Part shown: positions 1 through 64,000 of the stretch, piece after piece
Position numbering within the stretch: the first letter of the stretch is position 1
Layout: each line of letters begins with the position of its first letter
DNA from: Clostridiaceae bacterium
GTDB taxonomy: Bacteria > Bacillota > Clostridia > Saccharofermentanales > DTU023
NCBI GenBank assembly: GCA_012800435.1
Contig: JAAZJH010000063.1
Span: 1 to 64,000, forward strand
Length of the DNA stretch: 64,000 bases
Reading direction: 5' to 3'
Program-made: the position numbers and the translations under genes
Notes under the pieces: model-generated
Told to the model about the DNA's origin: nothing
Seen by the model: only the letters and a program-made list of their open reading frames with translations
Databases searched by the model: none

Positions 1-800
1 ATATGGAAGACGTGTCAGAGATTTGTAAAGAGTTCAAAATTCCTCTGATCATTGATGCCGCTCGCTATGCTGAAAATGCATACTTCATTAAACGTGATGA
101 AGCTGAGTATAAAGAAAGCAGCATGAGAGACATTGTCAAAAAACTGTTCTCATTTGCAGACTATTTTACTATGTCTGCAAAAAAAGACGGTATTGTCAAT
201 ATGGGTGGGGTTATCGGTGTGAAAGATCCTGAAGACCCGTTAATTAATAATATACGTGCGGGCTGTATCAGTTATGAAGGTTTCTATACTTATGGGGGAC
301 TAAATGGCCGCGATTTGGAGGCGGTCGCTATCGGACTTAATGAAAGCCTTGATGAATCTTATCTTAATTATCGCGTTGGTCAGATGGAGTATCTTGCAGC
401 CAGGCTCGATGAAGCAGATATTGCGTATCAAGCACCTGTTGGAGGACATGGTGTTTTTGTTGATGCCGCAGCGATGTTTCCCCATATTCCATATTATGAG
501 TTCCCCGGACAAGTTTTGGGTGTCGAGCTATACATAGAAGCCGGAATTCGTACGAGTGAAATAGGATCGTATATGTTAGGGAATGATCCGGATACAAATG
601 AACAATTACAGGCTACATTTGAATTTTCTAGACTTGCTATACCTCGCAGGGTCTATACTCAGGCACATCTTGATGTCGTTGCTGATGCTTTAATATCAAT
701 TAAACAAAGAGCAAATGAATGTAAACGTGGTTATCGTATCATTTGGGAACCCCCTATACTGAGGCATTTCCAGGCGCATTTAGAACCGATCATTGAATAA
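1..800 (+). CDS. tnaA: Tryptophanase (beta-eliminating lyase family), 5'-truncated by window edge
   Basis: [15 protein letters not shown] (PLP lysine region), [63 protein letters not shown] follows the tryptophanase pattern (Ile where tyrosine phenol-lyase has the substrate-binding Arg). Confidence 0.85.
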
Positions 801-941
801 GCGTGACCGATTTTGGTTTTGCTGATTCATTGTAATGTAGACGAGATTTAAGCAACAAATTTAGTGATTGATTTTTTAATGGTAAACGATGACAATTGAA
901 AGTGTGTATTCTATTTGAAGGATAACATAAAGTAAAGCAAT

Positions 942-988
942 GTAGACGCTGTGATCGACAGTGTGCTTCACTGGTTCACAGCGTCTAC
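942..988 (+). other. Strong RNA/DNA hairpin between tnaA and ubiX (terminator or attenuator)
   Basis: GTAGACGCTGTGA (942-954) / TCACAGCGTCTAC (976-988), perfect 13 bp, with inner CAGTG/CACTG; poor T-run after it. Confidence 0.7.
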
Positions 989-1055
989 TTGTAATTCCGT
1001 CAAGAACAGATAACCTGTTCCTTTTGAGAGCAATTACATAATGTGAGGGATTCAT

Positions 1056-1643
1056 ATGAAAAAGCGGCTTATTGTTGCTCTTACAGGTGCTTCAGGAGCT
1101 TGTTACGGTGTAAAGCTTTTGGAACAACTATCACTCCGCGAGGATATCGAGATTCACTTAATTGTTAGCCATTGGGCTCAAAAGACTTTAGTTCTGGAGA
1201 CCGGAATCAGTCTTGATACGCTGTGCCAATGTGCTGACTTCGTATATTCGGAAGAGGATCTTGCCGCCAACATCGCTAGTGGGTCGTTCAAATGCTACGG
1301 TATGGTTGTTTTGCCATGTAGCATGAAAACTTTGGCCAGCATCGCATGTGGACTTTCAAACACCCTAACGATAAGAGCTGCAGATGTAACGATTAAAGAG
1401 AGGCGACGGCTAATACTTGGGGTAAGAGAAACGCCTCTGAATGCCATACATCTGAATAATATGTTAAAGCTAGCTCAATTAGGGGTCATCATAATGCCGC
1501 CTGTTCCAGCTTTTTATTTGAAGCCGAAAAGTATTGACGACTTGATCAGTCATTATGTTACACGTGTAATAGATGTCTTGGATATTGAATCTGAAGACGT
1601 TCCACGTTGGTCAAAACCGGAGAATTTCCATGAGAATTCATAA
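1056..1643 (+). CDS. ubiX: UbiX-family flavin prenyltransferase
   Basis: MKKRLIVALTGASGACYGVKLLEQL N-terminus; CSMKTLASIACGLSNTLTIRAADVTIKERRRLILGVRETPLNAIHLNNMLKLAQLGVIIMPPVPAFY. Confidence 0.92.
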   Translation: MKKRLIVALTGASGACYGVKLLEQLSLREDIEIHLIVSHWAQKTLVLETGISLDTLCQCADFVYSEEDLAANIASGSFKCYGMVVLPCSMKTLASIACGLSNTLTIRAADVTIKERRRLILGVRETPLNAIHLNNMLKLAQLGVIIMPPVPAFYLKPKSIDDLISHYVTRVIDVLDIESEDVPRWSKPENFHENS

Positions 1644-2013
1644 GTGGCAATGTGGAGCCGGTAGATTTCAAGTTGAAGTCGTAGCGGTACATACTTCACA
1701 CAGCATATGCATCTACTTAGGTGGTGGGGAAAAACCTCATATAGGTTGCGTCGTTTTAGCCGAGCCTAGACCGAGCTTGAGTCCACATGGAGGGCAAAGT
1801 TGCACATCTTCTGTCATTAATTTGCTTGCACATAAAGATGATATTTTTGCACGTGAATTAGCAGAATCATTGTGCTTAGCGACTGGTCTTGTCGTTTCAG
1901 TTTCAGCTGGCGTTCATGTTCACGATGCATCTATTGATGATATTGAAAATTTGACCAGTTCATTTCATGAATTGATGTCAATCGTATTAAATGACCTTTC
2001 ATCGAGGCCTTGA
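1630..2013 (+). CDS. LpdD-like protein (putative prenylated-flavin chaperone / decarboxylase subunit D-like)
   Basis: Small protein (MRIHKWQCGAGRFQVEVVAVHTSHSICIYLGGGEKPHIGCVVLAEPRPSL...) overlapping ubiX by 14 nt; ATG at 1630 preferred over the ORF-track start 1573. Family call rests on ubiX context and the GG(G)xPHIGCV/ARPS-like motif. Confidence 0.6.
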   Translation: MRIHKWQCGAGRFQVEVVAVHTSHSICIYLGGGEKPHIGCVVLAEPRPSLSPHGGQSCTSSVINLLAHKDDIFARELAESLCLATGLVVSVSAGVHVHDASIDDIENLTSSFHELMSIVLNDLSSRP

Positions 2014-2032
2014 TCATTCTATTCCGTTTATA

Positions 2033-2704
2033 TCATTTGCTCTTTTCGAAAATAGCACTTTTAAAGTAACGTGTTACCGAAGCGTAGTGGTCTTTCATTT
2101 GAAGCCTAGCCATGGCGTAATTCCTGTTCAAGTATGCTATACAGATACTCTCATGCTGTGAAATTGCAACATCTCTATGTTCATCGTTAAGAACGTATAC
2201 CTTGCGCGTAAGTACTTCTAATAGTGTACTGTTATGTTTAAAAAGATTAATGAAGCGTCTATTATTTGTTAGATTGACGAGCGTTAAATGAAATTTGTTA
2301 TCAAGCTCGAAATAGGCTTCATCGTCTTTGTTTGTTCGGCTCTCTTTTTGGTCAAGTACTACTTGCTGAAGTTTTTGTCCGATTCTTTCCGCGTCTATCA
2401 TCTTTTCTTCAATGGAAAGCATGGCTTCATTCATCAGCATGGATACAATCTCATTAATTTCTAAAGCAAAATTGAGGTTAAAGTCCATGACACGAGCGCC
2501 TGCATTGCTGATTTCTTGGAGAAAACCATCAAAGTAGAGTCGGTTGATGGCGTCTCTAACTGGAGTTGAGCTGACTCCAAATCGTTTCCGCAGATCTTTG
2601 TTTGTGATCTTTTCGCCGAAAGAAATACGATGATGAAGTATATCACGTTTGAGCGTGTTATATATCTGATCGGCATAATTTAATTTAATAATTTCAGTTT
2701 TCAC
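2033..2704 (-). CDS. GntR-family transcriptional regulator (FCD/FadR-type)
   Basis: wHTH DRDILHHRISFGEKITNKDLRKRFGVSSTPVRDAINRL plus all-helical FCD-like C-terminus with FHLTLV; GTG start. Confidence 0.88.
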   Translation of the reverse strand: MKTEIIKLNYADQIYNTLKRDILHHRISFGEKITNKDLRKRFGVSSTPVRDAINRLYFDGFLQEISNAGARVMDFNLNFALEINEIVSMLMNEAMLSIEEKMIDAERIGQKLQQVVLDQKESRTNKDDEAYFELDNKFHLTLVNLTNNRRFINLFKHNSTLLEVLTRKVYVLNDEHRDVAISQHESICIAYLNRNYAMARLQMKDHYASVTRYFKSAIFEKSK

Positions 2705-2751
2705 TTTTCATTAGATGTTCTGTAATGTGTTTTTATAGAAATGTAGTGTTT

Positions 2752-2766
2752 GTTACAAATTGTAAC
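2752..2766. promoter_or_regulatory. Candidate operator of the GntR regulator
   Basis: Perfect 7-1-7 palindrome GTTACAA-A-TTGTAAC, 48 nt upstream of the GntR start codon. Confidence 0.5.
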
Positions 2767-2964
2767 GAAATACACTTTTTTTTGCTTCTGTTTCAGAATT
2801 ATAGTCTCAACTTGTCTAGAATGCAAATAGAATAAGCTGATTCGATGACGCGACTGTAATCAGCGGACTGTACTCGGTGTTAAAAATGTAGATAACCACT
2901 AGTGTACTTTTATTTGGATCATGTAATATACATAATAATCGATAAAAATGGGCTGTAAAAAATT

Positions 2965-3810
2965 ATGAGAACAATCACTTCATCACAAAATCCGCTTTAT
3001 AAGATGTTGTACGCGACGGCGACCTCGCCTCGAAGCGCGAAGAAGAATCAGCTTGTGCTCGTGGAAGGCCTTCGGCATGTAGTGGAGGCGCTGTGCTCCG
3101 GTGTTCATGTTCAGGCTGTCTTTTTCTCAGATGATGAGGCGGGAAGGGGCGCTTATGATACGCTCAAATCCATCTCCGTAGATGTCGATCTTGTACAATT
3201 ACCGGTATCTTTGTTCAATAAAGTCTCACAAATGAAAACGTCGCAAGGCGTGATGGCGATTGCCAGACCGATGACCTTGACATTGGATGATTTCTTTTTG
3301 AACCAGCCTGATGCCGATAAGCTTCTATTTCTTGAAGATGTTCAAGATCCCGGAAACGTAGGCACCCTGATTCGTACAGCGGATGCTTTTTCATTTGATG
3401 GAGTCATTGTCTTCGGGTCAACGGCTAGCATCTGGAACCCTAAAACGTCTGCTGCGGCAATGGGATCAATATTCCATGTCCCGATTGTACAGGAAGAAGA
3501 AACTGCCAAAGTTTTGGAGAAACTTAAAGCAAAAGGTTTCGTGTGTTACGCTGCAACATTGGACGGTATTAATCTAATCGATCCTCCGGAAGACTTATCA
3601 CAATCGTCTTTTGATAGAAGCACTGACACGATGCTCACGGAGCCTCGCATTGTGATTATGCTCGGAAATGAAGGAAACGGCCTTTCAAACGCTGCACTGC
3701 AACATGCTGACCGCCTTGTCCGCATACCGATGACCGGACGAGCCGAATCGCTCAATGTCGCATCAGCGGGTACCATCCTTCTTTGGGAAACTTCTCGTCG
3801 TAGAATCTAG
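2965..3810 (+). CDS. TrmH/SpoU-family RNA methyltransferase
   Basis: FLEDVQDPGNVGTLIRTADAF, IVIMLGNEGNGLSNAAL, RIPMTGRAESLNVASAGTILLWE motifs. Confidence 0.92.
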   Translation: MRTITSSQNPLYKMLYATATSPRSAKKNQLVLVEGLRHVVEALCSGVHVQAVFFSDDEAGRGAYDTLKSISVDVDLVQLPVSLFNKVSQMKTSQGVMAIARPMTLTLDDFFLNQPDADKLLFLEDVQDPGNVGTLIRTADAFSFDGVIVFGSTASIWNPKTSAAAMGSIFHVPIVQEEETAKVLEKLKAKGFVCYAATLDGINLIDPPEDLSQSSFDRSTDTMLTEPRIVIMLGNEGNGLSNAALQHADRLVRIPMTGRAESLNVASAGTILLWETSRRRI

Positions 3811-3946
3811 TAGAGTATTGTTCTTGTCGCCGATCCCGTCAGAGATTTGAGAAGAATTGAAGAGGAGGCTTTCAGTCACGGATATAAATCTTTCTTCCGT
3901 CATGTCCTGGACATGATGAGAGAGGAGTAGGGCAGTAGGAACTGTG

Positions 3947-4393
3947 TTATTCTCGTCGTCGCTTCTTTATCTTTTTACGGTTCATATCGCGGTTCATGAC
4001 AACAATGAGGAATATGCCTAAGCCTATGAGTACGGGCTGTCCCAGCGAGAGCCTTGTAGAAGACTCAGGCGTGTTGACTACCGGCAATACCTTTAGGTAG
4101 CGGACGGGCATCGTCGATTTTCCGTCAGCCTTGATATAAGTGCTGTCTCCGATTCGCGCTGTCCATCCGTCAATAATACGACCATCAGGAAGGTTGATTG
4201 AATAGCCGATGTGATAGAAGTATCTGCCGGGTTTGGCCACCGTCGTGAGCTCGCCTCCTTGGCGCCGTATACTGGTGATGACGGCTATTCCCTGTTCGCC
4301 GACGATTCCCAACGCGAGGCGACCAGCACCTAATGCAATCATTGCTATCCCTAATATTGTAAGCAGGATCCTTGGAATCGTATGTCGCCGCAT
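3947..4393 (-). CDS. Small membrane protein, DUF3592-like
   Basis: Two TM segments flanking a beta-rich domain with MPVRYLKVLPVVNTPE (VxYxPxxP-like). Confidence 0.5.
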   Translation of the reverse strand: MRRHTIPRILLTILGIAMIALGAGRLALGIVGEQGIAVITSIRRQGGELTTVAKPGRYFYHIGYSINLPDGRIIDGWTARIGDSTYIKADGKSTMPVRYLKVLPVVNTPESSTRLSLGQPVLIGLGIFLIVVMNRDMNRKKIKKRRRE

Positions 4394-4608
4394 CGCTACA
4401 ATCCTCCAATAAATCTTCAGCGATATAATAAAGCGGGTTTGTTATCCACAGTCACATCATACTTCAAATGCTATATATACGGTACAATATGCAAGTAGTT
4501 TGTGTTGTTTATCACTTATTGTGTTACAATAGCTAAGGTCATCCCCTTTACGTCGTGTTCGGATTTGTCCTGCCCACACGCCGTTTAGGGAGTATAGGAG
4601 GATTTAAA

Positions 4609-4872
4609 ATGGACAAAGAAACTAAGCTAGCCATCATCGAATCGTATCAAACCCATGAAGGCGATACCGGTTCTCCGGAAGTTCAAGTGGCACTTCTGAC
4701 ATGGCGCATCAATCACTTGACCGAGCACCTAAAGGTGCATAAGCGCGATCACCATACGCGCCGCGGTCTTCTCAAGCTTGTTGGTCAGCGACGTGCGCTT
4801 CTCGATTATCTGATAAAGAAAGATATCGAGCGCTATCGTTCCTTGATTGCGAGGCTTGGAATTAGGAAGTAA
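4609..4872 (+). CDS. rpsO: 30S ribosomal protein S15
   Basis: [69 protein letters not shown] upstream of ATG 4609. Confidence 0.97.
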
Positions 4873-5045
4873 GTGTTCGGATGGCGGTCGAGTCTAAGAT
4901 ACATCGATCGACCGCCATATCCGCACCGATCATCGGTGAGAACAGACAGTGGGACGTAGATTGCGCCCCTCTTTCTTCAAGAAAGAGAGTCGGACTCTAC
5001 ACTCTATTGTCTGCATTCTCACAAGTACAATTAAACGAATTTTGG

Positions 5046-5101
5046 AGCGTACTAAACTTACAGTTTCGAAATATGTTGTCGAACTGCAAGTTTAGTACGC
5101 T
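5046..5101 (+). promoter_or_regulatory. Long hairpin in pnp 5' leader (candidate RNase-processing/autoregulation site or attenuator)
   Basis: AGCGTACTAAACTTACAGTTTCGA (5046-5069) / TCGAACTGCAAGTTTAGTACGCT (5079-5101), nearly perfect over about 23 bp. Confidence 0.65.
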
Positions 5102-5208
5102 TGGGTGTCCTTTTTGTGCGTGAAGAAACACAAAGTAAGATGACACCTCAACGTGAAACACTTCCATTCTAGTAAATGGAAGCACATGAAGAATGATTTG
5201 GAGGAATC

Positions 5209-7623
5209 ATGAGTAAAAGAACCTATGATGTGGATTTCAACGGCATATCGCTGTCATTGGAAACAGGCGAATTAGCACAATTTGCGAACGGCTCTGTGCT
5301 TGTCAGATACGGCGACACCGTCGTATTAACAACAGTGACTGCGTCTCAAGAAGCACGTGAAGGAATCGACTTTTTTCCTTTGTCCGTTGATTATGAAGAA
5401 AAAATGTACAGCGTCGGCAAAATTCCCGGCGGTTTTTTACGCCGCGAAGGTCGTCCGACAGAGAACGCGATGCTGACGGCACGCTCAATTGATCGGCCTA
5501 TCCGACCGCTTTTCCCGGCAGATCTCAGACGCGATGTCGTGGTAAACAATTTAGTCTTATCCGTCGATCACGACTGTTCGCCTCAGGTGGCTGCCTTGAT
5601 CGGCACGTCAGCAGCTATCGCCATTTCAGATATTCCTTGGAATGGACCGGTCGCAGGTGTTCAGGTAGGCATCGTTGACGGCGAGATCATCGTAAATCCC
5701 ACACTTGAAGAAAGAGAAGACTCGGAACTCGATCTGTTCCTAGCTGGCACCAATGACAAAATTTGTATGATCGAAGCCGGAGCGGACGAAGTTCCCGAAG
5801 ACACTATGCTTGAAGCGATCGAGGAAGGTCATCGCGTCATTCAGGATGTTTGCCGGATGATCAACAGTATGTGTGACGAGATCGGAAAGCCGAAATTCGA
5901 TTATTCGCCGCTTGGCGTTCCGAGCGATGTTTTCGCGCGTTGTCGTGAATCCTTTTTGCCTAAAATACGCGAAGCCGTTTTGAGCGAAGACAAAACGGTG
6001 AGGGAACAACACGTTGCTGATATTAAAGTTGACATCGCTGCCATGTTAGATGGCGAAAATCCTTCCTATAAAGAATATGCGGGTGACGTAACTTACAAAC
6101 TTGAGAAAATTGCGGTGCGTGACTATCTGTTGAAGGAACATCGTCGTGTCGACGGGCGCTCGCTCAACGAAATACGTCAAATTAAGACGGACATCGATCT
6201 ATTGCCGTGCGTGCACGGTTCCGCTCTTTTCCAACGCGGTCAGACGCAGGTTTTGACCATCTGCACACTGGGTACAACGGGCAATGCTCAGCGTCTCGAC
6301 GGAATCGATACTCAGGAATCGAAGCGGTTTATGCACCAGTATAATTTTCCCTCATACAGCGTCGGTGAAGCGCGTCCAAACCGCTCACCCGGTCGCCGTG
6401 AGATCGGACACGGGGCATTGGCGGAGCGCGCATTTCATGCGGTATTGCCCGACGTAGAAGAGTTTCCTTACGCAATTCGTTGTGTCTCAGAAGTGCTGAT
6501 GTCAAACGGATCAACGTCTCAGGCTTCCGTTTGTTCAACTTCAATGGCCTTGATGGCAGCGGGAGTTCCAATCACGAAACCTGTTGCAGGTATTTCGTCA
6601 GGACTGATAATCGATGAAGAGCAACCGGATGATTACCTCGTCTTTATGGATATTCAAGGCATTGAGGACTTCTATGGAGACATGGATTTCAAAGTTGCCG
6701 GAACATGTGATGGCATTACGGCTATTCAAGTCGACATCAAGGTAGACGGATTGACGATGGATATCATTCGCGACGCGTTTGACATGACACGAAAGGGAAG
6801 ACTCGAGATTATCAATCAGCATATGAATGAGACCATCGCCGAAGCGCGTGAAGAGCTTTCTCCTTATGCGCCTAAAATTGACCAGATCGATATTCCCGCA
6901 GATAAAATCCGTGATGTCATCGGATCTGGCGGCAAAGTCATTCGTCGCATTACCGATGAGACGAACACCGAGATTGAAGTCGAAGAAGATGGCGACGTCG
7001 GGCACGTTTATATCGCGTCCCTCGATCAGGCTTCAGGTAAAAAAGCCATGGATATCATCCGCGCGATCGCTTATGATCCGGAACCGGGCACTGTCTTTGA
7101 GGGTGTTGTTACTCGACTTATGTCATTCGGCGCTTTTGTCGAAATTGCTCCAGGCAAAGAGGGGCTTGTTCATATCTCAAAAATGGCTTGGGGACATGTG
7201 AATCAAGTCGAAGATGTTGTCAGTGTCGGTGATAATGTTACTGTTGTTGTTTCCGAGATCGACGATCAAGGCCGTCTGAATCTTTCCATGCGTGACGCTA
7301 CAGAAAAGCCCGATGATTATGTTGAGCCGAAGCACGATGGACGACGCGGCGGGAATGATCGTGACCGCGGTGGACGCAGTGGCGGTCGAGGTGGTCGTGA
7401 CAGAGACAGCAAAGGCGGTTCACGCTATAGCCGCAGTTTCAGGAGCAATGACCGCGACGATGATGACGGATACGGTGTTAGTCGCAGTCGGCGAGATCGT
7501 CGTCCTGCCGGTGGTCGCGATTATGGCAGTGACCGATCGGCACGCCAGCGCCGTGGACAGCGAAGTGCTGACGGACGTGACCGACGCGATCGCAGCGAAC
7601 CCAGATCGGAACGCAATTTTTAA
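5209..7623 (+). CDS. pnp: Polyribonucleotide nucleotidyltransferase with Arg/Gly/Asp-rich tail
   Basis: Two RNase PH domains, KH ([21 protein letters not shown]), S1 ([31 protein letters not shown]), then a low-complexity RGG/RD-rich C-terminus. Confidence 0.98.
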
Positions 7624-7631
7624 TTCGATCC

Positions 7632-7660
7632 TTGCCGATGTGTTAATCATCTGCTAGAAT
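7632..7660 (+). promoter_or_regulatory. Putative promoter for rplS
   Basis: TTGCCG-17 nt-TAGAAT with extended -10 TGC. Confidence 0.5.
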
Positions 7661-7734
7661 GCTTAAGGTCTACGGGTGGTCCGCTGCCGTTGCGTGTATG
7701 AACATCCGATTTTATGATAAAGGAGGTACGCAAT

Positions 7735-8091
7735 ATGGACTATGTCAAAGCGGTTGAACAGCCTTATTTAAGAAATTCGTACGACAACGTTAACATTGGC
7801 GACCGCGTAAATGTTCATCTCAGAATTACCGAAGGTACACGCGAGCGCATTCAGGTTTTTGAAGGCACCGTAATCGGGCGTCGTGGCGGCGGATTAAATG
7901 AAACTATGACCGTTCGCCGAGTAGCTTACGGCGTTGGTGTTGAACGTGTTCTTCCGATTCACTCGCCGAAGATCGCGAAAATTGAAATCATCAGCAAAGG
8001 TAAAGTACGTCGCGCGAAGCTTTATTATCTACGTAAACGTGTCGGTAAAGCTGCACGTGTTCGCACGAAGCTGCCTACTAAAAAGAACTAA
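7735..8091 (+). CDS. rplS: 50S ribosomal protein L19
   Basis: [67 protein letters not shown] before ATG 7735. Confidence 0.97.
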
Positions 8092-8117
8092 TCGTTATTA
8101 GTTGAAGAAAGCGGATT

Positions 8118-8167
8118 AAAGCCGTACCGACGATCAACAATAGTTGGTCAACGGCACGGCTTTTTTC
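8118..8167 (+). terminator. Rho-independent terminator downstream of rplS
   Basis: AAAGCCGTaCCG...CGGcACGGCTTTTTT. Confidence 0.7.
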
Positions 8168-8192
8168 AACGTAGATACTATTTTTTATCATT

Positions 8193-9101
8193 ATGGCAAA
8201 GGCAAGGGACAGAAAAACAATCAATTGGTTTCCGGGTCACATGGCGCGCGCTACACGTGAGCTTCGTGAGATTCGCACCATGATTGACGCGATCGTCGAA
8301 GTTGCGGATGCGCGGCTTCCGCGTGCTAGTCGAAACCCCATTTTTCTCGATGATGCTCCCGATAAACCGCATCTGCTCGTGCTCTCTCACGCCGATCTCG
8401 CAGATCCTGACGCAACAAGAAAGTGGCTTGACGATTATGATCGTCAAGGAGTGACCGCACTGGCATGCAATCTTTTGAATGTGCGCGATATCGAAAGCAT
8501 ACGCGAACGGTTGGTTTCGTTCCACAAACCATTGCTTAAGATAGCACAGGCGCGTGGTCGCCGTTCTCGTCCGTTGCGTGTAGTCGTCGCAGGAGTACCG
8601 AATACAGGCAAATCGACGCTAATCAACCAGCTGGCGGGCAAACGTTCACGTAATGTGGCGGCGCGACCGGGAGTGACGCGAAAAATAGAATGGCTTCGAT
8701 CGGGAAGTGAATTGACATTCCTTGATACACCGGGCATTCTGCCTACTCGAATTGTGGATAAGAAGGAGGGACTCGCATTGGCTGCGGCAGGGCTCATCGA
8801 TGATGCGCTCTTTTCAGTTGAACAGGTCGCTTTCGCTCTCACGCAACATCTGCTAAAACATTATCCTGATCAGATGTTTGAGCGCTATGGCGTATCGCTT
8901 GAAGCCTGCGACGCTGACGTTGCTAATCTCATAAAGACTTTCAGATCCATGGCTCTCCGGATGGGATGCGTATTGTCAGATGATCAGCCGGATACGGATC
9001 GCATGTCGCGTGTCCTTCTCTCTGATTTTCGATCGGGTCGGATCGGTCGCATTACACTTGAGCATGTGTTGACCGAAATTCTTGAGGATCACGATTCATG
9101 A
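8193..9101 (+). CDS. rbgA: Ribosome biogenesis GTPase RbgA (YlqF)
   Basis: NWFPGHMARATRELRE, circularly permuted GTPase order (LSHADL ... GVPNTGKSTLINQL ... DTPGIL). Confidence 0.93.
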   Translation: MAKARDRKTINWFPGHMARATRELREIRTMIDAIVEVADARLPRASRNPIFLDDAPDKPHLLVLSHADLADPDATRKWLDDYDRQGVTALACNLLNVRDIESIRERLVSFHKPLLKIAQARGRRSRPLRVVVAGVPNTGKSTLINQLAGKRSRNVAARPGVTRKIEWLRSGSELTFLDTPGILPTRIVDKKEGLALAAAGLIDDALFSVEQVAFALTQHLLKHYPDQMFERYGVSLEACDADVANLIKTFRSMALRMGCVLSDDQPDTDRMSRVLLSDFRSGRIGRITLEHVLTEILEDHDS

Positions 9102-10132
9102 CTTCCGAGTATCGTATTCGAATTACGGATCGTGATCTCGAACGATTTGAGAAGATGGCAGAATGGGAACGCGAATTGCGTTCGCAAGGTTTTCGTTTCA
9201 TCGCCGGTGTCGATGAAGCGGGAAGAGGCCCCCTTGCCGGACCGGTTGTAGCTGCTGCCTGTATTCTTCCTCCTGACGTCAATTTGTATGGCCTCAATGA
9301 CTCGAAGAAAATGACTGAAAAGCGACGAGAAGCGCTCTATAGTGAGATCAAGGAAAATGCCGTTGCGTGGTGCGTGACGATGGTCTCTGAAAAGGATATT
9401 GATCTGACGAATATCCTTGATGCCACGAAAGACGCCATGCGGCAAGCTCTACGCGGTCTTCGTCCGCAACCGGATGTGGCGTTAATAGATGCCGTTGTCC
9501 TCGAAGGTTTTGATTACCCTATTTTACCTCGCGTACAAGGAGATGCACATTCAAATGTAATTGCGGCCGCCTCGGTGTTGGCTAAGGTAACGCGTGATAA
9601 TATGATGCGTAATTTCGACAAGGTTTACCCCGCATATGGGTTCGCACAGCATAAGGGATATGGCACTAAAGCTCATATCAAGGCCATTATGCGCGAAGGT
9701 CCTTGTCCGATACATCGTCTCTCATTTCTAAAAAATATCGTGCAGCCTTCTCATACAGGTTCATCAACTAACAAAACGGGAGAAAATGTGGAAAGGCACG
9801 TTGCATATGATCTAATTTCACGCGGTTTTACCATTATTGATCGCCGTTATTCACTCCCAAACATCGGGGAGATAGATCTTATTGCAAAGCATGGACAACG
9901 TATCATGATAATTGAGTGCAAGGGCAGAGGGCCTACCTCACATGTCTTCGGAGGATCGGAAGAAGCGCTGGAAGATCATCAGATACAACGCATAAAGAAG
10001 GCGTCGTCGTGTTGGCTTGATTCTCATCCTTTAGGAGATGACATGACTATTGAGTTGTACTTAGCCGCCGTAGATCTTGATGAGAAAGGCCACGTATCCT
10101 CGTTGACCTATCTACCAATCGACTCCATTTAA
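9098..10132 (+). CDS. rnhB: Ribonuclease HII fused to C-terminal YraN/UPF0102 endonuclease-like domain
   Basis: N-term GVDEAGRGPLAGPVVAAACIL, LNDSKKMTEKRRE, KGYGTKAHIKAI; C-term GENVERHVAYDLISRGFTIIDRRYSLPNIGEIDLIAKHGQRIMIIECKGR (YraN signature GEIDLI...ECK). Confidence 0.93.
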   Translation: MTSEYRIRITDRDLERFEKMAEWERELRSQGFRFIAGVDEAGRGPLAGPVVAAACILPPDVNLYGLNDSKKMTEKRREALYSEIKENAVAWCVTMVSEKDIDLTNILDATKDAMRQALRGLRPQPDVALIDAVVLEGFDYPILPRVQGDAHSNVIAAASVLAKVTRDNMMRNFDKVYPAYGFAQHKGYGTKAHIKAIMREGPCPIHRLSFLKNIVQPSHTGSSTNKTGENVERHVAYDLISRGFTIIDRRYSLPNIGEIDLIAKHGQRIMIIECKGRGPTSHVFGGSEEALEDHQIQRIKKASSCWLDSHPLGDDMTIELYLAAVDLDEKGHVSSLTYLPIDSI

Positions 10133-10342
10133 TCTCTTTACACAACTTTTAGCTGAAAAGACGTCTTGTCATCCTGTTAAATTTTTATATTCAAGATACA
10201 TGTTATGACCGGTGCATCCTCGCTGTTTAACATCAGAACGTTTGAGAGTCAGATAAGCCTAAAAACCGCACCATAGCGGCATTGTAATAGTTCCTGTCTC
10301 TATGATATGATGTAAGCATCAGTTTTTCAGGAGGCGTTTCCG

Positions 10343-11068
10343 ATGAGACTAGATCGACACAGCAGTATTCCTTTGTACGCGCAATTACGTGAGTTGATTG
10401 TTGAACGCATTCAGGATGAGGTGTATAAGCAAGGCGAGCGTATTCCGTCTGAAATGACCTTTTGCGAAGAGCTTGATCTCTCACGTCCGACAGTGCGTCA
10501 AGCCATCGCGGAGCTGGTTTCCGACGGTATACTCGAGATCCAAAAGGGGCGCGGTACCTTTGTAGCGATAGAACCGGATCGACTCACTATTCCTCATTTT
10601 AATGCGCTGACGTTCAGTTTTCTTAATTTGTCGTCTTATGAAGACATCAATCTTCAGCCTGTTCAACATGTTGATCCGGAGGCGGAAATTGACGCGGCTT
10701 TCAAGGTGACGACTGAAAAACATCCCGGGTATTGGATGTTGCAGTGGCCCGTACTCTTTGATGAACGTGTTTATGGTTGGTGTACGTCGTACGTATCGGC
10801 GCAGGTTTTTCCCGATCTAGGTCAGAATATCGCTTCCGGGAAGCGCATGATCGACATTAAGAGCAATAAGTACGCTTATTTGCCGGTCAAAGGTTCTGTT
10901 GCTCTTATGGCTAGACCTGCAAGAAATAGGGAAGCGACTCTATTAGAAATTCCTCGCCGATCCATTGTACTAGCGGCACAGGGACAGCTTTTCGGACGCA
11001 ATGGCGCTGTATGCGAATACATTCGTACTGCGCTTCGTCCCGATCTGCTTAAGCTGGAAATCAATTAG
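10343..11068 (+). CDS. GntR-family regulator with UTRA domain
   Basis: SIPLYAQLRELIVERIQDEVYKQGERIPSEMTFCEELDLSRPTVRQAIAELVSDGILEIQKGRGTFVA. Confidence 0.92.
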   Translation: MRLDRHSSIPLYAQLRELIVERIQDEVYKQGERIPSEMTFCEELDLSRPTVRQAIAELVSDGILEIQKGRGTFVAIEPDRLTIPHFNALTFSFLNLSSYEDINLQPVQHVDPEAEIDAAFKVTTEKHPGYWMLQWPVLFDERVYGWCTSYVSAQVFPDLGQNIASGKRMIDIKSNKYAYLPVKGSVALMARPARNREATLLEIPRRSIVLAAQGQLFGRNGAVCEYIRTALRPDLLKLEIN

Positions 11069-11103
11069 AACTCATTGTCTTAATGACATAATAAATAAGA
11101 CAT

Positions 11104-11163
11104 GGATGCGCTTCATGTGCTTATAGAAGCTTGGTTGTGCTTCTCGGCGACGAATGCGCATCC
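11104..11163 (+). other. Two-tier hairpin between GntR/UTRA gene and cysteine desulfurase gene
   Basis: GGATGCGC (11104-11111)/GCGCATCC (11156-11163) enclosing AGAAGC/GCTTCT. Confidence 0.45.
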
Positions 11164-11185
11164 TTTCAATTGAAGCTGTGAGAAT

Positions 11186-12343
11186 ATGACTTTAATCTAC
11201 AATTTTGACACGACAGCGACGTCACCGATTCTGCCTCAAGTGCTGGATCAATATGTACGATCGCTTAAAGATGAGAATCTAAATCCGTCTTCTTCGCATC
11301 AAGGCGGTCTTGATGCGGCGTCTGCCGTAACGCGTGCTCGTCGAAAGATCGCACGCGCGCTCGACGCGTCAGAACAAGCCATTATCTTTACTTCTGGAGG
11401 AACAGAGTCCACGAATCATGCGCTAAAAGGCGCTGCGTTCGCATCTGCGCGCCTTCCCAAACGATTGATTATAACGGCCGGCGAGCACGACGCGACACGA
11501 CAATGTGCTGTTTTTTTAAAAGATAAGCTGGAATATGATGTCGATATCGTGCCTCTTACGACAGAAGGAACAGTAGATCATAAAGCGTTCTGTAATGCGC
11601 TTAAGAAAGCGCCTGCCGGACTTATCAGTTTCATAGCGGTGAGTAATGAAACCGGCGCCATCAATAATGTAGATAAGCTGGTTCGTTTGTCGAGACAATA
11701 TGCCCCTGGCGCTTTTATTCACGCTGACATCGTTCAACTTGCTGGGAAGCTGTCATTTTCTTTTCAACGATCAGGACTCGATTTTGCGTCTCTTTCAGGA
11801 CATAAATTCGGAGCACCAAAGGGAACGGGTGCGCTCCTCGTGCGCCGGGGGGCAAATCTTGTGCCTTTGATCGATGGTGGCGGCCAACAGGAAGGAAGAC
11901 GCTCCGGTACGGAGAATCCTCCAGGCGCGGTTGCACTTTCCGAAGCACTTACGCTACAGTCTGAGGTCATTGAGAAACACCTTGATAAAGTGTCGTCCTT
12001 ACGTGCGCTCTTTTTTGATTTGTTGAATAAAAAAGAAGTTCCTCATCGCGTGCTGTCTCCCACAGACGGATCACCTTATGTTCTGTCGATTGCATTTCCC
12101 GGAATTCGCGGCGAAACGTTGATGCACGCGTTATCGTCGGATCGAATTTTCATTAGCACCGGCTCAGCGTGCGGATCTCACCATCAAGGGAAAAACGATG
12201 TGCTTGAAGCGATGGGCTACTCGAAAGATCTTATTTTATCGTCTTGTCGAATCAGTTTCTCGCCGTTCCAGTCTGAGGATGACGTGTCGTACCTTGTAGA
12301 CCGCATCGCCGAGAACTACAAGCGATACGCACTCACGATGTAA
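11186..12343 (+). CDS. Cysteine desulfurase (NifS-like, likely ThiI partner)
   Basis: IIFTSGGTESTNHALKG, LSGHKFGAPKGTGALLVRRG, GRRSGTENPPGAVALSEA, STGSACGS; directly upstream of thiI. Confidence 0.9.
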   Translation: MTLIYNFDTTATSPILPQVLDQYVRSLKDENLNPSSSHQGGLDAASAVTRARRKIARALDASEQAIIFTSGGTESTNHALKGAAFASARLPKRLIITAGEHDATRQCAVFLKDKLEYDVDIVPLTTEGTVDHKAFCNALKKAPAGLISFIAVSNETGAINNVDKLVRLSRQYAPGAFIHADIVQLAGKLSFSFQRSGLDFASLSGHKFGAPKGTGALLVRRGANLVPLIDGGGQQEGRRSGTENPPGAVALSEALTLQSEVIEKHLDKVSSLRALFFDLLNKKEVPHRVLSPTDGSPYVLSIAFPGIRGETLMHALSSDRIFISTGSACGSHHQGKNDVLEAMGYSKDLILSSCRISFSPFQSEDDVSYLVDRIAENYKRYALTM

Positions 12344-12361
12344 GGAACTTGCATCGACTGT

Positions 12362-12523
12362 ATGATTCTTGCGTAGCATGCCCTTGTGCTGTTCAAGTGG
12401 CTTCATATCGCTCCCGTCGGTGTAAGAAAGCCATTGCTTCCCGAGATTAAAGACGAAACGAAATATATGGCATGAAATCATTTCAAGCGGTATAGCTGTG
12501 TGCAAGAATCAGCATTGTTTCGT
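12362..12523 (+). ncRNA. Candidate structured RNA region upstream of thiI (unassigned)
   Basis: TGATTCTTGC (12363-12372)/GCAAGAATCA (12502-12511), CATGCC/GGCATG, TGGCTT/AAGCCA, CTTG/CAAG, and possible pseudoknot ACGAAAC (12453-12459)/GTTTCGT (12517-12523). Confidence 0.35.
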
Positions 12524-12566
12524 GCTGCATAAGGTATGATTGAATAAGAAAGAAGGGGAGGGGAAC

Positions 12567-13790
12567 ATGTCATTCATTCCTACATCGCTTGATCAGATCG
12601 TAATGGTGCGTCTCGGAGAAATTACACTGAAAGGTTTGAATCGAGGACGTTTCATTGATTGCCTGATGCGCAGCATGCGCTGGCGTCTTCGTGATCTCGG
12701 ATCTTTGGTCATCGAGCAGAAATTTTCACGGATTTACGTTCGTCCGAAAGATCCTGAAGCCTCATTTCCGATCCGAGAAGTAATCGATCGACTGTCTTGT
12801 ATTTTCGGCATCGTTTCGACGAGTCCGGTCGTCGTGAGTTCAATAGATCAAGATACTTTTTTTGAGGTGTTTGATACCTATACTTCCGGCATACTCGGAT
12901 TAGGCGAGGAGAAAACATTTAAGATTGAAGTTAAGCGCGCGAACAAAGAATTTCCTATATCTACGTACGATCTCTGCTGTATGCTTGGAGATCGCTTGCT
13001 GGAGCGGTATCCGGAGGAACTTGCAGTTGACGTTCATCAGCCGGATCTTACATTCTTCGTAGAGATCCGTGACCGCATTTATCTTTACTACGAAATGATT
13101 GAAGGCTCTAAGGGACTCCCGGTAGGCATGAGCGGAAAAGGGGTGCTCCTTCTGTCCGGCGGTATTGACAGTCCCGTCGCTGGCTATATGATGGCGTCGC
13201 GGGGGATGCAGCTTGTGCCGATTTATTTTCATACATTTCCTTACACGAGTCCACAGGCTCTTGAAAAAGTGAAAACACTTGCCGGACAGCTTGCGCGCTA
13301 CGCCGGCAGCATGACGTTACACGTCGTCAATTTTACCGATGTGCAGCTTGAGTTAAATCGGCTGGTTCCTCCGGATATGCTGACGATCGTGATGAGGCGC
13401 GTCATGATGCGCGTTGCAGATCGCCTCGCTCCGGAAGTAAAGGCTAAATCAATCATTACCGGAGAAAGCCTTGGTCAGGTAGCAAGCCAGACCCTTGAAG
13501 CACTTGCCACAACGGATCGCGTGACGACGCATCCGGTGTTTCGACCTCTGATCGGACTCGATAAGAATGATACGATCACTCTTGCCCGAAAAATCGGCAC
13601 CTATGAAACCTCGGTCCTTCCATACGAAGATTGTTGCACAGTCTTTGTGTCAAAACACCCGAAGACGCATCCTTCTTTAGTCGATGCTGACAGAGCGGAA
13701 TCGGAACTCGATATCGAGAGTATCGTTGAACAGTCTCTACATAATATAGATAAAATAGACATTTTACCGCCATTCTTTATGATAGAATGA
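12567..13790 (+). CDS. thiI: tRNA 4-thiouridine synthetase ThiI (no rhodanese domain)
   Basis: VRLGEITLKGLNRGRF, GVLLLSGGIDSPVAGYMMASRGM, ITGESLGQVASQTLEAL; ends shortly after PP-loop domain. AGGGGAGGGG before ATG 12567. Confidence 0.95.
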   Translation: MSFIPTSLDQIVMVRLGEITLKGLNRGRFIDCLMRSMRWRLRDLGSLVIEQKFSRIYVRPKDPEASFPIREVIDRLSCIFGIVSTSPVVVSSIDQDTFFEVFDTYTSGILGLGEEKTFKIEVKRANKEFPISTYDLCCMLGDRLLERYPEELAVDVHQPDLTFFVEIRDRIYLYYEMIEGSKGLPVGMSGKGVLLLSGGIDSPVAGYMMASRGMQLVPIYFHTFPYTSPQALEKVKTLAGQLARYAGSMTLHVVNFTDVQLELNRLVPPDMLTIVMRRVMMRVADRLAPEVKAKSIITGESLGQVASQTLEALATTDRVTTHPVFRPLIGLDKNDTITLARKIGTYETSVLPYEDCCTVFVSKHPKTHPSLVDADRAESELDIESIVEQSLHNIDKIDILPPFFMIE

Positions 13791-13826
13791 CTAACGGTAA
13801 TCCATTTGTATTTCAGGAGGACATTT

Positions 13827-15080
13827 ATGCTGTACGAACATGTCAAACAAACCGATCCGGAACTTTATGACGCTCTAATCTTTGAACTGAACCGTCAGCG
13901 CAATAAAATTGAGCTGATCGCATCTGAGAACTTTGTTAGCCAAGCTGTGCTGGAAGCCCAAGGCTCCGTGCTTACGAACAAGTACGCGGAAGGCTATCCG
14001 GGACGTCGCTATTATGGCGGATGCGAGTATGTTGATATTGCGGAACAGCTTGCGATTGATCGCGCAAAGGAATTGTTTGGTGCCGATCATGCGAACGTCC
14101 AGCCTCATTCTGGTGCGCAGGCGAATACGGCCGTTTATTTTTCTATTTTGAAGCCCGGAGATAAGATATTAGGTCTCGATTTGTCGCATGGCGGGCATTT
14201 AACGCATGGCATGAAATTCAACTTCTCAGGTAAATATTTTAAGACGGCCATGTATCAAGTCGATCGCGAAACGGAACAGGTCGACTATGATCATGTACTT
14301 CAACGCGCGCGTGAAGTGCGTCCGAAACTGATCATCGCCGGAGGCAGTGCCTATCCGCGCGCGATTGATTACGAAAAATTTAGAGAAATCGCAGATGACG
14401 TCGGCGCCTTCCTGATGGTGGACATGGCACATATCGCCGGCCTTGTTGCCGCCGGACTCCATATGAATCCTGTACCGTATGCGGACTTTGTTACATCGAC
14501 AACACACAAGACGCTTCGTGGACCGCGCGGCGGAATCATCCTTTGCAAACAAGCTTACGCTAAAAAGATCGATTCGGCTGTATTTCCAGGAACACAAGGC
14601 GGCCCGCTAATGCACATAATCGCATCTAAGGCTGTTGCTTTCAAAGAGGCGTCACTGCCATCATTCAAGATTTATCAGGAACAGGTTGTCAAGAATGCAA
14701 AAGCGTTAGGCGCGGCGCTGATTGAGAACGGACTTCGTCTAGTATCGGGAGGAACGGACACTCATCTTCTGTTAGTCAATCTATGCGACACAGGTGTAAC
14801 CGGGAAGGAACTTCAAGATCGCCTTGATCATGTCAACATCACGACGAATAAAAATACGATCCCGTTTGAGACGCTATCCGCTTCGGTTACATCCGGGCTT
14901 CGACTCGGCACTCCCGCGGTGACGACACGCGGTATGAAAGAACCAGAGATGGAAGAGATCGCCGAATTAATTTCGAAGGCGACGTTCGACTTTGACAACA
15001 GCCGTGACACCATCGAAGAACGCGCGACCTTACTCTGCGAGCGTTTTCCGCTGTATGAAGATTATTCGATCACAACATAG
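13827..15080 (+). CDS. glyA: Serine hydroxymethyltransferase
   Basis: [61 protein letters not shown] before ATG 13827. Confidence 0.98.
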
Positions 15081-15131
15081 TACTAACGTTATTTTCAATC
15101 AGATCATGGCAAGCGCACACGAATCATCAAG

Positions 15132-16610
15132 ATGAATACTCATAATGAGACGACCGGCAAAAATCGAGAGTTGGATAATCTATTGAATCCAACGTCAGGC
15201 GCTACACGCTGGGAGGCACCGCTCGCCTTTCGGATGATGCCGCTGACAATGGACGATTTTGTCGGGCAGTCGCATATTTTGGACGAGGGGAAGCTGCTGT
15301 GGCGAATGATTACAGCAGATCGCCTTTCGTCGATTTTATTGTTCGGGCCGCCCGGTTCAGGGAAGACGTCACTTGCTCGCATCATTGCCAACACGACGAA
15401 GTCAAATTTTGAGCGACTGAACGCGGTAACATCAGGTGTCGCGGATATTAAGCGCGTCATTTCAGACACGGAGAATCCATTGCTGACGCCGGGAGGGCGC
15501 ACAGTACTTTTCATTGATGAAATTCACCGCTTTAACAAATCTCAACAGGATGCGCTTCTCCCATCTGTCGAAAGCGGTCGTCTGATATTGATTGGCGCGA
15601 CCACTGAGAATCCTTTCTTTCAGGTGAATAAGGCCTTAATTTCGCGTTCGACTGTTTTTCAGCTTTACCCTTTGACGAAAGACGACGTGAAAGAAGTGCT
15701 ACGAAGGGCGCTTGCTGATGATAAACGCGGACTTGGCGGGCTCGATCTCGTGATTGATGATGAATCAATTGACCTGATTGCGGAGCTAGCCGGCGGAGAC
15801 GCACGCGTTGCGCTTAACGCGCTGGAACTTGCGGTGATGACAACATCCCCCGGTTGCAGCGGCAGCATCGAAATTGACACCGCTGTCGTCATGGACTCCA
15901 TGCAAAAGAAAATCGCCCGCTATGATCGCGCCGGTGAAGAGCATTACGACAACATCTCGGCGATGATCAAATCTATGCGCGGCAGCGATCCCGATGCCGC
16001 GGTCTTCTATTTTGCGCGAGCATTAAGAGCAGGGGAGGACATCCACTTCATTGCGAGACGCATCGCGATCTGCGCCGCTGAAGACGTCGGTATGGCTAAC
16101 CCTCAGGTCTTGTCGATTGCGCTTGACGCTTGGCAGGCTGCGTCCATGATCGGTCTCCCGGAAGCGCGCATTCCACTTGCTCAGGCGGTGATCGCTGTTG
16201 CTACTAGCCCAAAATCGAATGCATCGTATCTAGCCATTGATAAAGCCTTGAGAGATCTGGAATCACGAGATACGGGCGATGTGCCTTTTCATCTCAGAAA
16301 TGCGCCTATAAAGGGGATGGAAGAGCTCGGTTACGCTAAAGGGTATGAATATAGTCACGACTATCCCGACGCGATCTCTTCACAGACATATTTGCCGGAT
16401 GAAATTGCCGATACCGTATACTACACGCCTACCGATCACGGTTACGAGAAAAAAATTAGCCAATGGATGGCGTTCGTCGATAAAAGACGCAAGACGATGC
16501 GTGCCAAAATGGAACTGAATCTACCTTTTATTTCAAATGAAAAAGAAGATGAGAATAACGAAATAGATCAAGACCAACAAAAAAACGACGATACGACATC
16601 GAAAACATAA
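15132..16610 (+). CDS. rarA: Replication-associated recombination protein RarA (MgsA), AAA+ ATPase
   Basis: PLAFRMMPLTMDDFVGQSHIL, LFGPPGSGKTSLARIIA, FIDEIHRFNKSQQDALLPSVE, IGATTENPFFQVNKALISRS. Confidence 0.94.
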   Translation: MNTHNETTGKNRELDNLLNPTSGATRWEAPLAFRMMPLTMDDFVGQSHILDEGKLLWRMITADRLSSILLFGPPGSGKTSLARIIANTTKSNFERLNAVTSGVADIKRVISDTENPLLTPGGRTVLFIDEIHRFNKSQQDALLPSVESGRLILIGATTENPFFQVNKALISRSTVFQLYPLTKDDVKEVLRRALADDKRGLGGLDLVIDDESIDLIAELAGGDARVALNALELAVMTTSPGCSGSIEIDTAVVMDSMQKKIARYDRAGEEHYDNISAMIKSMRGSDPDAAVFYFARALRAGEDIHFIARRIAICAAEDVGMANPQVLSIALDAWQAASMIGLPEARIPLAQAVIAVATSPKSNASYLAIDKALRDLESRDTGDVPFHLRNAPIKGMEELGYAKGYEYSHDYPDAISSQTYLPDEIADTVYYTPTDHGYEKKISQWMAFVDKRRKTMRAKMELNLPFISNEKEDENNEIDQDQQKNDDTTSKT

Positions 16611-16750
16611 AATTTAAGGGAAGATAACGTCATCTTCATATGGTAACTTCGGAAACTGTACTTTCAGCGTGTTCTTGCTATTATATCCTGTGGCAAACGA
16701 ATGTGGGCGCATCATGCGTATCACCATGTCGCGTATAAAGGAACACCTGT

Positions 16751-18034
16751 ATGAACGATCAGCTGGAGCAACGACTTAAAGAAGCGGAAAACATGCCGCG
16801 CGTTTATTTTGATCATGCCGCGACGACGGCGCCGCATCCTGAGGTATTAGATGTTGTGACAAGGATGCTTAACCACGTATTCGGGAATCCTTCCTCTTTC
16901 TACAAAGAGGGTCACAAGGCGTCGTACATGCTTGAGGACGCGCGTTCGAAAATTGCTTCCCTCTTGGATGTACGTAGCGATGAGATCTTTTTTACGTCAT
17001 GCGGTACGGAGTCAGACAACTGGGCGCTGAAAGGTATGGCGCTTTCTTCCGCATCGAAAGGTCGCCACATCATCACGAGTAAAATCGAACATCATGCCGT
17101 CCTCCATACAGCTGAAGCTCTGGAAAAACAGGGCTATGATGTAACTTATCTTGATGTCGACCGCTTCGGCCTTATCAATCCTGATGATGTAGAAAAAGCG
17201 ATCCGACAAGACACGATTCTCGTTTCCATTATGACTGCCAATAACGAAATCGGTACAGTTGAGCCGATTCGTGAGATAGGCTCTGTCTGTCGGAAGCACG
17301 GTTTACCTTTTCATTCCGATGGGGTTCAGGCATTGGGTGCAATACCGATTCGCCCACGCGAGCTGAACTGTGACATGATGTCTTTTTCCGGGCATAAGCT
17401 GTATGCGCCGAAAGGTGTAGGTATTCTTTACAAACGGAAAGGTTTGCGTCTTGCAAATTTCATGGATGGCGGAGCACAGGAGCACGGTCGCCGCGGAGGA
17501 ACCGAAAATGTTGCCTATGCTGCCGGTTTTGCAAAAGCGCTCGAGCTTGCTTATGAAGCTCTTGAAAGCGAAGCAAAGCGTCAGATGCGACTACGCGATC
17601 GTTTAATTGACGGCATCATTCAACGCGTACCTCATACCAAACTCAACGGACATCCGACGAAACGTTTACCGAACAACGTCAATGTTTCTTTTGAATTCAT
17701 CGAAGGGGAATCCATTCTATTACTCCTCGATGCGCTCGGATTTTCCTGTTCAAGCGGATCTGCCTGCACATCATCATCACTTGACCCGTCACATGTTTTG
17801 CTTGCAATAGGCATGCCTCCGGAGGTTGCGCACGGATCTCTCCGTGTGACACTCGGACGATCTTCAACCGATGAGGAAGTGGATCGTTTTCTTGAAGTGA
17901 TACCGCTTGTTGTCGAGAGGTTGCGTGTGATGTCACCCCTCTGGGAAGATTATCAGCAGGGACGCTTAGCCTCGTTAATTCCGGAAGAGGGCGGGAAGGA
18001 CGTTACTATCTTAGGAGGATATGGTTTAAGTTGA
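16751..18034 (+). CDS. nifS: Cysteine desulfurase NifS/IscS
   Basis: VYFDHAATTAPHPEVLD, FTSCGTESDNWALKG, MSFSGHKLYAPKGVGILYKRKG, CSSGSACTSSSLDPSHVL. Confidence 0.94.
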   Translation: MNDQLEQRLKEAENMPRVYFDHAATTAPHPEVLDVVTRMLNHVFGNPSSFYKEGHKASYMLEDARSKIASLLDVRSDEIFFTSCGTESDNWALKGMALSSASKGRHIITSKIEHHAVLHTAEALEKQGYDVTYLDVDRFGLINPDDVEKAIRQDTILVSIMTANNEIGTVEPIREIGSVCRKHGLPFHSDGVQALGAIPIRPRELNCDMMSFSGHKLYAPKGVGILYKRKGLRLANFMDGGAQEHGRRGGTENVAYAAGFAKALELAYEALESEAKRQMRLRDRLIDGIIQRVPHTKLNGHPTKRLPNNVNVSFEFIEGESILLLLDALGFSCSSGSACTSSSLDPSHVLLAIGMPPEVAHGSLRVTLGRSSTDEEVDRFLEVIPLVVERLRVMSPLWEDYQQGRLASLIPEEGGKDVTILGGYGLS

Positions 18035-18117
18035 TTATTATTAATCAACAGTTTGTTATAACGCATAAAATAACATAGACGTTTTTATTACGTAAGGAAG
18101 GATGACAGAAGAACAGC

Positions 18118-18543
18118 ATGGAATATAGCAAGAAAGTACTCGATCACTTCATGAATCCACGTAATATGGGTGAAATCGAGGACGCGACCGCGACGGGAAC
18201 GGTAGGGAATCCAATTTGCGGAGACATCATGAAGATGTATCTTAAAATTGAGGACAACGTTATTGTCGATGCTAAATTTAAAACATTTGGCTGCGGGTCG
18301 GCGATCGCAACCTCCAGCATGGCTACCGAATTGATCATCGGTAAAACGACAGATGAGGCTCTTGTGCTGACAAACAGAGCCGTGGCCGATGCTCTGGACG
18401 GCCTCCCTCCCGTTAAAATGCATTGTTCTGTGTTGGCGGAGCAAGCCGTTAAAAAAGCGCTCTATGATTATTATCAGCGCGAAGGGCTGATGACACCGGA
18501 ACGCAAAGAGATGTTTAAAATCCTTGAAGAGGATGAATCTTAA
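18118..18543 (+). CDS. nifU: NifU-like Fe-S cluster scaffold protein
   Basis: MEYSKKVLDHFMNPRNMGEIEDATATGTVGNPICGDIMKMYLKI, FKTFGCGSAIATSSM, MHCSVLAEQAVKKAL. Confidence 0.95.
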   Translation: MEYSKKVLDHFMNPRNMGEIEDATATGTVGNPICGDIMKMYLKIEDNVIVDAKFKTFGCGSAIATSSMATELIIGKTTDEALVLTNRAVADALDGLPPVKMHCSVLAEQAVKKALYDYYQREGLMTPERKEMFKILEEDES

Positions 18544-18730
18544 ACATAAATATGTATAAAAATACAACTAAATCGTGCGATCAATGTTAATTCGTGAAAA
18601 GGCGCTTTTTACAGCACGGCATATATCTTTTTTTATGAAAGCAAGCTAGAGGACAGAGATGTCCTCTGTTGCTATAATAAGTGAGCAATTGCGGTGCATA
18701 GTCATGACAACCGCACTGAAAGGACGTTAT

Positions 18731-20203
18731 ATGAACGAACAGAATCAAGAAACTGTGCTCGATCCTAAAGATCGTAAACCGTTGGAAGAACTACGTAAAC
18801 AACTGACATTCTCTTTTAAAAATCTCTGGAATCCTGAAAATCAAGAAGAAATGAATGCCGTCATGGCGTTCTGTGAAGATTATAAAGTTGCCCTCAATAA
18901 AGGGAAGACGGAGCGTAAATTTGTGATGTTCGCAGTGGATCTTCTTGAGAAGAACGGTTTTCGCGCGTTCAATCCGGATGAACAACTCGCAGCAGGAGAT
19001 CGAGTGTACGATTCAGTGCAGGGTAAAGGCTTGATCGCTGCCGTCATTGGCTCGGACTCGCCGGATAAAGGATTCAACATGATCGGATCACATGTTGATT
19101 CACCACGCCTTGATCTAAAACCGAATCCTCTTTATGAAACAGATGATTTAGCCTTTTTAAAAACACATTACTACGGCGGCATCAAAAAATACCTGTGGGT
19201 AGCGATTCCGCTAGCGCTTCACGGTTTTGTGACACTCAACGACGGATCGACGATAAATATTTCCATTGGAGATAAGGATGAGGATCCGGTCTTTTATATT
19301 TCAGATCTGCTTGTCCATCTGGCCAGTGATTACATGCAGAAAAAAGCGTCGGAAGTTGTAGCAGGCGAGGAGTTAAACGTTCTTGTCGGAGGGATTCCGA
19401 TAACAAATGATGAAGATGTAAAAGAACGCTTTAAACTTGGTATATTGAAGCTTCTTTATGATCAGTACGGTATTGTCGAACGAAATCTTTTGACCGCGGA
19501 GATTGAGATTGTTCCTGCTGTGAAGGCACGTGACGTCGGGTTTGACCGCGCGTTTGTCGGCGGCTACGGACAGGATGATCGCGTCTGCGCGTACACTTCG
19601 CTTCGCGCGCTGATCGATATAAATCAGCCTATACGACGTACTGCTTTGTGTGTTTTTTACGATAAGGAGGAAATCGGTTCGAGTGGAGTCACGGGAGCTC
19701 GTTCTCAACTCTATCTGTCCGTTCAAAAACGTATCGTGCGTTCGATGCTTAACCGCGAACCTTCTGCGTTTGAATTAATTGACAATATTGAAAATTCCGT
19801 CATGTTATCCTCGGATGTGGCAGCAGCCTATGATCCGACGTACGCGTCAGTATTCGATCCGCGCAACAGCACTTATGCCGGACGCGGTATCGCGATTGTT
19901 AAGTATGTTGGCCGTGGAGGCAAGGGCAATACATCTGACGCCAGCGCTGAATATTTTGATGAAGTAACGAAGCTTCTTGATAAAAACAATATTCCATGGC
20001 AGACAGGTGAACTGGGTCGAGTTGATCAAGGTGGCGGCGGTACCGTTGCTATGTTTCAGGCCGATTTTGGGATTACGGTCATTGACTGCGGTGTACCTAT
20101 CCTATCTATGCACTCGTGCTTTGAAGTAGCGAGCAAAATCGATATTTACATGGCTTACAAAGCCTATAATGTTTTCTTAAAGCAGATGCGCGTCGAGGAC
20201 TGA
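18731..20203 (+). CDS. M18-family aminopeptidase
   Basis: GSHVDSPRLDLKPNPLYE, FYDKEEIGSSGVTGARSQ, GGGGTVAMFQADFGITVIDCGVPILSMHS; ATG 18731 with AGGA upstream. Confidence 0.92.
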   Translation: MNEQNQETVLDPKDRKPLEELRKQLTFSFKNLWNPENQEEMNAVMAFCEDYKVALNKGKTERKFVMFAVDLLEKNGFRAFNPDEQLAAGDRVYDSVQGKGLIAAVIGSDSPDKGFNMIGSHVDSPRLDLKPNPLYETDDLAFLKTHYYGGIKKYLWVAIPLALHGFVTLNDGSTINISIGDKDEDPVFYISDLLVHLASDYMQKKASEVVAGEELNVLVGGIPITNDEDVKERFKLGILKLLYDQYGIVERNLLTAEIEIVPAVKARDVGFDRAFVGGYGQDDRVCAYTSLRALIDINQPIRRTALCVFYDKEEIGSSGVTGARSQLYLSVQKRIVRSMLNREPSAFELIDNIENSVMLSSDVAAAYDPTYASVFDPRNSTYAGRGIAIVKYVGRGGKGNTSDASAEYFDEVTKLLDKNNIPWQTGELGRVDQGGGGTVAMFQADFGITVIDCGVPILSMHSCFEVASKIDIYMAYKAYNVFLKQMRVED

Positions 20204-20248
20204 ATGTCTTTGACATCATCATAAAAACGACAAACAGGGGAACAATAG

Positions 20249-21793
20249 ATGAAAAAACTTGGGATTCAGGATTTAACAGTGCGTGACGGCAATCAGTCCA
20301 TTCTCGCAACGCGAATGACTCGTCAGCACATTATGGAGCTTGCAGCTGTTCTGGACAAGGTCGGCTTCTACTCCATGGAAGTCTGGGGCGGCGCTACCTT
20401 TGACTCGGCGTATCGTTTCCTCAAAGAAAGTTCATGGGAAATTCTTCGCGATATCCGAAAAGCGGCGCCCAACACAAAATTGTCTATGTTGTTACGCGGG
20501 CAGAATATTGTCGGTTATCAGCATTATGACAACGACATTCTGGAGCGTTTCATCCGTCTAACACTTGAAAACGGTATTAATATTATTCGCATTTTTGACG
20601 CGCTGAATGATCCCGATAATATGCGCAATGCTATTGCCTTTACGAAAAAATATGGCGGACATGTACAGGCAGCGATCGCTTACACGGTAAGTCCTGTTCA
20701 CAGTAACGAATTCTACGCCCAACTTGTTAAAACGTATGAATCAATGGGCGCTGATTCGATATGTATCAAAGACATGTCCGGCATCATTACACCGAAGAAC
20801 GCCTATGAACTTGTCTCCGCGATTAAAGAGTCGTCGGATCTTCCACTCAACCTACACTCACATACGACGGCGAACGCAACGGCGCTCGTAATGGAGGAGG
20901 CGATGAAAGCCGGTGTCGATGTTGTTGACGGCTGTATTTCACCGTTTTCAGGCGGTACATCACATTTGGCGGTCGAGACATTGCTTGAAGCGGCAAAATT
21001 GACTGATAGAGAGACTGATCTCAATATGGACGCCTTGAACGAAGCTTACGAACTTGCTAATTCAATCGTTAACTATTACATCGAATCCGGTGATCTTCGT
21101 GTGCGCTCACTCATTCCCAATCCGAAAATCCTGACGTATCAAGTCCCAGGCGGGATGCTCTCCAACCTTATAAGCCAGATGGAACAGCAAGGTGCGGCCA
21201 ATCGTATGAATGAAGTTCTCAAAGAGATACCGTATGTTCGGGAAGATATGGGTTATCCGCCGCTCGTCACGCCGCTTTCACAGATGGTCGGAACACAAGC
21301 CGTTTTAAACGTGCTCATGGGCGAGCGCTATAAGATGATACCTACCGAGATCAAAAACTACGTTCAGGGTCTTTATGGAAAGTTTCCTGCTGATCCTGAT
21401 CCCGATATCGTCGAGAAGGTTATGACTCAGATCATAGATAAAAAAACACCTGTCCCGCCGGAAGATCTGCCGTTTGTTTATGATAAGAACAGAAAAGTGT
21501 TAGCTGATTTTCTTGGAAGGGAACCGGAAGAAGAAGAAGTCGTTGCATACTCCATTTTCCCGGAACCGGTGAAAGGCTATTACGATGAAAAAGAGCTCGG
21601 TAAAAATGCGAACGATACGAATATGAAACAGGAAAACGCACCTGCTTCCGCACCGGCGGTTGAACAGGCGTCCACATCTACTGATGTTGCTGCTGTTAAA
21701 CCTGATACGGCAACATCCGATGCGTATGATCCTAATACTGTATACGATGTGAATGTCGATGGGACGACGTACCGATTGACGATTCTGAGCTAA
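20249..21793 (+). CDS. oadA: Oxaloacetate decarboxylase alpha / pyruvate carboxylase-type carboxyltransferase, lacking a complete biotinyl domain
   Basis: LTVRDGNQSILATRM, MEVWGGATFDSAYRFL, CIKDMSGIITPKNAYELV, LHSHTTANATALVMEEAMKAGVDVVD; C-terminus stops at YDVNVDGTTYRLTILS with no (A/V)MKM biotinylation motif. Confidence 0.88.
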   Translation: MKKLGIQDLTVRDGNQSILATRMTRQHIMELAAVLDKVGFYSMEVWGGATFDSAYRFLKESSWEILRDIRKAAPNTKLSMLLRGQNIVGYQHYDNDILERFIRLTLENGINIIRIFDALNDPDNMRNAIAFTKKYGGHVQAAIAYTVSPVHSNEFYAQLVKTYESMGADSICIKDMSGIITPKNAYELVSAIKESSDLPLNLHSHTTANATALVMEEAMKAGVDVVDGCISPFSGGTSHLAVETLLEAAKLTDRETDLNMDALNEAYELANSIVNYYIESGDLRVRSLIPNPKILTYQVPGGMLSNLISQMEQQGAANRMNEVLKEIPYVREDMGYPPLVTPLSQMVGTQAVLNVLMGERYKMIPTEIKNYVQGLYGKFPADPDPDIVEKVMTQIIDKKTPVPPEDLPFVYDKNRKVLADFLGREPEEEEVVAYSIFPEPVKGYYDEKELGKNANDTNMKQENAPASAPAVEQASTSTDVAAVKPDTATSDAYDPNTVYDVNVDGTTYRLTILS

Positions 21794-21822
21794 AGTCGTA
21801 AGAATTATTAAAGAGTAAATTT

Positions 21823-21870
21823 AAGAAGAGGACGCCAGCGAGAATTACTCGCCGGCATTCTCTTCTTTTT
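21823..21870 (+). terminator. Rho-independent terminator, overlaps 3' end of convergent recombinase gene
   Basis: AAGAAGAGgacGCCaGCGAGaattaCTCGCcGGCattCTCTTCTTTTT. Confidence 0.85.
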
Positions 21871-22879
21871 CATTTATAGAAGGACGCTCTAAAGCAAGCG
21901 GATTTTTCTCTACAGCCTCGTGCAATGCCCGTTGATTGATGTGCGTATAAATCTCTGTTGTGGCAACAGAGGCATGTCCGAGAATCGTCTGAAGACTCCT
22001 TAAATCAACTTCTCCATACTGATACATTAAGGTTGCCGCCGTGTGGCGGAGTTTATGTGTCGAGTAGCGGCGGCTGTCGATGCCGGCTTCGCGTAAGTAT
22101 TTCTTGATGACGTTCTCGACTGCGCGAGGGGAGAGGCGCGTCCCGATGCGCGACACGAAAAGTGCCTCTTTGTGTTCCGCTTTAGGCTTTATGCGGTCGG
22201 GAAGGTAGTTGCGCAGCGCTGCGATGCAGGCGCCGTTTAGGTAGATGGTTCGCTCTTTACCGCCCTTTCCGAGCACAGTTAATGTGTCTTCTCGCCAGTC
22301 TGCGAGATTGATTCCGCAAAGCTCCGACAAGCGCATCCCGCAATTGAGAAAAAGTGTGAGGATAGCGTAATCGCGCGTCGAGAGTTTACATTCTCCTTCT
22401 GAAGCGGCGTTCAGAAGATCCCTACTTTCCTCCAAAGAGAGATAGCGCGGCAGCCTTTTCAGTATTTTCGGACGTTCCAGATGAGCGGCGATGTTCTCTT
22501 CTAGCACATGTGCTTTCGTTGTGAGGTAATCAAAGAAGCTCCTTAGCGATGAAGTGCGTCTTGCGCGGGTTGCCGGCGCGTTTTTTCTGGTGACGGCAAG
22601 CCACGTAATGTAGCTGTATAAATCCGATAGCTGAAGGGATCGCAACATTTTGTCGTCAACTACTGAAATGTCGATCTCTTCCCACGCTTCATCTTCCGGT
22701 TGCAATGAACGATTATCAGCCATTAGGAAGCGAAAAAAGAGGACAATATCATAGCGATATTGGCGTGCCGTGCCCTCGGAGCGACCTAAAATCGCTTGAA
22801 GATAGCCGATAAACTCGTCAAGACGCGGGAAAGTATCGATTGGATGCTTCTTATTCTCCATCATTTGTTCAATTGACAA
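21845..22879 (-). CDS. XerC/XerD-like tyrosine recombinase
   Basis: N-term SAM-like domain; catalytic GMRLSELCGI, GKGGKERTIYL, HKLRHTAATLMYQ, LGHASVATTEIYTH. Confidence 0.9.
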   Translation of the reverse strand: MSIEQMMENKKHPIDTFPRLDEFIGYLQAILGRSEGTARQYRYDIVLFFRFLMADNRSLQPEDEAWEEIDISVVDDKMLRSLQLSDLYSYITWLAVTRKNAPATRARRTSSLRSFFDYLTTKAHVLEENIAAHLERPKILKRLPRYLSLEESRDLLNAASEGECKLSTRDYAILTLFLNCGMRLSELCGINLADWREDTLTVLGKGGKERTIYLNGACIAALRNYLPDRIKPKAEHKEALFVSRIGTRLSPRAVENVIKKYLREAGIDSRRYSTHKLRHTAATLMYQYGEVDLRSLQTILGHASVATTEIYTHINQRALHEAVEKNPLALERPSINEKEENAGE

Positions 22880-23005
22880 GACAGTCTCCTTTCCTTTGAA
22901 TGTAGTTTAACATCTAAGGCAATGTTTTTCTTTCAAAAACATCTATCACGACATAGTAAGCAATAATTGATCTCAAAGAACTTTCAAGCAGAAGGGAAGA
23001 GGAGT

Positions 23006-24082
23006 ATGAAGACATTTCGTGTAGGGGTAGTAGGTGCAACCGGTTACGTGGGGCAGTGTTTTATCTCGCTTCTTTCGGGTCATCCGTGGTTTCAGATATC
23101 GTTATTGATGGCATCGGAGCGTTCGGCAGGGAAGACGTACCAAGATGCGGTCGAGGGGAGATGGCAGCTTGATGAGCCTATCCCTGAGGAAATCGCTTCA
23201 ATGCGCGTCCATAATTCCAATGATCTCGATAGACTCGTAAATGAGGTCGATTTTATTTTTTGTGCCGTCGATATGAAAAAGGACGCGTTGATTCAATTGG
23301 AAGAATCGATTGCCAAACTGGAAATCCCGGTTATATCTAATAATTCAGCCAATCGTTGGACACCGGATGTGCCCCTCATTATCCCGGAGATCAATCCTGA
23401 TCATACGGCTCTGATTGAAGTGCAGCGCAAGCGTCTCAACACGAAGTACGGTTTCATCGCCGTCAAACCGAATTGTTCCATTCAAAGCTATGTTCCGCCT
23501 CTGACGCCGCTTTTGGAGTACGGCTTGGAAGAAGTGCTCGTCGCGACGTATCAAGCCGTTTCAGGAGCCGGAAAAAGACTTCGTGACTGGCCTGAAATGC
23601 ATGCGAACGTGATTCCCTTTATCGGCGGTGAGGAAGAAAAGAGTGAGAAAGAACCGCTGAAGGTGTGGGGAAAACTCGGTAAAGGACGCATTGAACTTGC
23701 CGAAAAGCCTGTTATTTCAGCACAGTGTTATCGCGTGGCGGTTGAACACGGTCATACGGCGGCTGTTTTTGTACGGTTTAAGCATGCTATTGATGAAGCG
23801 GACATCTTGGAGCATTGGCAACAATTTACAAGTGAAGTCGAAAAGGCGAATCTGCCATCTGCACCAAGCCCCATGCTTCGTTACTTTGAAGAAAACGACC
23901 GCCCGCAGCCGCGATGCGATGTGATGTTAGGTAAGGGGATGGGTATTGCAATCGGAAGATTGCGCAAGGATCCCATATTTGACTACAAATTCGCTTGTCT
24001 CTCGCACAATCTGATCCGAGGCGCAGCCGGCGGCTCCATTCTGACAGCCGAGCTGCTCGTCCATCAAGGGTATCTTGAATAA
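23006..24082 (+). CDS. asd: Aspartate-semialdehyde dehydrogenase
   Basis: RVGVVGATGYVGQCFISLL, SNNSANRW, KPNCSIQSYVPPL, YQAVSGAGKRLRDWPE; RBS GAGGAG before ATG 23006. Confidence 0.93.
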   Translation: MKTFRVGVVGATGYVGQCFISLLSGHPWFQISLLMASERSAGKTYQDAVEGRWQLDEPIPEEIASMRVHNSNDLDRLVNEVDFIFCAVDMKKDALIQLEESIAKLEIPVISNNSANRWTPDVPLIIPEINPDHTALIEVQRKRLNTKYGFIAVKPNCSIQSYVPPLTPLLEYGLEEVLVATYQAVSGAGKRLRDWPEMHANVIPFIGGEEEKSEKEPLKVWGKLGKGRIELAEKPVISAQCYRVAVEHGHTAAVFVRFKHAIDEADILEHWQQFTSEVEKANLPSAPSPMLRYFEENDRPQPRCDVMLGKGMGIAIGRLRKDPIFDYKFACLSHNLIRGAAGGSILTAELLVHQGYLE

Positions 24083-24278
24083 TATTGTTTCGATTGCTGA
24101 TGTACGCTCTAGCGATATTGAAAAAGCACTGATATCCGAAATTGATGATGTCGAAGATGCCTTGCTCGTCGAAGTGGCAGTACGTTTCAAGGCTGATCTA
24201 ATTCTTACAAGAAACACAAAAGATTTTGTAAAATCATCGATTAAAGCGATGACTCCCAGTCAATTTCTATCTCTATAG
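24075..24278 (+). pseudogene. C-terminal remnant of a PIN-domain (VapC-like) toxin
   Basis: SSDIEKALISEIDDVEDALLVEVAVRFKADLILTRNTKDFVKSSIKAMTPSQFLSL matches the C-terminal half of PIN proteins (D-xEDAL ... DLILTRNxKDF); N-terminal half absent. Confidence 0.7.
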
Positions 24279-24437
24279 CCAGAATATTGCCAGTGACAGC
24301 TCAACAATAATATCGATCTTCTTTTTGTTAATGTAACGGATGATTTTGAATGGGAGGGGAGGATGTGAGAAAATTGGCATTTTATTATGTTGTCCAGTCG
24401 AGTTATGGTTTTCATTAGCTTATAAGACAGAGATTGT

Positions 24438-24465
24438 ACTTCGTAAAATAGAAATTTTACGAAGT
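24438..24465. repeat. Perfect 12-bp inverted repeat, AGAA loop
   Basis: ACTTCGTAAAAT-AGAA-ATTTTACGAAGT. Confidence 0.85.
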
Positions 24466-24523
24466 TGGGCGGAGTTCTTCTTAGCTTTTTGATGAATTGG
24501 GCGTGTCAGCTCCTTTAGTGCAG

Positions 24524-25003
24524 TTATTTTGATGTTCCGTATGGTTCACTCTCTTCAAATGATACAGTTGATGTGGAATCGCTAAAACTGCTGTCCCATC
24601 CGAATATCTTTGAAAACTCTGCGACGTCCTTAAATGGATTATAAATGATTGCGAGAATTACAATTAGGATAACGATCATTAAGACTGTTAACAGATCGCG
24701 TAACAATCTTTGATTGCGTTCCATCTGATATTTGCGTTTCACTTTACTGTATGTGGTATAACCCTTCAGCTTATACATACGGTGCCCGAATTTCTTCTCG
24801 TTCTCATATCCGCGTTGCGTTGGTTCTAATCCAGCGTATACGATTCGATCAGTACGTCGTTTTGGATCCGCTCCTTTGAAATCAATTTGTGTAGGTTTTC
24901 GCTTGCGACGCCCAAATGAAGAAAATCGCGTCGCTAAATCTCCTGAAGCGCGATGACGTTCATTTTGATAATCGTGAGACGTATTGTCATACGAATCGTA
25001 CAT
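24524..25003 (-). CDS. Hypothetical single-TM protein divergent from lexA
   Basis: Basic N-terminal region (about 115 aa), one TM (LLTVLMIVILIVILAIIY), acidic short C-terminus; AAGGAG RBS upstream of ATG. Confidence 0.8.
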   Translation of the reverse strand: MYDSYDNTSHDYQNERHRASGDLATRFSSFGRRKRKPTQIDFKGADPKRRTDRIVYAGLEPTQRGYENEKKFGHRMYKLKGYTTYSKVKRKYQMERNQRLLRDLLTVLMIVILIVILAIIYNPFKDVAEFSKIFGWDSSFSDSTSTVSFEESEPYGTSK

Positions 25004-25241
25004 TAATTGGAAACTCCTTTTTACGCATTAGCTTGAGTTTTTCAATAGCGTCTATTTGCTGATTATTTTACCATAGGCCTTGGTGCACTGTTTTGGTGGT
25101 CACATTTTAGTGTTTAAGTGCTTTCGAAAGTCTGTGTGTACAGATTTACAGTTGTAGTCTTATATTAATCAATAATGTAAATTTAATTAATTTTCAAATC
25201 TTCTTGATCATGTATGGTTCGTCTGGTAAGCTTACATTAGC

Positions 25242-25301
25242 AAACAAATGTTCGGTTGAGATATTGTCCATTAACCCGAACAGTTATTCGAACAAACGTT
25301 C
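25242..25301. promoter_or_regulatory. LexA/DinR boxes upstream of lexA
   Basis: GAACAAACGTTC (25290-25301, matches GAACnnnnGTTC), AAACAAATGTTC (25242-25253) and GAACAGTTATTC (25278-25289), each with one mismatch. Confidence 0.85.
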
Positions 25302-25337
25302 TGTTTGTAAAATGGGCATTTTTGAGGTGATGCGATT

Positions 25338-25973
25338 ATGTCACAACAGGTGCAAAAATCGAGAACAAAAGCCAGTGAAACACAAGCAGCTATTTTTCGT
25401 TTTATCGTCCGTTACATTTCGGAACATGCGTTTTCGCCAAGCATTCGTGAAATTGGACGCGGTGTGGGCATAGCTTCGACGTCTACAGTACATCATCATT
25501 TAAAAAAACTTGAAGAAGAGGGTCTTCTCGAAATGAGATCCGGCAAAAGACGCGCTATCCGCGTGACCTCGCACCATACATCTGTTCCGGTTCAAGTGCC
25601 TCTTATCGGCCGTGTCGCCGCTGGAAAACCGGTATTTGCTTCTGAAAACATCGAAAAGTACGTTGCTTTTCCCTTCAATCGAACGACAACGCCCGGCGAC
25701 TATTTCGCTTTACGGGTACAAGGCGACAGTATGATTGATGCTGCCATTTTGGATGGAGACATTGTCATTGTCGAAAAGACGACAATCGTTCAAGACGGCG
25801 ATATAGTTGTAGCTCTTCTTGACGACGAGGCAACCGTTAAAACGCTCAAATATGACACGTCGGGACGAGCATATCTACATCCGGAGAACAGTCTCTATGA
25901 GGACATCCCATTTGATCGTGAATCTTCACAAATTTTGGGCGCAGTTTGCGGACTGATTCGAAAATCCTTTTAG
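25338..25973 (+). CDS. lexA: LexA repressor
   Basis: wHTH (SPSIREIGRGVGIASTSTVHHHLKKLEEEGLL), cleavage site RVAAGKPVFA, catalytic GDSMIDAAILDGDIVIVEK and DDEATVKTL. Confidence 0.97.
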   Translation: MSQQVQKSRTKASETQAAIFRFIVRYISEHAFSPSIREIGRGVGIASTSTVHHHLKKLEEEGLLEMRSGKRRAIRVTSHHTSVPVQVPLIGRVAAGKPVFASENIEKYVAFPFNRTTTPGDYFALRVQGDSMIDAAILDGDIVIVEKTTIVQDGDIVVALLDDEATVKTLKYDTSGRAYLHPENSLYEDIPFDRESSQILGAVCGLIRKSF

Positions 25974-26145
25974 CAGATAATAATGGTTTCTGATCTTAAT
26001 CTGTACCGCTTTTTTCCTTACCTTCATTTCCTGCTCCGCTTATTATTGGAGCATTCCTCTGAACATGCTCTGAAAAGGATACACAGATACTGTTCTTTGA
26101 ATCAAGCCGATTCTTTGCTTTTATGTCTCGCAATACCTTTTGATA

Positions 26146-26499
26146 TCAGTGATAGTTGATCGGTGTTGACACAACACTCGCATAAGAGCGTCGTGGAACG
26201 TTGCGTCGTCCAGGTCGTTGTGTATCACCAAAAATGATATGTACTTCCGCGTGCGGCCGAATGCAAACAATGGATGATTTATAGAGCAGCTGTTGTACAC
26301 CTCGTGCCGCGACGACAAGCGACTCCTGATCAAAGCCAATGATCAGACCTTCGAGGATCGTTTGATCAAAAAGCTGTATGACAACCGTAATCTTTTCTCT
26401 TCGACAATGGTTAAGAAAAGATTCCTGAATTCTAAAGGGTCGATTGTTCATTACCGCCCCTTCCCTATCGTTAACATATTTCGTTGTTCTGTTTTCCAC
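26146..26499 (-). CDS. hfq: RNA chaperone Hfq (divergent, C-terminal extension)
   Basis: QESFLNHCRREKITVVIQLFDQTILEGLIIGFDQESLVVAARGVQQLLYKSSIVCIRP; GTG start with AGAGGGGG; downstream of miaA. Confidence 0.88.
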   Translation of the reverse strand: MENRTTKYVNDREGAVMNNRPFRIQESFLNHCRREKITVVIQLFDQTILEGLIIGFDQESLVVAARGVQQLLYKSSIVCIRPHAEVHIIFGDTQRPGRRNVPRRSYASVVSTPINYH

Positions 26500-26790
26500 A
26501 ATAATTCCCCCTCTTACCCGTTAAAGAAGATCCAAATCTTCATTACGGCAGGCTGACATTTTCTCATTTCATTCGCCTAATTCTCGGCAATGATAAAACA
26601 CCGTTATGCCAGCACTTTTCTACGTTTTTAACCTCATTATCGACACATATAAGCAACCTTATCAAGAGCCTCAAGTGGACGTATTTCACTTTCTGTGAAT
26701 AAATGAGGTTCTCACAGGATAAATAAGAAAACGTTTAAAATTTTTGCTTTCATCAAAAAAGAGTTAAATCTTGATATTTAAATAGGATAA

Positions 26791-27777
26791 TTAACATTCA
26801 AGGACAAGTTTAGTCATGTCTCGACGCTTCCGAAGCCAGGTTTGTTGCCTTTTGGCGTAGCGCCGCGTCGATTTTTGAATTTCGTCAAGAGCCTCTTCTT
26901 CAGAGCATTTTCCAAGAACGACATCGATCGATTCACGGTAGCCGATCCCTCTAAAAGCCGGACAATCTACGTAATTTGTCCATTTATCCATCAACGCGCG
27001 TGTTTCATCAATGAGTCCTTGTTCAAACATTATCGCTGTTCGTTTATTTACACGTTCATAGAGCGCTGAACGGGGCTCTATGTCCAAATGAAAAGCAGCG
27101 AAAGAAAATAGCGGGCCGCGACGACGAGAAAGACGGTTTATTTCACTTTTTGTCTTGCCGGTTTCAATATACATCTCAAAAAAACGAGCGATACGGCGCC
27201 GATCAGTGGGCGCAATGGCATCCGCCGATTCCGGATCTAATGAATGAAGTTTTTGCCAGGCATTCTGTAAGCCGATAGTATCAATCCTGTTTTTAACCTT
27301 TTGTCGAAGATTCGGATCAGTACGCTCCGGTGTAAAAAGAAGACCATCAAGTAAAGCGGAAACGTATTGTACACTCCCGCCGCAGACGAGCGGTTTCTTA
27401 CCATCTGAAATCAACTGATCAAGGACACGTTCCGTCTCTTTGATGTATGAGGCGACGCTGTAGGACTCATAAGGATCTAAGATATCTATCATGTGATGAG
27501 GAACGTGTGTTTGATCTTCAATTGTCGGTTTAGCCGTACCGATGTCAAAGCCGCGATAAATCTGCATGGCATCTGCCGAAACGATCTCGTACCCGTAGCG
27601 TGTAGCCAGCGACATCGCTAATGACGATTTTCCTGTAGCTGTCGGCCCTGTCAAAACAGGGATCGTCTGGTTTGCTTCGTTAGCTTCGAGACACGACTCA
27701 ATGAATACTTTTTCTAACGCTTCACGATCGCTTACACGTATCTCAGAAATCAGATGGACAGAGCCCTGATCGTTCAT
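26791..27777 (-). CDS. miaA: tRNA dimethylallyltransferase MiaA
   Basis: VLTGPTATGKSSLAMSLA, SADAMQIYRGFDIGTAKPT, HHMIDILDPYESYSVASY, TRRYAKRQQTWLRKR; ATG 27777 overlaps the mutL stop. Confidence 0.95.
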   Translation of the reverse strand: MNDQGSVHLISEIRVSDREALEKVFIESCLEANEANQTIPVLTGPTATGKSSLAMSLATRYGYEIVSADAMQIYRGFDIGTAKPTIEDQTHVPHHMIDILDPYESYSVASYIKETERVLDQLISDGKKPLVCGGSVQYVSALLDGLLFTPERTDPNLRQKVKNRIDTIGLQNAWQKLHSLDPESADAIAPTDRRRIARFFEMYIETGKTKSEINRLSRRRGPLFSFAAFHLDIEPRSALYERVNKRTAIMFEQGLIDETRALMDKWTNYVDCPAFRGIGYRESIDVVLGKCSEEEALDEIQKSTRRYAKRQQTWLRKRRDMTKLVLEC

Positions 27778-29879
27778 CCTACGATTCTCCCAAACTTTTT
27801 CTCGATCTCCGTTTTGCTCAGGCGGAGAATGACGGGACGACCGTGCGGACAATGGTAAGGGTTTTCTAATATTAAAAGCTGCTCTAACAGCAAATGAATT
27901 TCCTCTTTTGACAGTCGGTCATTCGCCTTAACGGCTGCTTTGCATGCCATGTTATAAAAGACAGTTGTGTCGTCGGGCAATGTTCCGGTCTGCTGGGCTG
28001 ATTCGAGCGCATCGAGTGCCTCGCGAAACGCATCACGCGCGTTTAGTCCGGCAAAGGGTCCCTTTCCTGTGTTGGGGACAGATCTTATGACAACCGATCG
28101 TTCACCAAAAGGCTCGTACTCAAAGCCGAGATCGCAAAACCACGCTTGCTCTTCTTCAAGGAGTGCGCGTTCCCCTTCAGTTATATCAACGCGGACTGGT
28201 ACGAGCAGGAGTTGTCCCGAAGGACGATTCTGCAGACTTGTTTTACGTCGTTTCAACAACTGTTCGTATAGAATACGTTCATGAGCGGCATGTTGATCAA
28301 TGATGAGAAATTCCTGATGAGCACGATCTTCAAGCAGTATGTACGTATCGAACAGGGTGCCGATTAATTGAGTGTTGCGTAACGTTTCAACACGTAGAGT
28401 ATCGACGTTCAAAGAAGATACTTTTTGATCATCAACGCCGGTTGGAGGTACATGATTTTCACCATTTCTTGTTGAGACAAAGGATCCAAGATGATTTGAG
28501 TCGCCTTCGGCACGGACGGAAACAGGCGTTTTAATAGGATCATCCGAAACACTTCTGATGTCCGTATAGGCGATCTGACGTTCTAAAAGCATGGAGTGAG
28601 TTGTGTCGTGCAAGCGTTCATCAGATTCTTTTGATGAAAGACCAAAAATGCTTTTTGTAAATGGTTTAATTGGCGGCGATAATGTTTTTGGTATATCAGG
28701 ATGGATGCCTGTTATATCTTTCGAGTGATCGTCGCGTATTCCGTCCTGAGAAAACGCTCGCGCGCCTCCAGTCGGCGAAACAATGCCTCCTCCTTGTTCA
28801 AAAGCGCTACGAAGTGCCCGATAGACGGCTTGAAAGACTTTACGATGATCCCAGAAGCGTACATCCAGCTTTTGAGGGTGAACGTTGACATCCACAAGAT
28901 TCCCGGGAAGCGTAAGATTTATAACGAGTTGTGGAAAACGACCTTTCATAAACCACGTTTTTGAAGCTTCGTCGGCGGCAGCACGCAAAGTTCCGGAGGT
29001 GATAACGCGACCGTTGACAATAAAGATCTGCTTTGAGCGGTTTCCGCGTCCTCCTTCAGGTTTCGTTACAAATCCTTCAACACGAACGGGCGAACTGTCA
29101 GGAGAGGTTACGGGAATCATCATGTCGGCAGTTTCTTTTCCGAAGACGGCGTGGATAGCCGATAGAAGATCTCCATCTCCCGGTGTGTGCAATAACTCAC
29201 GCGATTTAGGACCTCTCTCCTCTAATCGAAAAGAAACGTCCGGACGTGCAAGTGCTATATGGCCTACAACATCAGCAACAGCACCGGCCTCAGCCGAATC
29301 TCTCTTCAGAAATTTATAACGAGCAGGTGTGTTAAAGAAGAGATCACGACAAACGATCGTTGTTCCCTCACGCATTCCGCAAGGCCCGTGTTCTGTTACT
29401 CTACCACCCTCGGAGACGATTCTTGTGCCTTCTCTTGCATCGTTTGCGCGCGTGCGAAGCTCTAATCGAGAAACGGACGCTATGGATGGCAGTGCTTCAC
29501 CGCGAAACCCTAAAGTAGAAAGCGATGTCAAGTCATGAATTGTATTCAGTTTGCTCGTTGCATGACTCTCTAAGGCCATGCGGGCGTCTTCGGGAGACAT
29601 GCCGAAGCCGTCATCCGTGCAGGATAAAAAGCGAATACCGCCATGTTCAATTACGATGTGAATGATGGATGCGCCGGCGTCGAGTGCATTATCGATGAGT
29701 TCCTTTGCGACGGATGCAGGTCTTTCAATAACTTCACCGGCAGCGATGTGATTGATGGTCTGCGGATCAAGTCGACGAATTTTCGACGTGGATAATATAG
29801 ATGTTGTGTCGAATGTGTCGTCGTATTTACCGCTCTTAATACGGTGCGTTTCATTATTGTTCACACTCTGGTGATTCAT
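27774..29879 (-). CDS. mutL: DNA mismatch repair protein MutL
   Basis: HIAAGEVIERPASVAKELIDNALDAGA, TLGFRGEALPSIASVS; endonuclease motif DQHAAHERILYE. Confidence 0.97.
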   Translation of the reverse strand: MNHQSVNNNETHRIKSGKYDDTFDTTSILSTSKIRRLDPQTINHIAAGEVIERPASVAKELIDNALDAGASIIHIVIEHGGIRFLSCTDDGFGMSPEDARMALESHATSKLNTIHDLTSLSTLGFRGEALPSIASVSRLELRTRANDAREGTRIVSEGGRVTEHGPCGMREGTTIVCRDLFFNTPARYKFLKRDSAEAGAVADVVGHIALARPDVSFRLEERGPKSRELLHTPGDGDLLSAIHAVFGKETADMMIPVTSPDSSPVRVEGFVTKPEGGRGNRSKQIFIVNGRVITSGTLRAAADEASKTWFMKGRFPQLVINLTLPGNLVDVNVHPQKLDVRFWDHRKVFQAVYRALRSAFEQGGGIVSPTGGARAFSQDGIRDDHSKDITGIHPDIPKTLSPPIKPFTKSIFGLSSKESDERLHDTTHSMLLERQIAYTDIRSVSDDPIKTPVSVRAEGDSNHLGSFVSTRNGENHVPPTGVDDQKVSSLNVDTLRVETLRNTQLIGTLFDTYILLEDRAHQEFLIIDQHAAHERILYEQLLKRRKTSLQNRPSGQLLLVPVRVDITEGERALLEEEQAWFCDLGFEYEPFGERSVVIRSVPNTGKGPFAGLNARDAFREALDALESAQQTGTLPDDTTVFYNMACKAAVKANDRLSKEEIHLLLEQLLILENPYHCPHGRPVILRLSKTEIEKKFGRIVG

Positions 29880-30061
29880 CTCGAATCGCTTCCTTTCTTA
29901 TAGACGGTCTTTGTTTCATTTGAATTATATAGAATCTGTGCGGATACTGTACTACAATTCCTATCTTGATGCTTCTCGGAGATCTTTTTAAAAACGCTTA
30001 GCCTTATATATATTTATAAGATAAAGCAATATGTTAATGACGTCTCTCTTTTATATCCTTG

Positions 30062-32719
30062 TTAATTTTTTGCATCTCCTTCGCCTTGTTGGCGATCATG
30101 GCGTTCGGCAAGCGCTTTCAGATCGATAAGCATGCCGAACGCGTCTACAGGGCGAAGTATATCAACATCCGTTTCTCGAAGACGTTGTACAATGTCATTT
30201 GCTGTGCGAACTGACTGCGCTTTCGAAAATAAATCTTGCTGTCCGTCCATCTGACGTGATGTTTGGCGCACTACCTTACGGCGGTGGCGTCGGCTTTTCT
30301 CAAGTTGTTCCATAATTTCGGAGGCCCTCAAGACAACAGAATCTGGAACACCGGCTAGTCGAGCGACTTCGATACCGTAGCTGTCATCCGTTCCGCCGTC
30401 ACGGATCACATGCAGGAAGATAATTTCGCCTTTATCTTTTGCTACATCTACATGGCAGTTGAATGTACCCGGCAATTGACTGCCGAGATCAATCAATTCA
30501 TGGTAATGCGTCGCAAAAAGCGCACGTGCGCCTAAAAGCATGGGATCCGCGATGTACTCAATAACAGACCATGCGATCGAAAGTCCATCGGCTGTCCCCG
30601 TTCCTCTCCCGACTTCATCCAAGATGAGAAGGCTTCGTACCGTAGCATTATTCAAAATCGATGCAACTTCAGACATTTCAACCATGAAGGTAGATTGTCC
30701 GGCTCCGAGATCATCGGAAGCGCCGACCCTCGTCATGATGCGGTCAACAATGCCTATTTCGGCCGATTCCGCAGGCACAAAACTACCGATCTGTGCTAAT
30801 AGAACAATAAGAGCAGTTTGACGCATATAAGTCGATTTGCCGGACATATTTGGTCCGGTGAGGATCATGAGACGGCGTTCGTCCCCATCCATATTAAGAT
30901 CATTCGCGACAAAATCCTGCCCCTGTGACATCATCAGTTCAACTACAGGGTGTCGACCTTTCTTGATATTAAGACGACGATCAGAAGTAAGCGTTGGGCG
31001 ACAATAACGCTGACGTTCAGCCGTCTCCGCTAAAGAGAGCAGGACATCTAGCATAGCGAGCGCGCGTGCGGTCGACTGAAGTGGCGCCAGCGATGACGTT
31101 ACAGTCGAACGGATGTCTGAAAATAGCTCGTACTCTAAGGACTTGCGTCGTTGTTCGGCTCCGACTATTTTCGATTCGAGTTCTTTGAGTTCCGGTGTGG
31201 CAAAACGCTCAGAATTGGCGAGTGTCTGCAAACGCTGAAAATGATCCGGTGTTTTTGAAAGTTGACTTTTTGTGATATCAAAATAATAGCCGAAAACACG
31301 GTTATAGCCGATTTTCAGATTCCTGATGCCGGTGGTCTCGCGCTCTTTTGCTTCAAGCGATAGAATATAATCTTTGCCGTGCAGCGAGACATCCAGAAGC
31401 TCATCGACATGAGCATTGAAGCCTCGTCGAATGATTCCGCCATCAGTAATGAGAACCGGCGGGTCGTCAACGATAGCAGATTCCAAAAGATCACACAGCT
31501 CAGGCAGGGTAAAAATCTCTTCGCTTAAGCGGGCAATCCCGGGCTCTTCTTCCCGATCAAGAAGTTCTTTGATGTTCGGAAGCCTCCGAAGCGCCGTACG
31601 CAGTGCCGAAAGATCACGCGGATTCACTTGTCCTGACGCAATCCTAGCGGAGAGACGTTCAATGTCGTATAAACCGGTCAACGCTTCTTGCAGAGAGGAG
31701 CGCAGGCGATAGTCGTCATGAAAAGCAGCCACAGAAGACTGCCGCTTCTCAATTTTATCGCGATCGATAAGAGGCTGCTCAATCCAAGCGCGTAATAACC
31801 GACTTCCCATTGATGTTTTTGTTCGATCAATCGCCCATAAGAGGCTTCCCCTTCTCTTGCGGTCGCGAATCGTCTCTACAAGCTCTAAATTTAAACGCGT
31901 CGCGCGATCAAGGAGCATGTAGTCACGCACGGTAAAGGGCTGAATTTCACCAATTTGGTCAGGTGATGTCATTTGTGTTGATTCAAGGTAATAGAGTAGT
32001 GCTGTTGACGCGCGCGGCCAAAGCAATTCAGAGGCAGTAAATTTGAGACCTCGCCGTTCAGCGTCACGGATATCAAAGATATCGTTTGGAAGTACCGTAC
32101 TCGTGATCTGCAATCGCTCAATATGCTCTTTGAAGCGCTTGTTTTTTGAAAAAATTTCATTGACGACAAATTCAACCGGTTTCAAGCGCGAAAGTTCATC
32201 AAAAAGTTGATCCTCAGCTTCAGCTGAAAGAAGCTCTGATGTTTCAAAGCGGCCCGAAGAAAGATCACATGCCGCAAATCCGAACGCTCGACTCATCTGG
32301 AAAACAGAACAGATGTACTGGTAGGCACGGGATTCAACGCCTTCCGGATCGGTCTGTGTTCCGGGAGTGATGACGCGAACGACTTGACGATCTACAAGAC
32401 CCTTAGCTAAGGCGGGATCTTCAACTTGATCACAGACAGCGACTTTATAGCCGCGAGATAGAAGTCTCTTAATGTATTGGTCAGCCGCATGATGCGGAAC
32501 GCCGCACATTGGCGCTCTTTCCGAAAGACCGCAATCTCGACCTGTCAGCGCAATTTCCAGCTCTCGTGATGCCGTCAGCGCGTCGTCAAAGAACAATTCA
32601 AAGAAATCGCCCAACCTGAAAAAGATAAGGCAGTCCGGATGCTGTGCCTTAATCTCAAAGTGCTGTCTCATCATAGGCGTGAGCGCATGGACATCTACTT
32701 CGTCAAAAGTCAAGGACAT
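30062..32719 (-). CDS. mutS: DNA mismatch repair protein MutS
   Basis: TPMMRQHFEIKAQHPDCLIFFRLGDFFELF; LTGPNMSGKSTYMRQ; LDEVGRGTGTADGLSIAW. Confidence 0.98.
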   Translation of the reverse strand: MSLTFDEVDVHALTPMMRQHFEIKAQHPDCLIFFRLGDFFELFFDDALTASRELEIALTGRDCGLSERAPMCGVPHHAADQYIKRLLSRGYKVAVCDQVEDPALAKGLVDRQVVRVITPGTQTDPEGVESRAYQYICSVFQMSRAFGFAACDLSSGRFETSELLSAEAEDQLFDELSRLKPVEFVVNEIFSKNKRFKEHIERLQITSTVLPNDIFDIRDAERRGLKFTASELLWPRASTALLYYLESTQMTSPDQIGEIQPFTVRDYMLLDRATRLNLELVETIRDRKRRGSLLWAIDRTKTSMGSRLLRAWIEQPLIDRDKIEKRQSSVAAFHDDYRLRSSLQEALTGLYDIERLSARIASGQVNPRDLSALRTALRRLPNIKELLDREEEPGIARLSEEIFTLPELCDLLESAIVDDPPVLITDGGIIRRGFNAHVDELLDVSLHGKDYILSLEAKERETTGIRNLKIGYNRVFGYYFDITKSQLSKTPDHFQRLQTLANSERFATPELKELESKIVGAEQRRKSLEYELFSDIRSTVTSSLAPLQSTARALAMLDVLLSLAETAERQRYCRPTLTSDRRLNIKKGRHPVVELMMSQGQDFVANDLNMDGDERRLMILTGPNMSGKSTYMRQTALIVLLAQIGSFVPAESAEIGIVDRIMTRVGASDDLGAGQSTFMVEMSEVASILNNATVRSLLILDEVGRGTGTADGLSIAWSVIEYIADPMLLGARALFATHYHELIDLGSQLPGTFNCHVDVAKDKGEIIFLHVIRDGGTDDSYGIEVARLAGVPDSVVLRASEIMEQLEKSRRHRRKVVRQTSRQMDGQQDLFSKAQSVRTANDIVQRLRETDVDILRPVDAFGMLIDLKALAERHDRQQGEGDAKN

Positions 32720-34287
32720 CGTGTCTGCAAACTCCTTTCCAAGATCGATGTGACGGTACCCTCAAGGGAATATATTTTAGCATGATCGATGCGAACAAGG
32801 ACGATATCACCTGCTTGTAGCAAGTTGTTACCTGATAAAGACATCCTATCAGGTGCTGTAAAGTTGACTAAGCGGTGATCACGCGTGCGTCCTGAAAAGA
32901 TGTCAGGTGAACGTTTGCTTGATCCGTCGACCAAAACAGCGACCTCTCTTCCTTCAAGTTTAACGTTGGAATCATAGCTTAGTCTGTTTTGAAGGGCTGT
33001 AAGGCGTTCAAAACGATCGCGAATCGTGGCCTCATGGTTTGTATTGTTATCCTCTTCCCTATTGCTGCTAACAGAATCAAACCAACGTGCTGCCGGTGTG
33101 CCTTCACGTGGACTGTAAATGAATGTGAATGCCGCATCGAAGCGTGCCTCTTCCATCACGCGTAGTGTCGCTCTAAAATCATCTTCCGTTTCTCCGGGAA
33201 AACCGACAATCAGATCGGTTGAAATGGTGATATCAGGTCGTGTTTCGCGTAATTTTTTTACTAGTGAAAGATAGTGCGCCGCATCGTAGCGACGGTTCAT
33301 TTTCTTTAATATGTGATCACTTCCAGACTGAAGCGGAAGATGAATATGCGGTTCAATAACCGGTATACGACCGATTACGTTAATCAGCTCATCAGAAAGA
33401 TCGCAAGGATGGGAGGTCATATAGCGTAAAACAAAGAGTCTATCAATCAAAGCTATTTCAGAAAGAAGTTCGCTAAACGTCGGATATAGTGCGGGATCTT
33501 CACCTCTCTTACGTTCTTCTACACCATAGGAATTGACGTTTTGGCCCAAGAGCATGACATCGCGCGCTCCTTCCGAGACGGCCTGTTTTACCTCGCGAAC
33601 GACATCAGCGGCAATACGACTTTTCTCCCTTCCTCGTGTGTAAGGAACGATGCAGTACGTACAAAAGTTATTACAGCCGGTCATAATGGTAATTAGAGCG
33701 CGTTGCCGGTTCTGACGTTTAACCGGAAGTTCGCCCGATGTGATGCTGTCAGACGGTAATGATATGGAGGTAAGATCTAGCGGTTTTCCCGCGTTACGTT
33801 TTTCGGTCATTCGCGCATTTATGACGGATTCAAGCGCTTGGGGAATATGCGTCATAGCTCCGGCACCTAATATAAAATCGACATAAGGAAAAGTCGTTTT
33901 TATGGTGTTGACGTGAATATCCTGTTCCATCATGCAGCCAAATACACCAATGATGGGATAGCCTTCCTTTTTTAAAGGCTTCATATTCCCGACATGCCCA
34001 TAGAAACGATCGTCAGCGTTGGCGCGGACGCTGCAAGTATTGAATAACACCACGTCTGACTTTTCAGCCGAAATGCCCTCATGAAATCCGAGCAAAGAGA
34101 GAATGCCGGCTGCGATCTCGCTGTCATGGTCATTTTGTTGACACCCGAAAGTCTTGATGAAGAATGTCAATGGGCGACCAAAATACGCGGACATCTCCGA
34201 TACCCAGTTGCGGACACTTTCACTGACATCGTCCTTACCGGGTTCGTTAGCGCCTTGTGTAAACAATGTCTTATCGCAAGACGTCAT
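32710..34287 (-). CDS. miaB: tRNA-2-methylthio-N6-dimethylallyladenosine synthase MiaB
   Basis: FIKTFGCQQNDHDSE; radical SAM MTGCNNFCTYCIVPYTRGREKSR; TRAM-like C-terminus. Confidence 0.95.
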   Translation of the reverse strand: MTSCDKTLFTQGANEPGKDDVSESVRNWVSEMSAYFGRPLTFFIKTFGCQQNDHDSEIAAGILSLLGFHEGISAEKSDVVLFNTCSVRANADDRFYGHVGNMKPLKKEGYPIIGVFGCMMEQDIHVNTIKTTFPYVDFILGAGAMTHIPQALESVINARMTEKRNAGKPLDLTSISLPSDSITSGELPVKRQNRQRALITIMTGCNNFCTYCIVPYTRGREKSRIAADVVREVKQAVSEGARDVMLLGQNVNSYGVEERKRGEDPALYPTFSELLSEIALIDRLFVLRYMTSHPCDLSDELINVIGRIPVIEPHIHLPLQSGSDHILKKMNRRYDAAHYLSLVKKLRETRPDITISTDLIVGFPGETEDDFRATLRVMEEARFDAAFTFIYSPREGTPAARWFDSVSSNREEDNNTNHEATIRDRFERLTALQNRLSYDSNVKLEGREVAVLVDGSSKRSPDIFSGRTRDHRLVNFTAPDRMSLSGNNLLQAGDIVLVRIDHAKIYSLEGTVTSILERSLQTRCP

Positions 34288-34997
34288 ACCTGACCCTTAC
34301 GTCGTTTCGATTCGACTCTCGATGTTTTTGATCGGGATGATAGACGCGCTGAACGTGTTAATTTTTTGTTTCGTTTCTTTTTTCTGGAATGCGGAATGAA
34401 AACCAATTTAACGGCAATTTCAGGGCGAGATGCAAATGCTTTCAAATTGCCTATTTCAGTTAAATCTGAAAAAACAGCCATTTCTGAATAAACAAGGTCA
34501 TTTAAAGGCTTTTGGAAGATGATCGACAACATAAGGTTTTTTCGAGCGCCGGGATTGCGGGCTAGCCACGCGCGCACTGCAGAAAAATGAGGAATACTCT
34601 CTATTTTCAGCAACTCGCCTAACTCAACATCGTTGAGACGATCAACCGTTTCTCCATAGAATAGACCGATTCTTCGAATATCGTCGAGGTGAATTATGCG
34701 TTCGGTGGCTCCATCGTCTAAAATTAACGCATCTTGGCGAGTGATAAAAAGACGGCAATGCATTCCGATTAGGCTGGAAAGTCCGGTAATCACCAAAAGC
34801 TCACCGCCCCATTTTGCTTTTCGGGCACGCGTTTCTTTTCTGATGCTTCGACGTATCTGTGCATAAAACACGACTCTCCAAAGCAACGCGGCAAGTGCAG
34901 TCGCAGCCAAAATAAAGCCGGGCACTAAAGGCAGCGTACCTTGCCAGACCAGAACGACCGTAGCAAGAAAAAGCGTGATGAGTGCGGCGCCTAACAT
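34284..34997 (-). CDS. Hypothetical membrane protein
   Basis: Two N-terminal TM segments, soluble domain, highly basic C-terminal tail; ATGA overlap with miaB. Confidence 0.7.
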   Translation of the reverse strand: MLGAALITLFLATVVLVWQGTLPLVPGFILAATALAALLWRVVFYAQIRRSIRKETRARKAKWGGELLVITGLSSLIGMHCRLFITRQDALILDDGATERIIHLDDIRRIGLFYGETVDRLNDVELGELLKIESIPHFSAVRAWLARNPGARKNLMLSIIFQKPLNDLVYSEMAVFSDLTEIGNLKAFASRPEIAVKLVFIPHSRKKKRNKKLTRSARLSSRSKTSRVESKRRKGQV

Positions 34998-35000
34998 TTA

Positions 35001-35351
35001 TTATGGTAACTCCCGTGAGAGCGATTTACCGCCGATCAGATGAAAGTGTACATGCGGTACTGTCTGACCGCCTTCTTCTTTGCAATTATTGACGAGACGA
35101 AATCCGCGGTTCTCAAGACCTGCAGATCGTACGATATCTGGTAGCACTTTCGTTATATCGTTGAGTACTGTACGTCCCTCTTCAGACTCCACCATCTCGA
35201 CAAGATGGCTGAAATGTTTTTTTGGCACAATCAAAACATGCACCGGCGCGATGGGGTGGATATCTTTAAAGACAATCAATACATCATTTTCATAGATAAT
35301 ATCCGATTTTACTTCACCGCTGACAATTCTACAAAATAGACAAGACTTCAT
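35001..35351 (-). CDS. hinT: HIT-family (HinT-like) protein
   Basis: CLFCRIVSGEVKSDIIYENDVLIVFKDIHPIAPVHVLIVPKKH; GGQTVPHVHFHLIGG (HxHxH). Confidence 0.94.
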   Translation of the reverse strand: MKSCLFCRIVSGEVKSDIIYENDVLIVFKDIHPIAPVHVLIVPKKHFSHLVEMVESEEGRTVLNDITKVLPDIVRSAGLENRGFRLVNNCKEEGGQTVPHVHFHLIGGKSLSRELP

Positions 35352-35377
35352 AAGCGTTCTTTCCTCCTTATATAAGC

Positions 35378-38032
35378 CTACGATGAATGATGGCGAATAA
35401 ATTCTCGCAATGTGTTCATCGCTTCATCAACGCGAGATACATCGCGACCGCCTGCCTGTGCCATATCAGGACGTCCGCCTCCTCCGCCACCCGTTCGCTG
35501 CGCCGCTAAACGCACAAGATCACCGGCTTTAAGCCCGGTTTTTACGGTCTCCTTGCCAGCCATCACAAGCCATAAAACTTTATCAGAAGATGTGCTCGCC
35601 AGCACCACGACTGCTGTATCGCCAAGGCGGTCGCGAAGTCGATCACCTGCATCGCGAAGCGCCGGCGCGTCGGCATCAGGTAAAACGGCGAAGATACAGT
35701 GGTAAATTCCGATGATTTCTTCTTCTGAAGTCAATTGACTGACCGCGGCAGACAGCTTCTCGCGTGTCATGAGATTCACTTGTTCTTCCAGCTCTGCCGT
35801 CTTGTACTGAAGTGTTGTGATCTTATCAAGAAGATCATTTGATGTCGTATTCAACTTTTCCGAAATTGTCTTCAGAAGTGCTGCTCCGTCACGCGCGACA
35901 TCGATTGCGCGCTCCCCTGTTACCGCTTCAATACGGCGTACGCCGGCAGCGATGCCGGATTCCGAGAGGATCGTAAAAAGGAGCACATTTGAGGTCGCTT
36001 TCAAGTGTGTTCCGCCACAAAGTTCCCGTGAAAAAGTGCCGCACGAAATGACGCGAACTTCGTCGCCATATTTCTCACCAAAGAGTGCCGTAACACCGAG
36101 TTTCTTTGCCTGATGAAGCGGCATAATATCCGATGTTACCGGAAGATCATCGATAATGGCACGATTGACAAGATGCTCAATGTCATCGAGCTGGGTATCG
36201 GTCAGCGGGCCATCATGTAAAAAGTCAAATCGGAGTCGATCCGGAGATACATAAGATCCGCGCTGTGTCGCCTCTTCACCGAGTACCTGTTGAAGTGACC
36301 TATGAAGCAAATGAGTCGCCGTGTGGTTACGAGCTGTTGAAAGACGTTGCTTCTCGTTACAAGAAATCTCTGCTGATAAATTGGCTTGAAAGACACCGGA
36401 GATTACGCGTACATGGTGCATGACATGCCCATCGCCTGATTTTTCTGTTCGAAGGACATCTGCGTGCGCATTGCCTTGAACGATGGTGCCCGTATCCCCT
36501 GTTTGGCCGCCGCCCTCTGCATATAGGGGCGTCTTGTCGAAAATAAAAATATATTCGCCGTCTTCATAGGCTTCCCGAAGAAGATCAAACGCGTGTTCTT
36601 CTTCAGACCACTGAAGGATGGCGCTCAACCGCCCTGTATCCGTGAGTGTGTCGTACCCAGTAAAGACTGTTACTGGCATATTGCGCACCTCAGACGGAAG
36701 AGCTGTTTTCCCCCATCCGGCAGCCGATTTTTCAAGAAAATCGTGACGCGCACGCATCTGTTGGCGGCGCATAGCCTCCCTAAAATTGTCATGATCGATA
36801 TTCATGCCGTATTCAGAAGCGATCTCTGTTGTGAGTTCTATCGGGAAACCAAATGTGTCATGAAGCAGAAAGGCTGTTTTTCCCGGAAGTACATTTGATC
36901 CTTGGCTGCGCTGATCGTCACATGCTTTCTGAAGCTGTTCGAGACCGGCCGTGAGCGTGCGGTCAAACCGCATTTCTTCCGTGTTAAGCACTTTAATGAT
37001 CTTATCCGAGTCAGCAAGTTCCTGATAATGTTCACAAGATTCAAGAATAGCCGCGCGCATGATCGGCTCAAGGAAAGGACGATCTAATCCAAGGAGGCGG
37101 CCTTGTCTCGAAGCGCGCCTGATGAGACGTCGTAGAACGTAGCCGCGTCCTTCATTACTCGGGCGAATGCCATCGCCAATCATCATCATAGCGGAGCGGA
37201 CATGATCAGTAATGACTCGAAGTGCAATGTTACCTCGTTCCGTAGCACCGTAAACAGTGCCTGTCGTTTGGGAAGCAGCGTCAAGGATAGAACGGATTGT
37301 GTCCACCTCAAATAGATTGTCAACTCTCTGCACAATCGTAGCGATGCGTTCAAGACCGGCACCGGTATCGATGTTTTTTGACTTAAGGGGCTTGTAAGTG
37401 CCGTCCTCTTGTTTATCAAATTGTGTGAATACGAGGTTCCAATACTCGACAAAACGATCACACTCACATCCCGGAGCACAGTGCGGCTGATGGCAGCCAT
37501 ACGCCTCACCCCGATCATAAAACATCTCAGAACAGGGACCGCAAGGACCTAACCCAAGCTCCCAGAAATTCGATTTGTCAAATTTGGAAATACGTTCTTT
37601 AGGCACACCTATCTTGAGCCAAATTTTCTCAGCCTCATCGTCCTCTATGTGAACCGTGACGTATATGCGTTCCGGCTCAAACCCCAGCACTTCTGTTGAA
37701 AACTCCCATCCCCATGCAATGGCTTCCTCTTTGAAGTAATCGCCAAAGGAAAAGTTTCCGAGCATTTCAAAGAAAGTGCCATGTCGTGCCGTTTTACCGA
37801 CACGTTCGATGTCGGGTGTTCGAATGCATTTTTGCGCTGTTGCTATGCGTCGGCAAGGCGGTATTTCCGCACCTGTAAACGCAGGCTTCAAAGGTGCCAT
37901 GCCGGCATTAATCAAAAGGATCGACGGGTCATTTTCCGGGATTAGAGAAAAGCTGGGTAAAATGAGGTGTCCTTGCTTTTCAAAAAAGGAGAGAAAAGCA
38001 CTCCTTATCGTATTAAGACTTTTGTCTATCAC
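35378..38032 (-). CDS. alaS: Alanyl-tRNA synthetase
   Basis: IRSAFLSFFEKQGHLILPSFSLIPENDPSILLINAGMAPLKPAFTG; ARNHTATHLLHRSLQ; GGTHLKATSNV; GGGGGGRPDMAQAGG. GTG 38032 with GGAGG preferred over 38044. Confidence 0.97.
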   Translation of the reverse strand: MIDKSLNTIRSAFLSFFEKQGHLILPSFSLIPENDPSILLINAGMAPLKPAFTGAEIPPCRRIATAQKCIRTPDIERVGKTARHGTFFEMLGNFSFGDYFKEEAIAWGWEFSTEVLGFEPERIYVTVHIEDDEAEKIWLKIGVPKERISKFDKSNFWELGLGPCGPCSEMFYDRGEAYGCHQPHCAPGCECDRFVEYWNLVFTQFDKQEDGTYKPLKSKNIDTGAGLERIATIVQRVDNLFEVDTIRSILDAASQTTGTVYGATERGNIALRVITDHVRSAMMMIGDGIRPSNEGRGYVLRRLIRRASRQGRLLGLDRPFLEPIMRAAILESCEHYQELADSDKIIKVLNTEEMRFDRTLTAGLEQLQKACDDQRSQGSNVLPGKTAFLLHDTFGFPIELTTEIASEYGMNIDHDNFREAMRRQQMRARHDFLEKSAAGWGKTALPSEVRNMPVTVFTGYDTLTDTGRLSAILQWSEEEHAFDLLREAYEDGEYIFIFDKTPLYAEGGGQTGDTGTIVQGNAHADVLRTEKSGDGHVMHHVRVISGVFQANLSAEISCNEKQRLSTARNHTATHLLHRSLQQVLGEEATQRGSYVSPDRLRFDFLHDGPLTDTQLDDIEHLVNRAIIDDLPVTSDIMPLHQAKKLGVTALFGEKYGDEVRVISCGTFSRELCGGTHLKATSNVLLFTILSESGIAAGVRRIEAVTGERAIDVARDGAALLKTISEKLNTTSNDLLDKITTLQYKTAELEEQVNLMTREKLSAAVSQLTSEEEIIGIYHCIFAVLPDADAPALRDAGDRLRDRLGDTAVVVLASTSSDKVLWLVMAGKETVKTGLKAGDLVRLAAQRTGGGGGGRPDMAQAGGRDVSRVDEAMNTLREFIRHHSS

Positions 38033-38158
38033 ATGTTCCTCCAAAAGCGGTTAGTTGGGACGTTGTAACTTGTAAAACCGCCACCCGGGGTATTGAAGAT
38101 AACAGAACCCGGTACAGCGGCCGGGTCCTGTGGTAAGCGTTCAAGTTAGGCCGTCTTT

Positions 38159-40120
38159 TTAATCGCTGCTGCCTGTCAATACGTTAAGCGGCGGGATCTT
38201 GAGTTTTCCGCCCGCATAAATATGGTCAGTCATGTTCTTGCCGTTGTATTCCGCTAATTTCTGGCAGAGAGATTCAGATGCCGCGTTGTAGTACTGCATA
38301 CAAAGGCTCCACCAAGAATCGCCGGCAACAATCGTATGTGTAACCTCGCCCTGAACAACAGAGGGCGATGGCTCGGTCTCAGACGGGTCGGGCGCAGTTG
38401 TTTCTGTCGCTTCGGTGTCCTTTGGATCCGTTTTAGGAGTAATCGCATTCTCCGATTCAATTGGAGTAATGGATGGTGTCGTGTCTGTCGGCTTATCTTT
38501 CTTTGTCAAAAGTTTGATCAGCGCAATGATACAGATAACAATAACAGCGACTAAAATCGCATAGAAGATGATGCGCCGCATCTTATTGTTCGGTCGACCG
38601 CGTCGCCAGCCGGCAGATGCGCGATCGTCATCGTATGGGTCGTCAAAATCATCGTAATCATCGTAATCATCGTAATCGCGATCAGAAGACGTCGCTGTAC
38701 GCTGACCATAGCCATCTAAGCGGTCATCACGCGCACGTTGATCCTGAAGTCTTGAGCGACGGCGCTGATGCGCAGATGTATAGGCAAACTCAGGGAGACC
38801 GATTCCGCTATCTTGACGAATCCTAGCAGGTTCGGCATAGCTATCATCGGCGTCTACATCATCGTAAGAATAGGATTCACGATAGCTCTCGCGTTGTTCG
38901 TAATCATAGCTGTCTCTGACTCCGGTCGTCGCGGAAGGCGATGAATCGTATGAAGTGTCGCGTGAAGGAAGACTCGAATCATCCAGCGAAAGATCATCAA
39001 ATGGCGACGTCATTTCAAGCGTATCCCCTCTGCGACGGTAAAACGGAATTTCATCACGTCGTATATCCGGAGCAGACCAAGGGGCGACATCTGCAGAAAC
39101 CTCCTGATCATCTTCTACAGGACTCTTGAAGGCGCGATACGGAGAAGTATCAGGCATCGTATCTGCTTTGCTTGGTTCATCTTTCGGTGCAGCAAAATCC
39201 AATCGATCTTGCTTCTGATAACGTTGAGTTGCCGCGATGTCAGACGTTGGACGTGCTTTTGGTTCGGGACGAGCAGGCGGAACGTCGAGTACCGGCTCCA
39301 TCGCCTGAGTGGCAAAACGACCGAGACTGAAACGACTTGTCGTTGAATCTTCCAACTGTAGTTTTTCTACGGAAAGAGCAATGACCTGTAAAGGTTTACC
39401 GGGCATATTAGCTGCAGCATAAGTGATCATCTCGCCGGATGCGTCCATTTGATCATCTGATTCGCTTAAAATACGCAAGATACCATCTTGACCGATTGCC
39501 TGATAAAGGTCGGCGTTACAAAGAATGAAACGGTCACCTTCTTCAAGTTGCGCTATATTTGAGTATGAAATTGTACCGGCATCTCCCGCGATAAAATCGT
39601 CAATACCGTCCACGGGATCACCGTAAAGATCTGTGGCCTTTAGATCACGGACTGAACTGGTCAGAGGGTATAACACATCATGACGGAAAATCAGCGCAAT
39701 GCCGTTGCCGACTGTAAGTGCGGCCATTTCACCGTCACGTACCATAATGCCGGCAAAATATGGATCACGGCTCGCTCCCTGGCGGACTTCAAGACGCCCC
39801 GTCACTTCTAGTGCCGCTTCGGCAAGGTCATTGATCGCGTTATCAATGGTTACATTGCCGCCGGACATTTCATTCGACAGGTCGATGAGCGATCGAGTTC
39901 CGACATCCGTTTTGCTACGACCGTCCATTGGATATCCGTAGACGGCGATCAGAAAACCGCGCGATTCACGATCCATGGTCATATTAGCGGAACGTGTTTC
40001 CCGTTTGCCGGGCAATTTGCCGTCTAGGCAGTACGCGTCTGCGACGCCCTCAACGGGATAATATCGAGCGTTGACGGTTGCGGCCAGTCTTGTTGTGGTT
40101 GGCGTGATCCCCTTTGCCAT
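38159..40120 (-). CDS. PP2C-like (degenerate) domain + disordered linker + single TM + extracellular LysM-like domain
   Basis: N-term FLIAVYGYPMDG / LTVGNGIALIFRHDVLYPLTSS / GDRFILCNADLYQAI align by eye with PP2C VADGMGG / NVGDSRAYL..LT / DRxLLCSDGLYD; TM IIFYAILVAVIVICIIALIKLL; C-term HTIVAGDSWWSLCMQYYNAASESLCQKLAEYNGKNMTDHIYAGGKLKIPP is LysM-like. Confidence 0.7.
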   Translation of the reverse strand: MAKGITPTTTRLAATVNARYYPVEGVADAYCLDGKLPGKRETRSANMTMDRESRGFLIAVYGYPMDGRSKTDVGTRSLIDLSNEMSGGNVTIDNAINDLAEAALEVTGRLEVRQGASRDPYFAGIMVRDGEMAALTVGNGIALIFRHDVLYPLTSSVRDLKATDLYGDPVDGIDDFIAGDAGTISYSNIAQLEEGDRFILCNADLYQAIGQDGILRILSESDDQMDASGEMITYAAANMPGKPLQVIALSVEKLQLEDSTTSRFSLGRFATQAMEPVLDVPPARPEPKARPTSDIAATQRYQKQDRLDFAAPKDEPSKADTMPDTSPYRAFKSPVEDDQEVSADVAPWSAPDIRRDEIPFYRRRGDTLEMTSPFDDLSLDDSSLPSRDTSYDSSPSATTGVRDSYDYEQRESYRESYSYDDVDADDSYAEPARIRQDSGIGLPEFAYTSAHQRRRSRLQDQRARDDRLDGYGQRTATSSDRDYDDYDDYDDFDDPYDDDRASAGWRRGRPNNKMRRIIFYAILVAVIVICIIALIKLLTKKDKPTDTTPSITPIESENAITPKTDPKDTEATETTAPDPSETEPSPSVVQGEVTHTIVAGDSWWSLCMQYYNAASESLCQKLAEYNGKNMTDHIYAGGKLKIPPLNVLTGSSD

Positions 40121-40474
40121 ATGCATACCTCCAAAATAATGACGGATGACCGATCAGCATCATGTTCGACGCGAAAAACGACGCGTTCTCAATCAGCTGC
40201 TATGTCAAAGGCACGGCGCATTTAAACGACGACCGTACCCGGACTTTATGGCCATTTGCCATGTCAAAACATTAGCATAAAAGGACAAGTGAGAAGCAGA
40301 AATGATTGTCTGTTCCTGATGTCCTGACATTTGTAATTTTTACTTTACCATGAGTCAGATAAAAGTGCTAGTAATCTAAGCGACAAAAACAGTTTAAATG
40401 TGCTGTAATTCGTGTCAGGACTACATGGCGAAGTAACACAATAAGTAGAATGTAGGCGTAATTCGCAGGTGCTT

Positions 40475-41227
40475 TCAGGCACAACTATTCTTGCGTTGGA
40501 GAAGTATGTGTTCTGCAAGTGCCATATCCTCAGGATACGTCAACTTGATGTTATTCAATTCACCCGGTATTAGGCGGACAGGATAGCCGACCGTCCTCAA
40601 CGCCTCAACGTCATCGGTTAACTGAAAATTCCTTTCATGTGCGACACGTAAAGCTTCAAGCATGATATCAAGATCCGCCCCCTGTGGTGTTTGCATCGCT
40701 CCTAGACGATTGCGGGGGAGCGTATCCGCAATATAAGAACCATTTGGTTCATCTAAAAGTCGGATCGTATCGCGAACCGGGATGTAAGGCGCGACACCGC
40801 AACGATCGCGATTTATATTCGTAATGACGGAAGAAATCAGTGCCGGAGTTACAAGACAGCGAGCTGCGTCATGTAGAAGCACGTAAACGCGGCGGTCATT
40901 TTTATCAGAGAGCGCAGCCGAAGAGTTCTCCCAAAAAGAAGCTTCCATCAGTCCGCGAATGGATGACTCTGCACGTGATTTGCCGCCTTCGATCACTCGT
41001 ATGCATGAACGCACATCGGAAAAGGAAGACTCGATCAGCTGAATGACACGATCACGCGAAGCATGTGAGGTCACTAAAACAACACGGGAGATTTCAGGAT
41101 GTAAGACAAAATTGTGTAAGGATCGTTCGAGCACCGTTTTTCCGAGAATCGTCTCAAACATTTTATCGCGTCCGTCACCGAAACGAACGCTCTCCCCTGC
41201 TGCTAAAATGATCGCGTACGTTGTCAT
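40475..41227 (-). CDS. ispD: 2-C-methyl-D-erythritol 4-phosphate cytidylyltransferase
   Basis: AIILAAGESVRFGDGRDKMFETILGKTVLERSL; VLLHDAARCLVTPALI; LPRNRLGAMQTPQ; QLTDDVEAL. Confidence 0.93.
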   Translation of the reverse strand: MTTYAIILAAGESVRFGDGRDKMFETILGKTVLERSLHNFVLHPEISRVVLVTSHASRDRVIQLIESSFSDVRSCIRVIEGGKSRAESSIRGLMEASFWENSSAALSDKNDRRVYVLLHDAARCLVTPALISSVITNINRDRCGVAPYIPVRDTIRLLDEPNGSYIADTLPRNRLGAMQTPQGADLDIMLEALRVAHERNFQLTDDVEALRTVGYPVRLIPGELNNIKLTYPEDMALAEHILLQRKNSCA

Positions 41228-41257
41228 GCAAAATGATCTCCCTTCTATCTCCAAAAC

Positions 41258-42682
41258 TCAACTATAGCGGCCTTGACTGTCGACCGAAAACAGCAAGTCC
41301 ATACTCTCAGAAAGCTCGCTGACGTAGTAGACACGAATATTCTTTTCTTCTTCTTCAAATCGTTTCAATCGGCTCTGGGCGGATGCAGGTACAACAAATC
41401 GTTTCCAACCTGCTCGTACGGCCTCTGCAAGGTGGTCAGCGATTCGGGGAACACTGCGAATTTCTCCCGTAAGTCCGACTTCGCCTAAAATGACAGCATC
41501 AAGATGAAGCGGTTCATCGCGCACACTGGAAATGATGGCCGCAAGTATCGCAAGATCCGATGATGTTCCGCTAACACGCATACCTCCGGTCACGTTGACA
41601 TAGATATCAAGTGCACTCATATCTATCTTTGTCTTCTTCTCTGCCACCGCAAGAAGCGTAATCAGGCGTGCGCGGTCAATGCCTTGAGTCATGCGAATCG
41701 GCGTACCGTAACCGGATGCAACCGTCAGAGCCTGAACTTCAATCAGAATAGGACGTGAGCCCTCCAGAATTGCCGTCACTGCAGAGCCGGGTACATGCTC
41801 AGGCATGCTTGAAAGAAAGAGACCGGCAGCTTGTCGTATAGAGATGAGACCTTCCTCAGTCATTTCAAACATACCCACTTCGTCTGTTGCGAAGAAACGG
41901 TTTTTTACGGCACGGAGCAGGCGTAGCGAACTATCTTTCTCACCCTCGAAGTAGAGGACTGTATCAACCATGTGTTCTAAAATGCGCGGACCTGCCAAAG
42001 CGCCTTCTTTCGTAATATGTCCCGTCATAATGATCGAGATGCCTGTGCTTTTCGCAAGTCGCAAGAATCCCATCCCTGCTTCACGCACTTGTGCCACAGA
42101 GCCGGGTGCCGAGGGAAGATCATCGCTATAAACTGTTTGGATAGAATCAATGACAGTTACTCGCGGACGACGTTCCAGCAGTGTTTTTTCTACCAGTTGA
42201 AATGACGTAGCAGTGAGAAGCGGAATACGTTTTTGTTCCATATCGAGTCTAACTGCCCGCATACGAAGTTGCTCCGCTGACTCTTCGCCGCTCACATAGA
42301 GCACTTCATCAGCAGGAAAAGCGTCGAGAATCTGGAGCGCAAGCGTCGATTTTCCGATACCGGGTTGACCGCCGAGGAGTGTGAGCGAGCCTTGCACGAG
42401 ACCACCTCCCAGCACGCGATCAAGTTCATGAATTCCGGTTGACTCTCGAATCGTTTCAGTTGTGCGGATTTTCGATAAATCTTTAACGGCAGCTTGGTCA
42501 GATTGGTCGGTGCCCTCAGGGAGCCAGCTGCCTCGCCTGCCGGGAACCGGAGACTTATTTTCAGCTTTTTCAATACTTTTAGAAAAGGAGTTCCATGCGC
42601 CGCAGGCAGGGCATCGTCCGAGCCAACCGCTCGTCTCGTGCCCACATTCACCGCAAATGTACACAACTTTGCCTTTTGCCAC
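41258..42682 (-). CDS. radA: DNA repair protein RadA
   Basis: Zn finger CGECGHETSGWLGRCPACGAWN; LLGGQPGIGKSTLALQI; KNRFFATDEVGMFEM; GTG 42682 with AGAGG. Confidence 0.96.
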   Translation of the reverse strand: MAKGKVVYICGECGHETSGWLGRCPACGAWNSFSKSIEKAENKSPVPGRRGSWLPEGTDQSDQAAVKDLSKIRTTETIRESTGIHELDRVLGGGLVQGSLTLLGGQPGIGKSTLALQILDAFPADEVLYVSGEESAEQLRMRAVRLDMEQKRIPLLTATSFQLVEKTLLERRPRVTVIDSIQTVYSDDLPSAPGSVAQVREAGMGFLRLAKSTGISIIMTGHITKEGALAGPRILEHMVDTVLYFEGEKDSSLRLLRAVKNRFFATDEVGMFEMTEEGLISIRQAAGLFLSSMPEHVPGSAVTAILEGSRPILIEVQALTVASGYGTPIRMTQGIDRARLITLLAVAEKKTKIDMSALDIYVNVTGGMRVSGTSSDLAILAAIISSVRDEPLHLDAVILGEVGLTGEIRSVPRIADHLAEAVRAGWKRFVVPASAQSRLKRFEEEEKNIRVYYVSELSESMDLLFSVDSQGRYS

Positions 42683-42833
42683 AAATACGCCTCTTTTCAA
42701 GGTTTTCCCACGACGTCACAACTTTCGTAACAATGCCTTAACAGCTTAACTGTCACAGGAGTTTATACTTTGTAGGGTAAGCTATCGAGTAATGATAGAA
42801 TAACATGAAAATATTTGAAATCAGGTAAAACCG

Positions 42834-44606
42834 ATGCATAAACCATTTGCCGATCAGTCTATTTTGGATTCCGCTTTTAGAGAAACCATGTCGATACCGG
42901 ACAAAACCATGGCTGACCTTTTCTTTGAGGCAGCAGAGGCACGTCCTCATTCGCCGGCCATTCGTTTTATGGACGCCTGTATATCCTTCCAAGAGCTTTC
43001 AACCCGCATTGAAACGTGTAAAGAAGCGCTTGAAGCTATCGGCGTTAAGAAGGGATGCGTCCTCTCGATTTGTCTTCCCAATATCCCGGAAGCAGTTATC
43101 GTTTTCTATGCTATCAATCAATTGGGCGCAATCTGTAATATGATTCATCCTCTTGCCCCTCCGGCCGGTGTGATTCACCACATACAGCAGACGAAAAGCG
43201 AAGTTCTTTTCATACCTGATCTGTTTCTTCAGAGACTAGCAAAACCGCTTGAAGAAGCATTTGTTGAAATGCCGCTTAGAAAGATTGTGGTCATTCCGCT
43301 TATGACGTCTGCAAACCGTATTACTCGCTGGCTTTATCAGATGACAAAAGGTCGCGCTTCAAAGCGTTATATGCCCTCAAATACGCGTTGGTTCATGTGG
43401 AGTCATTTGCTTCTATGTGCCCGCACAAAAACGAAAAAGATACAAAACGAACAGGATCAGATCGCAATGCCAAAGAACAATCTCGACAACATAGCGGATC
43501 GAGTATCGGTCTACCTTCACAGTGGCGGCACAACCGGGAAATCAAAAATCATTGAACTCACTGACCGAAACTTTAACGCGATTGCCTGTCAGATAACGTT
43601 CGCCATCGGTATTCCTCCAGAAAGCGATTATACGACAGGTCACTCCATGGTCACAGTATTACCGTTGTTCCACGGTTTTGGTCTATGCATCGGGATGCAC
43701 TCCATGTTAGCAAACGCCTGCTGCTGTATTCTGGTGCCGCGCTTCTCAACAAAAAGTATCGCTCGTGTCATCCGAAGGCACCGCCCTACCCTTATGGCCG
43801 GCGTACCGACACTATATGAAGCGCTTTTAAATGCAGATGAAATGAAGGATATCGATCTCTCTTGTTTCGTCGCTTTTTTCTGCGGTGGTGATTCCTTATC
43901 GCCCGATCTTAAGAAACGTTTTGACTCTTTCTTAGAAGAGCGTGGTTCTCATTGCCGTCTACGCGAAGGGTACGGTCTCACGGAAACGGTTACTGTATGC
44001 AGTCTTACGCATGAAGTAAGCGCGGATCGAAGCGGAATAGGCGTTCCTTTGACGAATATGAAGATGAAAATCATCGATCCGGAAACGCGTGAAACGTTGC
44101 CTGACGGTCAAACGGGTGAAATCTGTGTCACAGGACCACAGATGATGAAAGGATATCTCAACGATCCCGTTTCCACAGCAGAAGCGCTCGTATACCATGA
44201 AGACGGTATGATCTGGGTTGAAACGGGCGATCTAGGATATCGCGATCCGGACGGATTTTACCATTTCCGCGGACGAATTAAGCGCATGATCAAGGTTTCG
44301 GGCATCCCTGTCTTTCCGGCTGAAATAGAAGCCATTATTTCGGAGTTGCCCGATGTTTTGCAATCGGCGGTCATTGGTATTTCTCATCCTTATAAAATGC
44401 AAGTTGTAAAGGCTTTTGTGCGCGTGCGTGAGGGATGTGACCATGATGCGATCAAGGACGAGATTCGCACTGCGGTGGGATCCCGTCTACTTCGTTATGC
44501 CGTTCCCCAGGAAATTGAATTTGTTGAGCATTTCCCGCTCACCAATATCGGGAAAATCGATATCATGGCTTTAGAAGCACAAGAGTTGACAAAACTAAAA
44601 GAATAA
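42834..44606 (+). CDS. AMP-dependent synthetase / acyl-CoA ligase
   Basis: VYLHSGGTTGKSKIIELTDRNF; LREGYGLTETVTVCSLT; VETGDLGYRDPDGFYHFRGRIKRMIKVSGIPVFPAEIE. Confidence 0.93.
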   Translation: MHKPFADQSILDSAFRETMSIPDKTMADLFFEAAEARPHSPAIRFMDACISFQELSTRIETCKEALEAIGVKKGCVLSICLPNIPEAVIVFYAINQLGAICNMIHPLAPPAGVIHHIQQTKSEVLFIPDLFLQRLAKPLEEAFVEMPLRKIVVIPLMTSANRITRWLYQMTKGRASKRYMPSNTRWFMWSHLLLCARTKTKKIQNEQDQIAMPKNNLDNIADRVSVYLHSGGTTGKSKIIELTDRNFNAIACQITFAIGIPPESDYTTGHSMVTVLPLFHGFGLCIGMHSMLANACCCILVPRFSTKSIARVIRRHRPTLMAGVPTLYEALLNADEMKDIDLSCFVAFFCGGDSLSPDLKKRFDSFLEERGSHCRLREGYGLTETVTVCSLTHEVSADRSGIGVPLTNMKMKIIDPETRETLPDGQTGEICVTGPQMMKGYLNDPVSTAEALVYHEDGMIWVETGDLGYRDPDGFYHFRGRIKRMIKVSGIPVFPAEIEAIISELPDVLQSAVIGISHPYKMQVVKAFVRVREGCDHDAIKDEIRTAVGSRLLRYAVPQEIEFVEHFPLTNIGKIDIMALEAQELTKLKE

Positions 44607-44727
44607 AACGAATAGATTAAGTTTGTTAAGATTTCCAGCAATGGAAAAAGCGGTAGAGGAAGATTGTGCCGAATCGATTCTTCAATAAACTTGAAGCACA
44701 CGTAAGCACACTTAAGAGATGATGTAA

Positions 44728-45420
44728 GTGACAAGAATCTGCGATAACGTACAAAACATCACAACGAACAAAGCTGTCATTTTTGATCTTGACGGCACAC
44801 TCCTTCAGACGCTTCCTTCTCTTACTGAAGCAGTTCGAAGAACGCTTCAGCACTATGGTCTTCCTCCCTTTTCAGAAGATCGTGTGCGCACGTTCATTGG
44901 AAGAGGCGGGCGCGTTCTTGTAGAGCTCATGATGCAGGCGTCCGGTATAGATGATCCAGACACGATAGATGATGTTTACAGGTTTTATCTTCAACAATTA
45001 GATGAAGCTTGCACATATAAGGTGGAACCTTTCCGCGGTGTTCCGCAGATGCTCCAAACGCTTCACAAAGCCGGGTTTTCTTTAGCCGTTCTTTCAAATA
45101 AAGGCGACCGAGTCGTACCGCATATAATGTCAACGATCTTGCCCGATGTGCCGTTTGCCATTACACGAGGCGGCCGTGACGATTTACCGCTAAAACCTGA
45201 TCCGACGACGACACTCAGAATTCTCAAGCAACTTGGCGCAATACCAGAGGACTCCTATTTTGTCGGCGATTCGTCCATCGATATCCGCACAGGACGCTTC
45301 GCAGGCATGCGTACAATCGCCGTCAGCTGGGGGTACGCGCATGAAGGTGAAATCGAACGCGAAAAACCGGATTTTATCGCCCATACAACAGAAGATGTCG
45401 TGAAGATTATCTTGAAGTAA
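44728..45420 (+). CDS. HAD-superfamily hydrolase (phosphoglycolate phosphatase-like)
   Basis: VIFDLDGTLLQTLPSL; LSNKGDRVVP; KPDPTTTLRILKQLG; FVGDSSIDIRTGRFAGM; GTG start. Confidence 0.92.
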   Translation: MTRICDNVQNITTNKAVIFDLDGTLLQTLPSLTEAVRRTLQHYGLPPFSEDRVRTFIGRGGRVLVELMMQASGIDDPDTIDDVYRFYLQQLDEACTYKVEPFRGVPQMLQTLHKAGFSLAVLSNKGDRVVPHIMSTILPDVPFAITRGGRDDLPLKPDPTTTLRILKQLGAIPEDSYFVGDSSIDIRTGRFAGMRTIAVSWGYAHEGEIEREKPDFIAHTTEDVVKIILK

Positions 45421-45690
45421 CTTAAAGTTTTTGGATGCTCAAACATCCCTTCCATAACACAAAAAGTTTACAGTTTTCAGGTTGACGGCTTGAACGAAGA
45501 TTTAAAGATACCGGTTTTAATTTTACATTCAGAGGACGACCCTGTGGCAAGTTTTGAGAAAGTAGAAAAGGTTAAACATCGCTTTCCTGATCTCACGATC
45601 GTTTCTTTTTCCGATGGCGGACACATGATGGCAGGACACGGTGAAGAAATTGACAAAATACTCGATGATTTCTTAAACAAACATTCATAG
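45421..45690 (+). pseudogene. Alpha/beta-hydrolase C-terminal remnant
   Basis: IPVLILHSEDDPVASFEKVEKVKHRFPDLTIVSFSDGGHMMAGHGEEIDKILDDFLNKH keeps the C-terminal Asp/His region; nucleophile elbow and N-terminus absent. Confidence 0.7.
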
Positions 45691-45731
45691 ATTAGTTGAC
45701 TTTGCGTCAGCGTCCATAGCAATTAATCGCT

Positions 45732-47327
45732 TCATAAACCGGTTCCCAACACAAAGCGGATGGCGTGGTCGATGATCTCTGGTGTCTTCACTAACAGATC
45801 GTCTTTATGTACTCTTTCTTCTTTCTTATGAAGGTCAAATCCCATTGGACCGATGTTAACGCCCGGCAACTGCCATTTTTCCAAAATATCGAATGCAATG
45901 GAGTACCCTTCTCCATAAAAGGGCATAAGAGAGTTCATCACATGAACGGCTTCTTCTGCTCTCTCTGCTCTCGTGTAGCTAAGATCGGAAATTCCCGTAT
46001 AAAATTGTTCAGCGTGAATCGATTCTTCACAAAAGTTACTCAATTCTTCTAAAAGAGCGATTACATTATTCTCTTTCGCACTGCTGGCAACCGGATAATA
46101 AGGCGGAATCAGTCCGAATACGACGATCGGATTCTCCTTTGGTCTTCCTCTCATCATTTGCTCAATCAGCCTTCTCGTGGCCTCAACGTAGTTGATATCA
46201 CCTTTCAAGACCATTTCTTCAAGCCTCTCTTTTTCGGCATAGAGGTCAATACCTAGCACTTCGTGTGAGAATTCTGAAAAACGGAGGACTTCAGGCTGCC
46301 AAGGGATCTCTCTTTCAATTCCCGCTTCACAATATGAATTTTGCAAAGAAGCCAAGTATTCATTAAACGCTTTATTCAGATACCACTCCATAATTGTTGA
46401 CAGCTCTTTTGGAGCTTTATGAAAAAACAGAAGGCTCATACAGGCAAAGGCGCCGGTGGCCATGGAGGCGTCATAGAGCGTTTTATTGTCTCTTCCATAC
46501 ACCCAAACAGGCAAAGGAGAGACTTCATCTCCCGCTTTCTCGAGGAAAAGGGGACGCTGCTCGCTTTCAGACATGATCTTTCCCAAGAGTCCCATAGGAC
46601 TAAAGCCGTCATGCTCCATCCCTATGTGAGACATCTTTCCCTTGACATAGACGAAAAAAAGGAGTTTTCCGACGCTTCCAAGGCTAATTACTCTTTTACT
46701 CTTAATAGGGCTATAAGACTCTGAATTGATAAGTAATGTGTATATAAGATCATATTTCTCGTGAAGATCTTCCATAAGGTAAAGTGCGCTGCGCATTCCG
46801 GAAGAGAGGTTCTCTTCATCAGGGACAGCGAGAATGAGTACATTCCCCTGAAAGTCTTTCTCTTTACAATATTCTTCAAAAAGGGCTAAGTGGATTGCTC
46901 CCCCACCCTTCATGTCAGCGGTTCCCCTCCCGAAGAGATAGTCTCCACTTTTTACCATCTCGGCAAAAGAAGGTTCAAGTGTATCTGCTTTTTTTAAAAA
47001 AATTCTTTCCAGCTCCAAAGGAGAAAAAGCAAATTCTTGGAAATCACCGTAGTCTGATACGTCTACGACATCGGAGTGATGAATGAGGACGACGGTCTTG
47101 TTCCCCTCCCCTTTTCTCAGCAACCAAAAAACATGCCTTCCCAATGGATCATCTTTAATCGGGTAAAACCCCCAATATTCCGGATGTTCTTTAAAGTAAG
47201 GAATCTTTTCTGCAAATGCTCTTTGAAACGATTCAACTGCTCTCTCTGAAGGCGTCGCGCTGATTCCCGACTGAGCTACGTAGTCAAGCGTCAAAGAAAG
47301 AATTCTATTTGCTCTGCTTTTTTTCAT
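45732..47327 (-). CDS. M20-family peptidase, RocB-like
   Basis: VVLIHHSDVVDVSDYG, LFGRGTADMKGGGAIHLALFEEY, LAVPDEENLSSGMRSAL, LINSESYSP. Confidence 0.88.
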   Translation of the reverse strand: MKKSRANRILSLTLDYVAQSGISATPSERAVESFQRAFAEKIPYFKEHPEYWGFYPIKDDPLGRHVFWLLRKGEGNKTVVLIHHSDVVDVSDYGDFQEFAFSPLELERIFLKKADTLEPSFAEMVKSGDYLFGRGTADMKGGGAIHLALFEEYCKEKDFQGNVLILAVPDEENLSSGMRSALYLMEDLHEKYDLIYTLLINSESYSPIKSKRVISLGSVGKLLFFVYVKGKMSHIGMEHDGFSPMGLLGKIMSESEQRPLFLEKAGDEVSPLPVWVYGRDNKTLYDASMATGAFACMSLLFFHKAPKELSTIMEWYLNKAFNEYLASLQNSYCEAGIEREIPWQPEVLRFSEFSHEVLGIDLYAEKERLEEMVLKGDINYVEATRRLIEQMMRGRPKENPIVVFGLIPPYYPVASSAKENNVIALLEELSNFCEESIHAEQFYTGISDLSYTRAERAEEAVHVMNSLMPFYGEGYSIAFDILEKWQLPGVNIGPMGFDLHKKEERVHKDDLLVKTPEIIDHAIRFVLGTGL

Positions 47328-47460
47328 CTCTACCTCCTATACTTACCGTTACTCTGAGTATACCCTCATTCGCTCTCTTGAAAAAATAACTTGCCGGTTT
47401 CTCGTAATCGTGATTCAATAGGACAACTAATCATCAAGATGTCTAAGAGGAAGGTTCGAT

Positions 47461-48351
47461 TTGAAAGAAAAAAGAATGCCCGGGCACATAATGGCCATTT
47501 TCTGCGTAACAGTATGGGGTTCCACTTTTGTTGTCAGCAAAAGTCTGTTGACCCATTTACTGCCTATACAGTTGATGCTAATCCGCTTTACCCTCGCTTA
47601 TATTGCCATGTGGATCATCTATCCCAAGTGGCATTTCCGCTTGAAGGAAGAGTGGCGTTTTCTTCTTATGGGTCTTCTTGCGAATACTTTATATGCGTGG
47701 GCGGAAATTACAGCGCTTACAATGACACTCACGTCAAATGTCAGCATCCTCGTTTCTACTACGCCGATTATGACGGCTCTTTTAATCGCTTTGTTACACA
47801 GAGAAGATCGTTTAAATCGTATACAAACAATCGGATTTATGATTGCCTTTGTCGGTATAGTGTTTGTGGTTTTTAACGGAGCTGTCACCTTAAAATTGAA
47901 TCCTGTCGGAGACTTATTGGCTCTTCTAGCATCATTGATCTGGGCGATGTACAGTATGCTCCTGCGCCGCTGGTCAGATGAATACAACAGTGCGCTGATA
48001 ACGAGAAAGCTGATGTTTTACGGTGCTGTAACCACGTTGCCAATTTTTCTGATGAGCAAAGAGCCGCTTCGCCTTTCCTCAGTTCTGACGTGGGAGGCCG
48101 GCTTCAAACTGGTTTATCTTGCCTTTGTGGGAAGCGCGCTCTGCTTTCTTTTGTGGAATATGGCCATCCGTACCATTGGTGTCCTGAAGACATCGCTCTA
48201 TATATACTCAATACCATTGGTGACGCTAATCATCAGTGTCATCTTTTTAGACGAAAAAATCACTCTCATGGGTGCTGTTGGAATGTTTCTTGTCGTCGCA
48301 GGAATGCTGCTCGGAGCAAGGCAGATGAAAAGCAGTAACGAGGCACGTTAA
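47461..48351 (+). CDS. DMT-superfamily (EamA) transporter
   Basis: About ten TM segments in two EamA repeats; TTG start with GAGGAAGG upstream. Confidence 0.92.
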   Translation: MKEKRMPGHIMAIFCVTVWGSTFVVSKSLLTHLLPIQLMLIRFTLAYIAMWIIYPKWHFRLKEEWRFLLMGLLANTLYAWAEITALTMTLTSNVSILVSTTPIMTALLIALLHREDRLNRIQTIGFMIAFVGIVFVVFNGAVTLKLNPVGDLLALLASLIWAMYSMLLRRWSDEYNSALITRKLMFYGAVTTLPIFLMSKEPLRLSSVLTWEAGFKLVYLAFVGSALCFLLWNMAIRTIGVLKTSLYIYSIPLVTLIISVIFLDEKITLMGAVGMFLVVAGMLLGARQMKSSNEAR

Positions 48352-48484
48352 ATAGCTAACGATGTTTGCGTTTAGCATATTTATGAAAAATGTGACTGTG
48401 AAGATTCTATTTTGGTTATTACGCATATAACAATTCCACTTCCGTGATATAATTTAATCAATTGATTTAGAGGGGGGTACAGTT

Positions 48485-49228
48485 GTGGACACACCGCTGC
48501 GTATAGCCGTGTGTGAAGATACGCTTGATGACGCGGAATTTTTACTAAAGTGTATTTCTGAGAGTGCTATCCCATCAGATTGCCGAGTTTTTTCCTCCTG
48601 TAAAACACTTTTAGCTGATTTCATACCCGGTTATTACGATATTATTTTCCTTGACATTTATATGGATAATATGCAACAAGGGATAGATGTTGCCGCCAAA
48701 ATTCGTGAAATGGATCCTGTTGCGACGTTAGCATTTACTACATTCAGCAAAGGCCACGCATTAGATGCCTATCGTCTCAAAGTCTTTGCTTATCTTGAGA
48801 AGCCTGTACGCTTTGAAGACGTACGTGATGTGCTGGAACATGCTAGGAACGAGCGAAACGATGCTCCTACCATTCAGCTTCTCATTGAGAGACGTCACCA
48901 AGAAATTAAACTCGATAGCATTCTATATTTTGAACAGAAGAATCAGATTGTTATTTTAAACACGCTGTCCGGAATTCTACGAACCAGCCAATCGGTAAAA
49001 TTAAGAGATATCGAGCCCTTGCTTCCGGATTATTTTTTTCGATGTCATCATAGCTATATTGCCAATCTCAATTATGTAGCGGAACTAGATCAGGATCTGA
49101 GGATGTTTCGTATGCAAAATGGAGATTCCGTTTACATACGACGCCAGTCTCTTGGCAAGGCGATCAAGGCCTTTGAACACCGGTTATTTGAGATGGTGCG
49201 AGAGGACAAACATGAAAAAATACAGTAA
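48485..49228 (+). CDS. LytTR-type response regulator (AgrA/VirR-like)
   Basis: Receiver (AVCEDTLDDAEFL, YDIIFLDIYMD, FAYLEKP) + LytTR (IQLLIERRHQEIKLDSILYFEQKNQIVIL ... FFRCHHSYIANLNYV); GTG start after GAGGGGGG. Confidence 0.93.
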   Translation: MDTPLRIAVCEDTLDDAEFLLKCISESAIPSDCRVFSSCKTLLADFIPGYYDIIFLDIYMDNMQQGIDVAAKIREMDPVATLAFTTFSKGHALDAYRLKVFAYLEKPVRFEDVRDVLEHARNERNDAPTIQLLIERRHQEIKLDSILYFEQKNQIVILNTLSGILRTSQSVKLRDIEPLLPDYFFRCHHSYIANLNYVAELDQDLRMFRMQNGDSVYIRRQSLGKAIKAFEHRLFEMVREDKHEKIQ

Positions 49229-49337
49229 AAGAGTTGTTCTCCTGATCTCTATACTATTGTTGCCAGTGATGTGTTTCATTGTAGTTCAGACGACCTCATA
49301 TCCAATAAGTCGAACTGATAAAAGTATTCTTAGATGA
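49212..49337 (+). CDS. 41-aa hydrophobic peptide overlapping LytTR gene end (kinase N-terminal remnant or independent small peptide)
   Basis: MKKYSKRVVLLISILLLPVMCFIVVQTTSYPISRTDKSILR; RBS-like GAGAGGA upstream; stop overlaps next ATG (ATGA). Confidence 0.45.
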   Translation: MKKYSKRVVLLISILLLPVMCFIVVQTTSYPISRTDKSILR

Positions 49338-49759
49338 AGAGCTTGCGTTGGAATGCGGTTTGCTTTGTGGTGCAACTATCTTTCAGCCTCCTTAGCAATT
49401 ATTTTGCAGCTTTCCGGACGAATGGACTTCTACAAGAGTCTGAACTATCTTCAAATCATTTTGACCTCCAGCGTTTACAGTTTCAAAAAATAGCTGAAAA
49501 TGACGCGTTGATCAAATCCCAAAGGCACGATCTGCACCACCAACTTACGGTACTTCAGGAGTATTACGAGCAAAACGAAAGAGAAAAGCTTGGAAACTAT
49601 CTAAAAGCCTTGTACGCGAAATTACCCTCAGGTAGAGATACGTCCCTTTGTAAAAATTATGCTGTGAACGCTGTTGCTTCCCACTATGCTGATATGGCCA
49701 AGCGCGCAGGTGACGGGGTATTTCAGGCTTCGGTCTATTTGTACTTAAAGGCAAAGTAA
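49334..49759 (+). pseudogene. Truncated GHKL-type sensor histidine kinase (DHp helix only)
   Basis: One TM, LIKSQRHDLHHQLTVLQEYYEQNEREKLGNYL phospho-acceptor region, ends before any ATPase N/G boxes. Confidence 0.75.
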
Positions 49760-49938
49760 AAATACAGGATTGTCGTAATCATCCGCCGAGTCTCACTTTT
49801 TCATGTAGAGGCTTTCAACGATATCCCTGGTCTACTGTGTGTAGTTCATTGATGTTCATCTAGAACAGTTTCACTTTTACTATTCTGCGCTAGTCTCGCT
49901 TTTAAAACAAACTTAATTCTCAGAATAACATGTGCCAG

Positions 49939-50577
49939 TTATTTTAATCCTCTAACTTCTCTATAAATCGACATTGCTTCTGCAGATAATGCAGTAATTT
50001 TATCCCATTTTCGCCCCCCAATTAGGTCGCCGCTCACCATCCAAGAGCCTCCACAAGCTTGGATATTGGGAAGAGCCAAATAGTCGGCCAAATTCTTATC
50101 CGAAACGCCTCCGGTCGGCATAAATTTGATTTGCGGAAAAACGCCGGCATAAGATTTGATTGCCTGTAAACCGCCGAACACCGATGCAGGGAAATATTTC
50201 AGGACCGTAAGCTCTGTTTTCATGGCCGCCATAATCTCGCTCGGGGTAACGACACCCGGCAGCATAATGATACCCTGCCGCAAACCCTCTGTCACGATTT
50301 CTTCATCAAAACCGGGGCTTACAACAAACTTGGAACCTGCTTTGATAGCCTGCTTAAGCTGTTCTAAATTCACCACCGTACCGGCGCCCACAAGAATATC
50401 AGGACGCTCTTTAGCGACTAGTTCAATGGCTTTTGCCGCCGCGGCACTGCGAAAAGTGATCTCCATGATTTTGATGCCGCCAGCAGACAACGCATCCGCC
50501 AGCGGGAGTGCTTCACTTGGATCGTTGAATTTAATAACCGGAACGACACCATGTCCATCTAACAATTGATACATCAT
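49939..50577 (-). CDS. eda: 2-dehydro-3-deoxy-phosphogluconate / 4-hydroxy-2-oxoglutarate aldolase
   Basis: [79 protein letters not shown]. Confidence 0.94.
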
Positions 50578-51650
50578 TGTTTTCCTCCTTTATTCAATGC
50601 TTCCCACAGACCGTTCAGATATGCGATGCCGAGCGCTCGATCATACAATCCGTAACCGGCGCGACCCTTTTCATCCCAGATCATGCGGCCGTGGTCGGGA
50701 CGTATATAACCGTCAAAGTCCGTTTCGTACAAGGCTTTCATAATCTCGTACATGTCGAGGTCGCCGTCGGCGGAAAAATGACTTGCCTCGCGGAAACGTC
50801 GATCACCCAAATATTTAACATTGCGTACGTGCGCGCAGGCTAATCTCCCCTGTCCGCTAAAAGTGCGTAAAATATCAACAATGTCGTTGGCAGGGTTTGA
50901 ACCCAGCGAACCGGTGCAGACGCAAAGGCTGTTGGCCGGGCTATCGATAAGATTAACAATAGCCTGTAACTGTTCCTTCCTGTGTACGATGCGCGGCAAT
51001 CCGAAAATCGGCCAAGCCGGATCATCGGGATGCACGGCCAAACGCACGTCGAATTCCTCGCACGTCGGAATGACACCTTCAAGGAAATACCTGAAATTCT
51101 CTAGGAGTTGTGCCCGATCGACATCCTCATACAGCTTCATGACGCGATCAAGATCCGCTAAGCGATCTGGTTCCCAACCCGGCAACGTAAAGCCGGATGT
51201 TTCAGTCGTCCTTTCGACGATCATTTGCGGTGTCATACCCAGAAGCTCCTGTTCGTCATAATACAGGGAATTAGAACCATCCTCCGGGATCTCACGAGCT
51301 AAATCGGTGCGCAACCAGTCGAATACCGGCATGAAGTTGTATATTATGACCTTGATGCCGTGTTTTGCCAAATTGCGGATGGTCTGCCGATAATTGTCAA
51401 TATACCGATCGCGCGAAGGAAGCCCCAATTTGATGTCTTCATGAACGTTGACCGACTCAATGACTTCGACTTCCAAACCTGCCGTGTTGATATGCTTTAC
51501 GTAATCAGCGATCACCTCTTCCGGCCAGACTTCACCGGCTGCATATTGGTCTAAGACACCCGTGATGCCTGAGCAATTGGGAATCTGCTTGATGTACTTA
51601 AGCGGTACCGGATCATTGCCCTCCCCATACCAACGAAACGTCATTTTCAT
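50574..51650 (-). CDS. uxuA: Mannonate dehydratase
   Basis: [97 protein letters not shown] before ATG 51650. Confidence 0.96.
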
Positions 51651-51776
51651 CGTGTGTCCTCCTGATATCATCGCTTACTCATTAAAACAGAAGTATTCAT
51701 TCCCGTGGACAATTCAGTGAGATTGCTCGACCAGGTAGATGTTGATATTAGCAGATTTCATGGCTTTCAACATGAA

Positions 51777-51826
51777 AGAGGGTGTCTCAATCACTAAATA
51801 AAGTGTTTTGAGACATCCTCTTCTTT
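51777..51826 (-). terminator. Hairpin terminator downstream of the reductase gene
   Basis: AGAGGGTGTCTCAA ... TTGAGACATCCTCT with inner CACT/AGTG; T-rich on both sides. Confidence 0.7.
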
Positions 51827-51849
51827 GTGCATGATTGAAAATCAAGTGT

Positions 51850-53787
51850 TTACAGTTTAAAGGCTACCGCGGCAGCTTGTTCTGTTGCCTTATTTGCCTG
51901 ACCCGGTTTAACGGCATCGCCGATAACGTAAAGATCAAGGTCCAAGTCTTTAAGTTCTGCTTCTAAAGGATTGTAAGACTTGTTCCCCATAGCTATGACA
52001 ACATTGTCGTAGCCGCCGGTTTCCTTCTCTTCGCCATTTTGATCATAGATAGCGCCATCGGATGTGAACTTCTTGATAGTCGCTCCGAGTATGTATTCAG
52101 TATTGTTTGAATCCAGACGCGCTTTCAGATGAGTGCCTACGCCAAGTATGCCGTAATCAACCGTATCAATCATGTCGATTAGTGTTGAATGTCTACCGCC
52201 TCTTTCACGCAAGAAGTCCGCTGTTTCAAGACCCAAGAGGCTTGCACCTGCTATGAGTACTTTCCTCCCGACTCTTACTTTACCTTCGATAACATCGTGA
52301 GCCATTAAAACATTCTCGCCATCAATTCCTTCAATATTCGGTTTTGCTTGAACAGAACCGGTAGCAAGTACGACGACGTCAGGATCATTCTTTTCAACAA
52401 GCTCCTTGGTGACTTCTGTATTGAGGATGTATTCTACGCCCGCCTTCTTCCCTTCCTGTATCCAGTAACGGAGAGGTGCGGCAAAAAGAGATTTGGCAGG
52501 CGGGTAAGGAGCTATCCTCATCTGGCCACCCATCTTGTCCTGAGCCTCGTAGACTGTGACCTTATGACCGCGTTTAGCTGCGGCATAGGCCGCGTAAAGT
52601 CCGCCGGGACCCGAACCGACGATCATAACATCCTTGATATCTTCTTCCGCTACAGGATCAAAGGTGTATTCAGCTTCATGTCCGACCCTCGGATTGACCA
52701 AACAGCAGGCGCTAAGATAATCGGGGTCAGTCATATAACCCATACAAGATTGCAGACATTGTACACAAGGAGCAATTTCAGAAATCTTCCCCTCTTTAGT
52801 TTTATTGGGAAAGGCTGGCTCTGTCAAGGACTGTCTGGAGATAGAAACAAAGTCTGCCTTTCCAGACGCTATAATATCCTCAGCTATTTCCGGAGTATTA
52901 ATTCTATTAATGGCTATCACCGGGATACTAACTCCCTGTTTAATCTCTTCGGCATTGTATGCATTAAACCCCATTGGAAGATCTTCCGGAGCCGACATCC
53001 AATCAAGCGAAGCATAGGTACACAAGGTAACTTCTATCGCGTCATAACCGGCTTCTTCAAAGTATTTTGCAAATATTTTGCTATCGGAGATAGTCAGGCC
53101 GCCCGGCACTTTCTCCTCAGCAGCCAACTTAATGATTACCGGGAAATCGTCGCCACATTTTTTCTTAATATCCTTACAGATTTCACAAGCAAATCTGGCA
53201 CGATTTTCTAGGGAACCGCCAAATTCATCGAAGCGTTTGTTGGTGAACTGTGATAGGAATTGCTGAACCAAATAGCCGTGTCCAGAATGGATAAGAACCC
53301 CATCAAAACCTGATTTTTTAGCCCTGACTGCTGCATCACCAAACAAACGGATGTTGTCCCAGACTTCTTCAGTGGTCAGTTCATGCGGCGTTTCGTCGAA
53401 AACAGGGCAAGCTAGCGGCGAAGGCGCAGAAGTATCATGGCCTAAAACAGTCTTAGTATACTGCCGTCCCGGCTGGTGGAGCTGTGGGAATATCAAGGTA
53501 TCATGGGCATGTACAGCTTCAGTTACTTTTTTCCAATCGGGTATATACTCGTCTAATGCCAGCGACGGTTCAAAAGGAGTACAAAATTCATCATGTTGAA
53601 CTCTAGTCACCTCGGTGATGATAAGTGCAAAACCGCCTTTGGCTCTTTCTTCGTAGTAGTCGACCGTTCTCTGTGTCGGCTTACCGCTGATTTCAGCGAA
53701 ACCGACGCCCATCGCTCCCATTACGAAGCGATTCTTTAAAGTCAGTTTACCTATTTTGCCTGGTTTGAAAAGATTGTTAAATTTCAT
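51850..53787 (-). CDS. Old-yellow-enzyme / 2-enoate reductase family NAD(P)H-flavin oxidoreductase (FMN, Fe-S, FAD domains)
   Basis: TIM barrel (LKNRFVMGAMGVGFAE, HSGHGYLVQQFLSQFTNKRFDEFGGSLENRARF), Cys cluster CVQCLQSCMGY...CCLVNP, Rossmann VMIVGSGPGGLYAAYAAAKRGHKVTVYE. Confidence 0.92.
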   Translation of the reverse strand: MKFNNLFKPGKIGKLTLKNRFVMGAMGVGFAEISGKPTQRTVDYYEERAKGGFALIITEVTRVQHDEFCTPFEPSLALDEYIPDWKKVTEAVHAHDTLIFPQLHQPGRQYTKTVLGHDTSAPSPLACPVFDETPHELTTEEVWDNIRLFGDAAVRAKKSGFDGVLIHSGHGYLVQQFLSQFTNKRFDEFGGSLENRARFACEICKDIKKKCGDDFPVIIKLAAEEKVPGGLTISDSKIFAKYFEEAGYDAIEVTLCTYASLDWMSAPEDLPMGFNAYNAEEIKQGVSIPVIAINRINTPEIAEDIIASGKADFVSISRQSLTEPAFPNKTKEGKISEIAPCVQCLQSCMGYMTDPDYLSACCLVNPRVGHEAEYTFDPVAEEDIKDVMIVGSGPGGLYAAYAAAKRGHKVTVYEAQDKMGGQMRIAPYPPAKSLFAAPLRYWIQEGKKAGVEYILNTEVTKELVEKNDPDVVVLATGSVQAKPNIEGIDGENVLMAHDVIEGKVRVGRKVLIAGASLLGLETADFLRERGGRHSTLIDMIDTVDYGILGVGTHLKARLDSNNTEYILGATIKKFTSDGAIYDQNGEEKETGGYDNVVIAMGNKSYNPLEAELKDLDLDLYVIGDAVKPGQANKATEQAAAVAFKL

Positions 53788-54136
53788 ATATCACACTCCT
53801 TGCTATAAATTATGTTCTGTTAATTTGACTAAAAATAATAACAGAAACACCTTTAATTATGTGCATTATATCATTATTCAATTGTTTATGTCGTATTTTT
53901 ACGCAATCTACTTAAATTCTTACCAAGTTAAAGCAGATCCTATTCTTTTCACAATTGATAGGAGAGATCAAATCAATCTGTAGCTGCTCTATCAACTACA
54001 TCTCTTAAGTCGCATGCACTGGTCAATCCCTTTGTCTCAATTTTTTTGAGTAGCTTAAACAGTAACGTATATGAAACAAAGAGCAGTCAACATGACCATA
54101 GAAAGTTATTTGTGTTTTTATCGACAAAAGAAGAAA

Positions 54137-54169
54137 CAGCCGTCGAGCAAGATCTCCTATCGACGGCTG
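54137..54169 (-). terminator. Terminator downstream of tRNA-Trp
   Basis: CAGCCGTCGA/TCGACGGCTG 10-bp stem followed on - strand by TTTCTTCTTTTG. Confidence 0.8.
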
Positions 54170-54178
54170 TTCTTTACT

Positions 54179-54253
54179 TGGCAGGGGAGACAGGATTCGA
54201 ACCCGCAACCTACGGTTTTGGAGACCGTTGCTCTACCGTTGAGCCACTCCCCT
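54179..54253 (-). tRNA. tRNA-Trp (CCA anticodon), CCA end encoded
   Basis: AGGGGAG acceptor, ACGGT-CTCCAAA-ACCGT anticodon arm, GCGGGTTCGAATCCTGT T-arm, CTCCCCT-G-CCA. Confidence 0.96.
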
Positions 54254-54523
54254 TCGATTTTACGATGTGCAGTCATATCAGTGTTGTGGTAATTTGCCTT
54301 CACAATCAACGGCGTTCATGATAACAGAGTTTTGAAACTTATGTCAATCAAAATGAATCCTCTATTCCGCTGATGTACAGAAGAAGAATGTTGTTGCCAT
54401 TGATAAGGTTCTTAGATTGTCTTTGCAAAGCTCTGGAAGCTCAAATCGGCTGCTAATAGATTCGTGATATACTGAATGCCACGATCATCATGAGGACTTT
54501 AAATGGCTTCTGGGAGGTTCCTA

Positions 54524-56002
54524 ATGCATCTTCGAAGGCTTGTTTTACTTCATTCTAACGACCTGCACGGCGATTTTTTCGCGACAGAAACCCATGACAA
54601 AATGGTTGGCGGCATGAGTATGCTCTCCGGTTATGTACAGAAAGTGCGTGAAGAGGAGAAGGATCCTGTTCTCTACGTTATTTCTGGAGATATGCTGCAG
54701 GGATCCATCATTGATCAAGAATACAAGGGGATCTCGACGATTCTAATCATGAATATGCTGGCGCCGGACGTCGTCACGCTGGGCAATCACGAAACTGATT
54801 ACGGCTTCGCTCATCTGATGTTCCTAGAACGCTGTGCCCGCTTCCCGATTGTCAACGCCAATTTATACATCAAGCCGACGAAGACCAACCTGTTTCGTTC
54901 ACACTACATTATGAATGCTGACGGGATCCGCCTTCTCTTTATCGGCATCATTACTGAGTTAGTTATGGACCGTAAAGAACCGTTGATCGGAACTTTCATC
55001 AGCGTTGAAGATGCAGCAAATGAAATTGAATACATCTGTAACTGTTATCGCGATGTCGATATTGATCTTACTGTGTTACTGACACATATCGGTTTTGAGG
55101 ATGATAAAAAGCTCGCCTCGCTGTTACCGAAGGAAATAGGCGTTGACCTAATCATCGGCGGACACAGCCATACAATGTTAGAGGAACCTGAAAAGGTCAA
55201 TGACATCCTCATCACTCAAGTCGGTACAGGTTCCGACTATATCGGACGTTACGATCTTATCATTAATATGGACACCAATTCAGTCCATGACTTCACTTGG
55301 CAGGCAATCCCCATTGATGACTCACACTGCCCTGTCGATCCGGTGATGGATGAGTTATTAAATGACTATCAGAGTGAGATTGACGGAAAATACAACACTG
55401 TACTCTGTCGATTCCCTCACGCTTTAGAGCATAAGACACGTTTTCGCGAGACTGAACTGGGAAGCGTGTTTGCCGATATATTCAAATACCAACTCGGTGT
55501 CGATATTGCCTTTGTCGCGTCAGGCTCCATCAGAACTCAGAAATTGGGTCCTTTGGTTACGTTAACGGACTTGATGGAGACGTTTCCCTACAACGAGCCA
55601 ATGATCAGTTTTTCGGTAACGGGAAAAATGTTGGAGGACATGCTCACACACCTGATGCATACGCTGTTCCATGAGGATGGTCATGAGTTCTATCAATGGA
55701 GTGCAGAGTTACGTGTTGACGTTTTAGAAGATGGGAGCATCGCCAATATCTCTTATCTTGGTGCACCTTTGGAACCGGAGAAAACTTACAGAATCTCTAT
55801 GCAGCAGTATCACTACGGGTGCATCGCAAACACGTTTGGAGTCGCACATGATGAGATAGAAGAAACCGGACGTGTTCGTATAGTGAGCACCTCGTCACAA
55901 GACAATATCGTTGAATATTTCAGAACACATACTATTCTCAAGCCATTTCGTTGTGACGGCAGAATTCTTCTGAGAAAACCGTTAGTTGTAGAGACTGAGT
56001 GA
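54524..56002 (+). CDS. 5'-nucleotidase-family metallophosphatase (no evident signal peptide)
   Basis: LLHSNDLHGDFF, GDMLQGS, LGNHETDYG, IIGGHSHT; C-terminal 5'-nucleotidase domain; ATG 54524 after GGGAGG. Confidence 0.9.
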   Translation: MHLRRLVLLHSNDLHGDFFATETHDKMVGGMSMLSGYVQKVREEEKDPVLYVISGDMLQGSIIDQEYKGISTILIMNMLAPDVVTLGNHETDYGFAHLMFLERCARFPIVNANLYIKPTKTNLFRSHYIMNADGIRLLFIGIITELVMDRKEPLIGTFISVEDAANEIEYICNCYRDVDIDLTVLLTHIGFEDDKKLASLLPKEIGVDLIIGGHSHTMLEEPEKVNDILITQVGTGSDYIGRYDLIINMDTNSVHDFTWQAIPIDDSHCPVDPVMDELLNDYQSEIDGKYNTVLCRFPHALEHKTRFRETELGSVFADIFKYQLGVDIAFVASGSIRTQKLGPLVTLTDLMETFPYNEPMISFSVTGKMLEDMLTHLMHTLFHEDGHEFYQWSAELRVDVLEDGSIANISYLGAPLEPEKTYRISMQQYHYGCIANTFGVAHDEIEETGRVRIVSTSSQDNIVEYFRTHTILKPFRCDGRILLRKPLVVETE

Positions 56003-56027
56003 AAGGATAAGCCTTTTAAAGAACGCT

Positions 56028-57455
56028 ATGTTTAACAACAAACCGGCTCATTTCTTTTCATATCTTCGCGGCAAACGCATCGCTGTCATCGGTGCCGGCA
56101 TCAGTAACCGGCCTCTGATTCGTTGGCTCTGGCCGCATAACGAAAACATCACCGTATTTGACATGATGCGAGAAGATGATCCACGTCTTCTCGCTATTCA
56201 AGACGATTTAAGGACGTCGGATTGTCATCCTGATTGGTCAGTGGGAGTTTCCTATCTTAATCGCTTGAAAGGTTTTGATATCATTTTCCGTACTCCAAGA
56301 ATGAGGCCTGATTTACCTGAACTCGTACGCGAACGCAATCGTGGCGCCTATATCACTTCGGAAATCTCTCTTTTCATTCAGTTGTGTCCTGCGCCAATCT
56401 ACGCCGTTACTGGTAGTGACGGAAAGACTACGGTCACGACGTTAATTTCCCGCATGCTTGAATCTGCCGATTACCGTGTCTTTACAGGCGGTAACATCGG
56501 CACGCCGCTCCTCGATCAGGTTGAATACATTGATGTTACAGATCGTGTCGTACTTGAACTGTCCAGTTTTCAGCTTATGGATATGATTCCTCGCGTCCGG
56601 TGTGCACTGATCACCAATGTTACGCCCAATCACCTCGATTTTCACCGTGACTTTCGAGAATATATCGACGCGAAGAAAAACATCTTTCTGAATCAATCAC
56701 CGACTGAGCGTCTCATTCTCAACGCTCAAGATCCCATATCTTCATCTTTTATTTCGGAAGCTAAAGGCGTCGTACATTTTTTCAACACAAGCCCGCGTGA
56801 TGATCAGATGTCAGCTTGGGAATCCGATGGCGCCCTTTGGCTCGGCCAGACGAATAAGCCACCGGTATTCCTTTGTCAAAACAAGGATCTTCAAGTACTC
56901 GGAGCTTTCAATCGCTTGAACATTCAATCGGCAGCGCTTGCCGTTACGGGAGACGCTCCAATAGAATCGATCCGCACGGCAGCAGTAACATTTACCGGAG
57001 TCCGTCATCGCCTCGAACTGATCCGAGAATTGGACGGCGTTCGTTGGTTCAACAGTTCCATCGACAGCTCCCCTACCCGCACTATACATACACTAGAAGC
57101 AATGCGCGAACAGGGTGTTCCTCTTGTCCTCATCACGGGCGGACAGGATAAACAGAGCGACTACAACGGACTGGGCTCAGCCATTCGACGATCGGCTCAT
57201 ACAGTCATACTTTCCGGTCAAAACAGCGAGCTCATCCTTGATGACATTGACCAATCAGGTGCAATAGAAGATGCGCTAGTTAAGGATATTGCGATCCACC
57301 GCACTGATACATATGAAGAAGCCGTTGCGCTTGCACGATCAGCTGCAATGCCCGGTGATGCTGTATTGCTCTCCCCTTCCGGAACAAGCTTCGATCGCTT
57401 TCAAAACTTTGAACATCGTGGCGACGTTTTCCGACAATTCGTTCTTTCACTCTGA
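56028..57455 (+). CDS. murD: UDP-N-acetylmuramoyl-L-alanine:D-glutamate ligase
   Basis: VTGSDGKTTVTTLISRML, GNIGTPLLD, VLELSSFQL, NVTPNHLDFHRDFREYIDAKKNIF. Confidence 0.92.
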   Translation: MFNNKPAHFFSYLRGKRIAVIGAGISNRPLIRWLWPHNENITVFDMMREDDPRLLAIQDDLRTSDCHPDWSVGVSYLNRLKGFDIIFRTPRMRPDLPELVRERNRGAYITSEISLFIQLCPAPIYAVTGSDGKTTVTTLISRMLESADYRVFTGGNIGTPLLDQVEYIDVTDRVVLELSSFQLMDMIPRVRCALITNVTPNHLDFHRDFREYIDAKKNIFLNQSPTERLILNAQDPISSSFISEAKGVVHFFNTSPRDDQMSAWESDGALWLGQTNKPPVFLCQNKDLQVLGAFNRLNIQSAALAVTGDAPIESIRTAAVTFTGVRHRLELIRELDGVRWFNSSIDSSPTRTIHTLEAMREQGVPLVLITGGQDKQSDYNGLGSAIRRSAHTVILSGQNSELILDDIDQSGAIEDALVKDIAIHRTDTYEEAVALARSAAMPGDAVLLSPSGTSFDRFQNFEHRGDVFRQFVLSL

Positions 57456-57761
57456 TCATTTTCTTTTACGATGATTTGACAGGCTGACAAATTGCCGGTC
57501 TTCCGTTTACTAATTGCGGATGATTATTTGTTACATTAGATAATGCATTAGACCCTAAAACGACAGAATCACTCATGGAATTCGCCAACTCTTTAATCTA
57601 GCATTCGTTTTTTATTCTGACGCTCTCCGACAATTTGACAGCTAAAAGGAGCTTAAAGCAGTAGATGTACGCCATCGAAAATTAGTTAGACGTTAGTCTT
57701 TATACATGGGTATAATCAGGCTTCTATTCGTAAGCAGGAAACCGGAAAGGAGAATACGAGG

Positions 57762-58421
57762 ATGCGACGGCAAAACACTTTCTCAAAGCAAAAGAAACGT
57801 TCGGGCATGCGACGTGCGAAACCTATTCTTACGTTTGCCGTGATAGTTGTTGCTTCCGCCTGCGTTATTACTTGTACAGCCGTAAAACCGCGCGGCGCTT
57901 CATACATATTGGAAACAGATTCAAGAGAAGCAAACTCGACTCCGGTCGATCTCGGATCCTACTCCCCTTCAGAGCCCATTACCAAGCGTGACGTGCCCGT
58001 TCACCTTGATGGTGCTGTTGCGCGTCCCGGTGTTTACTATGTGGAAGAAGAGTCCATTTTGGAAGAAGTTATTAAAGCGGCAGGCGGACTTCTTCCCGAA
58101 GCAGACGTGACATACATCAACCTCGCTATGAAGATTGACGCCAACATCAAAATATACGTTCCGCGAGCAGATGAACCGTTTGTAGACATTGTCCAGAAAA
58201 ATGAAAGCATTTCGCCACAAAGAGATCCTATCGTGAACATCAACCGTGCGAATATAAAGGAGCTCGAAACGCTGCCGGGAGTCGGTCCGACCACTGCTGA
58301 AGCAATTATTCAATTTAGAGAAGAAAACGGGCCTTTTAAAACCATTGAAGACTTAATGTTGGTGCCGGGGATTAAGGAGGGACGCTTCGAACGGATGAAA
58401 GACCGTCTTCATGTGGGATGA
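57762..58421 (+). CDS. comEA: ComEA-like competence protein (TM + SLBB + helix-hairpin-helix)
   Basis: VPVHLDGAVARPGVYYVEEESILEEVIKAAGGLLPEAD (SLBB); VNINRANIKELETLPGVGPTTAEAIIQFREENGPFKTIEDLMLVPGI (HhH). Confidence 0.92.
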   Translation: MRRQNTFSKQKKRSGMRRAKPILTFAVIVVASACVITCTAVKPRGASYILETDSREANSTPVDLGSYSPSEPITKRDVPVHLDGAVARPGVYYVEEESILEEVIKAAGGLLPEADVTYINLAMKIDANIKIYVPRADEPFVDIVQKNESISPQRDPIVNINRANIKELETLPGVGPTTAEAIIQFREENGPFKTIEDLMLVPGIKEGRFERMKDRLHVG

Positions 58422-58442
58422 TCGTCGGAGACGATAAGAATG

Positions 58443-58473
58443 TAAAAAAAGCCCTGCGGTTAAATCCGCAGGG
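58443..58473 (-). terminator. Terminator of tRNA-Glu
   Basis: On - strand: CCCTGCGG-atttaa-CCGCAGGG followed by CTTTTTTT. Confidence 0.92.
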
Positions 58474-58480
58474 TAGTAAG

Positions 58481-58555
58481 TGGTGACTCCGAGGAGAGTC
58501 GAACTCCCGTTTTCGCCTTGAGAGGGCGACGTCTTGACCACTTGACCACGGAGCC
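58481..58555 (-). tRNA. tRNA-Glu (CTC anticodon), CCA end encoded
   Basis: GGCTCCG acceptor, TCGCC-CTCTCAA-GGCGA anticodon arm, GGGAGTTCGACTCTCC T-arm, CGGAGTC-A-CCA. Confidence 0.95.
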
Positions 58556-58604
58556 GTCACAACGAACGAGATTATACCATGACGCCAAAACAGGCGCAAG
58601 TTCG

Positions 58605-59057
58605 TCAGAATCCGGTGTCACTTAACCGCTGACGCTGTGCCTGAAACCCTCTCCAGAGATGCTCAAGATCATAAAATTCGCGTTGCTCAGGCAACATTAA
58701 ATGAACGACAAAATCGTTATAGTCAAGAAGAATCCAGTTTTTTGAATCCGTGCCTTCGATGCGATTCGGGACGAGAGAGTGCTCTTTTTCCAGTTCGTCC
58801 TCGACGGCTTCCATCAAAGACTTGATGTGTAATCCGGATGTAGCGCTCGCAATTACAAAAAGATCAACAAGTGAGGTTTTTCCGGTTACATCAACGATTT
58901 CAATGTCTTCCGCTTTTCTTTCTTCAAGGATGCGGCGTGCCGTGTCGGCCGCTTCACGAATATTTTTAAGTGCTTTACTTGCCTCCGGAAGATCTTGAGG
59001 CAAAAGCTCAGTTGATAGATCAGATTGGATGTCGATGTCGTTCAAATGGGCCTCCAT
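58605..59057 (-). CDS. rsfS: Ribosomal silencing factor RsfS
   Basis: AEDIEIVDVTGKTSLVDLFVIASATSGLHIKSLMEAVEDELEKE ... WILLDYNDFVVHLMLPEQREFYDLEHLW. TTG 59045 after GGAGG is an alternative start. Confidence 0.94.
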   Translation of the reverse strand: MEAHLNDIDIQSDLSTELLPQDLPEASKALKNIREAADTARRILEERKAEDIEIVDVTGKTSLVDLFVIASATSGLHIKSLMEAVEDELEKEHSLVPNRIEGTDSKNWILLDYNDFVVHLMLPEQREFYDLEHLWRGFQAQRQRLSDTGF

Positions 59058-59115
59058 TCCCCGACCGGCGCATTGTATGCGTCTAGGTCTTTGTAAACTT
59101 ATCTATATTATACAC

Positions 59116-59161
59116 AGTAACCGGGTTTAATAATCTAAAGTAACCGTGTTTAATAATCTAT
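59116..59161. repeat. Tandem 23-bp direct repeat upstream of rsfS
   Basis: AGTAACCGGGTTTAATAATCTAA / AGTAACCGTGTTTAATAATCTAT (21/23 identical). Confidence 0.85.
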
Positions 59162-59216
59162 AAATGTAGTCAAGTCCTAAATGTCGTTGCCCTTAGGATA
59201 GTCGATTGCTAAAGCG

Positions 59217-60629
59217 TTAACCGAGGTCATGATAAGCGGCGATACTCAAGGGATGTGGATTTTTCTCCTTGCGTTTAAGCGCAACAAATGTTTCATCGAG
59301 ACAGAGGCGCATCGCGCCATTTAAGTCTCCATGAAGCGCGCGGTCTCGAATTGGTTCCAGACGGACAAATGATCTATCATAGCTAATTTTATCGGAAAGA
59401 TAGAGCACTTTTTCGAGCGATGTCATACTCGGTCGTGCCGTCGAGTGAAAACAGATGGAATCTAAGATATCGGGATCATCGACGCCAAATATCTTCTTTG
59501 CCAGCATTGCTCCTGCAGGTCCATGCAGGATGTTTTTGCTAAGAGATGACGCCCAAAGAGCACTATCGTTCATTTTTAAACAGGATGAGGACTCCATTTG
59601 AACGGAACATGAACATCCATCATCTTTGCCGTACACAACTTCAGTCCTAGTGGTCTGAAAAGTTGAGTTTGTATTTTTTTCGTTTTCAAAAGATGGATCT
59701 TTGACGATCTTTGCTGCATTCTTCGCAAAAGGATGATTCGTTAAATAACCTTCAGCCAGAAAGCGGCGTTCTTTTGCCGGAAGATTTTTCGCGGCATCAT
59801 GTAATAGACCGGCAACAAACGCCTTTTCAATGTCCACACCGTTTGCAAGCGCTAGACGCGCCGCGTACTGCGCGACTGAGACCGCATGAAGACGTTGCTT
59901 TTGTGTGTAATAGCGCCAAGCGACTTGTTCTGCGCTGCGAACACGGTTCCATGCTTCTTGAGTAAGTGCGTCGTATTCATCTTGAAAATTATAGATGCGA
60001 TAGGTGTTGATCAGGTCAACTACCTTATCCGGACAGTCGCCATAAACGCTTTTCCCCTGCTGAAGAGCCGTCCGCAAGTTGCTCGATGAAAGGGATGAAG
60101 GAGGCATATTGAAGAACACGACACGGGCATCATCGTCTTGTCGATAGCGTTCCGCTAACTCGCGCATCTTCTCCATGTTGTCATCTCCCCGGCGAGCAAC
60201 GGCAAACACAACCTTGCGCGCGAGCTCTTTATAACGATACCAACTCGGAAGTGCTTCAAATGAGTCTGAGCCAATCACCAGATAAAGCGGATCGGGCATG
60301 ATCTTATTAAAAAGATGGGTCACAGTATCGAAGGTATAGCTGATAGCAGGTGTCTTAATTTCTTCATCGGATACTAGGACTTTAGGAACACCCAAAACTC
60401 CGCGTACAGACATTTCATAACGAAAAGCCGCCATTCGCATTCGTGTTGTTTTATGCGGAGCCCAACCGAGCGGCATAACCAAGAGCACCTCAACAGGAAG
60501 CGCATCAATAGCGCTCTTTGCAAGCATGCGATGAGCGTTGTGAAAGGGATCAAACGATCCGCCCATCAGTGCGATCGGCTGCTCTTTGAAACTTTCAAGC
60601 GGGTCTACATGAGATTTCTTGATATCCAT
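59217..60629 (-). CDS. nadD: Nicotinate-nucleotide adenylyltransferase fused to YqeK-like HD hydrolase
   Basis: ALMGGSFDPFHNAHRMLA, SSSNLRTALQQGKSV (NadD); RLHAVSVAQYAARLALANGVDIEKAFVAGLLHDAAKNL ... LHGPAGAMLAKKIFGVDDPDILDSICFHSTARPSMTSLEKVLYLSDKIS (YqeK). Confidence 0.94.
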   Translation of the reverse strand: MDIKKSHVDPLESFKEQPIALMGGSFDPFHNAHRMLAKSAIDALPVEVLLVMPLGWAPHKTTRMRMAAFRYEMSVRGVLGVPKVLVSDEEIKTPAISYTFDTVTHLFNKIMPDPLYLVIGSDSFEALPSWYRYKELARKVVFAVARRGDDNMEKMRELAERYRQDDDARVVFFNMPPSSLSSSNLRTALQQGKSVYGDCPDKVVDLINTYRIYNFQDEYDALTQEAWNRVRSAEQVAWRYYTQKQRLHAVSVAQYAARLALANGVDIEKAFVAGLLHDAAKNLPAKERRFLAEGYLTNHPFAKNAAKIVKDPSFENEKNTNSTFQTTRTEVVYGKDDGCSCSVQMESSSCLKMNDSALWASSLSKNILHGPAGAMLAKKIFGVDDPDILDSICFHSTARPSMTSLEKVLYLSDKISYDRSFVRLEPIRDRALHGDLNGAMRLCLDETFVALKRKEKNPHPLSIAAYHDLG

Positions 60630-61771
60630 CAGTTTTTCTTCAATGCTTGTTCATCTTCTGTTTCACGCCTTTGAGCATCGATCATCAGCCACGCGTTGAT
60701 GAATCCGTCGATATCGCCGTCCATTACGCCGTCTACATCACTCGTTTCGAAGTCTGTTCGGTGGTCTCGCACCATCGTATAGGGGCAAAAAACATACGAG
60801 CGAATTTGGCTTCCCCAAGCATTGTCGACGACGTCGCCTTTTAAGTCCTCAATGCGCTCAAGCTGGCGCTGCTGTGCGATCTGGTACAGCTTCGAGGTAA
60901 GAATGGACATCGCCGTGGCTCGATTTTGGATCTGAGATCGTTCATTCTGACATGTAACGACGATACCTGTCGGCAGATGCGTGATGCGAACCGCGGAACT
61001 TGTTTTGTTGACGTGCTGTCCTCCTGCTCCGGATGCACGATATGTATCGACTTTCAGATCGTCGGGATCGATATTGATTTCAATTGTTTCATCGAATTCA
61101 GGTAACACTTCACAGGACGCGAATGAAGTGTGTCTTCGTCCGGAAGAATCAAATGGTGAAATGCGGACAAGCCTATGGACACCGTGTTCGCTTCGGAGGT
61201 ATCCGTACGCATTTTCTCCTGATACACGGAAAGACAATGATTTTAGACCCGCTTCGTCGCCATCGACAAAATCGAGTACTTGAAATTCAAAATCACGCTT
61301 TTCTGCCCAACGCATATACATACGGCTTAACATTTCCGCCCAATCCTGAGCTTCCGTGCCGCCTGCACCGGCATGGAGGGTAACGAGCGCATTCATGCGA
61401 TCATGTTCACCATTGAGCAACGTCTCAAGGCGAAGCCGCTCAAAACTTTGATTCCACACATGCAGCCCTTTTTCAGCTTCTTGAAGTGCTTCTGAATCTC
61501 CCTCCTCTTCCGCAAGTTCAAGAAGCACTTCAAGATCTTCGATGTCATTTCCAAGTTGGCGGAATTGATCTGCTTTTTTCGTAAGATAAGCAATCCGCTT
61601 TTGTACGATTTGCGCGCGGTCCGGATCATTCCAGAAATTTGGGCTTGCAGATTCTTCTGTTAAACGCTTTATTTCATCTTTATCTTGGCCAAGACGAAGT
61701 GATTCTTCAAGCGGCGGTAAACGCTTAATATAGTTCTCTATATCGCTTTTCAATTCTTCAATCGCTATCAT
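60629..61771 (-). CDS. prfB: Peptide chain release factor 2 (single continuous ORF)
   Basis: LHAGAGGTEAQDWAEMLSRMYMRW, YRASGAGGQHVNKTSSAVRITHLPTGIVVTCQNERSQIQNR, RSYVFCPYTMVRDHRT. Confidence 0.96.
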   Translation of the reverse strand: MIAIEELKSDIENYIKRLPPLEESLRLGQDKDEIKRLTEESASPNFWNDPDRAQIVQKRIAYLTKKADQFRQLGNDIEDLEVLLELAEEEGDSEALQEAEKGLHVWNQSFERLRLETLLNGEHDRMNALVTLHAGAGGTEAQDWAEMLSRMYMRWAEKRDFEFQVLDFVDGDEAGLKSLSFRVSGENAYGYLRSEHGVHRLVRISPFDSSGRRHTSFASCEVLPEFDETIEINIDPDDLKVDTYRASGAGGQHVNKTSSAVRITHLPTGIVVTCQNERSQIQNRATAMSILTSKLYQIAQQRQLERIEDLKGDVVDNAWGSQIRSYVFCPYTMVRDHRTDFETSDVDGVMDGDIDGFINAWLMIDAQRRETEDEQALKKN

Positions 61772-61890
61772 AATGAGTTCCAATTCTGTCTAAAGGCTGT
61801 GCGCTGCGCCTGCAATAAGTGCTAAAACAAGCACATGGCATCAAAGGTATTATAAGTTAAATACAAAGGGATACAAGGCAAAACGCCTCG

Positions 61891-62712
61891 TCATTGCTCA
61901 TCCATACGATCTTGAAAAGCCGGACTTTCCTTGTAATAGGCAAGACGAAATGTAATGCCTGCCATACGTCCAAACGACAAAGTCTTCAAGGCGAAGAAAA
62001 ACGCGCGGATTAAGCCATCCACTGTCGCTTTTGATCCCATTATCAGCAACAGGACGTTTTCACCAAAATTAAGAACTGACCTCAAAAAAAAGAAAGATAC
62101 AAAAATTGCAAACTTCATACCGCCAGTCAGTGCGGCACTTGATTCAAGAGAGGACGGGATATTTTTTTCATCAAAAATCAATACAAATACAGACATGGAA
62201 AACGTAGAGGCCACGATATAGAACGGAACACGATAAAGCGGAAGAGAAAGAACGTAGATGATCAAAGTTGATGCGACAATCAACAATAAGGACGGGAATG
62301 CGCGCGTCGCTGCCCGTAAAGGAGAAACATTCTCTTTTAAGGTAAAAAGCGGTAAATCTATAATCAGCGGGTTTCTTCTAAATATGACTTGATCATCAGC
62401 TAATGTATCTTCTTTTAGAGGACGCATTGGCTCTGTCAACCAATGAAGCGCGTATAAAAGCATGAAAAAGAGAGCTATAACAAAAAGCCCCGTCTCCTTC
62501 AAAAGAGCGATTACCCATGCGTTTGGCGGAAATGGGAACGCTGTTTGTGTTACAGTAAAACGCATGATTTTCTGCTGAAAATCGAAGATCGCCTGCGTAT
62601 CATATTCTGTAAGATAAACAGCCGACGCAAGCGCAAACAGAATCAGAAACCATCTGTGCACACGTCGTTTATCCGACAAATGATCAATTTTCAATGCTTC
62701 AAAAACGGCCAT
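61891..62712 (-). CDS. Polytopic membrane protein (Yip1-like)
   Basis: About six predicted TM segments by eye; overall layout resembles Yip1/YIP-type proteins. Confidence 0.55.
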   Translation of the reverse strand: MAVFEALKIDHLSDKRRVHRWFLILFALASAVYLTEYDTQAIFDFQQKIMRFTVTQTAFPFPPNAWVIALLKETGLFVIALFFMLLYALHWLTEPMRPLKEDTLADDQVIFRRNPLIIDLPLFTLKENVSPLRAATRAFPSLLLIVASTLIIYVLSLPLYRVPFYIVASTFSMSVFVLIFDEKNIPSSLESSAALTGGMKFAIFVSFFFLRSVLNFGENVLLLIMGSKATVDGLIRAFFFALKTLSFGRMAGITFRLAYYKESPAFQDRMDEQ

Positions 62713-62744
62713 GTTTTACGTTATACAGCTCCTATTCATAGCGA

Positions 62745-62760
62745 GGTAAACCGTGTTTAA
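62745..62760. repeat. Third copy of the promoter-proximal motif found at 59116-59161
   Basis: GTAAACCGTGTTTAAT, 33 bp upstream of the 61891..62712 (-) start. Confidence 0.6.
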
Positions 62761-62833
62761 TCGTCTCAATCCACGGGATAGCGTAACACAAACATCGACA
62801 ATCTGTCATCTGTTTGGTACTGCGTTGAAAAAG

Positions 62834-63295
62834 TCAGCTCTTAGGCGTGATAATCTGTATGACGCCGCGTATCAAGGAAAGTTTATTGACCAATTCGTTA
62901 ACATCATCCTGACCTAAGTCTATCTGAAAAGTCACCAAAGCGTGTACGAGACCGTTCATCGGCAGTCCCTGCTGAAATGACAATATCGACGCGCCCGATT
63001 CGAAAAAGGCATCTAAGCAACGCTGTACAATTCGATCGGTACTTTCCGTGACGAGAAGCAATGTCATGACCGGTTTGTCAGTGAAAGATATTGGATCTCG
63101 AACCGCCGTCCTGTATTTATAGTACGCGCTTCGACTGATGCCTGCATCGCGAACTGCTTCACTTACCGTCGTCGAATGACTTGTGTCAAGGCGGCGTTTG
63201 ACGTCCATAACTTTGAGAAAGACGTCCGGAAGCACATCCTCGCGCACCAGATAAAAGTTCTCTTTTTTGTCCTTTAAGGTTTTACGTTTTGCCAT
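62834..63295 (-). CDS. UPF0735-type ACT-domain protein (PheB-like)
   Basis: FYLVREDVLPDVFLKVMDVKRRL, GISRSAYYKYRTAVRDP, ACT-like C-terminus; AAGGAG before ATG 63295. Confidence 0.88.
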   Translation of the reverse strand: MAKRKTLKDKKENFYLVREDVLPDVFLKVMDVKRRLDTSHSTTVSEAVRDAGISRSAYYKYRTAVRDPISFTDKPVMTLLLVTESTDRIVQRCLDAFFESGASILSFQQGLPMNGLVHALVTFQIDLGQDDVNELVNKLSLIRGVIQIITPKS

Positions 63296-63938
63296 GCCGT
63301 GCTCCTTCTTGTGGAGTGAGACCGATATCGATAAAAAAAGCATTTAGCGCTCTGCCACGATGACTGACGGCATTTTTCTCCTCTTCGGAAAACTCTGCCA
63401 ACGTTCGTGATTGACCTTCCGGGATAAATATGGGATCGTAACCAAAACCTTCTGTCCCGGACGGTTTTTCAGCGATTTTACCTGCCAATTTCCCGCGGTA
63501 CAGACGTTCCTCTCCTGAAGAGAAAATGACAGCGATTGAGCACAGAAACGCAGCATCTCTATGTGATTCGTATCTGAGCTCATGAAGTATTTTGTCCATC
63601 CGATCATGATCTGTCGCCAACAATCCCGCAAATCGAGAAGAATAAATCCCGGGCGCGCCCTCAAGTGCATCAATGACCAAGCCGGAGTCATCAGACAATA
63701 CCATATCTCTCGTAATCGAGTACACTGACCTTGCCTTGCATAGCGCGTTTTCATCAAACGATGATCCTTTTTCTTCAATATCGATAGCAAGATCCGCATC
63801 AGTCAGGCTTCTGAACACAACAGGATAACCCGCCGCCATAGCACGGAATTCACGTACCTTAAAAGCATTGTGGGTCGCGATTAAAATGGAAAGAGGTGCT
63901 ATATTTCCTTTTTCATCTATGCGATTCGTCGTGATCAT
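63282..63938 (-). CDS. rdgB: XTP/dITP pyrophosphatase (HAM1/RdgB family)
   Basis: ILIATHNAFKVREFRAM, SSFDENALCKARSVYSIT, LSDDSGLVIDALEGAPGIYSSRFAG, EGFGYDPIFIPEGQSRTLAEFSEEEKNAVSHRGRAL. Confidence 0.96.
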   Translation of the reverse strand: MITTNRIDEKGNIAPLSILIATHNAFKVREFRAMAAGYPVVFRSLTDADLAIDIEEKGSSFDENALCKARSVYSITRDMVLSDDSGLVIDALEGAPGIYSSRFAGLLATDHDRMDKILHELRYESHRDAAFLCSIAVIFSSGEERLYRGKLAGKIAEKPSGTEGFGYDPIFIPEGQSRTLAEFSEEEKNAVSHRGRALNAFFIDIGLTPQEGARHGKT

Positions 63939-64000
63939 TATTGTAGATTCTCCTATCGAAGAAAAAGCGAGTTCATAGCGCCAAAAAATCGGCGATCGCA

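Follow-up and report, generated by a model that had tools for sequence, protein, structure and literature searches.

What is the job of a protein whose PP2C-like phosphatase domain appears to have lost its catalytic site and is joined, through one transmembrane (TM) helix, to a LysM module? Such a protein is encoded on the reverse strand of the 64,000-nt stretch of DNA analysed here, which we call the window. The order to which the window and its relatives belong is presumably Saccharofermentanales (GTDB); the named relatives are metagenome-assembled genomes labelled Clostridiaceae, Mageeibacillus, Oscillospiraceae and similar. The original prediction read the protein as a pseudophosphatase that binds a phospho-regulator inside the cell and peptidoglycan outside, and as a possible cell-wall sensor.

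Gene and domain layout

The open reading frame, 38159..40126 (-), has 655 codons if counted from an upstream ATG at 40126. We prefer the ATG at 40120, the start already used in the original prediction, because it sits about 7 nt downstream of GGAGG, against about 1 nt for the ATG at 40126, and because the relatives start with MAK. The main features are as follows.

38159..40120 (-): entire gene with the preferred ATG, 653 aa
39353..40099 (-): PP2C-fold domain, predicted pseudophosphatase, aa 8-256 (AlphaFold2, Foldseek, hhalign)
38588..39352 (-): disordered linker, predicted cytoplasmic, aa 257-511 (pLDDT mostly <50, composition, linker alignment)
38504..38587 (-): single TM helix with basic N-flank, aa 512-539 (hydropathy, AlphaFold2)
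38345..38503 (-): Thr/Pro-rich disordered stalk, predicted extracytoplasmic, aa 540-592 (sequence, full-length model)
38192..38344 (-): LysM domain, aa 593-643 (Pfam, AlphaFold2)

Three parts of the full-length model are confident: the PP2C-like domain (8-256), the TM helix (512-539) and LysM (593-642). The stretches between them have pLDDT <50. The long acidic, Tyr-rich linker seen in the original prediction amounts to about 240-250 disordered residues, with Asp, Arg, Ser, Pro and Tyr prominent in its composition, and contains LGRFATQA and DYDDYDDYDDFDDPYDDD. A conserved LG[RL]FxT-like motif stands right after the PP2C-like domain (window 39299-39322, aa ~267-274), is strongest in the window's family, and is possibly a short binding motif.

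Only one part of the protein is strongly hydrophobic; its centre is at 517-535, with a hydropathy of 3.45 for the 19-aa stretch at 517, and there is no second TM segment. RRGRPNNKMRR comes before this hydrophobic part, and this positive-inside flank together with the lone TM helix favours a predicted topology with the N-terminus inside and LysM outside, the one originally proposed. For the C-terminal module, Pfam finds LysM (PF01476) at aa 595-643 with 24.0 bits against a cut-off of 20.9, and in relatives the score rises up to 42.7 bits. The AlphaFold2 model shows the beta-alpha-alpha-beta arrangement of LysM, with strands at 593-596 and 639-642 and helices at 603-611 and 616-625 (pLDDT 92-96). 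LysM is the sole Pfam domain in the protein; the Pfam scan gives no kinase domain and no PASTA repeats.

Around the gene, promoter-like matches are not above those in shuffled sequence (3 vs 4.1), terminator-like matches are somewhat above (6 vs 2.7) with none at the gene end, and no RNA family is matched. The 348-bp gap between ispD and the gene (window 40127-40474) carries neither an annotated gene nor an RNA family match.

The N-terminal domain has a PP2C fold

Direct annotation of the N-terminal domain fails. In Pfam and NCBIfam scans the first 260 aa are unmatched, with no Pfam PP2C, and in a PDB sequence profile search the PP2C matches stay below significance (best E 0.34). We therefore settle the fold by structure prediction, fold search and profile-profile alignment. 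The AlphaFold2 model of the domain, built from an alignment of 56 relatives (A2), has mean pLDDT 89.9 and pTM 0.89. In a Foldseek search against the PDB, all 50 matches listed are of the PP2C/PPM/SpoIIE/RsbU type, amongst them tPphA, a Streptococcus agalactiae phosphatase, PstP, SpoIIE, PppA, plant HAB1, PPM1K and RsbU; the best match among those listed has E 9.0e-10 and probability 1.00, and TM-scores are 0.5-0.6. These moderate TM-scores make the domain a divergent member of the PP2C fold. The search with the full-length model again gives PP2C-type structures only, among the matches listed.

At the sequence level, hhalign aligns A2 with the active PP2Cs of the order plus L159, a protein described below, collinearly over 244 columns with probability 95 and E 2.1e-8, the latter being the value for a single comparison. 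A profile of the domain searched against the class and the phylum reaches ordinary PP2C-type open reading frames of 240-290 aa in Bacillota at E ~1e-6 to 1e-4. The fold search and these intermediate sequences rule out a chance resemblance, and the N-terminal domain is homologous to PP2C. The original assignment of the fold stands; its extent of 230 aa does not, as the domain runs to about residue 256.

Loss of the catalytic site

We compare the catalytic positions across 61 order members, 25 eroded members of the class, 1 intermediate and 15 active-looking PP2Cs. In the window protein the relevant positions are these.

40037..40039 (-): D28, Asp of the NED motif, the sole catalytic-type Asp left, kept in 57/61 order members
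39920..39943 (-): VYGYPMDG, aa 60-67, counterpart of the metal motif DGMGG; Gly62 in place of Asp
39689..39709 (-): GNGIALI, aa 138-144, counterpart of GDSRxYL; Asn139 in place of Asp
39509..39520 (-): CNAD, aa 201-204, counterpart of CSDG; Ala203 in place of Asp
39386..39397 (-): KPLQ, aa 242-245, aligned with DNxT; DN replaced by K242-P243, Q245 new and near-invariant

The active-looking rows retain every ligand (15/15). None of the 61 order members has the Asp of the bridging DG site, where A, G, T or S is found instead; the SDG Asp and the DN pair are likewise absent (0/61 each), and the GDSR Asp is present in 11/61. The DG, SDG and DN losses support the originally proposed loss of the PP2C metal site. 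The more sweeping statement that every placeable metal-ligand position is changed holds for VYGYPMDG, GNGIALI and CNAD, all of which align with PP2C sites, and fails at D28, which is retained. The structural points on which the original prediction hung come out in its favour: the N-terminal domain has the PP2C fold, its metal site is lost, and the C-terminal domain is LysM.

The phosphate-binding Arg of R-x-x-N-E-D, present in 15/15 active rows, is mostly T, V or G in the order and V23 in the window protein, so no conserved feature favours phosphate recognition, and binding of a phospho-regulator finds no support. The conserved TT pair of active PP2Cs is also absent from the order family. The order has near-invariants of its own, namely R40, E41, I92, D93, N97, G108, E131, T136, D164, AGxAG (178-182), Y186-S187-N188, G210-Q211, D223 and Q245. 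By homology, residue loss and the selection described next, the domain fits a pseudophosphatase, and it is probably inactive.

Conservation and selection

The protein is kept in 58/59 near relatives and in 176/188 genomes covering 30/30 genera of the order, so the open reading frame is not a chance observation. When close relatives are compared, the pseudophosphatase domain has a dN/dS of 0.033-0.042 for the window's group; two further groups give 0.031-0.033. The linker (0.14-0.24) and the stalk evolve fast, and the domain is among the slowest parts of the protein. For the active phosphatase PrpC in the same three genomes, dN/dS is 0.055-0.123, so the catalytically degenerate domain is at least as constrained as the live enzyme. 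It has from 13 (alignment A1) to 27 (A2) invariant columns. Prevalence and dN/dS rule out pseudogene decay. Near-universal retention under strong selection suggests that the degenerate enzyme probably has another job, for example tethering a partner beneath the wall. One copy, in genome G008 (L015 / L067), has an in-frame TAA within the domain, either an assembly error or a broken copy.

Architecture of the relatives and descent

The layout, which the original prediction proposed to look for in related Clostridia, is widespread in the order, and the succession of PP2C-like domain, TM helix, stalk and LysM is also found in several other Clostridia families. Most relatives have LysM after the TM helix. 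In one sub-lineage (L108, L115, L119, L112) SH3_3 takes its place; the members scanned reach 44-57 bits, above the cut-off of 27, and in L112 it is recognised by eye only. This exchange of one wall-binding-type module for another is the best indirect sign that wall contact matters. LysM is weak or absent in a few relatives, and L091, L050 and L049 lack any recognisable wall-binding module.

Outside the order, the catalytic site is found at different stages of erosion. We present the case of L159 (L159:3269-4876 (+)), from another Clostridia family, in which NED, CDGMGG, GDSR, CSDG and GGNDNIT are all intact, Pfam PP2C scores 62.9 bits, and a TM helix and two LysM follow; it is apparently a wall-anchored live phosphatase. 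L155 is nearly intact, and in L192-L213 and L219-L221 the site is partly lost. Intact and eroded members have in common, after motif 1, the signature N-x-D-x-F-Y-x-N-G-R/K-F, of which the order version is D-x-F/Y-Y-L-D-G-R. Maximum-likelihood analysis groups every eroded or dead row in a single clade (100/97), which adjoins the active L214, L159, L217 and L218. The clade is unchanged, again at 100/97, when the metal-site columns and the longest rows are removed, which speaks against an artefact of shared losses. The stem leading to the order family is long (2.1), and long-branch effects may have shifted its exact place and its nearest sister. L214, which is active, has neither TM helix nor LysM; the TM-LysM part may be ancestral and then lost, or it may have been gained more than once. 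As far as the sequences tell, the pseudophosphatase domain descends from a catalytic PP2C phosphatase.

Gene neighbours and the PASTA kinase

Only the window's family keeps radA-ispD upstream as a stable arrangement. In other relatives the neighbours are serC/serA, an ABC transporter, polyA polymerase, DUF2298, AMP-binding and PHP genes and others, so varied and unrelated that association gives no lead to function. In genus g5, a protein with a zinc-ribbon, a TM helix and three LysM is encoded directly downstream of the pseudophosphatase gene (L036:728-1897 (-), also G023:C49), and is the next gene in genome G017 of that genus. Farther off in the window, an open reading frame of 237 aa between miaB and the HIT gene (34284-34997 (-)) has no Pfam match.

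In the same genome as the window, a PASTA kinase (L063:4664-6838) adjoins an active-looking PrpC (L063:6825-7574), and both are separate from the pseudophosphatase gene, which shows no genomic linkage to the kinase-PrpC operon. PASTA proteins occur in 59/59 relatives and PP2C in essentially all. As no member of the group lacks a PASTA protein, this co-occurrence is uninformative; a link to the PASTA kinases is possible, with co-occurrence as its basis.

A proposed scaffold held at the wall, and its alternatives

We propose that the protein is a membrane-anchored pseudophosphatase that has lost its catalytic ligands and acts as a non-catalytic scaffold, a reading to which we give a probability of about 0.6. 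LysM would attach the protein to peptidoglycan wherever the glycan can be reached, and the stalk of about 50 residues would let it reach into the wall. Inside, the PP2C-fold domain would move on a flexible leash of about 240 residues, offering to a cytoplasmic partner a putative remodelled surface made of R40/E41, I92/D93, D164, AGxAG, YSN, GQ and Q245. The partner would so be kept beneath the wall or at sites of wall synthesis; our leading guess is the PASTA-kinase/PrpC circuit or its envelope-synthesis substrates. This geometry of an anchor with bait, running from LysM through stalk, TM helix and disordered leash to a conserved domain, suits a scaffold better than a ligand-induced conformational switch. 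A wider reading, which we hold tentatively and would not bet on at even odds, is that of a so far undescribed, order-wide family of membrane-spanning pseudophosphatases. These would mirror the PASTA kinases, with a dead PP2C domain where those have a live kinase, and would recruit or shield a partner and thereby control the growth of the envelope; the steps from enzyme to dead domain would still be visible in Clostridia.

The protein could instead be a true transmembrane wall sensor, in which binding of LysM to peptidoglycan alters the state or clustering of the pseudophosphatase and so regulates a kinase, a phosphatase or a wall-synthesis protein. It does have a putative wall-binding module, predicted to lie outside, and a conserved fold of regulatory type inside, the replacement of LysM by SH3_3 makes wall contact seem to matter, and the genome has both a PASTA kinase and an active PrpC. 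However, a disordered stretch of about 240 residues separates the folded domain from the TM helix and is unfit to carry a conformational signal, although clustering could still signal, and LysM in bacteria, as in LysM autolysins, mostly serves as an anchor and not as a receptor for a specific ligand. Anchoring fits such a linker better than transmission through the TM helix; the originally suggested sensor is thereby weakened, and we consider it unlikely. We are more doubtful still of a phosphate-independent binding decoy that competes with active PrpC for the PASTA kinase or its substrates and protects phosphorylation near the wall. The adjacency of the kinase and PrpC genes in L063, and the presence of both types in essentially all relatives, would suit such competition, but universal co-occurrence says little, the pseudophosphatase gene lies apart from that operon, and the phosphate-binding features of PP2C are lost.

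The retained D28 and the new polar invariants R40, E41, D164, S187, N188 and Q245 might form a different catalytic centre, with altered metal binding and some hydrolysis left, and the eukaryotic pseudophosphatases PHLPP2 and TAB1 do retain one metal ion each (PMC12002173). We find this highly improbable, given that the bridging Asp, the SDG Asp and the DN pair are gone from 61/61 members, that the phosphate Arg is not conserved, and that PHLPP2 keeps one zinc yet has no detectable activity (PMC12002173). That the protein is a purely structural LysM membrane protein with a decaying leftover at its N-terminus would agree with the lost catalytic site and with the fast evolution of linker and stalk; set against the low dN/dS, the retention in 176/188 genomes and the invariant columns of the domain, it is barely credible.

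Relation to known systems

With the bacterial PP2C/PPM phosphatases PrpC, PstP and tPphA, the window protein has the fold and a collinear sequence in common; it differs from them in lacking the bridging, SDG and DN ligands and the phosphate Arg, and in being fused to a TM helix and LysM. PASTA kinases (PrkC/StkP/PknB) combine an intracellular phospho-signalling fold, one TM helix and an outer peptidoglycan-binding module, a layout predicted for the window protein too, with an active kinase and PASTA repeats where the window protein has a degenerate phosphatase domain and LysM.

Bacterial pseudokinases are just beginning to be described. One of them, the mycobacterial MviN pseudokinase, recruits FhaA and restrains peptidoglycan synthesis (PMC12599244). 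MviN is the nearest functional parallel in bacteria: a membrane protein with a carbohydrate-binding domain, whose dead signalling-enzyme domain serves for recruitment in the control of peptidoglycan; unlike the window protein it is a pseudokinase, has a flippase-like membrane part, and has a known partner. Here, a predicted wall-tied pseudophosphatase is near-universal in one order of Clostridia and is as constrained as a live PrpC that lies beside a PASTA kinase.

In literature searches, mostly outside subscription journals, we found no paper on a PP2C-LysM protein or on a bacterial PP2C pseudophosphatase, in agreement with the original remark that no characterised protein was known to have this layout. 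The PPM pseudophosphatases found are eukaryotic. TAB1 and PHLPP1/2 resemble the window protein, itself probably non-catalytic, in having a PPM fold, lost metal ligands and conservation as non-catalytic proteins; they are of an unrelated lineage, retain one metal and are not membrane-spanning wall-binding proteins. PHLPP2 shows no detectable activity in vitro, and its unicellular relatives have retained an encoded active site (PMC12002173), just as homologues of the window family elsewhere have.

The L159 protein has in common with the window protein the module order PP2C, TM, stalk and LysM and the NxDxFYxNGRF signature, and differs in that all its catalytic residues are intact and that it has two LysM; our searches, again mostly outside subscription journals, found no description of a live PP2C-TM-LysM phosphatase of its type. 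Since Clostridia contain this layout in intact, half-eroded and dead form side by side, the step from an enzyme to a proposed scaffold lends itself to direct testing. In the same order as the window, genome G044 also carries a PP2C that looks active, followed by a long linker and, at the C-terminus, a TM helix but no LysM (L162:6817-8442 (-)).
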